Source: Runella sp. CRIBMP
Lineage (GTDB): Bacteria; Bacteroidota; Bacteroidia; Cytophagales; Spirosomataceae
NCBI RefSeq assembly: GCF_009905605.1
Contig: NZ_JAAAKZ010000004.1
Coordinates: 1-64,000, forward strand
DNA length: 64,000 nucleotides
Reading direction: 5' to 3'
Both the position numbers and the translations under genes were made by a program. This document shows, piece after piece, positions 1-64,000 of the stretch. Numbering within the stretch: the stretch's first letter is position 1; each line of letters starts with the position of its first letter. The notes beneath the pieces were generated by a model that saw nothing but the letters and a program-made list of their open reading frames with translations, searched no databases and had not been told where the DNA came from.

Positions 1-955
1 AACTTGTCAAGTGGCAGCTACCAAGTCAAAATCTTGACAGCTTCATTACCCGCAGGTTGCACCATTTCAACCCAGAAAGATTTGGGTGGTGATGATACCA
101 AAGACTCCGACATCGACCCCACCACGGGCTTATCGCCAGTGATTGTGATAGATGCTTTAGGTACAGGCATTGCCAAAGACAACATGACTGTTGACGCGGC
201 ATTGTACTCGCCCAAGGGCAGTATCGGTGACTACGTCTGGAAAGATGCCGACAACAACGGCGTGCAAGATGCCACCGAAGCGCCAGTAGCAGGTGTGATT
301 GTTCAATTGTTGCAAGGCACCACCGTCGTAGCAACCGACACCACTGACGCCTCAGGACTTTACTTGTTCTCGAACTTATCAAGTGGCAGCTACCAAGTCA
401 AAATCTTGACAGCTTCATTACCCGCAGGTTGCACCATTTCAACCCAGAAAGATTTGGGTGGTGATGACACCAAAGACTCAGACATCGACCCCACCACGGG
501 CTTATCGCCAGTGATTGTGATAGATGCTTTAGGTACAGGCATTGCCAAAGACAACCTCACCGTGGATGCGGCTTTGTACTCGCCCAAGGGCAGTATCGGT
601 GACTACGTCTGGAAAGATGCCGACAACGACGGCGTACAGGATGCCACCGAAGCGCCAGTAGCAGGTGTGATTGTTCAATTGTTGCAAGGCACCACCGTCG
701 TAGCAACCGACACCACTGATGCCTCAGGACTGTACTTGTTCTCGAACTTGTCAAGTGGCAGCTACCAAGTCAAAATCTTGACAGCTTCATTACCCGCAGG
801 TTGCACCATTTCAACCCAGAAAGATTTGGGAGGCGATGATACCAAAGACTCCGACTTTGACCCCACCACGGGCTTGTCACCAGTGATTGTGATAGATGCA
901 CTCGGCACAGGCATTGCCAAAGACAACATGACTGTTGACGCGGCATTGTACTCAC
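1..955 (+). repeat. In-frame tandem repeat, 372-bp period, about 2.6 copies visible
   Basis: Copies begin at 1, 373 and 745, and the third stops near 955. The unit is 372 bp (124 codons) and copies differ at only a few, often silent, positions (for example acc/act, gac/gat). Near identity at DNA level points to recent expansion or gene conversion. The array continues upstream of the window, so its copy number is unknown. Confidence 0.95.
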
Positions 956-2175
956 CTTGTGTCAAACCCGATGCAGGTCCCGACCAAACGTTGGTCTGCG
1001 CAACGACCGCTCCTTCTACCGCCAACTTGGTAGATGCCGCCACAGGCCAAAAATGGAAAGTACTTTCGGTACAACCCAACACGACGGTCACTGTGACGAC
1101 CCCCGCAGGCGATGTTATGGGTATGACGGCCCCTGGTACGTACCGATTTGTGCTCCAAACACAGTCTGATTCATTGGCCTGCCGCGATACCGTCAGCATC
1201 ATTGTCCCTGATTGTAGCTGCCCACAAGTCAATATTCTGACGCCCAATGCCACTGTTTGTAAGGATAGCTTGTTTCCAACCCTGAGCATCGCGCTCTTGG
1301 GTAGCAACACCCAAGGCGTAAGCGCGGCTTGGTATGCCAATGCCACAGGTGGTAGCTCTTTGGGCACTGGATTGAGCTTCAAACCCGCAGGCACAGCCTC
1401 GGTGACCGATACATTCTACGTGGCCTTGACGGGGGCAAGTGCCAACTGTTTGGCCCTGCCACGTACCCCAGTGATTGTGACGGTACAAAACTGTAGTGTA
1501 GAAATAGATTTGGCCTTGAAGAAGTCGATTAATATCAAGATTGCTCAAATCGGCGATGAACTCACCTACACCATTAAGGTTTTCAATCAGTTGAACGTGC
1601 CCGCAACGGGGGTAGAAGTGACCGATTCGATAGCGGCGACGGTGCAGTTTGTCGCGGGTAGTTTTGTGGCGAGTCGTGGCAGTGCAACGATTGTGGGTAA
1701 TGTGATTAAGTGGAACATTGGAGGCATTGCGGCCAACGCGGGGGCCAACGGCGACACAGTCACGCTGACCTACAAGGTGAAGGCCACGCAAGAAGGCGTT
1801 CATTTCAACACGGCCGAGATCAGCAAGACCAACGAGAAAGACGTGGACTCTACACCAGGAGATGGCAAACTAGGAGAGGATGACATCGAAAGTCAGTGTT
1901 TTACGGTTCCGTTCAAGCTGTGCCCAACTGAAAAAGTGGAGGTCAATGTCCCAGCGTTTTTAACCAATGTGCAATGGTTTAAAGATGGAGGAACAGCCCC
2001 GATTGCCGCTGGCAGCACCGTATTATTGACCGAATTAGGAACGTATACTTACACGGCCTCCAATCAGATATGCCCTGCCAATGGCTGTTGCCCGATCATC
2101 ATTGAGCCGGGTGTCAATTGCTGTCCCGAAGATTTGTGCATTCCGTTTACCATCCAGAAAGTTAAAAAGAAGTAA
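1..2175 (+). CDS. Large surface/adhesin-like protein with SdrD-B-like repeats and a DUF11 domain (5' end outside window)
   Basis: The frame is open from base 1, and the first residues (NLSSGSYQ) are the middle of a repeat, so the gene begins upstream; 724 codons are visible. In order: about 2.6 copies of a 124-residue domain of SdrD-B/Cna-B type (motif GSIGDYVWKDADNNGVQD, with an Asp/Asn-rich turn that in this family binds calcium), a Cys-containing Ig-like stretch (about bases 955-1495), a DUF11 conserved-repeat domain (about 1500-1870, beginning EIDLALKKS), and a Cys-rich end (CCPEDLC) with the basic tail IQKVKKK. No canonical T9SS sorting domain or membrane anchor is seen. Such proteins are usually exported and structural or adhesive; that role is inferred from domain type. 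A strong hairpin follows the stop codon. Confidence 0.85.
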   Translation, partial: NLSSGSYQVKILTASLPAGCTISTQKDLGGDDTKDSDIDPTTGLSPVIVIDALGTGIAKDNMTVDAALYSPKGSIGDYVWKDADNNGVQDATEAPVAGVIVQLLQGTTVVATDTTDASGLYLFSNLSSGSYQVKILTASLPAGCTISTQKDLGGDDTKDSDIDPTTGLSPVIVIDALGTGIAKDNLTVDAALYSPKGSIGDYVWKDADNDGVQDATEAPVAGVIVQLLQGTTVVATDTTDASGLYLFSNLSSGSYQVKILTASLPAGCTISTQKDLGGDDTKDSDFDPTTGLSPVIVIDALGTGIAKDNMTVDAALYSPCVKPDAGPDQTLVCATTAPSTANLVDAATGQKWKVLSVQPNTTVTVTTPAGDVMGMTAPGTYRFVLQTQSDSLACRDTVSIIVPDCSCPQVNILTPNATVCKDSLFPTLSIALLGSNTQGVSAAWYANATGGSSLGTGLSFKPAGTASVTDTFYVALTGASANCLALPRTPVIVTVQNCSVEIDLALKKSINIKIAQIGDELTYTIKVFNQLNVPATGVEVTDSIAATVQFVAGSFVASRGSATIVGNVIKWNIGGIAANAGANGDTVTLTYKVKATQEGVHFNTAEISKTNEKDVDSTPGDGKLGEDDIESQCFTVPFKLCPTEKVEVNVPAFLTNVQWFKDGGTAPIAAGSTVLLTELGTYTYTASNQICPANGCCPIIIEPGVNCCPEDLCIPFTIQKVKKK

Positions 2176-2208
2176 GAAGAAGGTAATTACGGCTTTAGTA
2201 TATTCGTA

Positions 2209-2246
2209 GAGAAATCACTGTGGGGCATTTCCCGCAGTGATTTCTC
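2209..2246 (+). terminator. Strong hairpin terminator of the repeat protein gene
   Basis: Perfect 12-bp arms (GAGAAATCACTG at 2209-2220, CAGTGATTTCTC at 2235-2246) extend inward by a T-G wobble and GGG/CCC to a loop of about 6 nt. It lies 34 bp after the stop codon. The following bases (ATTTTC) form only a weak U tract. Confidence 0.8.
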
Positions 2247-2257
2247 ATTTTCAGCCG

Positions 2258-2265
2258 TATATTTG
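2258..2265 (+). promoter_or_regulatory. Bacteroidota -7 promoter box (TATATTTG)
   Basis: Matches TAnnTTTG, 20 bp before the ATG at 2286 and just after the preceding terminator, so the downstream gene probably has its own promoter. No clear -33 TTTG is seen at the usual distance. Confidence 0.5.
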
Positions 2266-2285
2266 TTCCTCAATTTTATGGAAGT

Positions 2286-2903
2286 ATGTTAAAAACCATT
2301 GTAAAAATTAGTAATGTTACCAACCTGTCCGATGCCCGCTATTGCGCAGGGATGGGGGTTGAGATGCTTGGATTTTCGATTGATGAAACAAGTGATACCT
2401 ACGTTGACTTAAAGCGTTTTCAAGATATTCGTTCTTGGGTATCAGGGGTTCAAATTGTGGCCGAAACCGACTCACTCGAGGCCGAGACCTTGCTGGAAAG
2501 GTTGATTCAGTACCAACCCGATGCCATTCAAGTGAGCCATGCCGAATTGTTGCCTTGGCTTAAAAGTGAAACAAGTAAGCCACTTATCCTCCGAATAGAA
2601 GCCGATCAGGATGCCGACACGATTGAAGAAATCATGACCAATCATACGGCCTACGCGACGTATTTTTTGCTCGAGTCAAGTTCAGACACCGCGTTAGACG
2701 GCGATTGGCCCTCATTTTTGAACACCTTGGCCGCTCGTTTTTCCATTTTATTGGGCTTTGGAGTCACCGTCGACAATGCAGATTTTCTCCTTGATGACGT
2801 AAACATTGCGGGCATTGCCCTGCGCGGAAGCGACGAAATTCGTCCTGGTTATAAAGAATTCGGGGAATTAATGGATGTGCTGGAAGCATTAGAGGAGGAA
2901 TAA
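2286..2903 (+). CDS. TrpF-like (phosphoribosylanthranilate isomerase-like) protein lacking catalytic residues
   Basis: 205 residues, close to TrpF size, with a TrpF-like beginning (VKISNVTNLSDARYCAGMGVEMLGF-type pattern) and end (IRPGYKEFGEL). In TrpF the first motif is KICG, whose Cys is the general base; here it reads KISN. The general acid Asp region appears as FLLESS, with Glu in its place, and the Gly-rich GGTG phosphate loop that follows in TrpF is not recognisable. Expected to be a soluble TIM barrel, but probably not a working tryptophan-pathway isomerase. It stands alone between terminators, with no trp genes nearby. It could be an enzyme of altered function or a non-catalytic paralogue; the TrpF fold assignment is fairly secure and the function is unknown. 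Confidence 0.7.
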   Translation: MLKTIVKISNVTNLSDARYCAGMGVEMLGFSIDETSDTYVDLKRFQDIRSWVSGVQIVAETDSLEAETLLERLIQYQPDAIQVSHAELLPWLKSETSKPLILRIEADQDADTIEEIMTNHTAYATYFLLESSSDTALDGDWPSFLNTLAARFSILLGFGVTVDNADFLLDDVNIAGIALRGSDEIRPGYKEFGELMDVLEALEEE

Positions 2904-2965
2904 CCCACTGGCGGGTAGTCTAAGTATTGTCCGTTTTTTACCCCAATGCGTGGGATTTCATTTCA

Positions 2966-2973
2966 TAGTTTTG
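2966..2973 (+). promoter_or_regulatory. Bacteroidota -7 promoter box (TAGTTTTG)
   Basis: Matches TAnnTTTG, 21 bp upstream of the ATG at 2995. It probably drives the cupin/AraC pair. Confidence 0.5.
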
Positions 2974-2994
2974 TGATGTTAATCAATCAAAACT

Positions 2995-3597
2995 ATGAAA
3001 AATTCCTCCTTCACACGTCGCGAGCTGATGCATCTTTTGGGAACAGGAACCGTCGGCTCACTCATTTCTCATACAACATCACAGGCTTATTCGCTACCAA
3101 ACGACGGGGTTAAACCCATTTATGTTTCGAAGGGAAACGGTGACAAAATACGCGTTGGAGGAAATGCGATGACTTTAAAACTTTCAAAAACGCAGACTGG
3201 CGGGGGTTTGTCTTTCTTTGAAAATACGCTAGCTGCTGGCTTTTTGGGCGCTCCACCGCATTTTCACCAAACCTTCGATGAAATTTGTTATGTACTCGAA
3301 GGGACCGTTCACGTCTTGGTGGGAGAAGAAGTATTTGAGCTAAATGTGGGCGATTTACATTTGCGTCCGCGTGGTATAATGCACACCTTTTGGAACTCTG
3401 GAACCCAGCCCGCGCGATGTTTAGAACTGAGTGTACCAGGTGGGCATGAGGCCTATTTGAAAGAAATTAGCGCATTACTGAGCAAAGCTACTCCTCCCAA
3501 GCCCCGTGATTTTGCCGAGTTTGAAAAAAAATACGACATCGTTTATCAAATGGATAAACTGCCCGAAATAATGCAAAAGTATCACGTACATTTGTAA
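2995..3597 (+). CDS. Exported single-domain cupin protein (quercetinase-like)
   Basis: 200 residues. The N-terminus TRRELMHLLGTG followed by a hydrophobic run resembles a twin-arginine leader, suggesting export of a folded metalloprotein. Cupin motif 1 is visible as PPHFHQTFDEICYVLEG (two His and a Glu) and motif 2 as GDLHLRPRGIMHTFWN (the last metal His), so a metal site is likely intact. Family members include dioxygenases and small-molecule isomerases; the substrate cannot be told. An AraC regulator starts 11 bp after the stop codon, indicating a two-gene unit in which the regulator may respond to the cupin's substrate or product (inference). Confidence 0.8.
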   Translation: MKNSSFTRRELMHLLGTGTVGSLISHTTSQAYSLPNDGVKPIYVSKGNGDKIRVGGNAMTLKLSKTQTGGGLSFFENTLAAGFLGAPPHFHQTFDEICYVLEGTVHVLVGEEVFELNVGDLHLRPRGIMHTFWNSGTQPARCLELSVPGGHEAYLKEISALLSKATPPKPRDFAEFEKKYDIVYQMDKLPEIMQKYHVHL

Positions 3598-3608
3598 AAA
3601 AGCTGCGT

Positions 3609-4445
3609 ATGTTTATCCGCTTTTACCCGCCTACGCCCGCCTTACGCCCTTATATTCAGAGGTATATGGTGATGCACGTTCAAACTGGAGAATCGGTACG
3701 GCCCATCGTAAAGCCTTTTCCCGCGAGCCCCGAGCAGTGTTTATTTTTCTACGCAAGGGATGAAGTCAGGAGTTATAAAAACCAAAATGAGCAAACCGTT
3801 TTTTCGTCTGCTTCCATCATAGTAGGGCCTCAGGTGACGCGGGTCAATCTGCTGCTCTATCCTAATCACCTTACGGTAGCTGTTTTTTTTCAGTCTGGCG
3901 GACTCCATGCATTGCTTGGCGGAATGCCGATGACTGAAGCTTTTGATTTTTCGATTGATAGCACCTTAATTTGGCCCACCGAAATGCGCGAGCTGAACGA
4001 GCAGTTGGCACTTACTGATAATTACGATCTAATGGTGGCGCTGGTAGAGGGGTTTTTGGTGAGGCAATACGCCCGAAATCATTTGAGGACCGAACCGATT
4101 GATAAGGTGTTTCGACTCATGCTTGACCCTCTTCACGCGCCTTCGATTGATCAATTGGCGGATGTCGCCTGCTTAAGTACTCGGCAATTTCGGCGTAAAT
4201 TTTATGAAAAAATGGGCTTGAGCCCCAAAGTATTTGCCCGCATTGTGCGATTTAACAAGGCCTTTCGTCTCAAAGAAAAAAATCCTCATCTGGATTGGTT
4301 GGATGTAATTTGCCTGACTGGTTACCACGATTTTCATCACTTATTGAGGGACTTTAAGGAATTTGCCCACACTACGCCCACCCTATTATTGGAAGATGAA
4401 CATCGGCACGATATACGGCTTTACTCCTCCACTGGAATAAAGTAA
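3609..4445 (+). CDS. AraC-family transcriptional regulator
   Basis: 278 residues. The C-terminal 100 residues form the AraC double helix-turn-helix: the first HTH around IDQLADVACLSTRQFRRKF and the second ending at TGYHDFHHLLRDFKEF, with the usual GxSP-like linker (MGLSPKVFARIVRF). The N-terminal 160 residues are a ligand-binding-type domain common in Bacteroidota AraC proteins (with PFPASPEQCLFFY and GPQVTRVNLLLYP). The gene follows the cupin gene by 11 bp and is probably co-transcribed with it. Effector unknown. Confidence 0.88.
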   Translation: MFIRFYPPTPALRPYIQRYMVMHVQTGESVRPIVKPFPASPEQCLFFYARDEVRSYKNQNEQTVFSSASIIVGPQVTRVNLLLYPNHLTVAVFFQSGGLHALLGGMPMTEAFDFSIDSTLIWPTEMRELNEQLALTDNYDLMVALVEGFLVRQYARNHLRTEPIDKVFRLMLDPLHAPSIDQLADVACLSTRQFRRKFYEKMGLSPKVFARIVRFNKAFRLKEKNPHLDWLDVICLTGYHDFHHLLRDFKEFAHTTPTLLLEDEHRHDIRLYSSTGIK

Positions 4446-4452
4446 AAAAAAG

Positions 4453-4476
4453 GCTCTCTGCGGCGAAACAGAGAGC
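4453..4476. terminator. Terminator between the convergent AraC and nitroreductase genes
   Basis: Perfect 8-bp arms (GCTCTCTG / CAGAGAGC) with an 8-nt loop. The A-run at 4444-4451 becomes a U tract on the minus strand, so it is a canonical terminator for the nitroreductase gene and probably also stops the AraC transcript. Confidence 0.85.
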
Positions 4477-4535
4477 ATAGATACTAATAAAAAAAACACA
4501 GGTAAAGTGCTGAATATAAACCCCTAAAGGAGTTG

Positions 4536-5168
4536 TTAATTCAGGTGGGTGTACAGCAATTCGCTAGGAGTTCTAACTTTTTTGAGTTTTGCCAACCAGT
4601 CGTTTGCTTCATCGCGGTAGCCTAAAGCTAGGATGGCGGTGCTTTTCAATCCTTTGTCTTTTAAGCCCAAAAGCTCGTCCAGTGCTGCAGCATTGAAACC
4701 TTCCATCGGGGTTGCATCTACTTTTTGTTCGGCCGCTGCCAGCATCGCAATGCTCAAGGCAATGGCTGATTGTTTGGCGGTATGTGCAAAATTTTGTTCG
4801 GGTGTTTGGGTCGTGGTCATCGCAATCAACCGCGTACGGTAGGCATCCGTGGCGGTGTCTGGTAAGCCCCTTTCGGCGTTTGAAAAAGCAAAGAAATTAT
4901 TGATGCGTTGCTCGGTATATTTATCCCAAGCGGCAAAAACCAACAAATGCGAAGCATCCGTGATTTGGCTTTGGTCAAAGGCGATGGGCCGAATTTTTTC
5001 TTTCAATTCCTGATTTGTAATGACCAAAATCTCGTAAGGTTGCAAACCCGACGATGAGGGCGACAGGCGTATAGCTTCCAGTATATAGTCAATTTTTTCC
5101 TGGGGAATTTTCTCTCCCGTCATTTTCTTAGTGGCATAGCGCCACTGCAAATTTTCAAGCAAGCTCAT
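4536..5168 (-). CDS. Nitroreductase-family NAD(P)H:FMN oxidoreductase (NfsB-like)
   Basis: 210 residues, the normal NfsB size. The N-terminus has the typical pattern WRYATKKM and SPSSSGLQPYEILVI, which in this family contacts FMN; the C-terminal part keeps the conserved ALGYRDE segment. These cytosolic FMN enzymes reduce quinones or nitro-compounds with NAD(P)H. The gene stands alone between hairpins. Its upstream region contains a perfect 9-bp palindrome (5188-5210), which suggests control by a small dimeric repressor such as a MarR- or HxlR-type protein; no such regulator is adjacent. Confidence 0.88.
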   Translation of the reverse strand: MSLLENLQWRYATKKMTGEKIPQEKIDYILEAIRLSPSSSGLQPYEILVITNQELKEKIRPIAFDQSQITDASHLLVFAAWDKYTEQRINNFFAFSNAERGLPDTATDAYRTRLIAMTTTQTPEQNFAHTAKQSAIALSIAMLAAAEQKVDATPMEGFNAAALDELLGLKDKGLKSTAILALGYRDEANDWLAKLKKVRTPSELLYTHLN

Positions 5169-5187
5169 ATCTGTAAATACATTAATT

Positions 5188-5210
5188 GTAATTGTATATA
5201 TTACAATTAC
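5188..5210. promoter_or_regulatory. Candidate operator of the nitroreductase gene
   Basis: GTAATTGTA (5188-5196), 5-bp spacer, TACAATTAC (5202-5210): a perfect 9-bp inverted repeat 20-42 bp upstream of the start at 5168, in very AT-rich DNA. The size and spacing suit a winged-helix dimer. The binding protein is inferred, not seen. Confidence 0.5.
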
Positions 5211-5329
5211 CTACTTAAAATCGTTCATTTATTGATTGAAATGAATATATTATGCTGGTAAACATTTGTATATCAATAATTTAGTGTGTACGTAATTTTG
5301 GTATATTAATAAATCAGGGTATAAAAAAA

Positions 5330-5353
5330 GCGGCCCATGAATCCAAGGGCCGC
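5330..5353 (-). terminator. Terminator of the SusC-SusD-lipoprotein operon
   Basis: GCGGCCC (5330-5336) and GGGCCGC (5347-5353) form a perfect 7-bp stem. The A-run at 5323-5329 supplies the U tract on the minus strand. It begins 22 bp after the lipoprotein stop codon. Confidence 0.85.
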
Positions 5354-5374
5354 CAAGTTTATTTTGATTTTGTG

Positions 5375-5938
5375 TTACTGTAACAAGACATCAAGCAATG
5401 GCGTAAAAGTGCTGCCGAGTGGGTTGACGGTGATTCCTGGTCCTGAATTTTGCCATGAAAATACCCGGCCATCTTTCATCGTGGCCACAAAACGTACCCG
5501 AATACGGTCGTTGGCACGCAAGTTGGCGGTCGCAAATCCCGTTTTGTTCAGTAACTCACTCACCGAGATTTGCTCTTTTCCGTTGAGTGCCGTGATGGAT
5601 TTTACCATTACTCCGTGAGGGGCGCTTGTGGTCGCCGCAGGCGTAACGACGGTTCCTCTGACATGGCTGACGTATGCATCAACTTTCTCAATTTCAACCG
5701 CGTTTTGGCTTTTGGTGGTAAAACTCATGGAAGCCGAAGCCACACCTGTCAACGGTACGGTAATAGTGTTGACATTGGCAGCGGTAACGGCGGTGGGTAG
5801 TGGGTCGGGCAATGCCACGAAATGGGCACCGTTTTTAATTTCAGGAATAGGGCTTTTCTGCTCGCAGCCAAAAAAAGCGACGGCCAGTAATGCGCCAACA
5901 AAGGATATTTTTACGCTATTTTTCATATTTTTTTTCAT
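5375..5938 (-). CDS. Outer-surface lipoprotein of the SusC/SusD locus
   Basis: 187 residues. The signal peptide ends in a lipobox (AVAFFGC, Cys25), so this is a lipoprotein probably displayed at the outer membrane. The rest is beta-rich with no motif I can name: an Ala/Thr/Val-rich central part and a C-terminal stretch containing MKDGRVFSWQNSGPGI. It is the last gene after SusC and SusD, 40 bp beyond the SusD stop codon, where surface ligand-binding proteins are commonly encoded. Ligand binding is inferred from position only. Confidence 0.7.
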   Translation of the reverse strand: MKKNMKNSVKISFVGALLAVAFFGCEQKSPIPEIKNGAHFVALPDPLPTAVTAANVNTITVPLTGVASASMSFTTKSQNAVEIEKVDAYVSHVRGTVVTPAATTSAPHGVMVKSITALNGKEQISVSELLNKTGFATANLRANDRIRVRFVATMKDGRVFSWQNSGPGITVNPLGSTFTPLLDVLLQ

Positions 5939-5978
5939 TATTGATTAACAAATTAAGACCTCACTTTTCAAGAGATAA

Positions 5979-7589
5979 CTACTTTTGCCAGAACACTTTA
6001 TCGTTGGCTACCACGCGTTGTGCGGGTGCGTTGGGGTTCAGTTGCAGCTCTCCGGGAGTGGGGTATGGGTACGATTGCGGATAGCCCCGGTTGACGTTGG
6101 TAAAGGCGATGCCGTCGGTGTTGGGGTCATAAATTTTTGGAAAACCCGTCCGACGAATATCGTTGTACGATTCAAGCGCAAAACCAAAATTGGAAATCCA
6201 CTTTTCGGTCATGATAAGCTCCAATTTACCGCTGTCGTTAGCCGCGTCGTACTTCACCAACACCGCATCTACGTATTCTTTGATGGCGGCCGCCGTGATG
6301 GCAGGCGCTCCGCCCCGGGCGGCGGCGGCGTTGACTTCGGCAAATGCCGCGTTGATGGCATCGCTGAAAAGCTGTTTGGCATTTCCAGTACTCACCCCCG
6401 TTTGGGCCAGCTCGGCTCGGGTAAATAGGTGCGAGTGATACGGCAAGATACGTTGGGGCCCGTCGCCGCGCGCGGAAGCTCCGCTTACCCCAGCGGCGCT
6501 CACGCCATTTCCGTCGTCAAAACGCCCGCCACAGTAGTAAAGCCCAATGATTGCGATGGAAGAAGATTGGTCAAATCCTTGGTTGGGCCCTTGCGACGAA
6601 AAGTAAATGGAAACAAAGTTGCCGTTGCGATATTCTACCGCGTTTTGGGCGTTGGGACGCGCTGCCGAAAGTTGATTGAAATAATAATACGGAATCCGGG
6701 GGTCTTGAATGCCCGTTAAAATGGGGTTGAGCATACTCGTTCCGAGCAAGATTTCGTGAAAATACGGGCTGATGTAATTGTCACGCCCCGTGGTGGTGAT
6801 GTTGTAATCTTCCCTAAACGCAGGGTGACGGTTGTCGGGGGCGCTTGAGGTGCCGTAGTTCAGCGAAAAATTCCCGCCGGGCTTCATTAAGTCATCTTCT
6901 GCAATCAGCGCATTGACGGGCGCACTTACATTTTGTACCAACCGAACTTGGTTGTATAGTTTTAGTTTTAAAGATTTGGCAAACTGCCGCCAACGCACCA
7001 AATTGCCCGCGTAAATCAAATCATCGGTACGAGGGCTGAGTGCCGACGCTTTGGCGAGGTTGGCAATTCCTTCATCAATCAGGGTAAAGAGCTGCGGATA
7101 AATATCCTGCCCCTTATCAAACTTCGGAAATTGAATTTTGGCCGCCGTACTGGCTTCCGTAAACGGCACATCCCCCCACACATCGACCATGTAACTAAAC
7201 GCCAGTGCTTTCATGATTTGGGCCACCCCAGCGTAGGTAAATTGTTGATTGGCAGTGGCTTGGTCAGACAGTACATTCAGGTTTTGGATGGCGCGGTAGA
7301 GGTTAGCCCATGCCTGCGTTCCCGCAAAATCCTGCCCAGTGATGGCATATTGGTCATTGGTACTGCGTTGGGTTACCTGATGCACAAAAACCCCAGCAGG
7401 GTTGGACAATCCGGGAGGCCCTGACCCAATCGAATTGACGATGTCCAATTGTGCATTGGTCAGCAACTGGGCCGTCGAGACTGCCGAAGGGTTGTTGGGG
7501 TCGGTGTTGATGTCGAGATTACAGGCGTTCAGGAGCAGCATGGCCACCGTCAGCACGGCATATTTTATATAATTATTTATTCGGTTCAT
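5979..7589 (-). CDS. SusD/RagB-family outer-membrane nutrient-binding lipoprotein
   Basis: 536 residues with a lipoprotein signal peptide (LLLNAC, Cys23) followed by the typical SusD start DINTDPNNPS. The TPR-like helical region (YAGVAQIMKALAFSYMVDVWGDVPF) and the C-terminal part with EKWISNFGFALESYNDIRRTGFP are hallmarks of the SusD-like_2 group. SusD proteins form the lid of a SusC channel and capture oligosaccharides, peptides or other nutrients at the cell surface. Encoded 86 bp after SusC, in the same operon. The substrate is not deducible; the divergent sugar-acid operon makes a sugar derivative plausible. Confidence 0.93.
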   Translation of the reverse strand: MNRINNYIKYAVLTVAMLLLNACNLDINTDPNNPSAVSTAQLLTNAQLDIVNSIGSGPPGLSNPAGVFVHQVTQRSTNDQYAITGQDFAGTQAWANLYRAIQNLNVLSDQATANQQFTYAGVAQIMKALAFSYMVDVWGDVPFTEASTAAKIQFPKFDKGQDIYPQLFTLIDEGIANLAKASALSPRTDDLIYAGNLVRWRQFAKSLKLKLYNQVRLVQNVSAPVNALIAEDDLMKPGGNFSLNYGTSSAPDNRHPAFREDYNITTTGRDNYISPYFHEILLGTSMLNPILTGIQDPRIPYYYFNQLSAARPNAQNAVEYRNGNFVSIYFSSQGPNQGFDQSSSIAIIGLYYCGGRFDDGNGVSAAGVSGASARGDGPQRILPYHSHLFTRAELAQTGVSTGNAKQLFSDAINAAFAEVNAAAARGGAPAITAAAIKEYVDAVLVKYDAANDSGKLELIMTEKWISNFGFALESYNDIRRTGFPKIYDPNTDGIAFTNVNRGYPQSYPYPTPGELQLNPNAPAQRVVANDKVFWQK

Positions 7590-7675
7590 TGTGTTGCAGA
7601 ATTAAGTGATGTAGTCATTTACCTTGGTCCGTTTTACAGAATTTTGGATTTACGATTGCATTGTCCGTATTCCGT

Positions 7676-10600
7676 TTAGAATGTAACGCTCAAATTGACC
7701 CCGAAACGCCGCACGGACGGAGCCGAGAAAAAGTCAATTCCTTGGGTATTGGTGTTTCCAAACGTGTTGACTTCAGGGTCAAAGTTGGCGTGTTTGGGGA
7801 AGTGGGGCGCAAAATACCACAGGTTGCGGCCGCTCAATGTGAGGCTCACGGCGCCAAATGGCGTTTTGGTCAACAACGTTTTTGGCAAAGAATATCCCAA
7901 GGTGATTTCGCGTAAGCGGACCACGGATGCATCCCACACCGAGAATTCATTGGGGCCGTTGATGGCCAATGCACCGCCCGCCGCCTGAAACCACAGGTTG
8001 TTTTCCATTACCTGAATGTTGTTGGGGATGGGTTGTCCGTCGCCGCCGAGCAGTGGTTTGAGGGTATTGGCATCGCCCAATACGCCAGCCACTACTTTGG
8101 GCACTTCGCGGTCTTCGGTGTCTTGTGTTACCCCGCGGCCCAGCAAAAACTGGTTTGTCCACGAGTACAGGTCGCCGCCGTGGCGATAATCGACCACGCC
8201 GCTGAGGGTAAATCCTTTGTATTTCAAGGTGTTGGTTACTGCCAAAATAAATTTAGGATTGGGATTGGCAATGATTTTCTGTTGGATGTCAGGAATGGTC
8301 AGGCCCGTATTTGGATTGATGAGGGCGTTGCCGTTTTCGTCGCGGGCCACGGCGGTTCCCCGCAATACCCCAAACCACTCGCCGGGGCGAACCACGGGAA
8401 TCGGGTTGTTGGTAAAAATATTACGCAATGTCACTTCTTCGACGCCGTCGGCCAGTGATTCTACGATGTTTTTATTTTGGGTGTAAGCTGCGAAAATATC
8501 CCATTTGAAACTATTGGCGAGTTGAATTGGAACCAAGGTAATCCCCGCTTCAATGCCTGAGTTGCGAATCGAGCCGAAGTTGGTCACAAAAGAAGTGTAA
8601 CCCGACGACTGCGGCAACGAACGACGGGCGATAATATCGGTACTGAGGCGATTGTAGTACGTAAAGTCAATCACGGCCCTACCGCCAAAAAACTCAAGGT
8701 TGGTTCCGAGTTCAATCTCTTTCGTAAATTCAGGTTTTAGGTTGGGATCAAAGGCCGAAGAAGCCACCGATGCACCAGGCTGACCGTTGAAAGGATAATC
8801 ATTGTAGCGTGTAGAACCCGTTTGTCCTGAGCTTTCTCCGAAATTGATTCTGAACGTATTGAGCGTTTGGTAAGGGTCGGCATCGCGGCCTACTTTGGCG
8901 TAACCCACTCGCAGTTTGGCGCTGGTCAAGGCTTTCGATTTGATATTAAACGCCTCGGTCAAAATGAAGGAAGCACTGCCCGAATAGTAAAAATAACTGC
9001 GGTTGGAGGCTGGCAGGGTAGACGACCAGTCATTGCGGCCCGTGAGGTTTAAGAATAAGTAATTTTTGTACCCCAAGGTCATGTCGGTAAAGGCCGCGTA
9101 CATCCGGCGCTTATTGATGCCCGTATTTCCAGTATTGGGCGTTACGGTACTGACGTTGGTTATCAAATCAATGCCTCGGGTGACAATGCCTAGCCCGTTT
9201 ACGCTCGTTTGGTCGCTGCCGCGTTGGTTGTAGTTGGCGCCCACAATGGCCCGTAGATTTATGTCCGATGTCAGGTTTTGAGTAAGATTAAACAGCAGGT
9301 TGTGGTCTTGTTCTTGAAATTCAATGGCGTCAAACTGCATACTTCCCACTCCCTGAGCGCCCGACAGCGAACCCGCCGAAATACGCTGAAAACGGTTGTC
9401 GTTGTAGCTGTTGAAACCTCCTTTATAGGTCACGTTCAACCAATTGGTTATGTCGTACAAAATGCTGCCATTCAGGGCAATACGGTTTACTTTGCTCGTA
9501 AAAATGCTGTTGTTGACTGACCAATACGGGTTGTCGGCCTGCCCAAACGGGAAGAAAAAGACGCCATTGCCAAACGGGTCTTCGTAGGGCAGCTGGTCGA
9601 GTGGCCAGTTACGAGGTTGTTGAAACATCCGCGCTAGGGGAGAAGTGCCGTCGCCCCCAAAAAGCGGGCTGTTCTGAAGGGTGTTGGTATAAGCTAAGTT
9701 GGCTCCGACGATAAAGCCGTTGTCGAGGGTGGTATTTCCGCCCACGCTGATGTTGGTTCGTTCAAAACCCGACCCTGGGAAAAAGCTCTGCTGGTCGGTA
9801 CGCGAAATCACCGATGTGATGCTGGCTTTGGGGCCGCCACCCGTGATACTGACCGAGTTTTCGTAGACACTCCCCGTGCGAAAGAAATTTTTCACGTTGT
9901 CGGGATATGCTTGATACGCCACGTTTCCGCCAGGGCGCAGGCCGTATTGTGCAGCCAGTGCAGGGTAGTTGGTGGTGTAGGTGTTGTAGCCAACCCAAAT
10001 TGGAATGGAGTCGACGGGGGCGGTAGAATTGGCCCAACCGCCTGCCGCGTTGTAGGTGCGGCCTAGGCCGAATGCGGGCCCCCAGGTGCCGTTGGCATTG
10101 GCGTAGACCTGCTGCGAACCCGAGCCATATTTGTTTTGGAAATCAGGATAGCTCGCGATTTTCTCGGCCGAGTATGACGTATTGTACGTAATTTCTAATC
10201 CTTTTTTTGACAGCTTGTTGGTGCCCGATTTGGTCGTGATTACAATCACCCCGTTGGCGGCGCGGGTTCCGTACAGGGCGGCGGCGGCGGCTCCTTTCAA
10301 GACCGTCATAGAGGCGATGTTGTTAGGGTCAAGGTCGGCAATGCGGCTAGAAAAGGCCGCACCGTTGTCACGGAAATTGCCGCTTTCGTTCAGGTCGTTG
10401 TTGTACGGAATGCCATCCACCACAAAAAGGGGTTGGTTACTTCCAAAAAAAGAGTTGGCTCCCCGAATGGTAATCCGGGACGAGCTCCCCGCTGCCCCTC
10501 CTGAGCCGTTGATGTTGACCCCTGGAATCTTGCCCTGCATGGCTTTCAATACATCAGGTTCTGATTTCTGCACCAACTTGTCGGCCGAGAGGCGCTCCAC

Positions 10601-10966
10601 CGAATAGCCCAGAGATTTGTTGCTGCGCTCAATCCCGACGGCTGTTACTACCACTTCGGTCAATTGCTTGACATCGTCGCTTAGAATAACGTTAATGGTG
10701 GTTTGGGCCCCAACGGCCACTTCTTTGGAGGAATAACCGATAAAGCTGAACACTAGCGTGGCGTTGTTGGGAACCTGGATTTGGAAGGTTCCGTCGGAGT
10801 TGGTGGTGCTGCCCGTGGCAGAGCCTTTAATAACGACGTTAACGCCTGGTAGTGGGGTTGCGTCGGAGGCGGCGGTCACTTTGCCCGAAACGGTGCGATT
10901 TTGGGCATGGCCGTGGATGACACTCAAGAAAACCCCAAGCATCAGGAACAATAAACTTTTTTTCAT
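7676..10966 (-). CDS. SusC/RagA-family TonB-dependent outer-membrane transporter
   Basis: 1096 residues from the chosen ATG. The reading frame extends 32 codons further upstream, but the ATG at 10966 begins a clear signal peptide (MKKSLLFLMLGVFLS...GHAQ), so I place the start there. After it come a carboxypeptidase-regulatory-like beta domain (SGKVTAASDATPLPGVNV to FIGYSSKEV), a TonB plug (MQGKIPGVNINGSGG, ITIRGANSFFG, PLFVVDGIPYNND) and a long beta-barrel ending in the aromatic outer-membrane signal (FGVNLSVTF). It imports nutrients using TonB energy, with its SusD partner downstream. It is transcribed divergently from the sugar-acid operon at 11605. Confidence 0.95.
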   Translation of the reverse strand: MKKSLLFLMLGVFLSVIHGHAQNRTVSGKVTAASDATPLPGVNVVIKGSATGSTTNSDGTFQIQVPNNATLVFSFIGYSSKEVAVGAQTTINVILSDDVKQLTEVVVTAVGIERSNKSLGYSVERLSADKLVQKSEPDVLKAMQGKIPGVNINGSGGAAGSSSRITIRGANSFFGSNQPLFVVDGIPYNNDLNESGNFRDNGAAFSSRIADLDPNNIASMTVLKGAAAAALYGTRAANGVIVITTKSGTNKLSKKGLEITYNTSYSAEKIASYPDFQNKYGSGSQQVYANANGTWGPAFGLGRTYNAAGGWANSTAPVDSIPIWVGYNTYTTNYPALAAQYGLRPGGNVAYQAYPDNVKNFFRTGSVYENSVSITGGGPKASITSVISRTDQQSFFPGSGFERTNISVGGNTTLDNGFIVGANLAYTNTLQNSPLFGGDGTSPLARMFQQPRNWPLDQLPYEDPFGNGVFFFPFGQADNPYWSVNNSIFTSKVNRIALNGSILYDITNWLNVTYKGGFNSYNDNRFQRISAGSLSGAQGVGSMQFDAIEFQEQDHNLLFNLTQNLTSDINLRAIVGANYNQRGSDQTSVNGLGIVTRGIDLITNVSTVTPNTGNTGINKRRMYAAFTDMTLGYKNYLFLNLTGRNDWSSTLPASNRSYFYYSGSASFILTEAFNIKSKALTSAKLRVGYAKVGRDADPYQTLNTFRINFGESSGQTGSTRYNDYPFNGQPGASVASSAFDPNLKPEFTKEIELGTNLEFFGGRAVIDFTYYNRLSTDIIARRSLPQSSGYTSFVTNFGSIRNSGIEAGITLVPIQLANSFKWDIFAAYTQNKNIVESLADGVEEVTLRNIFTNNPIPVVRPGEWFGVLRGTAVARDENGNALINPNTGLTIPDIQQKIIANPNPKFILAVTNTLKYKGFTLSGVVDYRHGGDLYSWTNQFLLGRGVTQDTEDREVPKVVAGVLGDANTLKPLLGGDGQPIPNNIQVMENNLWFQAAGGALAINGPNEFSVWDASVVRLREITLGYSLPKTLLTKTPFGAVSLTLSGRNLWYFAPHFPKHANFDPEVNTFGNTNTQGIDFFSAPSVRRFGVNLSVTF

Positions 10967-11303
10967 AAATGAATTGAAGATTTGGTTTTTTAAATCTGTT
11001 GTGAACAACCTTTTACGATTGCTGACAACAAAGTTCTCCAATTCAATTTTGTTAAAAATCACCCATTTATAGGGGTTTATCAGTGGCGATGTTACCTAAA
11101 TATGAAATTGGATTTTGCCCAAAAAAGGCGAATATTTTAAGCATGGAGCAGAATTGCACCTTTGGGGAAAGACGCTTGCTGACCAAAAAATAAAATATTC
11201 TACCGTCATATCCCTCATTTACGGTTACCCCTATTGTTAGGGAGGGGAAAAAACATAAAGAAAGCCTAACAGCCAAAATGCAGATACATCAAGCTCCAAA
11301 AAC

Positions 11304-11311
11304 TACTTTTG
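11304..11311 (+). promoter_or_regulatory. Bacteroidota -7 promoter box (TACTTTTG)
   Basis: Matches TAnnTTTG on the plus strand, 294 bp upstream of the first gene of the sugar-acid operon. No -33 partner is obvious. Transcription from here would pass through the hairpin at 11487-11515. Confidence 0.35.
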
Positions 11312-11486
11312 CTTTGAAAATAACGGGCTAAAAATGGCGCAATTAGGGTGATTTGCCGCATGATTTTTTTCAGGAGCTTTGTCCCATCAATCAACAATGA
11401 CTTTCTACTGCAAATAGTATGAAGTACACATTTGCAGGTATTCATAGATAAAAGATTCTCATACGATTTAGTTTAGGTTAAGAATT

Positions 11487-11515
11487 ATAGCCGCAGGACC
11501 TTGTCTTGCGGCTAT
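11487..11515 (+). terminator. Orphan terminator or attenuator upstream of the sugar-acid operon
   Basis: ATAGCCGCA (11487-11495) and TGCGGCTAT (11507-11515) form a perfect 9-bp stem with an 11-nt loop, followed by TTACTTTTTAT. No plus-strand gene precedes it, and the next gene starts 90 bp downstream. It may end a small RNA or attenuate the operon. Confidence 0.55.
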
Positions 11516-11604
11516 TTACTTTTTATCCCCTGGGTCAATAAAGGCTGAAAGTAAAATAGTACGATAAAAGACTTTTATTTTCATAAACCTTTAGCATACT
11601 GAAA

Positions 11605-12960
11605 ATGAACAAAATAGATGTAAACCGCCGGGAAACCATGAAAATGCTGGGCCTCGGTGGCTCTGCCGGACTCCTTGGACTGTTCGGTGGTGTATCCAAT
11701 GCCCAAGCACGGGAAGAAAAAGGTACGCCGTCGTACGCCAAAGCGATGAAACCCGTCAAAATCACGAGCGTAAGGGCCATCGCTACGGCCCCCCAAGGCT
11801 CCAATCTCATTGTTGTAAAAGTTGAAACTTCGGAGCCGGGCCTTTATGGTTTGGGTTGTGCTACCTTTACCCAGCGCGCGGCTACTGTGAGTGTGGCCAT
11901 CAATACCTACCTCAATGAGTTTTGTGTAGGAAAAGACGTCGACAATATTGAAGACATGTGGCAGGCCGCTTATGTGAGTTCGTATTGGCGCAACGGCCCC
12001 GTGTTAAACAACGCCCTCAGTGGTTTGGACCAAGCCCTTTGGGACATCAAAGGCAAACGCGCCGGAATGCCGCTTTATCAATTGCTCGGTGGTAAAGTTC
12101 GTTTTGCCATTCCATGCTATACACATGCCAACGGCAACACCCCTGAGGCCACGGTGGAGAGCGTAAAAAGCATCATGGAGCGCGGTTTTAAGTACATCCG
12201 AATCCAGCAGGGCGGCTACGGCGCCGTGGGTAGTACCGAACAAAAACCTGATTTTAAAGCGGCAGGTTTTGGCGGAGAAACCGACAACTACATGAATGAG
12301 CGCACGTACCTGAAATCTATCCCTAAACTGTTTGAAACCGTGCGGAAAGGTTGCGGCGACGACATTGAACTGCTGCACGATATACACGAGCGGGTGCAGC
12401 CGATGGATGCCATCAACATGATTAAAAAATTGGAAGATTATCGCCCATTTTTTATTGAAGACCCTTTTTCTCCCGAAAACATGAAGTGGTTTAAGCAACT
12501 TAGGGCCAGTACTTCGGTGCCGATTGCGATGGGTGAGTTATTTAATAATATTAATGAATTTGTGGAACCAATGGTTAACCAGTGGTTTGACTACATTCGC
12601 ATCCACGTCTCCCAAATCGGGGGAATTACGCCCGCCATGAAGGTGGCGAGGCTGGGTGAATGGTTCAATATCAAAACGGCTTGGCACGGCCCGGGAGACG
12701 TGTCGCCCGTGGGACACTCGGCACACGCTCACATTGATTTGGCGGTTTGGAATTTTGGAATTCAGGAAGCCGTCTCTTTCAACGAAAAAACGCTGTCGGT
12801 TTTTTCGGGTTGCCCAACCATGAAAGACGGGTATATGTCGGTCAACGAAGTACCAGGTATCGGGGTGGATATCAACGAAAAAGAAGCCGCCAAATATCCC
12901 ATCACCACCAAATCTAACTGGCAGGTAAGGAAGTTTGACGGAACCATCATCCGACCGTAG
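11605..12960 (+). CDS. Tat-exported enolase-superfamily sugar-acid dehydratase, mannonate-dehydratase (ManD/RspA)-like
   Basis: 451 residues. The N-terminus has a twin-arginine leader (NRRETMKMLGLGG, then a hydrophobic segment ending near AQA), so the mature enzyme should be periplasmic. The rest fits the ManD/RspA branch of the mandelate racemase group: metal ligand Asp259 followed by His261 (HDIHERVQP), Glu285 (FFIEDP), Glu311 (MGELFNN), and the C-terminal block WHGPGDVSPVGHSAHAH. Cytosolic relatives dehydrate D-mannonate or D-gluconate to 2-keto-3-deoxygluconate. It is the first gene of a six-gene plus-strand operon that also contains a KDPG-type aldolase. The exact sugar acid is not determined. 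Confidence 0.85.
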   Translation: MNKIDVNRRETMKMLGLGGSAGLLGLFGGVSNAQAREEKGTPSYAKAMKPVKITSVRAIATAPQGSNLIVVKVETSEPGLYGLGCATFTQRAATVSVAINTYLNEFCVGKDVDNIEDMWQAAYVSSYWRNGPVLNNALSGLDQALWDIKGKRAGMPLYQLLGGKVRFAIPCYTHANGNTPEATVESVKSIMERGFKYIRIQQGGYGAVGSTEQKPDFKAAGFGGETDNYMNERTYLKSIPKLFETVRKGCGDDIELLHDIHERVQPMDAINMIKKLEDYRPFFIEDPFSPENMKWFKQLRASTSVPIAMGELFNNINEFVEPMVNQWFDYIRIHVSQIGGITPAMKVARLGEWFNIKTAWHGPGDVSPVGHSAHAHIDLAVWNFGIQEAVSFNEKTLSVFSGCPTMKDGYMSVNEVPGIGVDINEKEAAKYPITTKSNWQVRKFDGTIIRP

Positions 12961-13077
12961 GGGTAGGGTTTACCCCTGTCCAAAGAAGGCAGTAACCTGA
13001 GTCGTAAATTGTAAATTTTTCGTGTCTGATTACGTTTGCCCTTTTTTATCTCCCTTCCATCCAAACCTTGCTACTTC

Positions 13078-14319
13078 ATGCAACGAAGAAACTTTATAAA
13101 AACGGCGGTGTTAGGCTCAACTGCGCTGGCGGTTGGATTGCCATTGTACGAAGCAGAGGCCGCTTCCAAGCTAAAAATCACTAAGATTCGCTACTATACA
13201 GCGCCCGGCTATAACAAACCCCTTTTTAATCAAGCCCGGGGCATTGTTGAGATAGAAACCGACGGCGGCATCATCGGCATTGGCGAAGGCGGCTCCAAAG
13301 ATATGATTGAGCAATGCGCTCAGATGCTGATTGGCGAAGACCCGTTCCGTATTGAGCACCTCTGGCAGTATCTTTATCGCGGTATGTTTTATCCCCCCGG
13401 CCGCGAAAAACTCCACGGACTAGGCGCATTGGAAATGGCCCTTTGGGATATAAAAGGCAAGGCCCTAAACGTGCCCGTTTATGAACTGTTGGGCGGCGCT
13501 ACCCGCGATTACATCGAATGTTACGCTACGGGGTTTCGTGCCTCCAAAGCCACAACGGAGGAAGGCCGAGCGCAAGACTGCATCGCAGCGGGGCTGCGGG
13601 CGTATCGGATTGGTCCCACGGGCGGAAATGGCACCGAGCCTTTTGATTTTTACGAAAACGTCAAAAAAACCATTGACTTCTGCAAGCGAATCGACACAGC
13701 CGTGGGTGGGGGCGGTAAGTGGGCCATTGACCTGCATACCCGTTTTGACATGACCGACGGCCTTAAGATTTGTACGGCCTTGGAAAATCTCGAACCCTAT
13801 TTTGTCGAAGACATCGTGCGTTCTGAAAATCCTGGGGTGTATAAAACCGTACGCGCCATGACCAAAGTGCCGATTGCGGTGGGAGAACAATTTGGGGACC
13901 GTTGGGATACCAATGAACTGATTGAAAATCGGCAGATTGACTACACCCGCTTTACCCTTCCCAACACGGGTGGTATCAGTGAATTTAAGAAATTGGCCGC
14001 GATATGCGAAACGCATTATGTGGGTATGATTCCGCATTTTACGGGGCCTTTGTCCACAGCTGCCCTCGTGCACGTGTTGGGGGCGAGTAGCCCCATGCGT
14101 TGCTTGATGGAACTCGGCGGGGGCGAACCCGAACGTCCGCCTTATTTCAACGAAGATTTTATTAACTTCAAAAATGGTAAACTGTACCTCAACGACAGCC
14201 CTGGTTTGGGCGTGAAGTTTGACCCCAAAAAAGCTACCTTTGTGATGGAAATAAAAGAAAAAACCAAGTTTCCACACCCTATTTTAAAGGCTCCCGACGG
14301 TTCTATTCATAATTGGTAG
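13078..14319 (+). CDS. Tat-exported enolase-superfamily dehydratase, galactonate-dehydratase-like
   Basis: 413 residues. I start at 13078 because that ATG begins a textbook twin-arginine leader (MQRRNFIKTAVLGSTALAVG); the 14 upstream codons in frame have no family match. Mandelate-racemase-type N-domain, then a barrel with Asp218/His220 (IDLHTRF), Glu244 (YFVEDIVRSE), Glu270 (VGEQFGDRW) and His320 (GMIPHFTGPLS), the layout of D-galactonate dehydratase. Family chemistry is removal of water from an aldonate, giving a 2-keto-3-deoxy acid. It follows the ManD-like gene by 117 bp, so two dehydratases of different stereochemistry may act in the same compartment. Confidence 0.85.
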   Translation: MQRRNFIKTAVLGSTALAVGLPLYEAEAASKLKITKIRYYTAPGYNKPLFNQARGIVEIETDGGIIGIGEGGSKDMIEQCAQMLIGEDPFRIEHLWQYLYRGMFYPPGREKLHGLGALEMALWDIKGKALNVPVYELLGGATRDYIECYATGFRASKATTEEGRAQDCIAAGLRAYRIGPTGGNGTEPFDFYENVKKTIDFCKRIDTAVGGGGKWAIDLHTRFDMTDGLKICTALENLEPYFVEDIVRSENPGVYKTVRAMTKVPIAVGEQFGDRWDTNELIENRQIDYTRFTLPNTGGISEFKKLAAICETHYVGMIPHFTGPLSTAALVHVLGASSPMRCLMELGGGEPERPPYFNEDFINFKNGKLYLNDSPGLGVKFDPKKATFVMEIKEKTKFPHPILKAPDGSIHNW

Positions 14320-14324
14320 TTGAT

Positions 14325-15296
14325 ATGAAGCATACATTTTTACCCCTGATGCTGTTGGTAATCGGATGGACAGGTTTTATTGCCTCCGCAGATTTTCCTA
14401 CGGCCAAAATTTCCAATGGCCTGATTGAGGCCGAACTATACCTGCCCGATGCCCAGCGAGGGTATTATCAGGGAACCCGCTTTGATTGGTCGGGTGTGAT
14501 GCCTCGGCTAGAGTACAAGGGTCACAGTTATTTTGGTATTTGGAATCCCGCCCCTTACGACCCCAAATTGCACGATGCCATAGCAGGCCCCGTGGAAGAA
14601 TTTGTGGCCGTAGGGATGAATGAAGCACCCGTTGGCGGAGAATTTCTGAAAATCGGCGTAGGAACGCTCATCAAACCCGATGCTAAACCCTACTCTTTTT
14701 TGACGCCCTATACCCTCAAAAATGGCGGAAAATGGACGGTGAAAACATTTAAAGACAAAGTGGAATTTACGCATGAGTTGACTGATGCCGCGGGCTATGG
14801 GTATCTATATCGTAAAACCGTAAAACTCACCAAAGGAAAGGCGGAATTGGTTTTGGAACACAGCCTGAAAAATACGGGTACAAAACCCATCGAAACTCAA
14901 ACCTACAATCATAATTTCTTCATGATTGACAATGAGCCGACAGGCCCAAATATGCAAACCCTTTTTCCGTATGAAATCAGCGCCGAAGGTAAAGGATTTG
15001 GTACAGTGGTGAAAGCAGAAAATCGGATGCTCGTCTTCACCAAAGAAGTACCGCCGGGCGAGAATGTATTTAGCAGTGGCGTAAAGGGATTTGACGCGAC
15101 GCCCGAAGATTACGACATCCTGATTCAAAACCTGAAAACGGGTGCAAGTGTACAAATTAAGGGAGATAAACCTCTGGAAAAATTGGTATACTGGGCCTGT
15201 CATACCACTTCTTGCCCAGAGCCTTACATCAAGCTGTCGGTGAAGCCGCAGGAGGAAGTAAAGTGGAAAATTAATTATGTGTTTATTGCACGCTAA
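14325..15296 (+). CDS. Secreted galactose-mutarotase-like protein
   Basis: 323 residues. I chose the ATG at 14325, 5 bp after the preceding stop codon, because it begins a Sec signal peptide (MKHTFLPLMLLVIGW...ASA). The mature part is beta-rich and resembles the galactose mutarotase-like superfold (ISNGLIEAELYLPDAQRGYYQGTRFDWSG, NTGTKPIETQTYNHNFF), though classical epimerase catalytic residues cannot be confirmed by eye. Its place between dehydratase and PQQ dehydrogenase genes suggests that it handles the sugar ring form in the periplasm, for instance supplying the beta-anomer to the dehydrogenase. That role is inference. Confidence 0.7.
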   Translation: MKHTFLPLMLLVIGWTGFIASADFPTAKISNGLIEAELYLPDAQRGYYQGTRFDWSGVMPRLEYKGHSYFGIWNPAPYDPKLHDAIAGPVEEFVAVGMNEAPVGGEFLKIGVGTLIKPDAKPYSFLTPYTLKNGGKWTVKTFKDKVEFTHELTDAAGYGYLYRKTVKLTKGKAELVLEHSLKNTGTKPIETQTYNHNFFMIDNEPTGPNMQTLFPYEISAEGKGFGTVVKAENRMLVFTKEVPPGENVFSSGVKGFDATPEDYDILIQNLKTGASVQIKGDKPLEKLVYWACHTTSCPEPYIKLSVKPQEEVKWKINYVFIAR

Positions 15297-15299
15297 GTT

Positions 15300-15375
15300 A
15301 AAATCACGCAGTGGCGCAACGTAGCAAATGTTTTAATGCTTAACTCTTTGCTTCTCTGAGACTTTGCGTGATTTT
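15300..15375. repeat. Intergenic palindromic repeat element
   Basis: Outer arms AAAATCACGCA (15300-15310) and TGCGTGATTTT (15365-15375) are perfect 11-bp complements. The right part (15352-15371) recurs with two mismatches at 44827-44846. This type of CTCTG...CTTTGCGTGA element is typical of short dispersed intergenic repeats in Bacteroidota. It may also end transcripts: T residues follow the right arm. Confidence 0.6.
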
Positions 15376-15427
15376 TAACTCTGCTTAATGCTGGAAAACC
15401 AACGTGTTATTGGTAAAAAAGACAAAT

Positions 15428-17635
15428 ATGAAGTATTGGAAACACGCTTTGGGTGGTTTTTTTGCCTTACTGATTTGCGGAGCTGCGTTTCAGCTAACAA
15501 CTGATAACAACATCGACTGGCCCAAATACGGAGGCAATAGCGCGGGAAGTAGGTACGCGGAGTTGACCCAAATAAATGCGGAAAATGTCAATAAATTGCA
15601 ACTGGTGTGGTCGTACGATACGGGCGAGAACAACAATCCCGACGGTAAAGGCAATGATATTCAATGTCAGCCAATTGTGGTCAATGGTATTCTTTACGGG
15701 ACCACCCCGCGTTTGAAATTGTTTGCTGCCGATGCGGCTACGGGCAAAGAATTGTGGAAATATGACCCTTTTTCCAATCCAAAAGTAAAGCCCAATTTTC
15801 ATCCCGTCAGAGGGGTAGTATACTGGGAAGAGGGTGCTGATAAAAGAATCCTATATTCCGTCGGCGCTAAGCTGATGGCGGTCAATGCTTTGACGGGAGC
15901 GTTGATAACTGATTTCGGTGAAAATGGCTTGGTTGACCTCCACGCTGGGCTCGGCGACCAGCAAACGCTGGGCTACGACGTCAACATTTTTACCATTCGT
16001 TCCACAACGCCTGGTGTCATTTTTAAAAATTTGCTCATCATGGGTTCGTCGGTTTCGGAAGGCGGCGACGCACTCCCTGGCAATATTCGGGCGTTTGATG
16101 TGCGCACTGGCAAATTGGCGTGGGTATTCCGGACTATTCCGTTGCCGGGAGAATACGGCTATGAAACCTGGTCGAAAGATTCGTATAAGAAACTCGGCGG
16201 GGCCAACTGCTGGGCAGGTATGGTTTTGGACGACAAACGCGGCACGGTGTTTTTGGGAACGGGTTCGCCTTCGGTTGATTTTTACGGCGGCGCGCGCAAA
16301 GGCACCAATCTGTTTGCCAACTGCGTTATTGCCCTCAATGCCGAAACGGGCAAACGCCTCTGGCATTTTCAAACGGTTCACCATGATTTGTGGGATCGCG
16401 ATATTCCCTGTCCGCCCAACCTGATTACGGTGATGCACAAAGGCCCCGACGGTCGCTCCCGAAAAGTGGATGCCGTAGCGCAGGCCACGAAAGACGGTCT
16501 TATTTTTGTTTTTGACCGCGACACTGGTAAGCCGCTTTTTCCCATCAAAGAAGTGCCCGTGCCCAAAGTTGCGGCGCTGCCCGGCGAAGCTCCTTGGCCC
16601 ACTCAGCCCGTTCCCGTAAAACCTGCGCCCTTTGCCAATCAGACATTTACCAAAGCAGATTTGACCAATATTTCTCCAGCATCAGCGGCGTATGCGCAAT
16701 CGGTTTTTGAAAAAAGTAGAGGAGGATTGAAAAACCTTCCACCGAGCACGACCGAAACCCTTTATTACGGCATCGGGGGTGGCGCTGAGTGGGGAGGCAG
16801 TGCGGTTGACCCCAACGGAATAATGTACGTTAATGCCAATAATATGCTTTGGTTGTTGAAAATGCAGGCCACCAATCCCCCAAAAACCACGAAAGCATTG
16901 ACCAAAGGCGAGAAATTGTTTACCACTAACTGTGCCGTTTGTCATGCAATGGATGCCAAAAATACCGCCCTTGCGACTACGCAGGCGTATCCCAATTTGC
17001 AGGATGTGGGCAAAAAACTTACCCGTCAACAAATCCATACACTCCTCGAAACGGGCCGGGGCAGAATGCCGTCTTTTCAGCACCTTACCAAGCCCGACCG
17101 GGAAGCCATTGTTCACTTTTTGCTGAAAACAGAAATCCCGACGAAGGCCGATGATATTCATCGGGTAACGACGATTGAGAACAAAACTGGGCGGGATTTT
17201 CCGTATACGCCATTGTACCAAAATAAGGGATTTCGTCAGTTTAGGGACGCCGACAACTACCCAGCCATCAAACCGCCTTGGGGCACGCTGAATGCCGTGG
17301 ATTTGAACACGGGGGAATATCTTTGGAAAGTTCCGTTGGGAGAATACCCCGAATTGGCAAAAAAAGGCATTCGGAACACGGGTACCGAAAACCACGGTGG
17401 CCCCCTCGTAACGGCGGGTGGTCTGCTTTTTATCGCGGCCACTTACGACGAAAAACTGCGGGCTTTTGATACAAAAACGGGAAAAGTGGTGTGGGAATAT
17501 ACCTTGCCAGCAGGGGGCTTTGCCACGCCGATTACGTATCAGGTCAAGGGAAAACAATACATTGCCATCGCGGCGGGGGGCACCCGGTATGACTTAAAAC
17601 CCGGCGGCAAATACGTGGCGTTTGCCTTGCCTTGA
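15428..17635 (+). CDS. Exported PQQ-dependent dehydrogenase with inserted cytochrome c domain
   Basis: 735 residues from the ATG at 15428, which opens a Sec signal peptide (MKYWKHALGGFFALLICGAAF); eight upstream in-frame codons are ignored. The mature part is an eight-bladed quinoprotein propeller beginning WPKYGGNSAGSRYAELTQIN. A cytochrome c domain is inserted before the last blade, with haem motif CAVCH at residues 502-506 and a likely axial Met547 (GRMPSF). Relatives oxidise aldoses or alcohols in the periplasm and pass electrons through the haem to the respiratory chain. In this operon the likely job is aldose to aldonolactone/aldonate oxidation upstream of the dehydratases. No PQQ biosynthesis genes are in the window. 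Confidence 0.9.
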   Translation: MKYWKHALGGFFALLICGAAFQLTTDNNIDWPKYGGNSAGSRYAELTQINAENVNKLQLVWSYDTGENNNPDGKGNDIQCQPIVVNGILYGTTPRLKLFAADAATGKELWKYDPFSNPKVKPNFHPVRGVVYWEEGADKRILYSVGAKLMAVNALTGALITDFGENGLVDLHAGLGDQQTLGYDVNIFTIRSTTPGVIFKNLLIMGSSVSEGGDALPGNIRAFDVRTGKLAWVFRTIPLPGEYGYETWSKDSYKKLGGANCWAGMVLDDKRGTVFLGTGSPSVDFYGGARKGTNLFANCVIALNAETGKRLWHFQTVHHDLWDRDIPCPPNLITVMHKGPDGRSRKVDAVAQATKDGLIFVFDRDTGKPLFPIKEVPVPKVAALPGEAPWPTQPVPVKPAPFANQTFTKADLTNISPASAAYAQSVFEKSRGGLKNLPPSTTETLYYGIGGGAEWGGSAVDPNGIMYVNANNMLWLLKMQATNPPKTTKALTKGEKLFTTNCAVCHAMDAKNTALATTQAYPNLQDVGKKLTRQQIHTLLETGRGRMPSFQHLTKPDREAIVHFLLKTEIPTKADDIHRVTTIENKTGRDFPYTPLYQNKGFRQFRDADNYPAIKPPWGTLNAVDLNTGEYLWKVPLGEYPELAKKGIRNTGTENHGGPLVTAGGLLFIAATYDEKLRAFDTKTGKVVWEYTLPAGGFATPITYQVKGKQYIAIAAGGTRYDLKPGGKYVAFALP

Positions 17636-17671
17636 TTACAATCACTATTCACAAATTCACTGTTAATTTTT

Positions 17672-18313
17672 ATGAGTAAAACTGCATTTTCGTGGGAATT
17701 ATTTAACAAAGCGCCCATCGTTGGCATCGTTCGGGGATTGTCGTTGGAAGAAGTAAAACAAATTTTGCCACTGTACCGGGAAGCGGGTTTGACCACCATC
17801 GAAATCACGATGAACACTCCCGATGCCGAGAAAATTATTGAGTATGCCGTTGAAAATGAACAATATGGCCTGAACATCGGTGCAGGAACGGTGTGCACAA
17901 AAGATGATTTGAAGAAGGCTCTGGAGGCAGGCGCGCAGTTTATTGTGACGCCAATTCTGGATAAAAAAGTAGTCAAGGCCTGCGTCAAAAAAGAGATACC
18001 CATTTTTCCGGGGGCGTTTACGCCTTCCGAGATTTTTAAAGCATGGAGTTTAGGTGCGAGCATGGTGAAGGTGTTTCCAGCTACGCAAATGGGGCCGTCG
18101 TACATCAAGGAATTGAAAGCGCCCCTCAATCAACTCAAATTGCTCCCCACGGGGGGCGTGAGCTTGGACAATATCGCTGAGTTTTTAAAAGCGGGTGCCG
18201 ACGGTGTAGGAATGGGGGGGCAATTGTTGGATAAAAAGTTGATTCAAGAAAAAGATTGGCAAAAGCTCAAACTACATTTTTCACAATTTATTAAACAACT
18301 TCCCCGCCGATGA
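17672..18313 (+). CDS. eda: 2-keto-3-deoxy-6-phosphogluconate (KDPG/KHG) aldolase
   Basis: 213 residues, normal for Eda, with no signal peptide, so cytosolic. The Schiff-base lysine is Lys133 in MVKVFPA and the catalytic Glu is Glu44 in TIEIT; GAGTV and LPTGGV phosphate-site segments are present. It cleaves KDPG to pyruvate and glyceraldehyde-3-phosphate; some members accept related 2-keto-3-deoxy acids. Its stop codon overlaps the start of the MFS carrier gene (ATGA), so the two are translationally coupled. Odd: no KDG kinase gene is present in the operon, so either a kinase elsewhere phosphorylates KDG or this aldolase acts on the free acid. Confidence 0.93.
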   Translation: MSKTAFSWELFNKAPIVGIVRGLSLEEVKQILPLYREAGLTTIEITMNTPDAEKIIEYAVENEQYGLNIGAGTVCTKDDLKKALEAGAQFIVTPILDKKVVKACVKKEIPIFPGAFTPSEIFKAWSLGASMVKVFPATQMGPSYIKELKAPLNQLKLLPTGGVSLDNIAEFLKAGADGVGMGGQLLDKKLIQEKDWQKLKLHFSQFIKQLPRR

Positions 18314-19614
18314 GCGCCCCTAAAATAAAAAACTACCGTTGGTTGATTGTGGTTTTGCTCTTTACCGCCACCACAATCAACTACTTAGACCGGCAGATTA
18401 TTGGGTTGTTGAAGCCTATTTTAGAAAAAGAATTTGCGTGGTCAGAGACCGACTATGCGCGTATCATTATGGCCTTTACGGCGGCGTATGCCATTGGGTT
18501 GTTGGCATTGGGCTGGTTGATCGATAAAATCGGGACAAAGCATGGCTACTCCATCACCATTGTATTTTGGAGTATAGCGGGGATGCTTCATGCACTGGCC
18601 CGCAGTGCCTTCGGTTTCGGCGTGGCCCGGGTGGGATTAGGCTTAGGTGAAGGCGGCAACTATCCAGCGGCGGTGAAAACGGTGGCGGAATGGTTTCCCA
18701 AAAAAGAACGCGCGTTGGCTACTGGGCTTTTCAATGCGGGTACTAGCGTGGGCGTAGTGGTAGCCCTGATTCTTGTACCGTGGATTTTGACGACCTACGG
18801 CTGGCAGGAAGTTTTTTGGATTACGGGGGCGCTTGGTTTTGTGTGGTTGATTTTTTGGCTTATCTATTACGATATTCCAGCCAAACAAAAACGCCTGACC
18901 ACGGAAGAGTACGAATACATCGTCAACGGTCAGGAAAAGGAAGAACAGCACACCAGCGAGAAAGCCAGTGTTAATTGGATGAAATTGTTTTCTTTCCCCC
19001 AGACGTGGGCTTATATTACAGGCAAGGGCTTAATTGACCCGATTTATTGGTTCTTTCTGTTTTGGTTGCCGTCTTATTTTGCTTCCACTTTTAACCTTGA
19101 CCTCAAAAAACCGAGTTTGGAATTGATGCTTATTTATACCGCCACCACCGTGGGAAGTATCAGCGGTGGCTGGTTTTCGTCGCAACTCATCAAGCGTGGT
19201 TGGCCCGTCATCAAAGCCCGAAAAATGGTCATTTTGGTGATTGCGGTTCTTGAATTGTCCGTCATTTTTATTCAGTTTGCCCCCAATGTCTGGGTAGCGG
19301 TTGGGTTGATTAGCTTTGCGGTGGCGTTGCATCAGGCATGGGCTACCAATGTATTTACGTTACCGTCCGACATGTTTCCAAAACAAGCCGTGAGTTCCAT
19401 TGTGGGCATCGGCGGAATGGCGGGCGCGTTGGGCGGGATTCTTTTTCCGATGCTGATTGGTAGTCTGTTGGATACCTACAAAGCTGCTGGAAACCTCGCG
19501 GGCGGGTACAATATCATCTTTACCATTTGCGGTTGTACTTACCTGATTGCGTGGGGTATCATTCATTTGCTGACCCGTAAATCCAAAATGCTGGAATTGA
19601 CGGAGTTGGAGTAG
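18310..19614 (+). CDS. MFS transporter, hexuronate/sugar-acid (ExuT-like) type
   Basis: 434 residues with about 12 membrane segments and the anion:cation symporter signature near the N-terminus (TINYLDRQIIGLLKPIL). Central polar loop around residues 195-220 with KQKRLTTEEYEYI. Relatives import glucuronate, galacturonate or aldonates with protons. It overlaps eda by 4 bp and is the last gene of the operon. It most simply brings in the sugar acid, or its dehydrated product made by the exported dehydratases. The 108 bp after the stop codon hold only a GC-rich imperfect hairpin (about 19618-19646) before the convergent queG gene. Confidence 0.9.
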   Translation: MSAPKIKNYRWLIVVLLFTATTINYLDRQIIGLLKPILEKEFAWSETDYARIIMAFTAAYAIGLLALGWLIDKIGTKHGYSITIVFWSIAGMLHALARSAFGFGVARVGLGLGEGGNYPAAVKTVAEWFPKKERALATGLFNAGTSVGVVVALILVPWILTTYGWQEVFWITGALGFVWLIFWLIYYDIPAKQKRLTTEEYEYIVNGQEKEEQHTSEKASVNWMKLFSFPQTWAYITGKGLIDPIYWFFLFWLPSYFASTFNLDLKKPSLELMLIYTATTVGSISGGWFSSQLIKRGWPVIKARKMVILVIAVLELSVIFIQFAPNVWVAVGLISFAVALHQAWATNVFTLPSDMFPKQAVSSIVGIGGMAGALGGILFPMLIGSLLDTYKAAGNLAGGYNIIFTICGCTYLIAWGIIHLLTRKSKMLELTELE

Positions 19615-19722
19615 AAGGGTCGCAGGCGCTCGCGTCTCGCGACGGGGTGGCCCGAGCCGTGATGGTTATTGTTAGGCCTCTGGCCGTGAAATTTGATAAT
19701 ATTCGACCAACGAACAGAGCCC

Positions 19723-20667
19723 TCACTCCCCCCGTACAAACGCTACATTTCGTTGTATTCCTTCCAACTTGGTGCGTTTGACGGCGGAGTGGCGGAATAT
19801 TTCCTGAAATACTTCCTGCGTGATTTCTTCCCAATCGCGGTTGGTAAATTCGGCTAACTCGGGATGCAGATTGAACTCGGGTGTTTGGTGCGGTTTGGAA
19901 AAACGATTCCACGGACACACATCTTGACAAATATCACAACCAAAAATCCAATTCTCAAATGTCCCCTTTACTTCTGTGGGGATAGACTCTTTGAGTTCAA
20001 TCGTAAAGTAACTGATACAGCGGCTACCGTCGACCACGTACGGCTCCACGATGGCGTCGGTAGGGCAGGCATCCACGCAGCGCGTACAAGTGCCGCAATA
20101 GTCTTTTACGGGCCCGTCGGGCCACAAATCAAGGTCACAGATGATTTCACCGATGAAGAAAAAACTACCCATGTCGCGGTTGAGTAAATTTGAGTGTTTC
20201 CCTACCCAACCTAAACCACTTTTGGCCGCCCAAACTTTGTCCATTACGGGAGCTGAATCCACAAAAATACGCCCGTTGATTTCGCCAATTTCTTCCTGCA
20301 ACTGCGCCACCAACTCCTTCATTTTGTCTTTTAGTACAAAATGATAATCGGTTCCGTAGGCGTATTTGGAGAGTTTTAGGTCATTTTCTCCTTCGGGTAG
20401 GCGCTGTTGGGGGTAATAATTGAGCAATACCGAAATAACCGACTTGGCACCCTCGACCAGTTTGCGCGGGTCGAGGCGTTTGTCAAAGTGGTTGGCCATG
20501 TAGTGCATTTGTCCGTGGCGGTGCTGATTGAGCCAATGCTCTAGCCGAGGGGCTTCTTCTTCCAAAAAAGTGGCCGTCGATATGCCGCAAAAATCAAAAC
20601 CTAGCTCGGTGGCTTTTGCTTTGATGCGTTGACTTCGCTGCTGCCTGACAAAATCGTCGGTGGTCAT
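19723..20667 (-). CDS. queG: Epoxyqueuosine reductase
   Basis: 314 residues. Two 4Fe-4S clusters are indicated by [12 protein letters not shown] and CDICQDVCP, and the QueG-specific active-site region is present ([28 protein letters not shown], containing the catalytic Asp). The enzyme is cytosolic and cobalamin-dependent and performs the last step of queuosine synthesis in tRNA. Single gene; a -7 promoter box lies at 20725-20732. Convergent with the sugar-acid operon. Confidence 0.95.
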
Positions 20668-20724
20668 GGAGAAAAAGTTTATAACAGAACTTAAATGCCA
20701 AACAATGTGCGTTCAGCCGTCAGG

Positions 20725-20732
20725 CAAAGTTA
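20725..20732 (-). promoter_or_regulatory. Bacteroidota -7 promoter box of queG
   Basis: CAAAGTTA on the plus strand reads TAACTTTG on the minus strand, matching TAnnTTTG, 58 bp upstream of the queG start codon. Confidence 0.5.
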
Positions 20733-20790
20733 TGTAATCAAGGCCAAGTTTTGTTAATTTGTGGTTAGTACAAAACCTATTTCCTATTCA

Positions 20791-21210
20791 ATGAGACCGT
20801 TTGCCTTTTTATTACCTGCGTTTATCGCGCTGCCACTTTTCGTATTTTCGCAGGAAGAGCCTGAAAAACACCCGATTGATGTCGCGTTAGACAACTGCAT
20901 GGACAAAAATCCTTCCACGCAGGGCATGGTGGGTTGTTTGGATGCCGCCTACAAAAAATGGGACGCCGAACTCAACAAAAACTATAAAGCCCTGACAAGC
21001 CAACTGAACGCAACTCAGAAAGCCGCCTTGCTCGCTGCCCAACGCAAGTGGATTGAGTACCGCGATTTAGAGTTTAAGATGCAAACATCCGTTTATGCCA
21101 CCATGCAAGGCACGATGTATCAACCCATGGCCATCAACGACCGCATGGAAGTGGTAAAGAAACGTGCCTTAGATTTGAAAAACTATCTGGATTTACTGGA
21201 AATAAAGTAA
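20791..21210 (+). CDS. Secreted LprI-like (DUF1311) protein
   Basis: 139 residues from the ATG at 20791, chosen over the GTG at 20761 because it starts a signal peptide (MRPFAFLLPAFIALPLFVFSQ). The mature domain has the DUF1311/LprI pattern: two Cys (ALDNCMDKN and GMVGCLDAAYKKWDAELNKNY), then AQRKWIEYRD. In other bacteria LprI-like proteins are periplasmic and some inhibit lysozyme. No partner is evident; a peptidase gene follows by 38 bp. Specific function unknown. Confidence 0.75.
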   Translation: MRPFAFLLPAFIALPLFVFSQEEPEKHPIDVALDNCMDKNPSTQGMVGCLDAAYKKWDAELNKNYKALTSQLNATQKAALLAAQRKWIEYRDLEFKMQTSVYATMQGTMYQPMAINDRMEVVKKRALDLKNYLDLLEIK

Positions 21211-21248
21211 AACATTTCTTTCGATAACACCCCAAACATCTATTCATC

Positions 21249-22472
21249 ATGAAACTATTAACCACCTTATTAGCAGGAATTTTAACGCTTTCGTTAAGCG
21301 TACAGGCGCAAAAATCGGACGAAGAATTGCGCCAATTGGCCGATAAAATTGCCCACAAATATATCCTCACCGATGGCCATGTCGATTTGCCTTATCGGCT
21401 CAAAATCAAAAACTTTAGGCTCGAACGCCAATATTTAGGTATTCCTATCAGCACCACTGAGGGCGATTTTGACTACGAGCGGGCCAAAAAAGGTGGACTT
21501 TCGGCACCGTTTATGTCGGTTTATATTCCGTCGTCGTACCAGCAAACGGGTGGTGCCAAACAGTTGGCTGATACACTCATCACGATGGTGAAGGGCATCG
21601 CCAAGGCGCATCCCGACAAGTTTGCCGTGGCTACAACCCCCCAACAAGTGGATGCTAATTTCAAGAAAGGCATCATTTCGTTTCCGATGGGGATGGAAAA
21701 CGGCGCCCCATTGGAAAAACTCTCCGACGTGGCGTATTTTCGCCAGCAGGGTATCAGCTACGTGACGCTCACGCACGGAAAAGACAACCTGATATGTGAT
21801 TCTTCCTACGACAGTACCTTCACCCACAAGGGTTTAAGTGCCTATGGCAGGGAGGTTGTAAAAGAGATGAACCGCGTTGGCATCATGGTCGATGTATCGC
21901 ATATTTCCGACGACGCATTTTATCAGGCCGTGGAGCTTTCAACCGTTCCCGTGATTGCGTCGCACTCATCGTGTCGTTATTTTACACCGACTTTTAAGCG
22001 GAATATGTCTGACGATATGATCAAGCTATTGGGTAAAAAAGGCGGCGTGATTCAGATCAATTTCGGTTCCAGCTTTTTGGATGAAAACTACCGTCAACAA
22101 GCGGAAGTATTGCAGGGGAAATTTATGAAAATACTGAAAGACAAAGGTTTGAAATTCGCCGACCCCGCCGCGCAAGACTTGTTGAAGCAATTCCAAAAAG
22201 AAAATCCCGTGTTGTTTGCCGACGTTGAAACCGTAGCCAATCACATCGATCACGTGGTGAAACTAACGGGCAGTACACAGCACGTCGGTATCGGCTCTGA
22301 CTTTGACGGCGTGGGCGACAGCCTGCCAACGGGCCTGAAAGATGTGTCGCAGTATCCTAACCTGATTTATGTATTGCTCAAACGAGGCTATTCCGAAAGC
22401 GACATTGCCAACATCATGTACAAAAACGTATGGCGTGTGTGGTCAAAAACCGTGGCCAATGCCAAAATATAG
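21249..22472 (+). CDS. Secreted membrane-dipeptidase-type peptidase (family M19)
   Basis: 407 residues with a Sec signal peptide (MKLLTTLLAGILTLSLSVQAQ). Family M19 zinc ligands are visible in order: His-x-Asp in DGHVDLP, Glu in GMENG, His in VDVSHIS, His in ASHSSCR, and Asp in GSDFDGVG. These enzymes hydrolyse dipeptides, including those with a D-residue or dehydro-residue. Probably periplasmic peptide scavenging or cell-wall peptide turnover. Followed by a long hairpin terminator. Confidence 0.92.
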   Translation: MKLLTTLLAGILTLSLSVQAQKSDEELRQLADKIAHKYILTDGHVDLPYRLKIKNFRLERQYLGIPISTTEGDFDYERAKKGGLSAPFMSVYIPSSYQQTGGAKQLADTLITMVKGIAKAHPDKFAVATTPQQVDANFKKGIISFPMGMENGAPLEKLSDVAYFRQQGISYVTLTHGKDNLICDSSYDSTFTHKGLSAYGREVVKEMNRVGIMVDVSHISDDAFYQAVELSTVPVIASHSSCRYFTPTFKRNMSDDMIKLLGKKGGVIQINFGSSFLDENYRQQAEVLQGKFMKILKDKGLKFADPAAQDLLKQFQKENPVLFADVETVANHIDHVVKLTGSTQHVGIGSDFDGVGDSLPTGLKDVSQYPNLIYVLLKRGYSESDIANIMYKNVWRVWSKTVANAKI

Positions 22473-22492
22473 TTGAACGACTTATAACTACA

Positions 22493-22542
22493 AAAAGCGC
22501 TGGTTGACCCGTTTTGTAAAATTCGTGTCAATCAGCGCTTTT
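22493..22542 (+). terminator. Terminator of the M19 peptidase gene
   Basis: 16-bp stem (22493-22508 with 22527-22542; AAAAGCGCTG pairs CAGCGCTTTT, then one G-T wobble and TTGAC/GTCAA), 18-nt loop, then TGTTTAT. It starts 20 bp after the stop codon. Confidence 0.85.
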
Positions 22543-22579
22543 GTTTATCAAACTTGGCCGCGTTCCTCTTGTCGCTCCG

Positions 22580-22666
22580 TTAAGACAGAACGAGCAAAGA
22601 AAGAAGGGTTAATCCGCTTAAGATAAAGAGGATGCCCGCGATTTGTTTTTTAATTGAAGTTGTCAT
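22580..22666 (-). CDS. Putative small membrane protein, 28 residues
   Basis: On the minus strand an ATG at 22666 opens a 28-codon frame ending TAA at 22580-22582. It starts MTTSIKKQIAG and continues as one hydrophobic Leu/Ile-rich helix ending LLVLS, with positive charges only at the front, as expected of a real single-span small protein. It lies in a 425-bp gap between the peptidase terminator and dnaG that otherwise contains only the dnaG promoter box. No family recognised. It is too short for coding statistics, so a chance frame is possible. Confidence 0.4.
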   Translation of the reverse strand: MTTSIKKQIAGILFILSGLTLLSLLVLS

Positions 22667-22886
22667 AGCTGTATGAATTTTTGTGTAAAACTAACAGGGT
22701 GCAAAACAGCTTTCCAATGAAATGGGTTGAACCGTTGAAAAATGTAAATAAATGGTTCAATTTGGAGGCTAAGCCGTTGTTAGTTCAAAGACGCAATCCT
22801 CAATTAAAAGGTTGGTAAGGGTTGAGATTTTTATTTTGAGGATTGTTTATGCCAAAAATCAATGGCAAAAACACCCCTAAATCCCG

Positions 22887-22894
22887 TAACTTTG
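22887..22894 (+). promoter_or_regulatory. Bacteroidota -7 promoter box of dnaG (TAACTTTG)
   Basis: It matches TAnnTTTG and ends only 4 bp before the dnaG ATG at 22899. With the usual start-site distance the transcript would be leaderless or nearly so. Confidence 0.5.
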
Positions 22895-22898
22895 CCCC

Positions 22899-24956
22899 AT
22901 GCGAATTAGTAACGAAATAACCGAGCGAATCAAACAAGCCGCCGACATTGTGGAAGTGGTGGGGGATTTTGTGTCTTTGAAAAAAAGAGGGTCCAACTAC
23001 ACTGCCTGTTGTCCGTTTCACAACGAAAAATCACCTTCGTTTAACGTTAATCCCGTTCGTCAGATTTATAAGTGCTTTGGCTGCGGAGCCGCGGGTGATT
23101 CCATCAAGTTTGTGATGGACATTGAGGGTATAAGCTACGGCGAAGCCTTGCGGCATTTGGCCCAAAAATACAATATTGAGGTCGAGGAAGAACAGCAAAC
23201 CCCCGAGGAAGTGCTGCGCCAAAATGAACGCGACAGTCTCTACATCGTCCTGAATTTTGCCCAAAAATACTACCAAAATCTGCTCATGGAGCACGAAGAA
23301 GGGCAGTCTATCGGGTTAAGCTATTTTCGGAATCGTGGTTTCAACGACCCCACTATCAAGTCGTTTGGACTTGGCTATAGTCTTACCGACTGGGACGGAC
23401 TGACCAAAGAGGCCGCCAAAAAAGGCTATAATCCTGAATTGCTCGAAAAGGCGGGCTTGGCCCTGCATAAAGAAGCCGACCCCCAATCCAACCGCGCCAC
23501 GCGCTACTACGACCGTTTCAGGGGACGGGTGATTTTTCCGATTCATAATGTTTCAGGCAAGGTGATTGCCTTTGGCGCACGGATTCTTTCGGCCGACAAG
23601 AGCCAACCCAAATACATCAACTCTCCCGAAACCGACGTCTACCACAAAAGCAAAATCCTGTATGGCATCTATCAGGCCAAAAACGCCATCCGGCAGGAAG
23701 ACGTTTGCTATTTGGTAGAAGGCTACACCGATGTAATTTCGCTGCACCAGGCGGGTATTCAAAACGTGGCGGCATCTTCGGGTACATCGCTGACGGAAGA
23801 GCAAATCAAGCTGATTGCGCGTTTTACCAATAATATTACGATTCTTTACGATGGCGATGCCGCGGGTATCAAAGCGGCCCTGCGCGGACTTGATATGGTG
23901 CTTGAAGAAGGGCTGAATGTAAGCCTCGTGACCTTGCCCGATGGCGAAGACCCCGACAGCTACGTGTATAAAGTGGGAGCAGAGGGCTTCAAAAAACACG
24001 TTCAGCAGGCTACGAAAGACTTTATTACCTTCAAAACCGAAATGCTTTTGAAGGATGCAGGCGATAATCCGTTTAAGCGAGCCGAAGCCATCAATGAAAT
24101 TGTGACGAGTATTACCAAAATTTCGGACCCGATAAAGCGCCAGATTTTCTTCAAACGCACCGCCGATTTGATGAAAATGGACGAGCAAACGCTCATTTCG
24201 GAAGGCAATAAACACCTGCGCCGGCGGGAAGATAAAGCTGCCGAAAAGCCCGCGCAGTCCAAGCCGAAAGACCGCTTTAGAGAACGGCCACAGGAGCCTG
24301 CGGATATCCACTTTTCGGATAATTTTATCGAAGAAGAATTCGGAATCTTGGTGGAAGACTCTGTTCCCAATTCCGTGCCCGATGTAGCACCTAGGCACGA
24401 ACCGCCTACGGATTTGTTCAAGCAAAGACTGTATTTTCAGGAACAGGCATTTGTCAAATTGCTGATTTTGCACGGACAAACGGAGCTGGAGACAGGCATT
24501 TCGCTGTGTCGGTATTTACTCCATGAGATTGGGGAAATATCATTTGAAAATCAGCTGTTTGACTTGGTCCTAAATATCTTCCGTCAGCGGTTCGGTTTGG
24601 GAGAAATTCCTTCGACCGATTATTTTCTTTCGCACATCGACCCTGATATACAGCGTTTTTCAATTGACTTATGCACCAGTAAGCACCATTTGAGCGAGAA
24701 TTGGGAAAAGCACGATATTGTAGTTCCGACCGACGAAGAGCTTCTCCACGAAATCGCCTTTAAAAAAATCCTTCGCCTTAAAATGGCATATTCGGCCACT
24801 AAGATGAAGGATTTATTAAATCAGATGGGAAAAATAACGGGGAACTCTGACGAAGAATTTGCCCAAATTATGGAAGTCCAACGTCAGTATAAATTTTACA
24901 AAAATATCAACGACTTGGCCGCCAAAGAACTCGGTACGGTGGTGCCGGGGTATTAG
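22899..24956 (+). CDS. dnaG: DNA primase
   Basis: 685 residues. N-terminal CHC2 zinc finger (Cys38, His41, Cys59, Cys62: CCPFH and KCFGC), catalytic core with the TOPRIM Glu in LVEGYTDV and Asp pair in YDGDAAG, then a basic/Pro-rich linker (about residues 445-490) and a divergent C-terminal helicase-binding region. It makes RNA primers at replication forks with DnaB. It has its own promoter immediately upstream and is convergent with the kinase gene, only 7 bp apart. Confidence 0.96.
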   Translation: MRISNEITERIKQAADIVEVVGDFVSLKKRGSNYTACCPFHNEKSPSFNVNPVRQIYKCFGCGAAGDSIKFVMDIEGISYGEALRHLAQKYNIEVEEEQQTPEEVLRQNERDSLYIVLNFAQKYYQNLLMEHEEGQSIGLSYFRNRGFNDPTIKSFGLGYSLTDWDGLTKEAAKKGYNPELLEKAGLALHKEADPQSNRATRYYDRFRGRVIFPIHNVSGKVIAFGARILSADKSQPKYINSPETDVYHKSKILYGIYQAKNAIRQEDVCYLVEGYTDVISLHQAGIQNVAASSGTSLTEEQIKLIARFTNNITILYDGDAAGIKAALRGLDMVLEEGLNVSLVTLPDGEDPDSYVYKVGAEGFKKHVQQATKDFITFKTEMLLKDAGDNPFKRAEAINEIVTSITKISDPIKRQIFFKRTADLMKMDEQTLISEGNKHLRRREDKAAEKPAQSKPKDRFRERPQEPADIHFSDNFIEEEFGILVEDSVPNSVPDVAPRHEPPTDLFKQRLYFQEQAFVKLLILHGQTELETGISLCRYLLHEIGEISFENQLFDLVLNIFRQRFGLGEIPSTDYFLSHIDPDIQRFSIDLCTSKHHLSENWEKHDIVVPTDEELLHEIAFKKILRLKMAYSATKMKDLLNQMGKITGNSDEEFAQIMEVQRQYKFYKNINDLAAKELGTVVPGY

Positions 24957-24963
24957 CTTTTTC

Positions 24964-25947
24964 TTATGAACGCATGATTAAATCGTAGGCCGTTTCGAGC
25001 AATTCTTCTTTGTCCAACAAACTCAAAGACAGCGGCAACTGCGCCAATCCGATGAGTCGACGCATGATTTCAACGCCCGTAAATTGGTCGACCAATTGCG
25101 GGTTTTTGATTTCTCCGTAGGCCTGATACACCTTGCGGATGGTTCCTTCGGGTTGTTTGGCCATCATGAGGTGGGCCGTCATCACGCCCAAATCAAATTC
25201 AGGGCATCCATAAAAACAAAATTCAGGGTCGATGACTTTGAGGCCATACGTGGTTTTGAGCCAGCTACCTGGGTAAAAATCTCCGTGCAACAAACAGCGT
25301 CCGTCTGAGAGGTACACCATGCCCAATTCCCTGACTTTTTGTTTCAATTTTGTGTCGATTTTGTAGCCCATCGAAATCATTTGTAGCCCGCTAGAGATGG
25401 TGTCAAGGTCGAAGCCGTTGTTTTCTATCAGTGGATAATTAAAAATGTGTTCGTGGTTCAGCCCCCGCATCTCACGGTTGGCAAAAGACTCATCAATCGT
25501 TTCTTGCCACGTGAGGCGGTGGAGCATGGCGAGATAATGCGCCAAGGCTTCCGCTTCGGTCATGGAGAGCTGTTGGTTAGGTTGGTACAAAAAAGTATAG
25601 TCGCTCGCGGTGCCTAAGTCTTCCAATACCAGAATATTGGCATCGATATCTATGCCAATCAATTGAGGCATAAATTCGTTGATACTGGCAAAGGGTTGAA
25701 TCTTTTCATAAAACCGTCCTTCGGTCACAGCGCGGTTGGCAGGTGCGGCGATTTGTGGATATTTTTCCACGTACGGCCGAGACTGTTTTATGATGAGCGT
25801 ACGGTCGTGAGTGCGTACCCGCAAGGTATAATTCATGTTTCCTTCGCCGGGTTTTTCTAAAATCAATACTTGCTCGTGTTGTTTGAGCCAATTCTTACTT
25901 TTCAGATAGTCTTCGAGGAGGTGTGGTTGAGTGATGTCTAAGTGCAT
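24964..25947 (-). CDS. APH-fold kinase, methylthioribose-kinase-like
   Basis: 327 residues from the ATG at 25947; the 24 codons upstream in frame look like leader sequence and I exclude them. The aminoglycoside-phosphotransferase fold is shown by LLHGDFYPGSWL (Brenner-type motif) and VIDPEFCFYGCPEFDLGV. The last motif, DPEF-FYG, and Ser in place of the usual Asn after HGD are characteristic of methylthioribose kinases, which act in methionine salvage. No other salvage gene is in the window, so the substrate remains a guess. Cytosolic. Convergent with dnaG. Confidence 0.75.
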   Translation of the reverse strand: MHLDITQPHLLEDYLKSKNWLKQHEQVLILEKPGEGNMNYTLRVRTHDRTLIIKQSRPYVEKYPQIAAPANRAVTEGRFYEKIQPFASINEFMPQLIGIDIDANILVLEDLGTASDYTFLYQPNQQLSMTEAEALAHYLAMLHRLTWQETIDESFANREMRGLNHEHIFNYPLIENNGFDLDTISSGLQMISMGYKIDTKLKQKVRELGMVYLSDGRCLLHGDFYPGSWLKTTYGLKVIDPEFCFYGCPEFDLGVMTAHLMMAKQPEGTIRKVYQAYGEIKNPQLVDQFTGVEIMRRLIGLAQLPLSLSLLDKEELLETAYDLIMRS

Positions 25948-26280
25948 ATTGAGGAATGAATAGGATTCGTGCTGAATGTTTTGAAATGTTACTATGATTG
26001 TTTTTACACAAAAAACCATAAACGGAAGTTAGTGAGTATAAATTATTTACCATAAAAAAATAATACCAGTAATGCGGCTCCCCAGCGCTGAACCCTTACA
26101 AGTATAAAACATTAGGAATGAGTTTGTTCTGGTAATGATATACGTTTAAAACGCAAATTGCCCTTTTTTACTAAAAAAATGTTTGCCACAATCGTTTCCT
26201 GTTTGCTTATTTGCAACCCCAAAAAAGGAGTACTGGTAGCGTTTGAATGCGATTTACCGTCATAAATACGAACTAATTCA
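25948..26280. other. 333-bp divergent promoter region (kinase / tex), no gene seen
   Basis: AT-rich spacer between the divergent kinase and tex genes. I found no coding frame, hairpin or convincing TAnnTTTG box; only a near match TACGTTTA around 26151-26158. Confidence 0.4.
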
Positions 26281-28401
26281 ATGACAGCATCCCAATTTAT
26301 TGCTCCTATTGTAGGAGTCAGTGAGCGTCAGGCCCACAACACGATTACATTATTTGATGAAGGAGCCACGGTCCCGTTCATTGCGCGTTACCGTAAAGAA
26401 ATGACCGGACAACTTGACGAAGTCCAAATCAACGCCATTAAAGAGCAATATCAGAAATTTCAGGAGGTTTTGAAGCGCCGAGAGGCCATGTTGAAGAGCA
26501 TCGAAGAGCAGGGGAAACTCACGCCCGAACTGCGCAAACGTCTCGAAGAAACCTACGTTATGCAAACGTTGGAAGATATTTATTTGCCTTACAAACAAAA
26601 GCGTAAAACCCGTGCTTCGATGGCCATTGAAAAAGGCCTTGAACCCTTGGCACAGGTGATTTTTGCGGGAAAAGAAGCCAATCCTGAGCGCAAAGCCGAG
26701 CAGTTCTTGAACGATAAAGTTACCACCATCGACGACGCCTTGCAGGGCGCGCGGGATATTATGGCCGAGTGGATGTCTGAAAATGTGGATGCCCGAAATA
26801 AAATTCGTTATGCTTTTGAACGTACGGCGCAAGTTTCGTCTAAAGTAAAGAAAAACAAGCAAGAAGAAGGGGCAAAATACCGTGATTATTTTGATTTCAG
26901 CGAGCCGCTCAACAAAATTCCGTCGCACCGATTGTTGGCACTGCGTCGCGGCGAAGAAGAGGGTTTTTTGAGCGTAGATATTTCGCCCGATGAAGAAATG
27001 GCCATCGACCTTCTCGACCGCCTGTTTATCAAGGGGTTGCCCGCCTGCAAAGACCAACTGGAACTCACGGTTTCGGACGCTTACAAACGCCTTTTGAAGC
27101 CCGGCATCGAAACCGAATTTGCCAATAACTCAAAAGAAAAAGCCGACCGCTACGCCATTCAGGTCTTCACCGAAAACCTGCGTCAATTGCTGTTGGCGTC
27201 GCCTTTGGGCCAGAAACGGGTGTTGGCCATTGACCCAGGATACCGCACGGGCTGCAAAGTTGTATGCTTGGATTCGCAGGGAAATCTTTTGGCTGATACC
27301 GTTATTTATCCGTTCGACAAAGCGATGGAAGCGGAAGCTACCGTTAAAAGTTACCTCCAAAAATACCAAATTGACGCCATCGCCATCGGAAATGGCACCG
27401 CTGGCCGCGAAACCGAAGATTTTATTAAAAGAATCATCGCTGCCCAATCTTCCGAGAAAACCGTAGGGTTATTTATGGTTTCGGAGCAAGGCGCTTCCAT
27501 CTATTCCGCCTCTGACGTAGCGCGGGAGGAATTTCCGACCAAGGACGTCACCGTTCGCGGGGCCATTTCCATTGGTCGCCGATTGATGGACCCCTTGGCT
27601 GAATTGGTGAAAATCGACCCCAAATCCATCGGTGTGGGCCAATACCAACACGATGTGGATCAGGGAATGCTCAAAACGGCACTGGATACCGTGGTAGAAA
27701 GTTGCGTAAACTCCGTAGGGGTCAACCTCAACACTGCCAGTAAACATTTGTTGCAATACGTCTCGGGTTTGGGGGCATCTTTAGCAAAAAATATTGTGGA
27801 ATACCGCGCCCAAAATGGTGATTTTAAATCCCGTCAGCAGTTGATGAAAGTGCCGCGTTTGGGTGGTAAAGCTTTTGAACAGTGCGCTGGTTTTTTGCGC
27901 ATCGAAAATGCTGCTAATCCGTTGGACAATAGTGCTGTACACCCCGAAAGTTACCCCGTGGTGGAAAAAATGGCCAAAGATTTGGGCACCAACGTGGCCG
28001 AATTGATGAAGAAGCCCGAACTTCGCCGTCAAATCAACCCGCAGAAATATGTAGGCGAAACCGTCGGTTTGCTGACGTTGCAGGACATTCTCAAAGAATT
28101 GGAAAAACCCTCCCGCGACCCACGCGAAGCCATCACCGCCTTTGAGTTTGACAGCCGCGTGCGCAAACCCGAAGACTTGCACGAAGGGATGATTTTGCCC
28201 GGTATTGTCACCAACATTACTGCTTTTGGCGCATTTGTGGATATTGGCGTCAAGCAAGACGGCTTGGTTCACGTCTCCCAAATGGCAAATCGTTTCATCA
28301 AAGACCCCAATGAGGTGGTCAAACTACAACAACACGTCACGGTCAAAGTGGTGGAAGTAGACTTGTCGCGGAAACGGATTGCGTTGACGATGAAATTTTA
28401 G
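26281..28401 (+). CDS. tex: Tex-family RNA-binding transcription accessory protein
   Basis: 706 residues. Domains in order: Tex N-terminal helical domain (VPFIARYRKEMTG), YqgF/RNase-H-like domain (RVLAIDPGYRTGCKV, about residue 315), helix-hairpin-helix (VNLNTASKHLLQYVSGLG, then a second around PRLGGKAFEQCAGFLRI), and a C-terminal S1 domain (GMILPGIVTNITAFGAFVDIG). Cytosolic nucleic-acid-binding protein linked in other bacteria to transcription and translation accuracy. Monocistronic; a hairpin overlapping the end of the convergent DinB gene can terminate it. Confidence 0.95.
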   Translation: MTASQFIAPIVGVSERQAHNTITLFDEGATVPFIARYRKEMTGQLDEVQINAIKEQYQKFQEVLKRREAMLKSIEEQGKLTPELRKRLEETYVMQTLEDIYLPYKQKRKTRASMAIEKGLEPLAQVIFAGKEANPERKAEQFLNDKVTTIDDALQGARDIMAEWMSENVDARNKIRYAFERTAQVSSKVKKNKQEEGAKYRDYFDFSEPLNKIPSHRLLALRRGEEEGFLSVDISPDEEMAIDLLDRLFIKGLPACKDQLELTVSDAYKRLLKPGIETEFANNSKEKADRYAIQVFTENLRQLLLASPLGQKRVLAIDPGYRTGCKVVCLDSQGNLLADTVIYPFDKAMEAEATVKSYLQKYQIDAIAIGNGTAGRETEDFIKRIIAAQSSEKTVGLFMVSEQGASIYSASDVAREEFPTKDVTVRGAISIGRRLMDPLAELVKIDPKSIGVGQYQHDVDQGMLKTALDTVVESCVNSVGVNLNTASKHLLQYVSGLGASLAKNIVEYRAQNGDFKSRQQLMKVPRLGGKAFEQCAGFLRIENAANPLDNSAVHPESYPVVEKMAKDLGTNVAELMKKPELRRQINPQKYVGETVGLLTLQDILKELEKPSRDPREAITAFEFDSRVRKPEDLHEGMILPGIVTNITAFGAFVDIGVKQDGLVHVSQMANRFIKDPNEVVKLQQHVTVKVVEVDLSRKRIALTMKF

Positions 28402-28408
28402 TTGTTTA

Positions 28409-28451
28409 CGTCGGTGAGGGCTGGGCGCCCCCGTTCAAAACCTCGCCGACG
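28409..28451 (+). terminator. Terminator of tex overlapping the convergent DinB gene
   Basis: CGTCGGTGAGG (28409-28419) pairs with CCTCGCCGACG (28441-28451), 11 bp with one T-G wobble, followed by TTTTCTC. The right arm lies in the last codons of the DinB-like gene. Confidence 0.65.
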
Positions 28452-29007
28452 TTTTCTCAGCCATGTTCCGCATAGCCTGCCTGATATGCCGTTCATCATG
28501 GGCGATGATAAATTGGAATACATCACCCAGCTTTAGCGTGATAAAACGCGCAATGGAAATGGGAATTCGAATGGAGTTCAGGTCAGCTGAACGAGCTTCT
28601 TTTAGAAAAATTAGCAAATTTTCCTGTTGCTGAATGAATTCGGCCACTACCGCATAAGCATCTAAGTCGGGTGCGGGAATGTGCCCTTTAAACGCTTTGT
28701 ATTTCTTTTTGCCCGTTTCGGGGTCCATCATTTTGATGAAATAAGCCCCAAGCCAAGAACTTTTAAAGGTGTCTTTGGGTGGCAAGTGAACGTTTTTTGC
28801 AATCCCTTGCTGAATTTTTGGCAGATAATAGTGCCCGTAACTATTGAGGTGGTCAAGACACTGCGCGATGCTCCAGCCACCGTTGGAGGCGGGCTGGAGC
28901 AAATCGTGCGCGGTCATGTTTTGAAAATGCCGGATAGCCTGCTGTAAGTGGCCATCCACGAGGTGTTCGAGGCTGTTCAATAATTGTTCTTTGGGGAGTG
29001 TTTCCAT
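28435..29007 (-). CDS. DinB-family protein
   Basis: 190 residues from the ATG at 29007 (METLPKEQ...); an earlier in-frame ATG at 29049 adds 14 residues without family features. Four-helix DinB fold with likely metal-binding His in AQCLDHLNSY and HDERHIRQ. Bacillithiol- or mycothiol-dependent transferases are known in this family, but most members, including this one, have no assigned activity. It lies 67 bp downstream of a Crp-type regulator on the same strand, which probably controls it. Confidence 0.82.
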   Translation of the reverse strand: METLPKEQLLNSLEHLVDGHLQQAIRHFQNMTAHDLLQPASNGGWSIAQCLDHLNSYGHYYLPKIQQGIAKNVHLPPKDTFKSSWLGAYFIKMMDPETGKKKYKAFKGHIPAPDLDAYAVVAEFIQQQENLLIFLKEARSADLNSIRIPISIARFITLKLGDVFQFIIAHDERHIRQAMRNMAEKTSARF

Positions 29008-29074
29008 GGCTGTTGTTTTTATGGTCACAAAATTGGGGCGTTTTGCCAAAACAATTATTGGTATTTACCAAGAT

Positions 29075-29662
29075 TTAATCCATTTTCACTTTGTTCATAA
29101 GTTTGCTAAAATTGGTGGCATCCATGCCCAGATAATTGGCCAGATACTTGTGCGGAACCAATTGTAAAATATGAGGACTGCGTTGCAAAAGCCGCCGGAA
29201 ACGTTCTTCGGTACTGAAGCATTGCAATTCAACGAGTCGCTCCAGTACTCCCGTAAGTGCCCCTGTAATGCCCTGTCTGATAAGAAGTTCAATGGAATCG
29301 TGCGATTTCATTAACGTCTGCAAGTCGTGATAAGAAGCCCGTAAAAAGACGGAAGCGGTGAGGGTTTCGTAAGAATAACGCGACGGTTGTTGTAACATCA
29401 GCGCGTCGAGTACCCCGCCAAAAGAAGGGGCATAAGTAAAAACCAGCGTTGCTTCGCGGTGTTGTTCGTCATAATAATAAACGCGCTGTACGCCTTCAAC
29501 CACAAAATACAAATACTTTTCCTTGTCGCCAGCCGACGTAATCACCTCTTTGCGTTTGGCCGAAAAAGGTTTCCAAAGTTTAGAAAAAGCATCCCATTCT
29601 TCCTCCGAAAGCGGCTGAATCGAAAGCGTAAGTTGTTTTAAGGAATCAAAAGCACTTTGCAT
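29075..29662 (-). CDS. Crp/Fnr-family transcriptional regulator
   Basis: 195 residues. N-terminal cyclic-nucleotide-binding beta-roll (KRKEVITSAGDKEKYLYFVVEGVQRVYYY), the long C-helix, and a C-terminal HTH (LVPHKYLANYLGMDATNFSKLMNKV). The Arg and Ser typical of cAMP contacts are not evident, as in most Bacteroidota members of this group. It precedes the DinB gene in the same direction and probably regulates it. Confidence 0.85.
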   Translation of the reverse strand: MQSAFDSLKQLTLSIQPLSEEEWDAFSKLWKPFSAKRKEVITSAGDKEKYLYFVVEGVQRVYYYDEQHREATLVFTYAPSFGGVLDALMLQQPSRYSYETLTASVFLRASYHDLQTLMKSHDSIELLIRQGITGALTGVLERLVELQCFSTEERFRRLLQRSPHILQLVPHKYLANYLGMDATNFSKLMNKVKMD

Positions 29663-29691
29663 GGTTTTAGGGTTGATTTCTACGTAGAAGT

Positions 29692-30819
29692 TCAGGCCGC
29701 CAATTCCTCTTTTTTGGGTTGTTTGGCCATTTCGCCAAAGTACTTATCTTTTAGTTTTAAAATGGGTTTTTCAATATATTCAAAAGAGAGAGCCGCCACG
29801 GCAAAAGTGGCTAAAAAATTTAAACAAACGACCCACAACTCAAATCGGTTGGGGGTTAATCCAAAAGCATTAAGCCCTTTTAAGAGGGCTGAAGCAGCCA
29901 AAAAATGATAAATATAAATCCCGTAGCTGATTTTACCAGTGTAATTAATAAGGGGATGTATACTGATTTTTGTTAACGTTTTGGAGGGATAATAAATGCC
30001 CCACGCAATAAACCAGACGGAAAACAGTGAAACAAACGTTCGTTCGGTAATTCGATAAAGGTTATTGTAAAGTGAGTAATAATTGAAATCTAGCGCATTT
30101 TTCGAAATGTTATAATAGCCGGGCATACTGCATAAATAAAGAAAAATTAATATGCCTAAAAGGGCTTTATTGGCCAATAGCTTCTTTAGTTGGTGGGGGT
30201 GCTTATAATGATAATACGAGATTAGCGCCCCAATGCCAAAACAATCAATGCAACATTCGGTCGTGTAGTGATTATAGGTAAAAGGAAGCTCCAATGAAAA
30301 ATACCAAAGTCGTATGGCCAACCCCGCAATGGACAAAAAAATAAAAAAAAGCTTATGAAAACGATTGGGTATCAGGTAAATAAACAGTGGAAGAAAAATA
30401 TAAAATTGTTCCTGAACTGCCAATGACCACGTTTGGATGTAGTGTATGGGATTGGTAATGGGGTCTTTGTGGTAAGCAATGACGTAGTTTTGCGTAAACG
30501 TTAGAAAATTGATAATGTACTCACGAAAATGATTCCGATTTACAATGACATAAACCAACAGAATCAATAGATAGACGGGCAGCGTTCTCAATAACCGTCG
30601 TGCCAAAAAGCGGCTTGTAGTGTACCAATATGATGTCTTGTTTTCTTTCCCTTTTAACAAAGGCCCTGTCAACAAAAAACCGGAAAGCACAAACGCGATG
30701 GTGCTGCCGAATGGTAAAAAAGCAAAGGGGTTTTCGGCCACCCAGTGGTGCAGCAAGACGATAAAAACAAAAACTACCCTCAATAAGTCTAGGTGTGGAA
30801 AGTACTGACGTTGAGTCAT
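29692..30819 (-). CDS. Membrane acyltransferase (OafA/YrhL-type acyltransferase 3 family)
   Basis: 375 residues with about ten membrane spans. The family's N-terminal part is present: HHWVAENPF (the conserved catalytic-type His), GFLLTGPLLK, and an Arg-rich loop FLARRLLRTLPVYL. These inner-membrane proteins transfer acetyl or other acyl groups to surface or secreted sugars. No polysaccharide cluster surrounds it, so the acceptor is unknown. Its 5' region carries two inverted repeats (30859-30880 and 30906-30943). Confidence 0.88.
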   Translation of the reverse strand: MTQRQYFPHLDLLRVVFVFIVLLHHWVAENPFAFLPFGSTIAFVLSGFLLTGPLLKGKENKTSYWYTTSRFLARRLLRTLPVYLLILLVYVIVNRNHFREYIINFLTFTQNYVIAYHKDPITNPIHYIQTWSLAVQEQFYIFLPLFIYLIPNRFHKLFFIFLSIAGLAIRLWYFSLELPFTYNHYTTECCIDCFGIGALISYYHYKHPHQLKKLLANKALLGILIFLYLCSMPGYYNISKNALDFNYYSLYNNLYRITERTFVSLFSVWFIAWGIYYPSKTLTKISIHPLINYTGKISYGIYIYHFLAASALLKGLNAFGLTPNRFELWVVCLNFLATFAVAALSFEYIEKPILKLKDKYFGEMAKQPKKEELAA

Positions 30820-30858
30820 TTAGAAATGGTGTACGCCCAATGATACTTTGATAACTGT

Positions 30859-30880
30859 CTGTTAACTATAAGATTAACAG
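30859..30880. promoter_or_regulatory. Inverted repeat upstream of the acyltransferase gene
   Basis: CTGTTAA (30859-30865) and TTAACAG (30874-30880), perfect 7-bp arms with an 8-bp spacer, 40-61 bp upstream of the start codon at 30819. Possible operator. Confidence 0.35.
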
Positions 30881-30905
30881 GTACTTGTCAAAAACGGTGT
30901 GGAAA

Positions 30906-30943
30906 TTATATACCAATCGGGGCGTGTATCAATTGGTATATAA
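30906..30943. repeat. Perfect 12-bp inverted repeat upstream of the acyltransferase gene
   Basis: TTATATACCAAT (30906-30917) and ATTGGTATATAA (30932-30943) with a GC-rich 14-bp spacer. No U tract follows, so it is not a simple terminator; operator, processing site or relic of a mobile element are all possible. The remainder of the 332-bp gap 30820-31151 shows nothing else I can support. Confidence 0.6.
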
Positions 30944-31151
30944 CTTTTGCCAAAGGAACTATTTCTAAAAAGAAAAGCCAAGAAAAACTGGAAATAGTTA
31001 TCAAACGGTTGTTCGCCTAAAATGCCGTATGACCCATGGGCTGACTTTTGCGAATATTTACGCAAGAAATTGAGCCTCCGTTGCATAAACGGAGAGTGAA
31101 GAAATAAAAGTATGACTTTTAGTGAGGCCTTCTTATCACAGAATAGGCTGC

Positions 31152-31844
31152 CTAATCAACATCTTTAACGCAGCGAAACCCCACATTGTACCGGCTTATT
31201 TTTTCGGGATGTAAATAATACCGATGCGTAGTACGGGTCAAGGCTTGGTCGTTGAAATTAGAACCGCCGCGCATTACTTTGTAGGTTTCGCCGTACTGTT
31301 CCATGGGAGTGTCATTGCCGGGATAAGGTCTGTACCAGTCGGCGGTCCATTCCCACACACTGCCGGCCATGTCAAAGCAGCCGTAAGGGCTTTCTGGCTT
31401 GGCAATTGAACCGCCTCTCGATGTTTTTTGGTCCCAAACCACAAAAGATTCATCGTAATAATTACCCCACGGGAAAACACGTCCGTCGGTACCCCGCGCG
31501 GCTTTTTCCCATTCTTTTTCGGTAGGTAGGCGTTTTTTTGCCCATTTGGCGTAGGCCGTTGCTTGGTGCCATGTTACGATTGCCGCGTTGTTTTCTCTAC
31601 CCGCTAGAAATTTGAATTCGGGGTCAAATTGGGCAAATTCGGCATTGCTTACTTCGTATTTATCAATAAAGAAGGCGTTGGTTTCGGCCATTTGTTGGGG
31701 GCGCTCGTCGGGGTCGCCGTAGTGGCTACCCATGATAAAAGCGCCAGCAGGTACATACACCATCCCTTTGGGTGGGGTAGGTTGGGCCAACGTTGATTGC
31801 CCGATCACGAAACTGAAGCACAGCGCGTAAATGTATTTTTTCAT
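31152..31844 (-). CDS. Secreted SUMF1/FGE-fold protein without the catalytic cysteines
   Basis: 230 residues from the ATG at 31844, which starts a signal peptide (MKKYIYALCFSFVIGQSTLAQ); an alternative ATG at 31862 overlaps the preceding gene by 7 bp. The formylglycine-generating-enzyme fold is clear: MVYVPAGAFIMGS, FFIDKYEVSNAEF, KRLPTEKEWEKAARG, FPWGN, VWEWTADW, VMRGGSN, GFRC. The two Cys that form the FGE active site before the CAAR-type motif are absent (GGSNFNDQALTRTTHRYY), so sulfatase activation is unlikely. Probably a binding or accessory domain protein. Last of three genes transcribed together. Confidence 0.85.
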   Translation of the reverse strand: MKKYIYALCFSFVIGQSTLAQPTPPKGMVYVPAGAFIMGSHYGDPDERPQQMAETNAFFIDKYEVSNAEFAQFDPEFKFLAGRENNAAIVTWHQATAYAKWAKKRLPTEKEWEKAARGTDGRVFPWGNYYDESFVVWDQKTSRGGSIAKPESPYGCFDMAGSVWEWTADWYRPYPGNDTPMEQYGETYKVMRGGSNFNDQALTRTTHRYYLHPEKISRYNVGFRCVKDVD

Positions 31845-31855
31845 CTTTGATTTCT

Positions 31856-33079
31856 TTACCATTTTGGGTCAATTAAACCATAATACCTGCCAAACCAGTA
31901 GTTGCGAATCATGGCGGCGGCGGTGCCCTCTTCTTCCGATTTTACCGTTTTTGTGCCGCCACCCTTCATCGGAATCTTGAACTCCCGCGTTTGGCGCTCA
32001 AATCCCCACATATCTTTGATGGCCTTCTTGCGCTCTTCGGTCATGATTTCTTCGCCCGTGAGGGTCTGATAGACCATGATAAACCAGATGTTGCTTTCCC
32101 AATCGAAGTTAATTGTTTTCCAATCTTCCCAGTGGCGGTTTAGACTCATACGGTACTTGTTTAAAAGGTTTCGGTCTTTTTCGTAGCGCATGAGCATGTA
32201 CAGGGAGCGGGCTGCGTGGTAATCGTCGCCCACGTTTCGCCATTCTGCCGGAAAGAGCATTTTGGCTTTCAACTGTTCGTCGTCGTAGTGGTAACGGTCG
32301 ATAAGCATGTGATAGGCAGCATTGTAGCGTTCTTTGCCTGTGATGCGGTGCGCTACTTTGAGGCCCATCAGCATCTTCAACGAATTGAGCGGCTGGTGCG
32401 GTAGGTCAGGGCAAAAATTGCCCCACATCGTCATTTTGCCATCAAGGTCGGTGAGTTTAAAATTATTGTCAACGACGCGCCCCATGAACCGGTCGAGCAA
32501 TCCCGCCGCTTTTTGTTTGTAAGCATCATCGGCGCAGAGTTCCCAGAAGGTGCCAACCCCGTAACATATCGAAGTAAATTTATCCGAACTCAAATCTCCC
32601 AACCAACGATAACCCGGTAGAGAAGTGGACTTGTGCCACTCGTGGTACCACAGAACTTCTTCGTGCCACAGCGGCTCGTCGGTTTGGTTAAAGCTTCGGG
32701 CCACCAATCCGGGCACGCCTGTTACTTCCTCAAGTTTGAGCACGGCCTCAAAGATTTGGTTGGCAATGTCGCGGTCTTTGGGGTCTTTGGTGAGCGCGTA
32801 TTTGTGCGAATAGGCTGCCAGCATTTCGGAGGTAGGGTCCAGACAATCGGCCTGTGAACCCACAATCGGGCGCTCCAATCCCGCTGGTGGGAAGATAACG
32901 TGCTGCATAATGGCACCTTCATTCCAGTGGTTGCCGCGCATCAATTGATCAAACAACTCTACCTTGACGTGGAGTGGGTCGGTCTTTTTGGGGAATTGAT
33001 TCACTTTTTGCCCCCACGAATCTGTACGACTAGTGAGGTAGAAAAACATAAAAAGCAACAACAGTGCGCGTAGAAGCAT
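31856..33079 (-). CDS. Secreted helical-toroid protein, possible glycoside hydrolase; family not recognised
   Basis: 407 residues with a signal peptide (MLLRALLLLFMFFYLTSR). The body is rich in Trp/Tyr and amphipathic helices with repeated patterns (LLDRFMGRVVDNNF, YNAAYHMLIDRYHYDDE, YHAARSLYMLMRYEKD), suggesting an (alpha/alpha)-barrel like those of several glycoside hydrolases and lyases. I cannot assign a family or catalytic residues. It sits between a DJ-1-like gene (78 bp upstream) and the SUMF1-like gene, and a GH127 gene is divergent nearby, so carbohydrate processing is a reasonable guess. Confidence 0.6.
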   Translation of the reverse strand: MLLRALLLLFMFFYLTSRTDSWGQKVNQFPKKTDPLHVKVELFDQLMRGNHWNEGAIMQHVIFPPAGLERPIVGSQADCLDPTSEMLAAYSHKYALTKDPKDRDIANQIFEAVLKLEEVTGVPGLVARSFNQTDEPLWHEEVLWYHEWHKSTSLPGYRWLGDLSSDKFTSICYGVGTFWELCADDAYKQKAAGLLDRFMGRVVDNNFKLTDLDGKMTMWGNFCPDLPHQPLNSLKMLMGLKVAHRITGKERYNAAYHMLIDRYHYDDEQLKAKMLFPAEWRNVGDDYHAARSLYMLMRYEKDRNLLNKYRMSLNRHWEDWKTINFDWESNIWFIMVYQTLTGEEIMTEERKKAIKDMWGFERQTREFKIPMKGGGTKTVKSEEEGTAAAMIRNYWFGRYYGLIDPKW

Positions 33080-33157
33080 GAAAAAGTCTAAGGTTGAGGG
33101 TGTTTTCCTGAAATACTGCCCAAAGGCCTTAACAGGCCACTGTCAACCCTCATTATC

Positions 33158-33874
33158 TTATTTGGTTTTCAAATCCTGTAAATAGAATTCGTCCACCTCT
33201 TTGTTTTCTTGCCATGTGTATTCAATTTCGTAGGCTATTTTTCGGGCCAAGTCAATGCCGTGCCGATCGCTGATAAAACCCAGCGTCATGTCCATGCCAG
33301 CCGATATTCCCGCTGAAGTGTAAAACTTGCCGTCCACGGTCCAGCGGGCTTTTTTTACCCAATTGACCTTGGGCCCCTGCGACGTGGCCCAGTCGTAGGC
33401 GCGTTTATTTGAGGTAGCGACAATTCCGTTCAGTTGCCCTGTTTTGGCCAGCAGTGCCGAGCCAGTACAAACTGTCAGGGTATAAACGGAGGTGGAAGAA
33501 AGGGCTTTGATTTTTGAGAGCAGTGCTTCGTGCTCTACTTCTTTGCGCGTTCCTTGTCCGCCGGGAATGAGGAAAATGTCCAATTTTTCGTCTTCAGGCA
33601 GCTTTTTCGTGACAATTTTTACGTTTTGCGTGCTTGAAATGATTCCGCCTTCTAAAGAATAAAACTCGATTTTATATAAATCTTTCAACCGCCCGAAGAC
33701 CTCCACGGGTCCAAATACATCCAAGGTTTCGAAGTTATTGAAAAGTAAAATCCCAATCGTTTTGGGCTGGGCTTTGGTGGTGTCGACAACCGCACCTGAC
33801 TGCGAAAAAGCAGTAAAATAAGATATTACCAATAAGGCCGACAAAAATTGTTTTTTCGTAAAAAGAGCGTTCAT
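33158..33874 (-). CDS. Exported DJ-1/PfpI-family protein
   Basis: 238 residues from the ATG at 33874, which begins a signal peptide (MNALFTKKQFLSALLVISYFTAFSQ); the 22 upstream in-frame codons lack a leader-like pattern. The DJ-1/PfpI core is clear: TIGILLFNNFETLDVFGPVEVF (conserved Glu), IFLIPGGQGTR, and the nucleophile elbow TVCTGSALLAKTG with the reactive Cys. Similar to isonitrile-hydratase and glutamine-amidotransferase-like proteins. Export is unusual for the fold. First gene of the operon with the toroid and SUMF1-like genes; promoter box at 33901-33908. Confidence 0.85.
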   Translation of the reverse strand: MNALFTKKQFLSALLVISYFTAFSQSGAVVDTTKAQPKTIGILLFNNFETLDVFGPVEVFGRLKDLYKIEFYSLEGGIISSTQNVKIVTKKLPEDEKLDIFLIPGGQGTRKEVEHEALLSKIKALSSTSVYTLTVCTGSALLAKTGQLNGIVATSNKRAYDWATSQGPKVNWVKKARWTVDGKFYTSAGISAGMDMTLGFISDRHGIDLARKIAYEIEYTWQENKEVDEFYLQDLKTK

Positions 33875-33900
33875 GATGAAGTAAAATGTTAAGGGTTGCC

Positions 33901-33908
33901 CAAAGATA
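33901..33908 (-). promoter_or_regulatory. Bacteroidota -7 promoter box of the DJ-1-like operon
   Basis: CAAAGATA on plus reads TATCTTTG on minus, matching TAnnTTTG, 27 bp upstream of the start codon at 33874. Confidence 0.5.
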
Positions 33909-34080
33909 CAAAAGGAAAGCTTCTCCTTGGGCTGTGTCATCGCTGTCCAGATGGAATTTATGACTTTTCCGACTTCGTTGTTCTTATGACCAAGAATTAC
34001 CCAGCCGTTGCGGGAGATTTACCGCCCAGAAAGCTTTTGTACATCAACGGTCGGGTTATTCACCTTCCAGATGTATCCCC

Positions 34081-36096
34081 ATGAAAAAGCACCTTTTTGT
34101 ATTCTTATGGGCCACTTGTTCGGCTCCACTTTTTGCCCAAAATGAAGGGTTAATCAACACCGCCAAAAGCCCCTTCGCAAAACTTTATTCGCCAGGAATG
34201 TCAGACGTTCAGTGGACGGGTGGTTTTTGGGCCGATCGCTTTCGGGTATGTAAAGAAACGATGGTTCCGCACCTGTGGAAGGTCTACACAGACCCCAATA
34301 TCAGTCATTCGTTCCGTAATTTTGAAATCGCCGCTGGGGTAGCGGAGGGTAATTTTAAAGGGCCGTCGTTTCATGACGGTGATTTTTACAAAACCTTTGA
34401 AGCCGTGGCCAGCCTCTATGCAGCCACCAAAGACCCTGCATGGGACGCCATCATGGACAAGGCCATTGACATCATGGCCCAAGCCCAGCGCGAAGACGGG
34501 TACATTTATACCAAAGCCATCATTGAGCAAAAGAAAACAGGGAAGACCAAGCTGTTTGAAGATAAACTCAGTTTTGAAGCCTACAACTTCGGCCACCTCA
34601 TGACCGCGGCCTGTGTTCATCACCGGGCTACGGGTAAAAACACATTGCTGGATATTGCCAAGAAATCCGCCGATTTTCTGATTGGTTTTTACAAAGTGGC
34701 CACGCCCGAACAAGCCCGCAATGCGCTCTGCCCCGCGCATTATATGGGGCTGACGGAATTGTACCGCACTACGCGTGAAAAAAAATACCTTGATCTGGTC
34801 ACTTATCTCATCAACATCAAAGGCACGACCGAAGGGACCGACGACAACCAAGACCGTATTCCGTTTCGGCAGCAAACGGTGGCCATGGGGCACGCCGTGC
34901 GCGGCACTTATCTTTATGCTGGGGTGGCAGATGTGTATGCCGAAACTGGTGAAGATTCGCTGATGCGCTCGCTGAATCTGATTTGGGACAACCTCACCCA
35001 ACGAAAAATGTACGTGACGGGGGCCTGTGGTGCGCTTTTTGACGGAGTATCACCCTACGGGACTTCTTATAAGCCTAACGATGTACAAAAAACGCATCAG
35101 GCGTTTGGGCGGGACTATCAACTGCCCAACGTCAGCGCCCACAACGAAACTTGCGCCAACATTGGCAATGTGCTTTTCAACCGACGGATGTTTACACTCA
35201 CGGGCGACGCAAAGTACATCGACGTCGTGGAATTGGCGTTATACAACAGTGTATTGTCGGGCATTAGCCTTTCGGGAGATGCCTTTTTTTATACCAATCC
35301 GTTGAGTGCCTCCAACGACTTTCCGTACCAACTCCGTTGGATGGGGGGGCGCCTTCCGTACATTCGCATTTCCAATTGTTGTCCACCCAATACCGTACGT
35401 ACCATTACAGAAGTGAGCGACTACGCCTACAGTCTGAGCGACAATGCCGTTTGGTGTAACCTGTTTGGCAGCAGTCAATTACATACATCTCTCAAAAACG
35501 GACAGTCGTTGCATTTACAACAAGAAAGCAATTATCCCTGGGACGGCAATGTGAAGATGACGGTAAACCAAGCACCTGCCGCCCCATTCCAAATCAAATT
35601 GCGTCTGCCGGGTTGGTGTGCAGAAGCCAAATTGATGATTAACGGTAAAGCAACTGATTTTACCGTTGAAAAGGGATACGTAACGCTTCAGCGTTCGTGG
35701 AAAAAAGGAGATGTCATTCAATGGACTCTGGAAATGCCCGTTGAACTGCTAGAATCCAACCCCTTGGTGGAAGAAAATCGTAATCAAATAGCCGTAAAAC
35801 GAGGCCCCATTGTGTATTGTGCTGAATCAAATGATATGCCCGCCAACACAAGGGTATTTGATATTGCCTTGCCTGCAAACATGGCCTTTCAACCCGTTTT
35901 CGTGTCCATCGGCAATAGTTCGGTCATGGGTTTGGAGGGAAATGCCGTGGTAATTAACGAACAAAAATGGCAAAACCAACTCTACCGACCCCTATCCAAA
36001 AGTAAAAAAACGTTGCCCTTGCGACTGATTCCGTATTACGCATGGGCCAACAGAGGCCCTTCCGAAATGACGGTTTGGCTGCCAGTGGTACGGTAG
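34081..36096 (+). CDS. Secreted GH127 (DUF1680) glycoside hydrolase, beta-L-arabinofuranosidase-like
   Basis: 671 residues with a signal peptide (MKKHLFVFLWATCSAPLFAQ). GH127 features: FHDGDFYKTFEAVA, GHAVRGTYLYAG, and the zinc/catalytic set Glu356 and Cys358 (HNETCAN) plus Cys433-Cys434 (NCCPPN), equivalent to the Glu and three Cys described for HypBA1. A (alpha/alpha)6 barrel is followed by beta domains, and the length is normal. It releases L-arabinofuranose or related sugars from plant glycans in the periplasm. It is divergent from the DJ-1-like operon and followed by a very strong terminator. Confidence 0.92.
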   Translation: MKKHLFVFLWATCSAPLFAQNEGLINTAKSPFAKLYSPGMSDVQWTGGFWADRFRVCKETMVPHLWKVYTDPNISHSFRNFEIAAGVAEGNFKGPSFHDGDFYKTFEAVASLYAATKDPAWDAIMDKAIDIMAQAQREDGYIYTKAIIEQKKTGKTKLFEDKLSFEAYNFGHLMTAACVHHRATGKNTLLDIAKKSADFLIGFYKVATPEQARNALCPAHYMGLTELYRTTREKKYLDLVTYLINIKGTTEGTDDNQDRIPFRQQTVAMGHAVRGTYLYAGVADVYAETGEDSLMRSLNLIWDNLTQRKMYVTGACGALFDGVSPYGTSYKPNDVQKTHQAFGRDYQLPNVSAHNETCANIGNVLFNRRMFTLTGDAKYIDVVELALYNSVLSGISLSGDAFFYTNPLSASNDFPYQLRWMGGRLPYIRISNCCPPNTVRTITEVSDYAYSLSDNAVWCNLFGSSQLHTSLKNGQSLHLQQESNYPWDGNVKMTVNQAPAAPFQIKLRLPGWCAEAKLMINGKATDFTVEKGYVTLQRSWKKGDVIQWTLEMPVELLESNPLVEENRNQIAVKRGPIVYCAESNDMPANTRVFDIALPANMAFQPVFVSIGNSSVMGLEGNAVVINEQKWQNQLYRPLSKSKKTLPLRLIPYYAWANRGPSEMTVWLPVVR

Positions 36097-36150
36097 GTGG
36101 GAGATTTTTTAGAAGGGAAGGGGCACAAAACACAATAAGAGAATAATCTT

Positions 36151-36199
36151 AAAACATCCCCAAGCGAAGGGTATTTTCAACTTCGCTTGGGGATGTTTT
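36151..36199 (+). terminator. Strong terminator after the GH127 gene
   Basis: Perfect 19-bp arms (36151-36169 and 36181-36199, CATCCCCAAGCGAAG core) with an 11-nt loop and a T-rich right end. The A-run on the left means it can work in both directions between convergent genes. Confidence 0.92.
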
Positions 36200-36215
36200 T
36201 TTATTGAAAATCATC

Positions 36216-36992
36216 TTACGCATTTACTTTTTTTATCCAGTTCAATACGTACTCGGCTACTTCTTCCCAGCCTTTTTCGCCCGCAATAAAGTGGCTTCGC
36301 CCTGCAAACTCCTTAAAATCGGTTGTACTATTGCTATCCTTGTACGAACCTGCAATTCGCTTTGTAAAGGATGATGAAAAGATATTGTCTTTTTCTCCTC
36401 CAATAAACAACAAGGGATTGTGGGGCTTTTTGAAATCAATTTTGGCAAACGATGCAAGAAGCGTGTCACGCGCAATTTTTCTGCTTTCGGGTACGGCAAT
36501 TTGATCAAACAGCAAATCACTTTCTTCCTTGGTGTAGTTATTGAAAAAAGCGCGGTGGTACCACTCTCTGCTTCCCAAAAAAGCCTCGTTGCCCTTGAAG
36601 AAATTGACCACGGGCAGTACAATTTTGACGGTGGCCCAAGGTGCTAATACGTTTTTTGGAGGCGCTCCGTCGATACTTACACCCGCAACGGCTTTGTCCA
36701 TTTCGATCAATTTTTGAACGACCAAGCCAGCCAATGAGTGCCCAACGACGATTGGTTTTTCGGGTAACGTGTCAATCAATTTTACGATGTTCATCACCAC
36801 ATCTTCAAATCCTGTTTGGGTGAGGTCGGGGTGGATATTGCTGCGAAGTTGGGCTGGAGTACCTTCGTGGCCAGGGTTGGCAGGCGTATATACTTTATAT
36901 CCTTGCGATTCAAAATACGTTTTCCATTGCGCCCAGCTTGTATTGTTTACAAATAGTCCGTGAATAAGTACGATTGTTTTTGTCGATTTCAT
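36216..36992 (-). CDS. Alpha/beta hydrolase
   Basis: 258 residues from the ATG at 36992 (MKSTKTIVLIHGLFV); the 13 upstream in-frame codons precede the first beta strand and are unlikely to be translated. Oxyanion segment LIHGLF, nucleophile elbow GHSLAG, acid Asp in GEKDNIF and His in GRSHFIAG give a complete catalytic triad. No signal peptide, so cytosolic. Substrate unknown; esterase-like. A Crp-type regulator gene lies 78 bp upstream on the same strand and may control it. Confidence 0.85.
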   Translation of the reverse strand: MKSTKTIVLIHGLFVNNTSWAQWKTYFESQGYKVYTPANPGHEGTPAQLRSNIHPDLTQTGFEDVVMNIVKLIDTLPEKPIVVGHSLAGLVVQKLIEMDKAVAGVSIDGAPPKNVLAPWATVKIVLPVVNFFKGNEAFLGSREWYHRAFFNNYTKEESDLLFDQIAVPESRKIARDTLLASFAKIDFKKPHNPLLFIGGEKDNIFSSSFTKRIAGSYKDSNSTTDFKEFAGRSHFIAGEKGWEEVAEYVLNWIKKVNA

Positions 36993-37070
36993 TGTCGTAA
37001 GTGGTTTGTTTTGATGATACAAAGGTGCCACTCACCCACGGCAATAATTTTAACCCAAGTTAAAATCGAA

Positions 37071-37658
37071 CTATTTGCGCGAAAGTCTTTTTCGAATACG
37101 GCTTAACGAAGGGCCTTGGATGCCCAAATAAGAAGAAATATGGTACAACGGCACGTTGTTGAAAATATCCGGGTGGTCGTGTATCAAATCTAGGTAGCGT
37201 TGTTCGGGCGATTTGAACAAAAATCCCTCCAGTCGAGTCATGGTTACATTGAAGGCTTCCTGCGCCAAAAGCCTTCCGAAGGTTTCCCATTGGTGCGATT
37301 GTCGATAAAGCGATAATAAATCAATGATATTGATATAAACGATTGTGGCGTCGGTCAGGGCTTGGGTGTGGTAATCGCAGGGAATTTGATTGATAAAACT
37401 CTTGAAAGTGACCAAGAAGCCATGGGAAGAGTACAAAAAAACGTTTTTCTCCTCGCCCGTTTCTTCGTTGACGGTATAAGAACGGAAAGTGCCCGAGGTG
37501 ACAAACCCTAAATCCTTACAGATGTTGCGGTGAACGTTGTAAAACTCGCCTTTTTTGTACGTTTTATGTTTCCAATACGCGGCCGACAGTTCAAAATTCT
37601 CAGCACTCAGGCTGGCAAATTGCTGAAGGGCATATTTCAATTTGTCGATTTCGGTCAT
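37071..37658 (-). CDS. Crp/Fnr-family transcriptional regulator
   Basis: 195 residues from the ATG at 37658 (MTEIDKLKYAL). cNMP-binding-type beta-roll (YKKGEFYNVHRNICKDLGFVTSGTFRSY), C-helix, then HTH around VPLYHISSYLGIQGPSLSRIRKRL. The same architecture as the regulator at 29075-29662. Upstream of the alpha/beta hydrolase gene in the same direction, which is its likely target. The 5' region contains a 10-bp hairpin (37809-37838). Confidence 0.85.
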   Translation of the reverse strand: MTEIDKLKYALQQFASLSAENFELSAAYWKHKTYKKGEFYNVHRNICKDLGFVTSGTFRSYTVNEETGEEKNVFLYSSHGFLVTFKSFINQIPCDYHTQALTDATIVYINIIDLLSLYRQSHQWETFGRLLAQEAFNVTMTRLEGFLFKSPEQRYLDLIHDHPDIFNNVPLYHISSYLGIQGPSLSRIRKRLSRK

Positions 37659-37808
37659 TGCTTTTTCTCTCTGTGAATGGGTATCACAAGATAGCAAAAT
37701 ACTTCTAAAATAGTGGCCTGTGAAGGCACAAGGCTACTATGATGTTTGAAGGCTTTGAATCAAGAGGTTTGGCACTCACCGTGTTACAAACACTATGATT
37801 ATTTTTGG

Positions 37809-37838
37809 GTTCGGAGTGGCCTACGGAACACTCCGAAC
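37809..37838. other. Hairpin in the 338-bp gap between dnaK and the Crp-type gene
   Basis: GTTCGGAGTG (37809-37818) and CACTCCGAAC (37829-37838), perfect 10-bp stem with a 10-nt loop and no U tract on either strand. It could be a structured 5' leader element of the Crp-type gene or an independent RNA. The rest of 37659-37940 shows nothing definite. Confidence 0.45.
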
Positions 37839-37940
37839 AACGGGGGGGTTATTACTTAAAATAGCAACAAATTTTTTGTTTACTTATCAAGCGGTAGTAA
37901 GCCGTTCAATTTGAAGTAAAGTAGTGTCCAGTACCCACAA

Positions 37941-37976
37941 AAAAAGCAGCCCTACCTCGCGGCAGGGCTGCTTTTT
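37941..37976 (-). terminator. Terminator of dnaK
   Basis: AAAAAGCAGCCCT (37941-37953) and AGGGCTGCTTTTT (37964-37976), perfect 13-bp stem with a 10-nt loop; U-rich in both directions. 20 bp past the dnaK stop codon. Confidence 0.92.
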
Positions 37977-37996
37977 ATATTTCTAATTCCAAAGAA

Positions 37997-39913
37997 TTAC
38001 TTCACTTCTTCAAAGTTCACAAACTCACCTTCTTCTTTGCCGTTTGCGTTGGATGCCTGACCCGCGTTAGGGTCTTGCGCTCCTGGCTGGGCACCTGCGC
38101 CCTCTGCGCCAGCGGCGTAGATTTCTTGCGAGGCAGCGTTCCATGCTTCTGTGATTTTGGTCATGGCGGCATCGATGGCAACTACGTTGCGGGTGCTGTG
38201 TGCGGTGCGAAGTTCTTCGAGCGCTCCTTCGATGGCCGATTTGTTGCCTGCCGAAAGTTTGTCACCGTACTCCTTCAATTGTTTTTCAGTGCTGAAAATC
38301 ATCGAATCGGCGGCGTTTACTTTCTCGATTTCTTCACGGGCGGCTTTGTCGGCGGCTTCGTTGGCTTTGGCCTCTTCACGCATGCGCTGGATGTCGGCGT
38401 CTGACAAACCGCTGGAAGCTTCGATGCGAATCTTCTGCTCTTTGCCGGTGCCTTTGTCTTTGGCGGTTACGTTCAGAATACCGTTGGCGTCTACGTCGAA
38501 AGTCACTTCAATTTGTGGTACGCCGCGCGGTGCTGGTGGAATACCGTCTAAGTGGAAACGGCCGAGGGTACGGTTTTGGGTCGCCATCGGGCGCTCTCCT
38601 TGCAGCACGTGCAACTCCACCGAAGGTTGGTTGTCGGACGCCGTCGAGAACGTTTCTGATTTCTTGGAAGGAATCGTCGTGTTGGCTTCGATAAGCTTGG
38701 TGAATACCCCGCCAAGGGTTTCGATACCAAGCGACAACGGAATCACGTCGAGCAACAATACGTCTTTTACTTCACCCGTCAACACACCACCCTGAATCGC
38801 GGCACCAATCGCCACGGCTTCGTCGGGGTTAACGCTCTTGGATGGTTTTCTGCCGAAGAATTTTTCTACTTCTTCTTGCACCCGAGGAATACGGGTCGAA
38901 CCACCCACTAAGATTACCTCGTCAATTTCCGAAATCTTCAATCCTGAATTGCTCAATGCGCGCTTGCAGGGCTCCATCATGCGCTGGAACAGACGGTCGG
39001 CCAATTGTTCAAACTTCGCTTTGGTCAACGAGCGCACCAAGTGCTTAGGAATCCCGTTGACGGGGAAGATATAAGGTAAGTTGATTTCTGATTGGGTCGA
39101 GCTTGAAAGTTCGATTTTGGCTTTCTCGGCGGCTTCTTTCAAGCGTTGGAGCGCCATGGCGTCCTGACGCAGGTCGATGCCTTCGTCTTTTTTGAACTCG
39201 TCGGCTAGCCAGTCGATGATTACTTGGTCAAAGTCATCACCCCCGAGGTGCGTGTCACCGTCGGTCGATTTTACTTCAAATACGCCATCGCCGAGTTCGA
39301 GGATAGATACGTCAAACGTACCACCACCTAGGTCAAATACGGCAATTTTAACGTCTTTTCCTTGCTTGTCGAGGCCGTAAGCCAAGGCAGCGGCGGTAGG
39401 CTCGTTGATGATACGTTTTACATCCAGACCCGCAATGATACCCGCTTCTTTGGTTGCCTGACGTTCGGCGTCGTTGAAGTACGCAGGTACGGTAATCACG
39501 GCTTCGGTTACGGTTTGTCCGAGATAATCTTCGGCGGTTTGCTTCATTTTGGTCAAAATGTGCGCCGAGATTTGCTGCGGAGTATAGAGGTTTTCACCGA
39601 TACGAACGCGGGGAGTGTTGTTGGCACCCTGCTCAACGGTGTAGGCTACGGTTTTCATTTCGTTGCTTACTTCGTTGAAGCGTTTTCCCATGAATCGTTT
39701 GATTGACGAAATGGTGTTGTTAGGATTGGTAATGGCTTGACGCTTGGCAGGAGCACCTACTTTACGTTCGCCGTTACCATTGTCCATAAAAGCGACTACA
39801 GAAGGGGTGGTACGCGCGCCCTCGCTGTTTGCGATTACGACGGGTTCGTTACCTTCCATAACAGCCACGCAAGAGTTGGTAGTACCTAAGTCAATTCCAA
39901 TTATTTTTCCCAT
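37997..39913 (-). CDS. dnaK: Hsp70 chaperone DnaK
   Basis: 638 residues, full length. ATPase domain signatures [32 protein letters not shown] and [16 protein letters not shown]; the substrate-binding domain follows the linker [16 protein letters not shown]; Gly/Ala/Gln-rich C-terminal tail ending [11 protein letters not shown]. Cytosolic ATP-dependent chaperone working with DnaJ and GrpE, whose genes are not in the window. Single gene; I see no CIRCE element upstream, so HrcA control is not supported here. Confidence 0.98.
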
Positions 39914-40139
39914 GTCTTTGTTAATTATTAAGCGGTTGGCCGCTGTTGTGAATGAATAGGAGATTGAATGTTTACTTTTTCAATCTGTACGGTCATCATT
40001 ACACAATGAGCGTGCCAGCCAAAATTTGGGGCTTAAAAGTGACAATTTGGCAGAAAGTCAAACCGTATTTCCGACGACTTTGGCAATTTTTGGGGAACTG
40101 GAACGACCAATCGGCAGAGAATACTGGATTGGTGTGGTA

Positions 40140-40856
40140 TCAAACTATTTTTAAGGCCCGTTCCACTCCCTTCTGAAACAGCCGCCCGATGGGCAGTTCG
40201 GTGCCGCCAATCTCGATATGGGAGGAAGTATAGGTTTTTATTTTGTCGATGGCGACCAGATAAGAGCGGTGAATCCTGACGAAATGGCTTTCGGGCAGTA
40301 TTTCTTCCAACGAACTGATGGCCTGTTTTACAACCAAAGAATTGGAATTGGTGGTAGTGATTTTGACGTAATCTTTCAGGCTTTCTACGTACAAAATGTC
40401 GTTTGTGAATACTTTTATCATTTTTCGGTCGGCGCGAAAGTATAAAAAAGCGTCTTTATTGGGCTGATATGCCATTTTTTCGGGGTCGATGCTGCCGTTG
40501 TTGTCAGACTTTGTCAGTTTGGCCACGGCCTTTAAAAAACGGTCGAAAGAAATGGGTTTGAGCAGATAATCCGTGACATCCAAGTCAAAACCATCTACGG
40601 CGTACTCGCGGTAGGCGGTAGTGAAGATAATTTTGGGGGGATGCCGCAGACTGCGCACAAAGTCGGTTCCGAGTAGTTGTGGCATTTTGATGTCCAGAAA
40701 CAGCACGTCAATTTGTTTATCCTGCAACAGGCTAAAAGCGTGGATTGCGTTTTCGCATTTACCCACCAATTCCAAATTTTCGACCAATCTGACGTATGAT
40801 TCGAGTACCGCTAAGGCCTCGGGTTCATCATCGACCAACAGGCAATTCATTTTCAT
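40140..40856 (-). CDS. LytTR-family response regulator
   Basis: 238 residues. Receiver domain with acidic pair in LLVDDEPEA, phospho-acceptor Asp in VLFLDIKMP, Thr in IIFTTAYREYAVDGF and Lys in YLLKPISF; C-terminal LytTR DNA-binding domain (DILYVESLKDYVKITTT, FVRIHRSYLVAIDKI, LPIGRLFQKGV). Its start overlaps the end of the degenerate kinase gene by up to 29 bp, so the two are translationally coupled. LytTR proteins bind pairs of about 9-bp direct repeats; a matching array lies at 43141-43259, upstream of the operon. Confidence 0.93.
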   Translation of the reverse strand: MKMNCLLVDDEPEALAVLESYVRLVENLELVGKCENAIHAFSLLQDKQIDVLFLDIKMPQLLGTDFVRSLRHPPKIIFTTAYREYAVDGFDLDVTDYLLKPISFDRFLKAVAKLTKSDNNGSIDPEKMAYQPNKDAFLYFRADRKMIKVFTNDILYVESLKDYVKITTTNSNSLVVKQAISSLEEILPESHFVRIHRSYLVAIDKIKTYTSSHIEIGGTELPIGRLFQKGVERALKIV

Positions 40857-41931
40857 GGTAGTAGGGGTGTTTAGGAGGGGTATGTTCGTTGAGGGCGATT
40901 TCGAGCTTTACCAAAAACAATTCTTCTTCGGGCAGTATTTTTAGGGTATAGTGCGCTGGATAAAGCGAGTCAAGTCGTTTGATGACGTTTTGAAACATGA
41001 GTTCGGGTGTGGCATGGGGCGGTGTGCCGTGGATAATTTTAAACTTCAACCACCCCTCTGTAACCCTTAAATCAATACTTACCCAAGCCTGTTCCAGCGA
41101 CGTATCTTCTTTGAAGGCGTTTTCCACGAAAGGCAGCAACAGCAGGGGGGGGATGTATTTTTCGTCGATTTCGCCCGCGAAGTTGAGCGAGACTTCTAAG
41201 TTGTTTTGCGCGTGGGTTTTGGCCAAATACACGTAGTTATGAATCATCTCAATTTCTTTTGGGAGCAACACTTCCTCCTTTTGGCTATCGTAGAGGAGGT
41301 AGCTCAGAAAATGGGAAAGATGCAGCACCACTTCGGGCGATTTTTTCGATTTTAGGAGCGTGAGTGTATGGAGGTGATTTAGGGTATTGAACAGAAAATC
41401 GGGATTGATTTGGGCTTTTAGCAATTGTAGTTCGGCCGTTATTTTTTCGGTGGCTAGTCGTTCGCTTTCGGCCTGCATCCGCAGCCAATGCTGGAGTATT
41501 TTGAGCCCACCTGCAAACATCCCGACGAAAACAAAATAGTAAGCCAGCTGCTGCCGAAAGGCCGATTCTTCAAAAATACAGCTACAAAAAGGTCGGGTAG
41601 GTTGCCCAACCAAAAGGGGGTGAATGGTGCTTTGATAAAGTTCTCTAAAAATCAGGGTAAACAAGGCCGTCAAATAAATTAACGCAATGAGCATCGCTAC
41701 GCCCGTGACAAATTTTCGATTGGTAAAGAAAGGCAGAACTACGTAGAGGAAAATGTAAGTGTAGAGGAGAAAAACGGGGAATTGGGAAAAAAGTAAGCCA
41801 TTAAAAATTTCTTGCCAAGCGTAATCGTCGCTACCTGGGGAGATGAGTTGTAGCAACAAAATAAATGTAAAAATACTACCCCAAAAAAGGCCATGTCGAA
41901 AGAGTCGGCTTTGTTGAAATAACGTTTGCAT
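40828..41931 (-). CDS. LytS-type sensor kinase homologue with degenerate catalytic sites
   Basis: 367 residues, four membrane segments in the first 145 residues, then the His_kinase region. The phospho-acceptor motif normally read as NPHFLFN is NPDFLFN here (Asp178). The N-box PFVENAFK (267-274) is followed by Glu instead of His, and the GIGLxN glycine box of the ATPase domain is missing: only QNVIKRLDSLYP remains. Probably a pseudokinase that senses or modulates through dimerisation with the intact neighbour kinase (41963-43027, 31 bp upstream). Not truncated or frameshifted. Confidence 0.88.
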   Translation of the reverse strand: MQTLFQQSRLFRHGLFWGSIFTFILLLQLISPGSDDYAWQEIFNGLLFSQFPVFLLYTYIFLYVVLPFFTNRKFVTGVAMLIALIYLTALFTLIFRELYQSTIHPLLVGQPTRPFCSCIFEESAFRQQLAYYFVFVGMFAGGLKILQHWLRMQAESERLATEKITAELQLLKAQINPDFLFNTLNHLHTLTLLKSKKSPEVVLHLSHFLSYLLYDSQKEEVLLPKEIEMIHNYVYLAKTHAQNNLEVSLNFAGEIDEKYIPPLLLLPFVENAFKEDTSLEQAWVSIDLRVTEGWLKFKIIHGTPPHATPELMFQNVIKRLDSLYPAHYTLKILPEEELFLVKLEIALNEHTPPKHPYYHENELPVGR

Positions 41932-41962
41932 AGACGTTAGTTGGTAGCAATGTTACAACGGT

Positions 41963-43027
41963 TTAGGTAAGGGCTATCCGGAGCCACACGGTAAATTTTT
42001 CACTTTGAGAATCAACTTTTAGCTCGTACTGCTGTCGGTAAATTAAATCTAATCTTTTTTTGACGTTTTTGAGGCCGATACCCCCGATATTGTTGTTGTG
42101 AGGCTCATTGCTGGGGTCATTTTGGCTGTTTACAAGTTCGAAAAACAGAAATTTCTCTTTGACAATCAGATGAAGGTCAATGTAGGCTTGGCTTACCTGT
42201 TCGGCGGCTCCGTGCTTAAAGGCATTTTCTACAAAAGGAATCAACAACAAGGGCGCAATTTTCTGGTCGGCTAAATCACCCAAAAACTGGGTTTTAATGG
42301 TCAGCCTTGGTCCGTACCGCAGGCGTTCGAGTGCGATATAGTCTTGGAGAACCGCTATTTCTTTGGTCAGAGGCACTTCAGGAGCGTTGCATTCATAAAG
42401 CATATAGTGAAGTAATCCCGAGAGTTTGAGCACAATTTCGGAGGCTGTGCTCGACTGTTTTTGCGTGAGCGAATAGAGGTTATTGAGCGTATTGAATAAA
42501 AAATGCGGGTGCACCTGCGATTTGAGGAGTTGCAGTTCAATGGTGCGGGTTTCGTGGGTGAGTTGTTGGTTGGCGCGTTCCTTTTGGTATTGGTAGCGCA
42601 GTATTTTAGGAATCGCTGCCACAAAAGCAATCGCGTTGGTCAGCATATAACTATTAACGGTAAAGGCTACACGGTAGGTTGAATGTTCGGGAACGGGCAT
42701 GGCACGGGTTCGGAAAGGAATAAAGACAAAATAGCGAAAGAGAAAATTGCCTAACAATCCCAGCAACAGCCAGATAATCAGAAGGATAAGGGCGGTTTTG
42801 TGGCGCTTTTTGAAAAACCAAGGAATAATGCCGTACAGCAACACATAGGCCATAAATATTTGATAAGGCATCCATACCAAGGTATTTTGAATACTTAGAA
42901 TCAATGGAAAATTATGATTATAACCGACCCCAACGGAGATGATGGTATTAAAAATAATCCAGAAAGCGACGTGCCTCAGTAGCCAATTTTGCCAAGGATG
43001 ACTCGGATTGTCTTCTAATAAATTCAT
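41963..43027 (-). CDS. LytS-type sensor histidine kinase (intact)
   Basis: 354 residues with four membrane segments (residues about 18-145), coiled linker, phospho-acceptor His175 in HPHFLFNTLNNL, N-box PFVENAFKHG, and glycine box NIGGIGLKNVKKRL. It is expected to autophosphorylate and pass phosphate to the LytTR regulator two genes downstream. First gene of a three-gene operon (kinase, degenerate kinase, regulator). The 290 bp upstream, shared with a divergent secreted-protein gene, carry the direct-repeat array at 43141-43259. Confidence 0.93.
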   Translation of the reverse strand: MNLLEDNPSHPWQNWLLRHVAFWIIFNTIISVGVGYNHNFPLILSIQNTLVWMPYQIFMAYVLLYGIIPWFFKKRHKTALILLIIWLLLGLLGNFLFRYFVFIPFRTRAMPVPEHSTYRVAFTVNSYMLTNAIAFVAAIPKILRYQYQKERANQQLTHETRTIELQLLKSQVHPHFLFNTLNNLYSLTQKQSSTASEIVLKLSGLLHYMLYECNAPEVPLTKEIAVLQDYIALERLRYGPRLTIKTQFLGDLADQKIAPLLLIPFVENAFKHGAAEQVSQAYIDLHLIVKEKFLFFELVNSQNDPSNEPHNNNIGGIGLKNVKKRLDLIYRQQYELKVDSQSEKFTVWLRIALT

Positions 43028-43140
43028 GGGAATCTATCGCCTTAAGCGTTTGAAGGGCTGAATAAATCAGGGCAAAATCAACTGATATGAAAGGTAATTT
43101 AATGAAAAAGCAATGAAACATCAACGAAAAGCTTCAATTA

Positions 43141-43259
43141 TCGCTGAACGACGCTTTTTCGTCGCTAAACGGCATTGACCGTCGCTTAAAGTTGTTCGTA
43201 ATTCTCAACAAGTCTTGTAGCGATAAATATCCCTACTTGGGCGAATAAGCTGGTAGCGA
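43141..43259. promoter_or_regulatory. Direct-repeat array, candidate LytTR regulator binding sites
   Basis: Plus strand: TCGCTGAAC at 43141, TCGCTAAAC at 43162 and TCGCTTAAA at 43182, spaced 21 and 20 bp. In the opposite orientation: GCGATAAAT at 43220 and GCGAATAAG at 43241 (21 bp apart), plus GCGAATTAG at 43256. The spacing of two helical turns is that expected for LytTR dimers. It lies between the divergent kinase operon and the secreted-protein gene, so it could control both. Confidence 0.55.
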
Positions 43260-43317
43260 ATTAGGATATTTTGCAATTTAAAGTGTTCTTTTTTTTCGAA
43301 AATTAACTTACCCTGCT

Positions 43318-43722
43318 ATGAAAACGATCTGCCAAATAATTGCAACTTCGCTTGTTTTAGGTGTGTCGGCCATTGCCCAGGCCCAGGAGTCGCCCAAGTG
43401 GGCTGGTATTGAAACGCCCACCTTTCAGACCCTCACAACGTCGGTGGAAGGAACCTCCATTATAAAGGTCCACGTCAATAAAGACTTGGCTAGTACCGTG
43501 AGAATCATCATGGTTGACCATTCGGGGACGGTGCTTGCCAGTCAAAAAATGAGCAAGTATGAATACCAAAAACTGGTTCGTTTTGATCTGAGTCAATTGC
43601 CCGCAGGAAAATACAGCATCGTGGTGTGCGACCGAGAACATACCGCAACCAAGACCTTCAGAAAAGAAGTAACGACCTTGGGTATTCCGCTTACGGCCCA
43701 GAATTTAGTGGCCGCACATTAA
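43318..43722 (+). CDS. Small secreted beta-sandwich-like protein
   Basis: 134 residues with a signal peptide (MKTICQIIATSLVLGVSAIAQAQ). The mature part is predicted beta-rich (VHVNKDLASTVRIIMVDHSG, FDLSQLPAGKYSIVV), and the LPAGKYSI turn resembles the beta-sandwich of T9SS C-terminal domains and similar small Bacteroidota proteins, without a C-terminal sorting end. Divergent from the LytS/LytTR operon across a repeat array, and therefore a likely target gene. Function unknown. Terminated by a 12-bp hairpin. Confidence 0.7.
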   Translation: MKTICQIIATSLVLGVSAIAQAQESPKWAGIETPTFQTLTTSVEGTSIIKVHVNKDLASTVRIIMVDHSGTVLASQKMSKYEYQKLVRFDLSQLPAGKYSIVVCDREHTATKTFRKEVTTLGIPLTAQNLVAAH

Positions 43723-43749
43723 TTTTCATCATAGGTTTGGTAATACAGC

Positions 43750-43778
43750 AAGGCTTGCTGAATATCTCAGCAAGCCTT
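43750..43778. terminator. Terminator between the secreted-protein and Smr genes
   Basis: AAGGCTTGCTGA (43750-43761) and TCAGCAAGCCTT (43767-43778), perfect 12-bp stem, 5-nt loop. Short U content on both sides; probably serves both convergent genes. Confidence 0.8.
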
Positions 43779-43798
43779 CTACATCATTTTATAAAATG

Positions 43799-44776
43799 TT
43801 ATTTAATCTTCACTTTGGTAGCCCCGTACCCAAACTTCTCCTTTTGGGCATCCTCAAAAAACTTCACGTTTTTGTGTTTGCTCATGCGGCGGTGCAGCTC
43901 AGTGCGGAGTACGCCGTTGCCTACGCCGTGGATGAACGTAATCTCGTCCATGCCGCTGGCGATGGCTTTTTCGAGTTGTTGCTCAAAAGTTTTTAGCTGA
44001 ATTTCAACCATTTGTGAATTGCTCAGCGTCATAAAATCGCGGGTAAGCTTTTCGATGTGCAAATCAATGACCGCCGCTGGGCGTTCTACTTTTGTTGGAA
44101 GCGGTGTATCAGGCTCATTTTTCTCAAACATCTTTTCTTTCAGCGCCTGCGCGTTCAGCGGTTGGTCAGATTTTTCCTTTTCATCGCTGTCGAGTTGATA
44201 CAGATACGCGTCTTTGTCGAGGAGCGGAGCTTTGCGTTTATTTTTAAAAAACGTGTTGGCCCGAAACTTCACCCGCTTGCTAAACGGCGCACGCTCGGGG
44301 GCAAAACCAACGGTGTAATACAGGCAATTGAACACAAACGTGCCCCACTCGTCAAAGTCCTTGATTAACAAATCTTGCACTTTTACGCTGGTTTTGGCTT
44401 TCATCACCCCGCCCGAAAGACCGCGTTGGTGGCGCTCGGTGGGCATCGTAAGTGCGTAGGGAAGGTCCCAGTCGGTATTGTTGACCAAATGCAACGCAAT
44501 TTCGCGGTCGTTGAGCGGTACAAACGCCATAAAAATGCCTTTTTCAGCCTTGATGCCCGTCGGTCGTGATTCTGATGACTTTTCGACAGTCGGACTGACT
44601 TTTTGTCCGCGAAAAAACTGACCTTCTACCGCCGACACCACGGCCAGCTCTCGTTTGAGGACTGGCAAACGGAACCCTTCTTCAATTTCAATCTCCACCA
44701 CATCGTTTTGCAAAAAACGCGTAATGATGCCTTCCTCTTTGGAATGGACTAATCTGACTTTATCGCCTATGTTCAT
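43799..44776 (-). CDS. DUF2027 / Smr-domain protein
   Basis: 325 residues. N-terminal SH3-like part (MNIGDKVRLVHSKEEGIITR), a DUF2027 beta domain (about residues 75-205), and a C-terminal Smr domain with the usual motifs DLHIEKL and FIHGVGNGVLRTELHRRM. Smr domains are nucleases or nucleic-acid-binding modules in MutS2-like proteins; this stand-alone arrangement is common in Bacteroidota. Cytosolic. recQ is the next gene upstream on the same strand, beyond an intergenic repeat. Confidence 0.88.
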   Translation of the reverse strand: MNIGDKVRLVHSKEEGIITRFLQNDVVEIEIEEGFRLPVLKRELAVVSAVEGQFFRGQKVSPTVEKSSESRPTGIKAEKGIFMAFVPLNDREIALHLVNNTDWDLPYALTMPTERHQRGLSGGVMKAKTSVKVQDLLIKDFDEWGTFVFNCLYYTVGFAPERAPFSKRVKFRANTFFKNKRKAPLLDKDAYLYQLDSDEKEKSDQPLNAQALKEKMFEKNEPDTPLPTKVERPAAVIDLHIEKLTRDFMTLSNSQMVEIQLKTFEQQLEKAIASGMDEITFIHGVGNGVLRTELHRRMSKHKNVKFFEDAQKEKFGYGATKVKIK

Positions 44777-44826
44777 TTGGGTATGGTACTTATTTCTTGT
44801 AAAAAATAATTAAGGTGTAAGGAGGT

Positions 44827-44846
44827 TTCTCTGCGCCTTTGCGTGA
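44827..44846. repeat. Copy of the short dispersed intergenic repeat
   Basis: A 20-bp match, with two mismatches, to 15352-15371 (TTCTCTG-G-CTTTGCGTGA pattern). It lies between recQ and the Smr gene. The complementary left arm seen at 15300 is not present here. Confidence 0.5.
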
Positions 44847-44853
44847 ATATTCG

Positions 44854-46758
44854 CTACTGACGCAGTCGCAATGTGCCTTCTCCTTCATAGACAACCACTT
44901 CATCCTCTAATAGTTCCCGAATGGTGTCAATGGCCGCCTGTTCGTTTTTAATGCCAAACGACGCCACCAACTGTTGGGGCGTAAGTGGGCTTAAATTCAG
45001 CAACCGTAAAATCTCCGCTTTGAGCTTACCGTTTTCGGGATTGGAGGGTGTTTTTTTCTTTTTGGCCAAACAATTATCACAAATTCCGCAACGTTCGTCG
45101 GTGTGTTCTCCAAAATACTGTTGCAACAACTGAGTGCGGCAGCGGGTGGAATGCTGCACATAATTAGCAACGGCCTCGATACGCTCAAGGTCGGCCCGGT
45201 GTTTTTCCTGAATCGCCAAGGCATTGATGGGCAGCATGTCGGCGTCGTAGCGAGGCGTGAGGAAGCTTAATTGTGGCTTGTCGCGCTGCTTTTCGTACAC
45301 CAAAACGCCCAAATCATGCAAACTCTGCAACATTTTCACCACGTCGGGTTCCATGATGTAGTGTTTTTGTGCGATAACGCTTTCGGAAATGTTGACAAAC
45401 TGCGTGAAAATTTCGCCGCCGTACATTCGCAGCAGCAATTTGATGAAGCTATCGTACTGCGGATACTTGAGCTGAAGGTCATACAGCGCGCGATTGTCGA
45501 CCACAATGTGAATCTTGGACGAGCTGTTGTACGCGTCGCTCAATTGCAAAAAACCTTCTTCTTCCAGCAATTTGATGGCGTAGTGGGTTTCGGAGGCGGG
45601 CAAGCCAAACGTCCCTGTAAAAGTCTGTAAATCAAAGTCGAAATACTCCAGTTCTCCGCCACCCACGGGCACGCGGTAAAAATTAGCCAACGCCTGATAC
45701 ACCCGCCGAACTAGCTCAATGGGCGGGTATTTTTGCTCCACATTGCGCACAAGTTCGTTCAGGTCTTTGGGCGAATACAGCGCCACGGCGTAGGCTTTTT
45801 GGCCATCGCGTCCCGCGCGCCCCGCTTCTTGGTAGTAAGCTTCGAGGTTGTCGGGCAGGTCGATGTGAATCACCACCCGCACGTCGGGTTTGTCGATGCC
45901 CATGCCAAAGGCATTGGTGGCCACCATGACCCGCACGCGGTTGCGAATCCAAGCCTCCTGTTTTTCGCCGCGCTGTTTGGTGGGGATGCCCGCGTGGTAA
46001 AATTCCGCCCGAATACCCTGTCGGTTCAGCCAATCCGCCACTTCTTTGGTGCGTCGGCGGTTGCGTACGTAAATGATGGCCGAACCGGGCACATTCTGCA
46101 AAATCCGGACGAGGCGAGAGTCTTTGTTTTCCTCAAAAAAAGCCGAATACGACAGATTGGAGCGCGCAAACGTTGCCTGAAAAACGGCAGGTTCGCGCAT
46201 TTGTAGCTTTTCGCAAATATCCAACTTTACGGGCTCGGTGGCCGAGGCAGTGAGGGCGATAATGGGCACGCCCGGAATCAGGGCGTGGAATTCGGCAATT
46301 TGCAGGTAAGAAGGTCGAAAATCGTAACCCCATTGTGAGATACAGTGCGCTTCATCGATGGCGAGCAAGTTGATTTTCATCATCTTGGCCCGCGTCAAAA
46401 AAATATCGGCCCGGAGCCGCTCGGGCGAAACGTACAAAAACTTGGTGGTTCCGTGGATGCAGTTGTCGAGCACAATATCGATTTCGTGCCAGTTCATGCC
46501 CGAATAAATGGCGGCGGCCATGATGTTACGCCGCCGCAGTTGCTCCACCTGGTCTTTCATGAGGGCAATCAACGGGGTAACCACAATGCAAACGCCCTCC
46601 ATAGCCAAGGCGGGAATCTGAAAGCACAACGACTTTCCGCCGCCCGTGGGCAGCAGGGCCAAGGTATCTCGCTTGGCCAGCACAGACTGAATAATTTCTT
46701 CCTGTAAAGGACGAAATTGGTCGTATCCCCAGTATTGTTTAAGAATCTCGTGAATCAT
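44854..46758 (-). CDS. recQ: RecQ-family ATP-dependent DNA helicase
   Basis: 634 residues. Walker A LLPTGGGKS, DEAH box LLAIDEAHCISQWGYDFRPSY, helicase C-terminal motifs (NAFGMGIDKPDVRVVIH, YYQEAGRAGRDG), and the RecQ zinc ligands (CRTQLLQQYFGE, CGICDNC). The C-terminal 60 residues look like a winged helix rather than a typical HRDC domain, placing it with the shorter RecQ-like helicases of Bacteroidota. 3'-5' helicase in recombination and repair. Promoter box 22 bp upstream of the start codon. Confidence 0.93.
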   Translation of the reverse strand: MIHEILKQYWGYDQFRPLQEEIIQSVLAKRDTLALLPTGGGKSLCFQIPALAMEGVCIVVTPLIALMKDQVEQLRRRNIMAAAIYSGMNWHEIDIVLDNCIHGTTKFLYVSPERLRADIFLTRAKMMKINLLAIDEAHCISQWGYDFRPSYLQIAEFHALIPGVPIIALTASATEPVKLDICEKLQMREPAVFQATFARSNLSYSAFFEENKDSRLVRILQNVPGSAIIYVRNRRRTKEVADWLNRQGIRAEFYHAGIPTKQRGEKQEAWIRNRVRVMVATNAFGMGIDKPDVRVVIHIDLPDNLEAYYQEAGRAGRDGQKAYAVALYSPKDLNELVRNVEQKYPPIELVRRVYQALANFYRVPVGGGELEYFDFDLQTFTGTFGLPASETHYAIKLLEEEGFLQLSDAYNSSSKIHIVVDNRALYDLQLKYPQYDSFIKLLLRMYGGEIFTQFVNISESVIAQKHYIMEPDVVKMLQSLHDLGVLVYEKQRDKPQLSFLTPRYDADMLPINALAIQEKHRADLERIEAVANYVQHSTRCRTQLLQQYFGEHTDERCGICDNCLAKKKKTPSNPENGKLKAEILRLLNLSPLTPQQLVASFGIKNEQAAIDTIRELLEDEVVVYEGEGTLRLRQ

Positions 46759-46780
46759 GGACAGGTACTCAAATGAAACG

Positions 46781-46788
46781 CAAAGGTA
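46781..46788 (-). promoter_or_regulatory. Bacteroidota -7 promoter box of recQ
   Basis: CAAAGGTA on plus reads TACCTTTG on minus, matching TAnnTTTG, 22 bp upstream of the recQ start at 46758. Confidence 0.5.
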
Positions 46789-46824
46789 ATGGTTGGGGAA
46801 GTAAATAAAATTTTATAATGTTGC

Positions 46825-47338
46825 TGAAAGAAAATGGGCAAGCCCTTGGTGGTGTTTGCTCCGCTAAGCCTTTTTGATAAAGTTATGCTTAGGAAATACT
46901 TAGGATAGTTGGAGAAATTCGGGCACTATAAAAATTGTGGGTGAAAAACACCCACAACGGCAAAAATGGATAAAAATCAGATAATCATCATTGTTAGCTT
47001 GCTTAGGTGGTGTATAATCCTAACAATACTTGCTATATTTTTGATGATTTTTTCATTCTATGAGTACATAGAAAATGATAATGCCGAAAGTCAACAACTT
47101 TATTGTGCTGTGATAGACTATAGTAATAAGCAATATGATGATTTAACAATCATGACCCCGATTCAATAGAAGATATTGGTGCTATTTTGGCATATATTGA
47201 AAGAAAATAGAGGTGAGGTCACTGCCCAATTTTGTTTGATAAAGTTATTGATAGAAAATATCCATCATAATCAGAGAAAATCAGGCATTGTAAAAATTGT
47301 GAGTGAAAAACACCCACAAAGGCAAAATGGGTGAAAAT
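46825..47338. repeat. Decayed tandem duplication of about 362 bp
   Basis: TTTGATAAAGTTAT occurs at 46873 and 47235, and a hairpin core (TTGTGGGTG-AAAAA-CACCCACAA at 46935-46957; copy with one arm mismatch at 47297-47319) recurs at the same 362-bp distance, followed in both by AGGCAAAA/CGGCAAAAA. A third partial match (CCCTTGG-AGTG/GGTG...CTCCGC) links 46843 and 47367. Copies have diverged. This 669-bp gap (46759-47427) otherwise holds only the small broken frame below. Confidence 0.65.
46966..47210 (+). pseudogene. Small membrane-protein gene with a probable frameshift
   Basis: An ATG at 46966 opens 67 codons: MDKNQIIIIVSLLRWC, one strong membrane helix (IILTILAIFLMIFSF) and a polar tail, stopping at 47167-47169. 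Near 47150 the +2 frame continues sensibly as NHDPDSIEDIGAILAYIERK to a TAG at 47208-47210, so one lost base (around ACAATC) would explain the early stop. AT-rich, unlike its neighbours, and embedded in the decayed repeat. No family recognised; a chance frame cannot be ruled out. Confidence 0.4.
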
Positions 47339-47427
47339 GTATTTTCAGTGAAATTAAGAAATTCAGCCCTTGGCAGTGTTGTCTCCGCCCAATTTTTATG
47401 GCTAAAGAATTCCCAAAACGGCCCCCA

Positions 47428-48144
47428 TTATACCCACTCCATCCCAAACAACTCCGCCAAATGCCCTTTTACCTTTTCTTCCACTTCAGCCATCGGGAGT
47501 TCGCGGCCGAATTCTTGTTGCAGAGAGGTCACGGCTTTGTCGGTGATGCCGCAGGGGACGATGTGCCCAAAATACGATAAATCGGTGTTGACATTAAACG
47601 CAAAACCGTGCATCGTGACCCAACGACTGCATTTAACACCCATGGCGCATATCTTGCGCGGGTTTTGTAGGGTTTCAAAATCCAGCCACACGCCCGTCAG
47701 TCCGTCGATGCGCCCAGCCGACAGGCCGTAGTCGGCGCAGGTCAAGATGATGGCTTCTTCCAGCGTACGCATGTAGCGGTGAATATCGGTGAAGAAATTC
47801 TCTAAGTCCAGAATCGGATAGCCGACCAATTGGCCCGGGCCGTGGTAGGTAATATCACCACCGCGATTGATTTTATAGTAAGTGGCCTCTATTTCAGCTA
47901 ATTGCGTTGCATCAACCAATAAATTGTCGGGATGTCCGCTTTTTCCTAGCGTGTAGACATGCGGATGCTGACAGAAAAGCAGGTGATTGGTGGTGCTGCG
48001 TTGTTGGTCGGCGGGGGCATTCCGATTGTGGGCTTTGATGCCTACATTTTCGGCCAAAAGCTTCTCCTGATAGTCCCAAGCCTGCTGGTAATCAATCAGG
48101 TTTAATTTCTCAAAACGGACTTTTTTATTCAATACGGTGTTCAT
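47428..48144 (-). CDS. lipB: Octanoyltransferase
   Basis: 238 residues. LipB motifs: HPHVYTLGKSG, RGGDITYHGPGQLVGYPI, the conserved Lys in CAMGVKCSRWVTMHGFAFNVN and the catalytic Cys in IVPCGI. It moves octanoyl groups from acyl carrier protein to the lipoyl domains of dehydrogenase complexes; cytosolic. Monocistronic. Confidence 0.96.
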   Translation of the reverse strand: MNTVLNKKVRFEKLNLIDYQQAWDYQEKLLAENVGIKAHNRNAPADQQRSTTNHLLFCQHPHVYTLGKSGHPDNLLVDATQLAEIEATYYKINRGGDITYHGPGQLVGYPILDLENFFTDIHRYMRTLEEAIILTCADYGLSAGRIDGLTGVWLDFETLQNPRKICAMGVKCSRWVTMHGFAFNVNTDLSYFGHIVPCGITDKAVTSLQQEFGRELPMAEVEEKVKGHLAELFGMEWV

Positions 48145-48172
48145 ACATCACTAATGAAAAGGCGAAATTACC

Positions 48173-48180
48173 TAACTTTG
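48173..48180 (+). promoter_or_regulatory. Bacteroidota -7 promoter box (TAACTTTG)
   Basis: Matches TAnnTTTG on the plus strand, 17 bp before the ATG of the short frame at 48198. Confidence 0.4.
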
Positions 48181-48197
48181 TCGAAACACTTACGGCC

Positions 48198-48278
48198 ATG
48201 CGTCAAATAACCATTCAAGTGCCTGACCAACAATACGAATTTTTTATGCAGTTGGTTCGTTACTCAGAGTGTGGCTAA
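48198..48278 (+). pseudogene. Truncated antitoxin-like small gene (26 codons)
   Basis: MRQITIQVPDQQYEFFMQLVRYSECG then TAA. The beginning resembles small Bacteroidota proteins of type II toxin-antitoxin antitoxins that open with TIQVPD-x-x-x-x-FF-x-x-L, which are normally 60-80 residues; this one ends after the first helix, and no toxin frame follows. It has a -7 box upstream. The remaining DNA to 48436 is AT-rich and shows only a weak inverted repeat (TGTCATT/AATGACA near 48380-48405). Confidence 0.4.
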
Positions 48279-48436
48279 GTGTGTTTACATTTAAGAATTT
48301 ATCCTAATATAAAAATACCATTTTGTCACCCTGCTAAGGGCCTTTTGAATGCGCTATTATTGCAGTGCATTTTATCTGTCATTAGATTTCTACGGAATGA
48401 CAAAAAATGCGAGTGAAAAAGGATGACTGAAAAATT

Positions 48437-49279
48437 ATGATTCTAATAGCAGATAGCGGCGCGACCAAAACCGATTGGCGTATCATCAATCCTCAGGGAG
48501 GAATTCAACAGGCAAAAACGATAGGGTTGAGCCCGTATTACCAAACATCTGAATCCATTGCGGCCGAATTGACCCAAAACTTACTGCCTGCGGTCGACGG
48601 TGAAGTGACCGAAATTCATTTTTACGGCACGGGTTGTGCAGGGGAAGAGCCCTGCGCCATTGTTCGACGTGGTTTACAGGCGGTTTTTCCAACGGCTAAA
48701 ACCATCGAAGTAGATAGTGATATGCTCGGCGCGGCGCGGGGGCTTTGCGGACACGAAGCGGGCATTGCCTGTATCTTAGGTACGGGCTCCAACAACTGTC
48801 TGTACGATGGGCGCGACATTGCCGATAAAATCCCCTCTCTGGGCTTTTGGCTCGGCGACGAAGGCAGCGGCGGATATTTGGGCAAAACCCTCGTGACGGC
48901 GTTTTTACAAAAAGAAATGCCCGAAGACTTGGCAGAAAAATTCGCCAAGCGCTACGGGCTAAATCGTGAAATCGTGTTGGAAAATGCCTATAAAAAGTCG
49001 TTTCCCAATCGCTACTTTGCTACTTTTTCTAAGTTTTTGTTCGACAATCGCAGTCACCCGTTTGCGTACAAATTGGTGTATGATGCGTTTATTGAATTTT
49101 TGACAAAATACGTCTGCAAACTTCCTGATTATCAAAAATATAAAGCTCATTTTGTGGGCTCTGTAGCTTTTTATTACAGCGATATTCTGCGCCGGGCTGC
49201 CGCCGAAAAAGGCATTGTGGTGGGGCACATCATGGAAACGCCCATAGCAGGTTTGGCGCTCTACCATCGGCCGCAGTAA
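48437..49279 (+). CDS. BadF/BadG-type sugar kinase, N-acetylglucosamine-kinase-like
   Basis: 280 residues with the ASKHA ATPase fold: phosphate-1 loop ADSGATKTDW, GTGCAG, conserved Asp in DSDMLGAARG, phosphate-2 loop LGTGSNNCLYDG, and GFWLGDEGSGGYLGK. This branch in Bacteroidota is related to N-acetylglucosamine and muramic-acid kinases used in cell-wall sugar recycling. Cytosolic. Convergent with the NUDIX gene, 3 bp apart. Precise sugar not established. Confidence 0.85.
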   Translation: MILIADSGATKTDWRIINPQGGIQQAKTIGLSPYYQTSESIAAELTQNLLPAVDGEVTEIHFYGTGCAGEEPCAIVRRGLQAVFPTAKTIEVDSDMLGAARGLCGHEAGIACILGTGSNNCLYDGRDIADKIPSLGFWLGDEGSGGYLGKTLVTAFLQKEMPEDLAEKFAKRYGLNREIVLENAYKKSFPNRYFATFSKFLFDNRSHPFAYKLVYDAFIEFLTKYVCKLPDYQKYKAHFVGSVAFYYSDILRRAAAEKGIVVGHIMETPIAGLALYHRPQ

Positions 49280-49282
49280 ATT

Positions 49283-49864
49283 TTATAAAAGTCCGTGAAT
49301 CTGGGCGTATTGAAGGAGCATAATCGTTTTTCCGTCTTTGATTTCGCCCGTTTCTATCATTTGGAGCGCCTGTTGGAAGGAAAGCTCCAGCACCTGTATG
49401 TTTTCCTGCTCATGTTCGGCTCCGCCGCCCTCGTTGACTTTCATGTCTTTGTGGTATTCGGCCACGAAAAAATAAAGAATTTCGGTCACAGAACCAGGCG
49501 ACATGTAGGCTTCAAAAATTTTCTTCACCTGCGTAATTCGGTAGCCCGTTTCTTCTTCGGTCTCTCTTCTAATACAATCTTCGGCGTTATCTTTGTCGAG
49601 CAATCCCGCACAAGCCTCAATTAACATACCCGTCTCATTACCGTTGACGTAGGTTGGCATTCTGAATTGTTGGGTAAGAATCACGGTTTGGCTTTCACGG
49701 TTGTAAAGAAGAATCACAGCGCCGTTGCCCCGGTCGTAAGCTTCCCGTGATTGTTGGGACCATTGCCCCGCAGGATTTCGGTAATCAAAGGTGATTTTTT
49801 TGAGGGTATACCAATTGTCTGAAAGCAGTTTTTCTTCAATGATTTTAACGTTTGGATTATTCAT
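49283..49864 (-). CDS. NUDIX hydrolase, NudK-like (GDP-sugar/ADP-ribose pyrophosphatase type)
   Basis: 193 residues from the ATG at 49864 ([14 protein letters not shown]); the longer frame upstream would run through the operator-like repeats. Nudix box [22 protein letters not shown] is complete, preceded by [10 protein letters not shown] and followed by the NudK-type region [17 protein letters not shown]. It hydrolyses nucleotide-sugar-type pyrophosphates. Divergent from a DeoR-family gene across 63 bp that contain four phased TTTGA repeats, so co-regulation is likely. Confidence 0.88.
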
Positions 49865-49870
49865 GGCTAC

Positions 49871-49910
49871 CAATTTGATTGTTTTTGATTGAATTTGATT
49901 ATTTTTGAGC
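49871..49910. promoter_or_regulatory. Four helically phased TTTGA direct repeats, candidate DeoR operator
   Basis: TTTGATT at 49874, 49884 and 49894 and TTTGAGC at 49904: an exact 10-bp period, one per DNA turn, in the 63-bp divergent region between the NUDIX and DeoR-type genes. Direct-repeat operators are usual for DeoR-family regulators. The binding protein is inferred from position. Confidence 0.6.
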
Positions 49911-49927
49911 AAAATAAATAAGTTAAG

Positions 49928-50680
49928 ATGAGTTATCAAAGCAGAAAGCAAATCATTTTAAAAATCGTTGAAGAAAAAGGAGAGGCAGAAGTCAAGGAAT
50001 TGGCGCAATTGATTGATACTTCGGAGATTACGATAAGGCGCGATTTGGGGCAAATGGCGGCCGATGGCCTCATTTACCGCACCCACGGCGGAGCCATGAA
50101 ATTGAGTCTGGTGAACCCACCCGTCAGTTTTGCGCAAAAATCAGGGGTCAATGCCGAAAAAAAGGAGCATATCTGTCGTTTGGCAGCAGCTGAAATCCAC
50201 GACGGAGAGGTGATTTTTATGGATTGTGGCAGTACCGTTTTTCGGCTTTGCCCGTTCATCAAAAACAAAAAAATAAAGGTCATTACCAATTCTCTGCCCG
50301 TGGTGTATGAGCTGATGAATACGGAAGTTTCCATCAATTTGATTGGTGGAGAATTGGACAATGAGCGTCAGGCTGTTCATGGAGTCATGGCTACCGAGCA
50401 CATTCAACGGTACCGTGCCAACAAAGCCTTTCTGGGAGTAGATGGCATTTCAGCCGAGAACGGCCTGAGTGCTGGAAGCGAAAAAGAGGCTGAAATGACC
50501 AAAGCAATGGCTGCCAATGCCCTTGTAACTTACCTGTTGTGTGATTCTACCAAGTTGGGCCGAAACCGATACCTGACCTTTGCACCCCTTCAATTGGTAG
50601 ATGTATTGGTGACCGATGAGCAGGACGAAGGCAGAATAGAGGGGTTTAAAAACGCGGGTTTGCGGGTTTTAAATCAATAA
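49928..50680 (+). CDS. DeoR/GlpR-family transcriptional regulator
   Basis: 250 residues. N-terminal HTH ([36 protein letters not shown]) and a C-terminal sugar-phosphate sensor domain with [46 protein letters not shown] and [10 protein letters not shown]. Such proteins repress sugar catabolic genes until a phosphorylated sugar binds. Divergent from the NUDIX gene; the phased repeats between them are the probable autoregulatory site. Confidence 0.92.
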
Positions 50681-50724
50681 ATAACGGCGGAAAACACTTT
50701 GTTTATTCCCCAAAAAACAAAAAA

Positions 50725-50756
50725 AAGTCGAGGACGGCAGTTGCTGTCCCCGACTT
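50725..50756. terminator. Hairpin after the DeoR-type gene
   Basis: AAGTCG and CGACTT outer arms with inner GGACGGC/GCTGTCC (one G-T pair) and an AGTT loop. It lies 44 bp after the stop codon. The adjoining run of A on the left would give a U tract only on the minus strand, so it is a less certain terminator for the plus strand. Confidence 0.5.
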
Positions 50757-50922
50757 GAGCGTGTGCGTTCCTCAAATAATAAAGGCAAACATGCCCTGTA
50801 AGTCCAAGCTCCCTCAGCCTTACAAAAAGTATGTACGGAAAAAATCACTTTGGGGTTGCGCTTTTCTGAGAAATTTCTGTAAAATCCTTGGAAGGGATAT
50901 AAAAAATGAGAAAATTAGTTTT

Positions 50923-50930
50923 TACCTTTG
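50923..50930 (+). promoter_or_regulatory. Bacteroidota -7 promoter box of the RRM gene (TACCTTTG)
   Basis: Matches TAnnTTTG, 121 bp upstream of the ATG at 51052, implying a 5' leader of about 115 nt. Confidence 0.5.
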
Positions 50931-50990
50931 TCTCGCTATTGGAAGTTTCTCTGTTTCTCTCGACCGCATTGCTGCGTACTTGTCATCTGT

Positions 50991-51019
50991 CGGACGGAGT
51001 TTAGATCGAAGGCCGTCCG
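50991..51019 (+). promoter_or_regulatory. Stem-loop in the 5' leader of the RRM gene
   Basis: CGGACGG (50991-50997) and CCGTCCG (51013-51019), 7-bp GC-rich stem with a 15-nt loop, 32 bp before the start codon. A structured leader on an RNA-binding-protein gene suggests post-transcriptional or temperature control (inference). The rest of the 371-bp gap 50681-51051 shows no gene. Confidence 0.45.
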
Positions 51020-51051
51020 TAGCGCACCAAACGTTTTTACTGATCAAACAA

Positions 51052-51426
51052 ATGAACATTTATGTAGCAAACGTCCCGTTCAAGGCGAACGATGACGAAT
51101 TACGCGAATTATTCGAGGAATTTGGCGAGGTATCTTCTGCCCGCATTATCATGGACAAGTTTACGGGTAAGAGCCGGGGTTTCGCTTTTGTCGAAATGCC
51201 TAATGACGACGAGGCTAAGCAAGCCATTTCACAGTTGAATGAATTTGATTTTATGGGTAAAGTGCTCGTTGTAAACGAAGCACGTCCCCGTGAAGATCGT
51301 CCTCGCACTGGTGGCGGTGGTGGTTTTGGCGGCGGCGGCAATCGTGGTGGCAGTGGCGGCGGAAGCCGTGGCGGCTATGGCGGTGGCGGTGGTGGCCGTG
51401 ACAACGATTTCAAGAAACGTTGGTAA
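51052..51426 (+). CDS. RRM-type RNA-binding protein with glycine-rich tail
   Basis: 124 residues from the ATG at 51052 (MNIYVANVPFKAND); the frame is open further upstream, but that sequence includes the promoter box and leader hairpin. One RNA-recognition motif with RNP2 IYVANV and RNP1 KSRGFAFVEM, then an Arg/Gly-rich tail (about residues 84-117) ending DFKKRW. It resembles bacterial and cyanobacterial Rbp proteins involved in cold response and mRNA handling. Strong terminator 26 bp downstream. Confidence 0.92.
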   Translation: MNIYVANVPFKANDDELRELFEEFGEVSSARIIMDKFTGKSRGFAFVEMPNDDEAKQAISQLNEFDFMGKVLVVNEARPREDRPRTGGGGGFGGGGNRGGSGGGSRGGYGGGGGGRDNDFKKRW

Positions 51427-51451
51427 TAATAACTACATGATTTCTGTAGGG

Positions 51452-51479
51452 AGCCGATTCGAAAGAATCGGCTTTTTTT
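51452..51479 (+). terminator. Terminator of the RRM gene
   Basis: AGCCGATTC (51452-51460), GAAA loop, GAATCGGCT (51465-51473), followed by six T. Textbook intrinsic terminator. Confidence 0.95.
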
Positions 51480-51612
51480 ATTTGTTTTATATGGGGAAAT
51501 GTAAGTAGGAGTTTTGGCTCTCCCTTACTTCTTAAAATTGATTCAGTAAAAATTGTTCAATTTATTCTTGTAAAGTCAATAGCAAGGTCAGCTACTTAAA
51601 AACACCTTTCTA

Positions 51613-54189
51613 ATGACTCATTTTAACCTCAAAGCTAAATTATACAGGAAATTTTGGACGTATTCAAGAGGGATTATTTGTGTCGGATTGGCAGGGGGTA
51701 TGAGCATATTTGCTCTGTTGTCGACCCAACAAAAGGACGGGCCTTCTCCCGCCAAAACGCCTGCCGAAGAGAAACTGACCTTCCAGCTTGAACCGGGTTT
51801 TAAAATACAGTTAGTGGCAGCCGAACCAATGATTCAGGCACCCGTGGTGGTTACTTTTGATGAAGACGGGCGGCTTTGGGTAGTCGAAATGAGGGGGTTT
51901 ATGCCCACCATCGACGGAGAAGGTGAGGAAAAACCCGTGGGACGGATTTCGGTGCTCGAAGATAAAAACGGCGACGGAACAATGGACCACAGTACCGTTT
52001 TTTTGGATGGATTGGTGATGCCCCGGGCCATCGCGCTGGTCAAAGGCGGTGCGCTCGTAGCCGCCAATAATTCCCTGTGGTTTGCGAAAGACGTGGATGG
52101 AAACCTAAAAGCCGAATCCAAAATACTCATAGATTCTACCTACGCCCGCAATGGCTTGCCCGAACATACAGACAATGGGCTGATGCTCAACACTGACAAT
52201 TGGATTTATAATGCCAAATCGCGCTTACGGTATCGGCTTGAGGATGGCAAATGGCGGCGCGATAGTACCGAATTTCGGGGACAATGGGGCATGAGCCATG
52301 ATGATGAAGGGCGTCTTTATTATAATTATAATTGGTCGCAGCTCCACGGAGATTTGGTGCCGCCCAATTACCTTTCGCGCAATAAAAACCATACACCTAC
52401 TACGGGTATTGACCACGGATTTACGATTGACCGTCGGATTTATCCCATACGGCCCAATCCCGCCGTCAATCGGGGGTATATTCCTGGCACATTAGATGCT
52501 TCGGGACGATTGCTGGAGTTTACGGCCGCGTGTTCTCCGTTGGTGCTCAGGGGCAGTGTTTTCCCAAAAGAATACAACGGAAATGTATTTGTGTGTGAGC
52601 CTGCGGGCAATCTCATCAAACGCAATGCGGTAGACAAAACGGGCTTTATGGTATCGGCTCGCGACCCTCACCCAGGCAAAGAATTTTTGGCTTCGACCGA
52701 CGAGCGCTTTCGCCCAGTAGCTTTGACGACTGGACCCGACGGAGCCTTGTACGTAGCTGATATGTACCGTGGACTCATTCAGCACGGGGCCTACGTAACT
52801 CCCTATTTAAAAGAGCAAACCCTTACCCGAAAATTGATGCAACCCATCAATCGGGGGCGTATTTGGCGGATCGTTCCAGCCGACTGGAAACCCACCAAGC
52901 CGCGTAAGTTATCGAAGGCATCTTCGGCGGAGTTGGTAGCGGTGCTGTCGCATACCGAAGGGTGGCAACGAGACATGGCGCAACGTTTGCTCGTTGAGCG
53001 AAATGATAAACAATGCATTCCGTTATTGACGAATTTGGTACTAAACAGAACCAATCACTTAGCTCGTTTTCATGCTTTATGGACGCTTGAAGGCCTTCAT
53101 TCCACTTCCGCCGACTTACTTTTTACATTATTGGTGGATAAAAATCCTTTGGTTAGCGCCAATGCGCTTCGTTTATTGGAGCCTTTTGCGAAGAAAGACG
53201 CGACAGTACGCGTGAAATTACAGCAAATTATCGGGCAGATAGAGGTGAACGCGGCCCCCGAACAGGTACTTCAAATGGCCCTTTCTGCGTACGTTCTTGA
53301 ACCCGACGCAGCTCAATCCTTGTTGGCGAGAATTTTAACGAAAAATATCACTTTTCCGCTGGTGCGCGATGCGGTCATGAGTAGTTTATACAACCGTGAA
53401 TTTAACTTTTTAGCATCATTATTAAAATCACCTCAATGGAAAACGTCGCAACCAGAGAAAGAAATATTTCTAGAAATGCTGACGACGGCCGTTGTTCGTA
53501 AACGGGATGCCAAGGAGATGTCGGCGCTGTTAGCGATGCTGGATGTCGACAAAGCGTCGTTTGGTTGGCAGCAAAAAACGATGCTTACCGCCATGTCTAT
53601 TCAGGGTAAAAACCGCAAACTTAAGCCCATTCAGCTTTCGTCAGCACCTACGCTGTTTGCCCGTACCGACTGGGAGCCTCTCCAAAAAACGCGGCTTCAA
53701 ACCGCTTCGGCGTTGTTTGAATGGCCTGGCCACGTGGCTCAGGCGAGCCAAGTTCAGCAGAGTTTGTTGAATGATGAACAGCAGCAACAGTTTGCGCTGG
53801 GGCGTCAACATTATCTCACTACCTGTGCGGGTTGCCACGGCAGTGACGGGGCAGGACTCAGCCGTTTTGGTCCGCCGCTGGTAGAATCTTCGTGGGTGTT
53901 GGGTGATGAAAAACGGCTGGCACTCATTGTATTGCATGGCATGGAAGGCCCACTTGATGTGGCAGGAAAGCTCTATGACGTGCCTGATATTCTGCCCGTT
54001 ATGCCTTCGCATTCTACAATGGACGACGGGGCCATTATGGCAATATTGATGTATATCCGCAACGAATGGGGCAACAATGCAGGGCCCGTAAGCAAGGGAA
54101 TTGTCGGTAAAACCAGACATACTTCGCAGGGAAGAGTAGTGCCTTGGACGGCCAAAGAATTGAATCAGTATGTGGCAGATACGAAGTAG
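51613..54189 (+). CDS. Exported propeller dehydrogenase-like protein with HEAT-type repeats and C-terminal cytochrome c
   Basis: 858 residues. An N-terminal hydrophobic segment (GIICVGLAGGMSIFALLS) acts as signal or anchor. Then a membrane-bound-dehydrogenase-type beta-propeller (FKIQLVAAEPMIQAPVVVTFDEDGRLWVVEMRG, DGALYVADMYRGLIQ), a helical repeat region (about residues 435-690, HEAT-like) and a cytochrome c domain with haem motif CAGCH at 738-742 and a likely axial Met in VMPSH. This arrangement is common in Planctomycetes and Bacteroidota and is thought to oxidise sugars or alcohols in the periplasm; the substrate is unknown. First of three plus-strand genes with a Tat-exported TIM barrel and an SDR. 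Confidence 0.85.
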   Translation: MTHFNLKAKLYRKFWTYSRGIICVGLAGGMSIFALLSTQQKDGPSPAKTPAEEKLTFQLEPGFKIQLVAAEPMIQAPVVVTFDEDGRLWVVEMRGFMPTIDGEGEEKPVGRISVLEDKNGDGTMDHSTVFLDGLVMPRAIALVKGGALVAANNSLWFAKDVDGNLKAESKILIDSTYARNGLPEHTDNGLMLNTDNWIYNAKSRLRYRLEDGKWRRDSTEFRGQWGMSHDDEGRLYYNYNWSQLHGDLVPPNYLSRNKNHTPTTGIDHGFTIDRRIYPIRPNPAVNRGYIPGTLDASGRLLEFTAACSPLVLRGSVFPKEYNGNVFVCEPAGNLIKRNAVDKTGFMVSARDPHPGKEFLASTDERFRPVALTTGPDGALYVADMYRGLIQHGAYVTPYLKEQTLTRKLMQPINRGRIWRIVPADWKPTKPRKLSKASSAELVAVLSHTEGWQRDMAQRLLVERNDKQCIPLLTNLVLNRTNHLARFHALWTLEGLHSTSADLLFTLLVDKNPLVSANALRLLEPFAKKDATVRVKLQQIIGQIEVNAAPEQVLQMALSAYVLEPDAAQSLLARILTKNITFPLVRDAVMSSLYNREFNFLASLLKSPQWKTSQPEKEIFLEMLTTAVVRKRDAKEMSALLAMLDVDKASFGWQQKTMLTAMSIQGKNRKLKPIQLSSAPTLFARTDWEPLQKTRLQTASALFEWPGHVAQASQVQQSLLNDEQQQQFALGRQHYLTTCAGCHGSDGAGLSRFGPPLVESSWVLGDEKRLALIVLHGMEGPLDVAGKLYDVPDILPVMPSHSTMDDGAIMAILMYIRNEWGNNAGPVSKGIVGKTRHTSQGRVVPWTAKELNQYVADTK

Positions 54190-54296
54190 GAGGAGTCAGG
54201 AGCGAGAAGTTGAGATGGGAAAAGGAGGTAAGAAATCAGAAGTAAGAGTTAAGAATTTTAAAATTCGTCGTCATTTACAAATCGTGACCAATATCA

Positions 54297-55355
54297 ATGA
54301 AAAGACGCCAATTTATACAAAAGACTGCTTTGGGTTTCACGGCGCTTTCGTTGCCTGAATTTCCTTGGCCAATGGCCTCTACCCGTATGGGTATTGTGGT
54401 GCATTCGTACGCGAGCCGATGGAACTCTAAAGTTCAAAGTGCTAAATACCCAGGATTTCAAAATGCGGTTGATTTACTGGAACATTGCCATCAAATAGGC
54501 GCAGGGGGCATACAGGTAGTGGTGAAAGATTGGAGTCTTGATTTTGCCCAAAAGGTCCGCGACAAAAGGGAGAAATTAGAACTTTACGTAGAAGGGTCCA
54601 TTGGTTTGCCCAAAAAGCCAGAAGATGTGGCTGCGTTTGAGAATGAAGTGAAGAATGCCCGGGAGGCGGGTGCACAAATCCTCCGCACGGTCTGTTCGGG
54701 TGGGCGGCGCTATGAGGTGTTTCATTCGGCGGCGGCCTTTCAAGATTTTAAGAAAAGCTCGTTGGTTTCTCTACAATTGGCCGAGCCGATTCTCCGCAAA
54801 TACAAAGTCAAACTAGCGGTCGAAAACCACAAAGATTGGCGGGCGAAGGAACTGGTGGCGGCGTTGAAGCAGATAAACAGCGAATGGATTGGCGCAACCT
54901 TAGATTTTGGCAATAACATTGCCTTATTGGAAGACCCCACCGAGGTAGTGCAGGCGTTGGCCCCGTATCTTTTCAGTACGCACATCAAAGACATGGCCGT
55001 GGAAGAATACGCCGAAGGGTTTTTATTGTCAGAAGTGCCCTTGGGGAAAGGAATATTGGATTTGCCCAAACTGGTGGGTATTTGCCAGCAACACAACCCT
55101 AATGTCACGTTCAGTTTAGAAATGATTACCCGCGACCCGCTGATGATTCCGTGTTTAAATTCGGATTATTGGGCCACGTTCGAGGGTATTTCGGGGGCTG
55201 AATTTGCCCAAACGCTTCAGATGGTCAAAAAAAACAAGTACGCTTCGGCGCTACCGAGGGTATCACAACTAACGCCCGAGGAACGGCTGGCAGTAGAAGA
55301 AAATAATATATTGGAAAGTTTGAAATACAGTAAAGAAAAATTAGGCCTTAAATAA
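54297..55355 (+). CDS. Tat-exported sugar phosphate isomerase/epimerase-like TIM-barrel protein
   Basis: 352 residues. Twin-arginine leader MKRRQFIQKTALGFTALSLP, so probably periplasmic. The AP-endonuclease-2/xylose-isomerase-like barrel is shown by LAVENHKDW (metal Glu), GATLDFGNN (Asp), STHIKDM (His) and FSLEMITRDP (Glu), a complete metal site. Relatives are inosose dehydratases, ketose epimerases and isomerases. The C-terminus carries an extra helical tail (LTPEERLAVEENNILESL). 107 bp after the cytochrome-propeller gene and 29 bp before the SDR gene. Confidence 0.85.
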   Translation: MKRRQFIQKTALGFTALSLPEFPWPMASTRMGIVVHSYASRWNSKVQSAKYPGFQNAVDLLEHCHQIGAGGIQVVVKDWSLDFAQKVRDKREKLELYVEGSIGLPKKPEDVAAFENEVKNAREAGAQILRTVCSGGRRYEVFHSAAAFQDFKKSSLVSLQLAEPILRKYKVKLAVENHKDWRAKELVAALKQINSEWIGATLDFGNNIALLEDPTEVVQALAPYLFSTHIKDMAVEEYAEGFLLSEVPLGKGILDLPKLVGICQQHNPNVTFSLEMITRDPLMIPCLNSDYWATFEGISGAEFAQTLQMVKKNKYASALPRVSQLTPEERLAVEENNILESLKYSKEKLGLK

Positions 55356-55384
55356 CCAAAAAATTACCCCTGAATTGCACCCAA

Positions 55385-56170
55385 ATGGATAGAGAAACAT
55401 TCCCCGGAATCAAACAATTTGACTTGACAGGAAAAGCCGCCATCATTACTGGAGGTTCGAAAGGACTAGGACAGGCGATGGCCGCTGGACTCGCCTCGGC
55501 GGGAGCCAAAGTGATGATTGTTAACCGAAATGCAGAAGAAGGTGCTCAAACAGCACGGGAAATTAGCGAAGAATTTGGGGTCAAAGCCCTCTCTTTCAGC
55601 GCCGATACGACCGATTTGACCCAAACCGAAGCAATGGCCAAAGCCACGATGGACGCCTTTGGCCGCATTGATATTTTAATCAACAGCGCTGGTATCAATA
55701 TTAGGGGCGCCATTGACGAAGTAACACCCGAAGATTTTAAAAAAGTAATGGATGTCAACGTCAACGGTACGTGGTTGTGCTGCCGGGCGGTGGTTCCGTA
55801 CATGAAACAAAACAAGCGTGGTAGTATTATCAATATGGCCAGTACTTTGGGAATTGTGGGCTTGGCCAACCGAACGCCATACACGTCGAGCAAAGGCGCG
55901 GTGGTGCAAATGACCCGGGCGCTTGCGTTGGAGTTGGCGCCTTTCAATATCAACGTAAATGCCATTTGTCCAGGCCCTTTTTTGACCGAAATGAACTTAC
56001 CCATTGCTGATACGGAAGAATCTAAAAAGTTTATTGTGGGTGCAACCGCGCTGGGGCGTTGGGGGTTGCTGCGGGAGATTCAAGGGGCCGCGATATTTCT
56101 GGCCAGCGATGCTGCCACGTACATGGTTGGCTCGATGCTTACCGTAGATGGCGGTTGGACAGCAAAGTAA
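55385..56170 (+). CDS. SDR-family oxidoreductase (gluconate 5-dehydrogenase/glucose dehydrogenase-like)
   Basis: 261 residues. Classical SDR: nucleotide motif TGGSKGLG, NSAG, active-site Ser in NMASTLG, Tyr-x-x-x-Lys as YTSSK, PGP after the active site, and C-terminal VDGGWT. Cytosolic NAD(P)-dependent sugar or polyol oxidoreductase. It ends a three-gene unit with an exported oxidising protein and an exported TIM barrel; it could reduce or oxidise the imported product. Terminator follows. Confidence 0.9.
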   Translation: MDRETFPGIKQFDLTGKAAIITGGSKGLGQAMAAGLASAGAKVMIVNRNAEEGAQTAREISEEFGVKALSFSADTTDLTQTEAMAKATMDAFGRIDILINSAGINIRGAIDEVTPEDFKKVMDVNVNGTWLCCRAVVPYMKQNKRGSIINMASTLGIVGLANRTPYTSSKGAVVQMTRALALELAPFNINVNAICPGPFLTEMNLPIADTEESKKFIVGATALGRWGLLREIQGAAIFLASDAATYMVGSMLTVDGGWTAK

Positions 56171-56215
56171 GCCATAAGTACCCAAAAAGCTCGGTTTTTA
56201 TACCTAGTTTGGCTG

Positions 56216-56246
56216 TGGCCCTTCGGATAAAATATTCGTAGGGCCA
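56216..56246 (+). terminator. Terminator of the SDR gene
   Basis: TGGCCCT (56216-56222) and AGGGCCA (56240-56246), with the stem continuing past a T-T mismatch as CGGATA/TATTCG to an AAA loop, then TTTTTATT. Confidence 0.9.
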
Positions 56247-56385
56247 TTTTTATTAGACAATGAGAACAATCACTTAAATCGTTGTAATGTCAAACCCTGA
56301 TTTATGTAAATTGTAGCGATATAACCGTTATAAGTATATTCATTACCCCACACTGATTAGACGTACCTAAAGTTTGAAAATAGCT

Positions 56386-58746
56386 ATGAAAAAAGTATTT
56401 ATTTTAATGATTATAACCGCCGTTTGGCTACCTAGCCAAGCCCAGTTAGGCTACCGTACTCAGTGGGAGAAATCGGTAGGCTCCTCGTTAAATGGTGAGC
56501 TAGCCATTGGATGGCCTTTCAGTCATCAAACGCCCAACGGTTCAATCCTCTTTAGTTTTCCGTATCGCCTGTGTGTCCTGAAATGCAGTACAACCGTCGT
56601 GAATCGGACCATTTTTAGGGACAGTACTTTTAAAAAGGATAGCCGCTACTCACTTAACAATAATTTTGATTATCAGCCTTTTATCAATGGGTATTTTGTA
56701 GAAACTGGGAATTTTATTGATTCTCAAACCAATAAAATTTATTATACCTCAACCGTTTATGACCCCAACAGCGATGTGAAAGCCGTTTTTAATCGTGCCG
56801 AAAATCCTCTGAAAGTCGGAGCACTAACGCCCACTTCCAACGGAGAATTCTTGATTTCGTTGCATGAAAATGGGGCTTTTATCCCCGATAGTATCGTAAG
56901 TGTGGGCAAGAATGGGCAAGTTGCCTGGAAATATGCGATGCGTTCAGAGTTGTTTCGTTGGCAGGACTCTTCATATAAACCTACCGCATCTGATGAGCCT
57001 TTTTTGGGGAATGATAAGACCGCGGCCTACATTGCTAAGAGAGAGATTCGTTCTAAAACTGACTTTTCACTCCTTTTGGCTACCACCAAAAATCTCGTGT
57101 TGGTAGATAGTGCTGGGCGCGAAAAATGGAGTGTTTTGGCCGATTCAAGTGTTTATACAACCAAAATTGTGGGTCAGGATGCACAATCTCGCTACGTAGT
57201 ATTGACGGTAAAAGATTCGACAGGAAATCTGCTAAAATTTGATAGAGAAGGAAAAAAAGCCAAGACGCTTTCCCTAAAATTGTCGCCTTTCTATAACCTC
57301 AATAATGTTGCCTTTCAAAGTACGCCCGACCACGGATTTTTGCTTTTTCGTAAAAACTACGCCATTCCTGAGCTCATCAAATTTGATAGTACTGGTTTGC
57401 CGCAGTGGCGGTTTTTGGGTCCTTCCTATTTGAACAAATTAAAGGTTTATTCCAACGGCAGAATCTTGGGATATTCGCACTATTACAACGATTACAAATT
57501 GTTTCTGCTTACGCCAAGTGGAAGTCCGATTTTCTCCGATAAAATTATTCATTTTGTGGAAAATAATCAGGGATGGATTTATTTTACTACGTCTCAGAAA
57601 GTCTACGCGGTCAATCCCGAAGGAGAACTCGCTTGGACGGTAGAACGGCCTACCTCCTATGCCATTTTAAGTTTTGACCGTGACGGAACGCTGCTTTTGA
57701 CCGAGACCATTTCTGCAAAGAATGAAAATGCAGCAAGTTTCTTGAAATTGGCTGGTTTAGACGTAGTTAACAAATACCGTATTTCAAAATTTTCATCGAC
57801 TGGGCGGTTGATTTGGGCATTGCCAGTTAAGCTACCCGTACAAGATTCCACCCGACAGGCTCGAATGCTGGCGGGCACGTATCCCTCCAACGACCAAAAA
57901 GGCGAATATCTGATTACCCAAATGTTGATCACCCTGAATCCTAACGCGACGATGGGAAATTGGGATAACTTTTCGCATGTCACCTCCGTCACTAAAATCA
58001 CGAGGCCTTGCTACGAGAATCTTACCGCCATGCTTCAATCAACGGCATCGACCCTCTGCGAAGGACAAAAGCTACCTTTGACTGCGAATCCCGATTCGCT
58101 CCATTTTTTATCCTACCAATGGCAGCGCAACGGGCAAATTCTACCCAGTGCCCTCCAGTCCACTTTTGACGCCACCGCGACGGGAACCTACCGCGTTTTG
58201 GTGAGGGATACGGTTTGTGGGGTTTCTTCGTTATCGCCCGTCGTTGAAATAAAACCTGCCATAGAAGCCACCGTTACGCCCGAAGTGACTGGGCCGATTT
58301 ATGCCCCACTGAAGGCCAAATTGAAAGCCAACGAAGGGGCAGGATTAACCTATCAATGGTTGAAAGATGGTATAGAAATCACAAGAGAAACCAGCGCGGT
58401 GTATGAAGCGGGAGAAAGTGGAAACTACGCCGTAAGAGTAACCAAAGACGGCTGTCGTAATACTTCCCAAACGTTGGGAGTTACGATTTTACAGCCGCTT
58501 AGTGTAGAACCTACGTTGACTAATTTGGTAAATGTTTACCCCAATCCCACGAATGGTAGGTTTCAATTGACGCTACCACCGCAGAGCCAACAGCCTTTTG
58601 TAGAAATGCTTGACGCCACGGGGCGTTCATGGCCTTTGCAGGGGCGTGCGGGGCATTATCAAGCAGACGCTACTCCTGGTTTGTATTGGATACGGGTGAA
58701 AGTTGGCAATGAGGAGATTAAAAAACGATTAATCATCATTAATTGA
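56386..58746 (+). CDS. Secreted T9SS cargo protein with propeller-like and Ig-like regions
   Basis: 786 residues from the ATG at 56386 (MKKVFILMIITAVWLPSQAQ signal peptide); the frame's TTG at 56374 is ignored. The N-terminal two thirds resemble PQQ-like beta-propeller repeats without haem or catalytic motifs (IVSVGKNGQVAWKY, KVYAVNPEGELAWTVE). Two Ig-like domains follow (about residues 560-710: YQWQRNGQIL, YQWLKDGIEI), then a type A T9SS sorting domain starting VNVYPNPTNGRFQLTL and ending in the basic strand KKRLIIIN. Expected to be released to, or attached at, the cell surface by type IX secretion. Ligand unknown. Confidence 0.9.
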   Translation: MKKVFILMIITAVWLPSQAQLGYRTQWEKSVGSSLNGELAIGWPFSHQTPNGSILFSFPYRLCVLKCSTTVVNRTIFRDSTFKKDSRYSLNNNFDYQPFINGYFVETGNFIDSQTNKIYYTSTVYDPNSDVKAVFNRAENPLKVGALTPTSNGEFLISLHENGAFIPDSIVSVGKNGQVAWKYAMRSELFRWQDSSYKPTASDEPFLGNDKTAAYIAKREIRSKTDFSLLLATTKNLVLVDSAGREKWSVLADSSVYTTKIVGQDAQSRYVVLTVKDSTGNLLKFDREGKKAKTLSLKLSPFYNLNNVAFQSTPDHGFLLFRKNYAIPELIKFDSTGLPQWRFLGPSYLNKLKVYSNGRILGYSHYYNDYKLFLLTPSGSPIFSDKIIHFVENNQGWIYFTTSQKVYAVNPEGELAWTVERPTSYAILSFDRDGTLLLTETISAKNENAASFLKLAGLDVVNKYRISKFSSTGRLIWALPVKLPVQDSTRQARMLAGTYPSNDQKGEYLITQMLITLNPNATMGNWDNFSHVTSVTKITRPCYENLTAMLQSTASTLCEGQKLPLTANPDSLHFLSYQWQRNGQILPSALQSTFDATATGTYRVLVRDTVCGVSSLSPVVEIKPAIEATVTPEVTGPIYAPLKAKLKANEGAGLTYQWLKDGIEITRETSAVYEAGESGNYAVRVTKDGCRNTSQTLGVTILQPLSVEPTLTNLVNVYPNPTNGRFQLTLPPQSQQPFVEMLDATGRSWPLQGRAGHYQADATPGLYWIRVKVGNEEIKKRLIIIN

Positions 58747-58792
58747 GGCTAAATAAGTGAAGAAAATATACCTGTTTGTTAGTTATTTGGGG

Positions 58793-58812
58793 GCTGATTC
58801 GCAAGATTCAGC
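58793..58812 (+). terminator. Terminator of the T9SS cargo gene
   Basis: GCTGATTC, GCAA loop, GATTCAGC (one T-T mismatch in an 8-bp stem) followed by TCTTTTTGTTTT. Confidence 0.8.
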
Positions 58813-58874
58813 TCTTTTTGTTTTATTCGCAATATGAAAAACCCTGTTTCCTAAACCTTTAACTTTTTATTGCA

Positions 58875-59984
58875 ATGGCTGACCGAATAGGTGGTTATCG
58901 TATTGGCAAAATGCCAGACGATGTAACCCAAAAAAAAATCAAAAAAAACATTAATCTCCCGCCCAAAGTCGATTTGCGAAAATTTATGACTTCGGTCGAA
59001 ATGCAGGTGGGAAATAGTTGCGTGGCCAACTCCTTTGCGGGAGCATACGAGTATTTGGCCAAGCGTACCCTCGGGGATTCTTCGGACGTAAGTCGCTTGT
59101 TTATTTACTACAATGCCCGGTATTTTGCGGGGGAACAAGACGAAGACAATGGCTCGATGATGGTCAATGCCATCGAAGGACTAAAAGAGTACGGTGCTTG
59201 TTCAGAAGATTATTGGCCCAACGATGAAGATAGGATCACTGAAGAACCAGATGAAGATTCCTACAATCACGGTTCTAATTTCCGGATTGTAGAAGCCGAA
59301 TTCATCAAAACAGACCTAAATCTGTGGCGGCAGACCCTGGCAGAAGGTTACCCGATTGCGTTTGCTCTCAATACCTTTAAATCTTTTGACAGCGCAAATC
59401 GCAACAAAGGCCGCGTAATTATGCCCAGAGCTTCTGATGAGGTTCGGGAAACGCACGGTTGGCACGCCATGCTTTGTGTGGGTTATTCTGACCCCGACAA
59501 AATGTTTATCGTTCGGAATTCGTGGGGCGAAAGATGGGGCGACGGTGGTTATTGCTACATTCCGTACGATTATGTCATGCACGAAGACTACAACGGACAC
59601 GATTCATGGATTGTGAAAGCCGTAGAAAATTTGGATTACAGCGAGGGTATTTCTGACGACAGCGAGGAGTCCAATTTCTACGATGAAGACCGGACCTACC
59701 TGACGGATTTCTACATTCAAGTCGAAGACCCCGAAGATTTTGCGGTTCAGCTAGAAGCCCTTTGTCAGGAGTACGTTACGGAGGAAGATGAGTTTTATTT
59801 TGACTACGAAACCATCGAAGATGAGGACGGGGTAGAGTATCTCGAAATCACCAACTTTGAAATTCTGACGGATGTGTACGAAGATTTCTTGGCAGATTTG
59901 GACGCGCTTTGCGACGAATACGCCATTGACGGAGATTATGAATACGCGCTAGTTGGGGCCGAAGAAGAGGAAGAAAACGAATAA
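58875..59984 (+). CDS. Papain-like (C1 family) cysteine peptidase, apparently cytosolic, with acidic C-terminal domain
   Basis: 369 residues. Complete papain triad and oxyanion Gln: Gln44 and Cys49 (MQVGNSCVANS), His197 (HGWHAMLCVGY), Asn215 (VRNSWGERWGDGGY). There is no signal peptide and no recognisable inhibitory propeptide; only about 30 residues precede the catalytic domain. From about residue 250 the chain becomes strongly acidic, contains a repeated pattern (FAVQLEALCQEY, FLADLDALCDEY) and ends EEEEENE. Stand-alone gene. Substrate and control unknown; the acidic tail may be a regulatory or binding domain. Confidence 0.88.
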   Translation: MADRIGGYRIGKMPDDVTQKKIKKNINLPPKVDLRKFMTSVEMQVGNSCVANSFAGAYEYLAKRTLGDSSDVSRLFIYYNARYFAGEQDEDNGSMMVNAIEGLKEYGACSEDYWPNDEDRITEEPDEDSYNHGSNFRIVEAEFIKTDLNLWRQTLAEGYPIAFALNTFKSFDSANRNKGRVIMPRASDEVRETHGWHAMLCVGYSDPDKMFIVRNSWGERWGDGGYCYIPYDYVMHEDYNGHDSWIVKAVENLDYSEGISDDSEESNFYDEDRTYLTDFYIQVEDPEDFAVQLEALCQEYVTEEDEFYFDYETIEDEDGVEYLEITNFEILTDVYEDFLADLDALCDEYAIDGDYEYALVGAEEEEENE

Positions 59985-60099
59985 CGCAAGCATTGACAAG
60001 GGTTGGTTGAGACTTCAGTTTGTCATTTTGTGGTTATTTATATAATTTTAAGGAGATTTGTTTGTGATTTCGCTTTGTCAAACCAACCCTTTTACAATT

Positions 60100-60564
60100 A
60101 TGAGAACCATTGATGCTTGGCTGAATGAATACGGCGAAAGCCATCAGAACCCTACCAATAAACTGGTGCACTGGATTTGTGTACCTGCCATTTTTTTTAG
60201 CGTGGTAGGATTGCTTTACAGTATTAAACTGCCCGTTTTGATTGCCGAAAATCTACCGCTCAATGTAGCAATGCTCGTACTGGCACTGGTGACGATTTAT
60301 TACATACGTTTATCCGTTACTTTGGCCGTGGGGTTGATTTTGTTTACGAGCTTGTGCCTTTTTCTAGCCCAACAAGTTGAAAATCAAGGCTGGACGCTAT
60401 GGCAGGTTTCGTTGGGCATTTTTGTAATTGCTTGGGTTGGTCAATTTTGGGGGCATAAAGTGGAAGGAAAAAAGCCTTCTTTTTTTAAAGATTTACAATT
60501 TTTGATGATTGGCCCCGCTTGGTTAATGCACTTTATCTACAAAAAAGCGGGAATACCTTATTGA
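60100..60564 (+). CDS. Mpo1-like (DUF962) membrane protein
   Basis: 154 residues from the ATG at 60100 (MRTIDAWLNEYGESHQNPTNKLVHWICVP); the frame starts 14 codons earlier without family match. Four membrane segments. The conserved His of this family are present in ESHQNPTNKLVHW and FWGHKVEGKKPS, followed by FLMIGPAWLM. The yeast homologue is a 2-hydroxy fatty acid dioxygenase of the endoplasmic reticulum; bacterial members are presumed to act on lipids. Strong terminator follows. Confidence 0.88.
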   Translation: MRTIDAWLNEYGESHQNPTNKLVHWICVPAIFFSVVGLLYSIKLPVLIAENLPLNVAMLVLALVTIYYIRLSVTLAVGLILFTSLCLFLAQQVENQGWTLWQVSLGIFVIAWVGQFWGHKVEGKKPSFFKDLQFLMIGPAWLMHFIYKKAGIPY

Positions 60565-60585
60565 TAGTTTTATCTCAAATTTGGG

Positions 60586-60616
60586 GGTAATCGGTGCAAT
60601 GCCGATTACCTTTTTT
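60586..60616 (+). terminator. Terminator of the Mpo1-like gene
   Basis: GGTAATCGG (60586-60594), 7-nt loop, CCGATTACC (60602-60610), then TTTTTT. Confidence 0.95.
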
Positions 60617-60657
60617 GTTTTCCTAAACCTAAAATACCAACTGATTTACCCTGCCTT

Positions 60658-61914
60658 ATGAATGCCTTTGAACGTCAGAAAAAAATATACATTGAAGGAG
60701 CCTCTGGAATCGTGTCTTCCATTCCCGTTGACGCTCAGGGGCTGGAAAACAAAGCGATAAAAGCTTTGTCGCCACAGGCAGCGGCGTATATTGTGGGGGG
60801 AGCGGGTCACGGGGATACCATGCGCCAAAATCGTCGGGCGTTTGAGCGGTGGCGCATCATTCCACGTATGTTGCGCGACGTGTCGGCGCGGGATACGAGC
60901 ATTGAATTATTCGGCAAAAAACATCCGTATCCCTTATTGTTGGCTCCCATTGGCGTGCTGGAAATGGCGCATCCTGAGGCAGATTTGGCCGTAGCCCGAG
61001 CCGCCGCCGCCATGCACATACCTTACATTTTTTCCAATCAGGCATCGGTACCAATGGAAGTCTGCGCGGCGGCAATGGACGACCAAACGCGGTGGTTTCA
61101 GTTGTATTGGAGCAAGTCGGACGAATTGGTAGCGAGTTTTGTTCGACGTGCCGAAAGTGCTGGTTGTGAAGCAATTGTGGTTACTTTGGACACGACCCTT
61201 CTAGGCTGGCGTACCCAAGATTTGGAGTTGGCGTATCTGCCTTTTCTGCGCGGAATGGGCATTGCCCAATATACTTCCGACCCCGTTTTTCGTCGATTGT
61301 TGGGAGAACCAGACCCCACGCCTGCGCCCAAACCTAAGATAACGTACGACGCCATACGTACCTTGTGGAACGTTATCCGACATTATCCAGGGAGCTTTTT
61401 AGAAAATACCAAATCGGGCAATCCTCGCAAGGCGGTCAAAAAATTTATTGATATTTATACGCGCCCTTCGCTGACGTGGGAAAACCTGGCCTATCTGCGC
61501 GAGATTACTAAACTACCTATTTTGCTCAAAGGAATTCTTCATCCCGACGACGCCCTCAAAGCCTTGGATCATGGTATCAACGGTTTGGTCATTTCAAACC
61601 ACGGCGGTCGTCAGGTAGACGGCGCAGTGGGCACGATGGATATGTTGCCGCGCATCGCCGAAGTAATCAAAGGACGTATTCCTTTATTGTTGGACAGCGG
61701 CGTGCGCGGCGGGGCCGATATTTTTAAGGCTTTGGCGCTCGGCGCTACTGCCATTTGTTTGGGACGGCCTTACGTGTACGGGCTGGCTTTGGGGGGCAGC
61801 GAAGGCGTACAGCAAGTTTTGGCTAATTATCTCGCAGATTTTGATTTGACAATGGCATTGGCGGGTTGTCGCTCCATTGATGAAATCGTGCCAGAAAGCG
61901 TGATGGAAACGTAG
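60658..61914 (+). CDS. FMN-dependent alpha-hydroxy-acid oxidising enzyme, lactate 2-monooxygenase-like
   Basis: 418 residues. N-terminal YIEGASGIVSSIP and AYIVGGAGHGDTMRQN match the lactate 2-monooxygenase branch; the FMN barrel shows LLAPIGVLEMAHPEAD, QLYWSKSDE, ILLKGILHPDDA, the catalytic His in ISNHGGRQVDGAVG, and DSGVRGGADIFKALALGA. No signal peptide, so cytosolic. It oxidises L-lactate or a similar 2-hydroxy acid, giving acetate plus CO2 or the keto acid. Single gene between a terminator and the convergent DUF4199 gene. Confidence 0.9.
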   Translation: MNAFERQKKIYIEGASGIVSSIPVDAQGLENKAIKALSPQAAAYIVGGAGHGDTMRQNRRAFERWRIIPRMLRDVSARDTSIELFGKKHPYPLLLAPIGVLEMAHPEADLAVARAAAAMHIPYIFSNQASVPMEVCAAAMDDQTRWFQLYWSKSDELVASFVRRAESAGCEAIVVTLDTTLLGWRTQDLELAYLPFLRGMGIAQYTSDPVFRRLLGEPDPTPAPKPKITYDAIRTLWNVIRHYPGSFLENTKSGNPRKAVKKFIDIYTRPSLTWENLAYLREITKLPILLKGILHPDDALKALDHGINGLVISNHGGRQVDGAVGTMDMLPRIAEVIKGRIPLLLDSGVRGGADIFKALALGATAICLGRPYVYGLALGGSEGVQQVLANYLADFDLTMALAGCRSIDEIVPESVMET

Positions 61915-61998
61915 GGTTGTAAACCGTAAAACTGCAAAACTGAAAAATTTTAAACCGAAAAACTTTAGACTCAGAACGCAATGTAAAAGTATCTTCTT

Positions 61999-62520
61999 TT
62001 AATTCTTTTTCAGCGCCAATGCCGATACCAGCGTCATGAGCAAACCTACTGGAAACGGCTCCATGAAGGTGACGGCAAAATTGTAAAACGGATTTTGATA
62101 TTGGGCGTTGGCCTTGGCAATTTCGGCGGCTTGTTGGGCGATTTCAGCCGCGCTTTTACCGTCTTCTTTCATTTTTTGGAGATGATAGGCCCCAAAATCT
62201 TCCATAAAAGTAGGAAAGAAATTGAAGTAAAAAATCAACCACGTCAAAGCGTAACAAACGCAAGAAATAACCGTCACTGAAATACCGATTTGAAATGCCT
62301 TCCCAAACGTAATTCGTCCTTCGCTGTGTTGGTCGCGGTATGATTTGATACCGAAATAAACCAACGTTAAAGAGAGAATAATGGACGTAAATCCAAACCA
62401 TACGCCGTAATCCGCAAAGGTTTCAAACCCAATGGCCCGGCCAATGGTGGTTAATAAAACCAGTAAAACAGATGAAACCGCGCCCGAAATAAGCCCGAAC
62501 CGAATAATTGTCTTTTGCAT
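61999..62520 (-). CDS. DUF4199 membrane protein
   Basis: 173 residues from the ATG at 62520 (MQKTIIRFGLISGAV). Four membrane segments, the second pair flanking a charged loop (GIKSYRDQHSEGRITFGKAF), the DUF4199 signature; a soluble helix about residues 110-140 is rich in Ala/Glu. A frequent Bacteroidota inner-membrane family of unknown function. The gene for a membrane-anchored LuxR-type regulator lies 123 bp upstream on the same strand, but a separate promoter box is present at 62569-62576. Confidence 0.85.
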   Translation of the reverse strand: MQKTIIRFGLISGAVSSVLLVLLTTIGRAIGFETFADYGVWFGFTSIILSLTLVYFGIKSYRDQHSEGRITFGKAFQIGISVTVISCVCYALTWLIFYFNFFPTFMEDFGAYHLQKMKEDGKSAAEIAQQAAEIAKANAQYQNPFYNFAVTFMEPFPVGLLMTLVSALALKKN

Positions 62521-62568
62521 AATTGGTAGTTTTGAAAAGGTGAATGTTAAACGGGGTGAAACCCTGTG

Positions 62569-62576
62569 CAAAAGTA
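62569..62576 (-). promoter_or_regulatory. Bacteroidota -7 promoter box of the DUF4199 gene
   Basis: CAAAAGTA on plus reads TACTTTTG on minus, matching TAnnTTTG, 49 bp upstream of the start codon at 62520. Confidence 0.5.
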
Positions 62577-62643
62577 AGGTTGAAGCCAAGAACGGACGGT
62601 CATCCTTTTGGGTGATTTTTTAGAAATAGCCTTAAATCATTCT

Positions 62644-63078
62644 TTAGTTTACCTTTAATATTCCCAATTCTTTGGCGCGGTTGATGGCTTTGGTGCGGCT
62701 GTTTACATCCAACTTTTCAAACAACCTCGCTGAATGTGTTTTGACGGTGTTGAGCGAAACAAACAGTTTATCCGCAATTTCCTGATTGGTCAATCCCTGC
62801 GTAATCAATTCCAGCACTTCCAACTCCCGTTTGCTGATTCCCAATTCCTTGATTTTATTTTCGTCAAATACCGGTGGTGCCTGAACAATGATGGGAGCGG
62901 GGGCTTTGCGGGTGAATTTAAGCCCCGCCCAAACCCCGATTCCCATGAATAGAACCGCAATCAATCCACCGTATATTTCAAAAATGTGCATTCGCACCAA
63001 AAATTGGTACTCGATGAGTTTGAGCACAATCAGCAGGAGACCCAATCCAAGTCCGTACAAAAGATACGTTTTTCTCAT
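62644..63078 (-). CDS. Membrane-anchored LuxR-type HTH regulator
   Basis: 144 residues from the ATG at 63078 (MRKTYLLYGLGLG). Two N-terminal membrane helices (residues about 5-22 and 33-53), a short linker, then a LuxR/GerE HTH: LGISKRELEVLELITQGLTNQEIADKLFVSLNTVKTHSARLFEKL pattern, with all conserved Glu, Thr and Lys positions. There is no receiver domain, so activity must be controlled through the membrane part or by release (inference). Next to the DUF4199 gene, a recurring pairing, so DUF4199 may be its target or partner. Confidence 0.88.
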   Translation of the reverse strand: MRKTYLLYGLGLGLLLIVLKLIEYQFLVRMHIFEIYGGLIAVLFMGIGVWAGLKFTRKAPAPIIVQAPPVFDENKIKELGISKRELEVLELITQGLTNQEIADKLFVSLNTVKTHSARLFEKLDVNSRTKAINRAKELGILKVN

Positions 63079-63170
63079 TCCTTCAAAAAAACAAATGACT
63101 GCGGTGGCATGACTTTTTCTCAAAATTGATTAAAATTGACAAACAACTCAATTTCTTCTCCATTATTCGC

Positions 63171-63968
63171 ATGAAATTAGCTCATCAAACCGCCATTATT
63201 ACCGGCTCTAGTTCGGGAATTGGCCGTGCCATTGCAGTTGCCTTCGGAAAAGAAGGAGCCAACATAATTGTCAATTACAACAGCAGTCGGGCAAAAGCCT
63301 TGGAAGTTGTCAAACAAATAAAAGCCGAAGGCGGTGATGCCATCGCGGTCAAAGCCAACGTGGGCAAAGAAGCCGACGTGCTCAAAATGTTTGAAAAGGC
63401 CATTGAGGCGTTTGGACAAGTGGATATTTTAGTGGCCAACAGCGGGATTCAGGACGATGCCTCTTTCCTCAACATGACCCTCGACCAATGGAACAACGTC
63501 ATAAACATCAATCTGACGGGTCAGTTTTTGTGCGCCCGCGAAGCCGCCCGACATTTTGTGGCCCAAGCCGAAGGAAAAACCACCACGGGAGCCATTGGCA
63601 AAATCATCTGCATGAGTTCGGTACATGACATGATTCCGTGGGCAGGCCATATCAACTATGCCGCCTCCAAAGGGGGAGTGTTGATGTTTATGAAATCCAT
63701 TGCGCAGGAGCTGGCCCCGCTCAAAATCCGCGTTAATGCCATCAGTCCGGGCGCGATTCAGACCCCCATAAACAAAAGCGTGTGGTCGTCGGAGGAAAAC
63801 AGGCAAGCGTTAATGAAACTGATTCCTTACCGTCGGATTGGTCAACCCGAAGATGTGGCCAAGGCCGCCATTTGGCTGGCTTCTGACGATTCTGATTATA
63901 TCACAGGAGAAACCCTCTACGTAGACGGCGGCATGATGCTCTATCCTGAGTTTTCAGACAACGGTTAA
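63171..63968 (+). CDS. SDR-family oxidoreductase (glucose 1-dehydrogenase-like)
   Basis: 265 residues from the ATG at 63171 (MKLAHQTAIITGSSSGIGRA); the frame extends 15 codons further up without family match. Nucleotide motif TGSSSGIG, NSG (ANSGIQ), active-site Ser in MSSVHDM, Tyr-x-x-x-Lys as YAASK, SPGAIQT, and YVDGGMM. The insertion of about eight residues before the active site (EGKTTTGAIGK) and the C-terminus YPEFSDNG resemble glucose 1-dehydrogenase-type SDRs. Cytosolic NAD(P)-dependent sugar oxidoreductase. A hairpin starts 12 bp downstream. Confidence 0.9.
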   Translation: MKLAHQTAIITGSSSGIGRAIAVAFGKEGANIIVNYNSSRAKALEVVKQIKAEGGDAIAVKANVGKEADVLKMFEKAIEAFGQVDILVANSGIQDDASFLNMTLDQWNNVININLTGQFLCAREAARHFVAQAEGKTTTGAIGKIICMSSVHDMIPWAGHINYAASKGGVLMFMKSIAQELAPLKIRVNAISPGAIQTPINKSVWSSEENRQALMKLIPYRRIGQPEDVAKAAIWLASDDSDYITGETLYVDGGMMLYPEFSDNG

Positions 63969-63980
63969 TGAAACAGTGGT

Positions 63981-64000
63981 GCAGGTTGTGAGCAACCTGC
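63981..64000 (+). terminator. Hairpin after the last SDR gene (runs to the window edge)
   Basis: GCAGGTTG, TGAG loop, CAACCTGC: perfect 8-bp stem ending exactly at base 64000, so any U tract lies outside the window. Confidence 0.7.

Follow-up and report, generated by a model that had tools for sequence, protein, structure and literature searches.

The operon at 11605-19614 of Runella sp. CRIBMP rather probably encodes a sugar-oxidation route that spans the inner membrane: the sugar would be oxidised and dehydrated outside, and a 2-keto-3-deoxy acid imported. The best reading of this route is a De Ley-Doudoroff/Entner-Doudoroff pathway whose upper half has been relocated to the outside. The compartment split, put forward in an earlier note on the same DNA, finds support in predicted export leaders that are conserved in the upper-half enzymes and absent from the kinase, the aldolase and distant ManDs, and in a PQQ enzyme that clusters with them repeatedly.

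Gene content of the operon

Six intact genes make up the operon. As the earlier note had described, two enolase-superfamily enzymes carry Tat leaders, the mutarotase-fold and PQQ enzymes carry Sec leaders, the KDPG-type aldolase is leaderless and the last gene encodes a carrier. The features are:

11605..12960, + strand: exported ManD-subgroup enolase-superfamily enzyme, Tat leader at about 11605-11709
13078..14319, + strand: exported GalD-like enolase-superfamily enzyme, Tat leader at about 13078-13161 (MQRRNFIK...YEAEA)
14325..15296, + strand: mutarotase-fold protein, periplasmic (predicted), Sec leader at about 14325-14390
15428..17635, + strand: PQQ dehydrogenase, periplasmic (predicted), Sec-type leader, nearest the glucose/quinate family
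17672..18313, + strand: KDPG/KHG-type aldolase (Eda), cytosolic (predicted), leaderless
18310..19614, + strand: MFS carrier, D-galactonate-transporter-like (TIGR00893, PF07690)

The leader of the ManD-like enzyme reads MNKIDVNRRETMK...SNAQA. Three start sites were shifted with respect to the first ORF reading, and the GalD-like start at 13078 was set from the orthologues. The aldolase and carrier genes share 4 bases.

The aldolase scored 191.3 bits for TIGR01182 (KDPG/KHG aldolase, cut-off 156) and contains the KVFPA motif. The PQQ dehydrogenase reached 615.7 bits for the PF01011 propeller (cut-off 26.7), within which a c-type cytochrome is inserted, and its D328, which we take to be the catalytic base, was kept in 58/58 sequences. 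For TIGR03074, the glucose/quinate PQQ dehydrogenase profile that includes the membrane domain, it scored 455.6 bits, below the cut-off of 832.65, and the match begins at position 153 of the 783 profile positions. The mutarotase-fold protein has the predicted fold of an aldose 1-epimerase/mutarotase and scored 16.4 bits for PF01263 (E 0.006), below the cut-off of 27 bits; R52, H67, H196 and E299 were invariant in 23/23 mutarotase-fold proteins. The carrier matches PF07690 and obtained 248 bits for TIGR00893 in the profile search, under the cut-off of 395. We propose that it imports the 2-keto-3-deoxy acid.

Identity and active sites of the probable dehydratases

Both enolase-superfamily enzymes are probably aldonate dehydratases. 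The more specific substrate names given to them before, ManD and galactonate dehydratase, were not supported at the curated cut-offs: the ManD-like enzyme scored 394 bits for NF043051 (D-mannonate dehydratase ManD, cut-off 550) and the GalD-like enzyme 203 bits for NF010624 (galactonate dehydratase, cut-off 311). Loss of active-site residues, which the earlier note had named as evidence against its reading, was seen in neither alignment. R199, Y205, D259, H261, E285, E311 and H361, presumably the metal ligands and the catalytic His and Tyr-Arg positions, were present in 16/16 ManD-like rows; the D, H, E, E and H of the active site occurred in 100/100 rows and the Tyr in 99/100. The corresponding D, H, E, E and H were invariant across 38/38 GalD-like rows. 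We rejected the idea of dead dehydratases because the catalytic residues are kept. The solved structures closest to the exported ManD-like enzyme were 3t6c, 4ihc and 3tw9 of the ManD subgroup (455-452 bits), to which the whole mature part can be aligned. The match starts at residue 45-49 of the query, so nothing in the aligned region corresponds to the leader.

Both enzymes fall under all curated dehydratase cut-offs and the enolase superfamily is functionally broad, with chains of 3,6-anhydrogalactonate cycloisomerase among the structure matches of the ManD-like protein. This would suit exported epimerases, cycloisomerases or lyases acting on a uronate, a 3-keto sugar or an anhydro sugar. We regard such activities as quite unlikely, given the invariant D-x-H, E, E and H and the neighbouring exported enzyme of relatives: this additional DgoD-type protein with a Tat leader scored 440 bits (Runella aurantiaca L083) and 448 bits, above the galactonate dehydratase cut-off of 311, and co-occurs with DgoK, an Eda-type aldolase and a galactonate-type carrier.

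Conservation of the export leaders

We called a Tat leader from a twin arginine, a hydrophobic stretch and an AxA-like cleavage site. With a start choice that, where several starts were possible, favoured the one yielding a Tat leader, such leaders were found in 99/99 ManD-like, 36/37 GalD-like and 24/24 DgoD-type orthologues. The background was 43/758 ORFs, a rate at odds with chance leaders, and a wrong-start artefact was rejected because RR is invariant among the orthologues (R8 and R9 of the ManD-like leader in 16/16). For the GalD-like enzyme RR was counted in 37/37 rows, one of them owing to a misassigned start, and the AxA site in 36/37. Sec leaders were called by a stricter version of the rule; the looser one matched 21/21 LacI. 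DgoK (8/8) and the Eda-type aldolase (10/10) had no leader in any orthologue. The leader-bearing enzymes presumably require only metal, PQQ or heme, and DgoK is taken to use ATP. TatC is encoded in the genome (220 bits).

The earlier note would have counted homologous operons without leaders against its reading; no examined orthologue of at least 55% identity lacked one. The more distant ManD homologues (37-39% identity, same order) were leaderless in 4/4 cases, and L080, the only one of the four that was scored, reached 698.6 bits, above the ManD cut-off of 550. In a tree of 48 hand-picked rows (36 with a Tat-like leader, 12 without, several on long branches) the exported ManD-like enzymes and the four leaderless ManDs formed separate clades with support of 100/100 and 100/98. 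The tree shows separate clades of putatively exported enzymes and does not give the number of gains.

The leaders could in principle be relics or mispredictions on enzymes that act in the cytosol as usual, and the evidence presented here is of sequence only. We consider this very improbable. The RR pair was 100% identical across the ManD-like family, within a leader whose remaining positions average 43% pairwise identity compared to 78% for the mature part, and an AxA-like site was found in 99/99 ManD-like orthologues. The four distant ManDs, the kinase and the aldolase, on the other hand, are all leaderless.

A Tat-like leader was also found on an unrelated type of dehydratase. In a Sphingobacterium MAG (L128) a UxuA-family mannonate dehydratase (254.6 bits, cut-off 191), which is not related to the enolase-type enzymes, carries one and adjoins six enolase-family genes in tandem.

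Fuller operons and gene neighbourhoods

In Runella aurantiaca L083 the operon comprises susC, susD, manD, lacI, galD, the gene for a Tat-leader DgoD, mut, pqq, dgoK, eda and mfs. Spirosoma sordidisoli L102 and Fibrisoma limi L107 have the same eleven genes in a different order, with overlaps of a few bases between mut and pqq and between dgoK and eda. The dehydratase, KDGal kinase and aldolase genes of the De Ley-Doudoroff pathway thus occur together in L083, L102 and L107, and the cut-offs were passed in L055/L083. Recurrence of the compact six-gene form in another Runella (L084) speaks against an assembly fault. We searched for remnants of the additional genes by tblastn in the window (the whole 64,000-nucleotide stretch of DNA analysed) and 26 loci of the same genome. 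LacI and DgoK gave no match and the third enolase-family gene, SusC and SusD gave only paralogues at 20-40% identity, so that lacI, this third gene, dgoK and the second SusCD pair appear to be absent as whole genes rather than present as pseudogenes. The divergent SusC at 7676-11062 was rejected as an operon member: it stays beside the relative's fuller operon, which has its own SusCD pair.

The exported ManD is patchily distributed. It was found in 4/395 genomes of the phylum sample (E 1e-150), our own included; an order-level search at E 1e-60 gave 24/291 genomes, one of which (G193) was counted only via a leaderless ManD of 39% identity. A PQQ gene lay near the exported manD in 49/80 named loci, or by a stricter count in 47/80 loci and 15/38 taxonomic groups. 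Adjacent dgoK, mfs and eda genes were seen in 9, 9 and 6 of the 80 loci, numbers that are low partly because the loci extend at most 10 kb.

These neighbourhoods bear on a second reading, in which the exported dehydratases make periplasmic keto-deoxy acids from sugar acids supplied from outside or by other enzymes, and the PQQ enzyme gathers energy in parallel without feeding them. It agrees with the 23/38 groups whose exported ManD-like enzyme has no PQQ gene within the searched stretch (up to about 10 kb per side). Segetibacter L124 has galD-dgoK-eda-mfs-manD with PQQ absent from a 12 kb stretch, and L136, L147 and L160 (Lunatimonas, Cyclobacterium) have galD, DgoD and manD without PQQ. However, with about three such PQQ genes per 7 Mb (three in the 7.1 Mb of this genome), far fewer than 15 groups would be expected to show adjacency, and the overlap of mut and pqq in L102 and L107 also speaks against a separate role. 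Overall we judge this reading unlikely, though a serious competitor to the split pathway.

Kinase and PQQ supply

The earlier note stated that the operon holds no KDG kinase gene. This stands for our strain, where neither dgoK nor a DgoD-type gene was found in the window and the DGOK family had no match in the genome. The statement is nevertheless incomplete, as the relatives' operon has dgoK, whose product in L055/L083 scored 201.6 bits for PF05035 but had no NCBIfam match. The genome search for kdgK that had been suggested did find a kdgK-like gene outside the operon: it adjoins an Eda-type aldolase gene on another contig and is below every NCBIfam cut-off. No lactonase gene was found in the operon.

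PQQ synthesis is likely absent from this genome. The best PqqE match reached 59.7 bits against a cut-off of 381, a threshold that all control genomes also missed, and the PqqA search gave no match in any control. As no PqqE exceeded the cut-off, PQQ would need to be scavenged. The accessible part of one study reports 206 PqqU-bearing Bacteroidota without PQQ synthesis genes (PMC12124388).

Proposed pathway

Genes, leaders, residues, clustering and predicted folds are read from the DNA; from them we infer location, substrates, order of steps, the cargo of the carrier and use of the KdgK-like enzyme. In the split pathway the mutarotase-fold protein would equilibrate the aldose in the periplasm and the PQQ/cytochrome c dehydrogenase would oxidise it, passing the electrons through its own heme to the respiratory chain. 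The lactone product would open to the aldonate. The metal-dependent dehydratases would fold in the cytosol, be exported by Tat and act on at least one aldonate to give 2-keto-3-deoxy acids (KDG or KDGal), which the MFS carrier would bring in. Phosphorylation in the cytosol would follow, by DgoK in relatives and in this strain probably by the KdgK-like enzyme encoded elsewhere, before the Eda-type aldolase ended the route with pyruvate and glyceraldehyde-3-phosphate.

A wider version is tentative, and we lean against it. Several stereospecific Tat-exported dehydratases (ManD-like, GalD-like, DgoD-type and UxuA-like) might convert mixed aldonates in the periplasm to just one or two keto-deoxy acids; many sugars could then share one carrier and the same cytosolic end. 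Some clusters may even complete the cleavage outside, by means of an RraA-like exported aldolase. This would amount to a whole periplasmic branch in Bacteroidota.

If the split pathway is correct, sugar-acid dehydration, which is treated as cytosolic, happens outside the inner membrane in scattered yet diverse Bacteroidota. Respiratory electrons would be drawn from the sugar before the cost of import is paid, and instead of a carrier for each sugar the cell would need only one, for the keto-deoxy product they share. Many enolase-superfamily enzymes of unknown function would gain a testable role, and scavenged PQQ a use. The arrangement also matters for pathway tools that ignore compartment, as the GapMind authors say of theirs in the available part of their paper (PMC9007349).

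Comparison with known systems

In the open-licence full-text literature, judged by title or start of abstract and with subscription literature mostly outside, we found no description of exported aldonate dehydratases or of this compartment layout. The PQQ glucose dehydrogenase systems of Pseudomonas and acetic acid bacteria oxidise the sugar in the periplasm, import the aldonate or ketoaldonate and handle it in the cytosol. The PQQ enzyme of the operon is likewise nearest the glucose/quinate family and predicted to lie outside the inner membrane, but it carries a cytochrome c domain of its own and no membrane domain, and here dehydration also appears to take place outside. The galactonate dehydratase of the known De Ley-Doudoroff pathway is cytosolic. 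The relatives' operon resembles that pathway of D-galactose in its DgoD, DgoK, Eda-type aldolase and galactonate-type carrier, whereas the dehydratases and the oxidase described here bear export leaders, and neither dgoK nor the DgoD-type gene is found at this locus in our strain. The pathway itself is outlined as oxidation, dehydratase, kinase and aldolase in the consulted part of PMC5507952.

Two further known systems come near. The 3,6-anhydro-D-galactose pathway of Zobellia (dauA-D), encoded by a Bacteroidota locus for a galactose derivative, proceeds via 2-keto-3-deoxy-D-galactonate; dauC is missing from some species, and a non-phosphorylative variant was suggested. It differs in that the monosaccharide is released in the periplasm for uptake, and its enolase-superfamily enzyme is described, in the accessible part of the paper, without mention of export (PMC5698469). 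The LacABC/DUF1080 3-keto-glycoside route of Caulobacter and Pedobacter shares a periplasmic oxidation followed by a second sugar step, proposed in Bacteroidota too; as far as the available part of that paper goes, the second step is the hydrolysis of a 3-keto sugar and involves neither an aldonate nor a dehydratase (PMC9007349).

Operon structure

The window is part of contig C33, one of the 55 contigs that make up a 7.1 Mb genome. The nearest named relative was Runella aurantiaca, and the strain is therefore probably a Runella. The operon (11605-19614, + strand) consists of six tightly packed reading frames, all of them open:

11605-12960, + strand: gene 1, ManD-like enolase-superfamily enzyme, MR_MLE domains (Pfam, NCBIfam)
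13078-14319, + strand: gene 2, GalD-like enolase-superfamily enzyme, MR_MLE domains (Pfam, NCBIfam); start moved to 13078 by comparison with orthologues
start more likely at 14325, + strand: gene 3, mutarotase-fold protein without Pfam or NCBIfam assignment
15428-17635, + strand: gene 4, PQQ propeller with cytochrome c (Pfam, NCBIfam); start more likely at 15428
+ strand: gene 5, KDPG/KHG aldolase (Pfam, NCBIfam)
+ strand: gene 6, MFS carrier (Pfam, NCBIfam)

Both enolase-superfamily enzymes failed the curated cut-offs for the names ManD and GalD. In the PQQ enzyme (15428-17635) the c-type cytochrome domain is inserted within the propeller, whereas quinohemoprotein alcohol dehydrogenases carry theirs as an addition at the C-terminus.

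Tat leaders

Orthologues of each gene were taken from 28 genome stretches and 80 named loci. As a heuristic rule for a Tat leader we required an RR pair, then a hydrophobic stretch free of charged residues, and finally an AxA-like site. Among the ManD-like proteins, restricted to matches of 350 or more residues and no less than 55% identity and with near-copies counted once, 99 of 99 distinct sequences conformed, as did all 24 of the third, DgoD-type family and 36 of 37 GalD-like proteins; the remaining GalD-like protein has the identical motif, but downstream of a misassigned start. The background rate was 43 of 758 ORFs. Pairwise identity of the ManD-like proteins was 100% for the RR pair, 43% on average for the rest of the leader and 78% for the mature part. 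Four ManDs with 37-39% identity, found below the identity cut, all start at the enzyme domain, and the one that was scanned (L080) scored 698.6 bits, above the ManD equivalog cut-off. In the tree these leaderless ManDs and the exported ManD-like proteins form separate clades, both supported. A Tat-like leader occurs on 6 of the 14 enolase-superfamily genes of the window genome, so export of the superfamily is not limited to this operon.

Two further proteins in the window also have Tat-like leaders: the one at 2995-3594 is a cupin, the one at 54297-55352 a xylose-isomerase-like TIM barrel. On contig C1 of the same genome (G000, locus L166) a UxuA-family gene with a KR version of the leader lies near a leaderless enolase-family gene.

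Gene neighbourhoods and operon forms

The 80 named loci are the best 80 of at least 564 candidates. Within them we encountered a PQQ gene in 49, galD in 28, mut in 27, enol3 (the DgoD-type enzyme) in 25 and lacI in 21 loci; dgoK (9), mfs (9) and eda (6) were rarer. The window genome has three PQQ genes of the operon's kind, so by our estimate about 1 in 100 random 20 kb stretches would contain one. Under a stricter count, 47 of these best 80 loci and 15 of 38 taxonomic groups (labels copied from the sequence records) have a PQQ gene as neighbour; 23 of the 38 have no adjacent PQQ gene, although several of the contigs are short.

The fuller operon of Runella aurantiaca has the order susC, susD, manD, lacI, galD, enol3, mut, pqq, dgoK, eda, mfs. 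Its enol3 product has a Tat leader and scored 440 bits against a galactonate-dehydratase cut-off of 311. The dgoK product, a leaderless DGOK-family kinase (201.6 bits, cut-off 25), had no NCBIfam match. Spirosoma sordidisoli and Fibrisoma limi have the identical set of eleven genes with lacI and galD preceding susC; in both, pqq starts within the end of mut and eda within the end of dgoK. At the operon site of the window strain susCD, lacI, enol3 and dgoK are absent, and another Runella (L084) shows the same compact six-gene form. Shorter forms occur in Jiulongibacter (L111) and Persicitalea (L126). Between the compared locus L055 and window positions 11605-19614, within one genus, five whole genes differ at four places with clean gene boundaries; the shared genes have 82-99% protein identity.

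A Sphingobacterium MAG (L128:5372-16725) has six consecutive enolase-family genes, five with a Tat-like leader by the rule and the sixth by eye (RR at residue 36). In the same run follow a UxuA-family mannonate dehydratase with a Tat-like leader (254.6 bits, cut-off 191) and an RraA-like protein whose start looks Sec-like by eye. Near exported ManD genes, UxuA relatives also occur at L125 and L156, and RraA at L156 and L157. Four Daejeonella-type loci (L112:12376-13266, L113, L118, L119), in which no PQQ gene was found, carry a Tat-leader xylose-isomerase-like TIM barrel after manD and a mutarotase-like gene. At L134:12784-13704 a DUF4380 protein occupies the position of the mutarotase-like gene in other operons and is perhaps its replacement.

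Possible source of the kinase

The earlier note had reported no KDG kinase gene in the operon. This holds for the window, but the picture was incomplete, since the operon of relatives includes dgoK and contig C23 of the window genome has a gene resembling those of KDG kinases, which scored 268 bits with the kinase half of NF041633 and stayed under the cut-off. A DGOK-family search of the window genome gave no match (control positive in 2 of 14 genomes). The C23 gene is flanked by a putative glucuronate isomerase on one side and on the other by an Eda-type aldolase (279.6 bits, cut-off 275) and then an MFS carrier, the isomerase and carrier being named from our reading of the sequence. Phosphorylation can thus come from there.

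Proposed pathway and comparison with known systems

Predicted leaders are found on the enzymes that need only a metal ion, PQQ or heme and not on the ATP-dependent kinase; the aldolase acting on its phosphorylated product is leaderless too. This pattern is consistent with oxidation and dehydration outside and the later steps inside. An aldose would be oxidised and the aldonate dehydrated outside the inner membrane; the 2-keto-3-deoxy acid would then be imported, phosphorylated and cleaved in the cytosol. PQQ is probably scavenged, because no sequence reached the cut-off of the PqqE profile and 206 PqqU-bearing Bacteroidota are reported to be without PQQ synthesis genes (PMC12124388). The simplest chemistry leads from galactose or another aldose to the aldonate and on to KDGal or KDG. 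The operon has no gene for the step from lactone to aldonate, and this opening may be spontaneous. As two or three different dehydratases are encoded next to each other, the pathway probably handles more than one aldonate.

Periplasmic PQQ sugar oxidation and the De Ley-Doudoroff enzymes are already known. Searches of a library of open-licence full-text papers did not turn up any account of exported aldonate dehydratases. For Bacteroidota, processing of 3-keto-sugars in the periplasm has been proposed (PMC9007349). The chemistry of the proposed route is old; its novelty would lie in the compartment.
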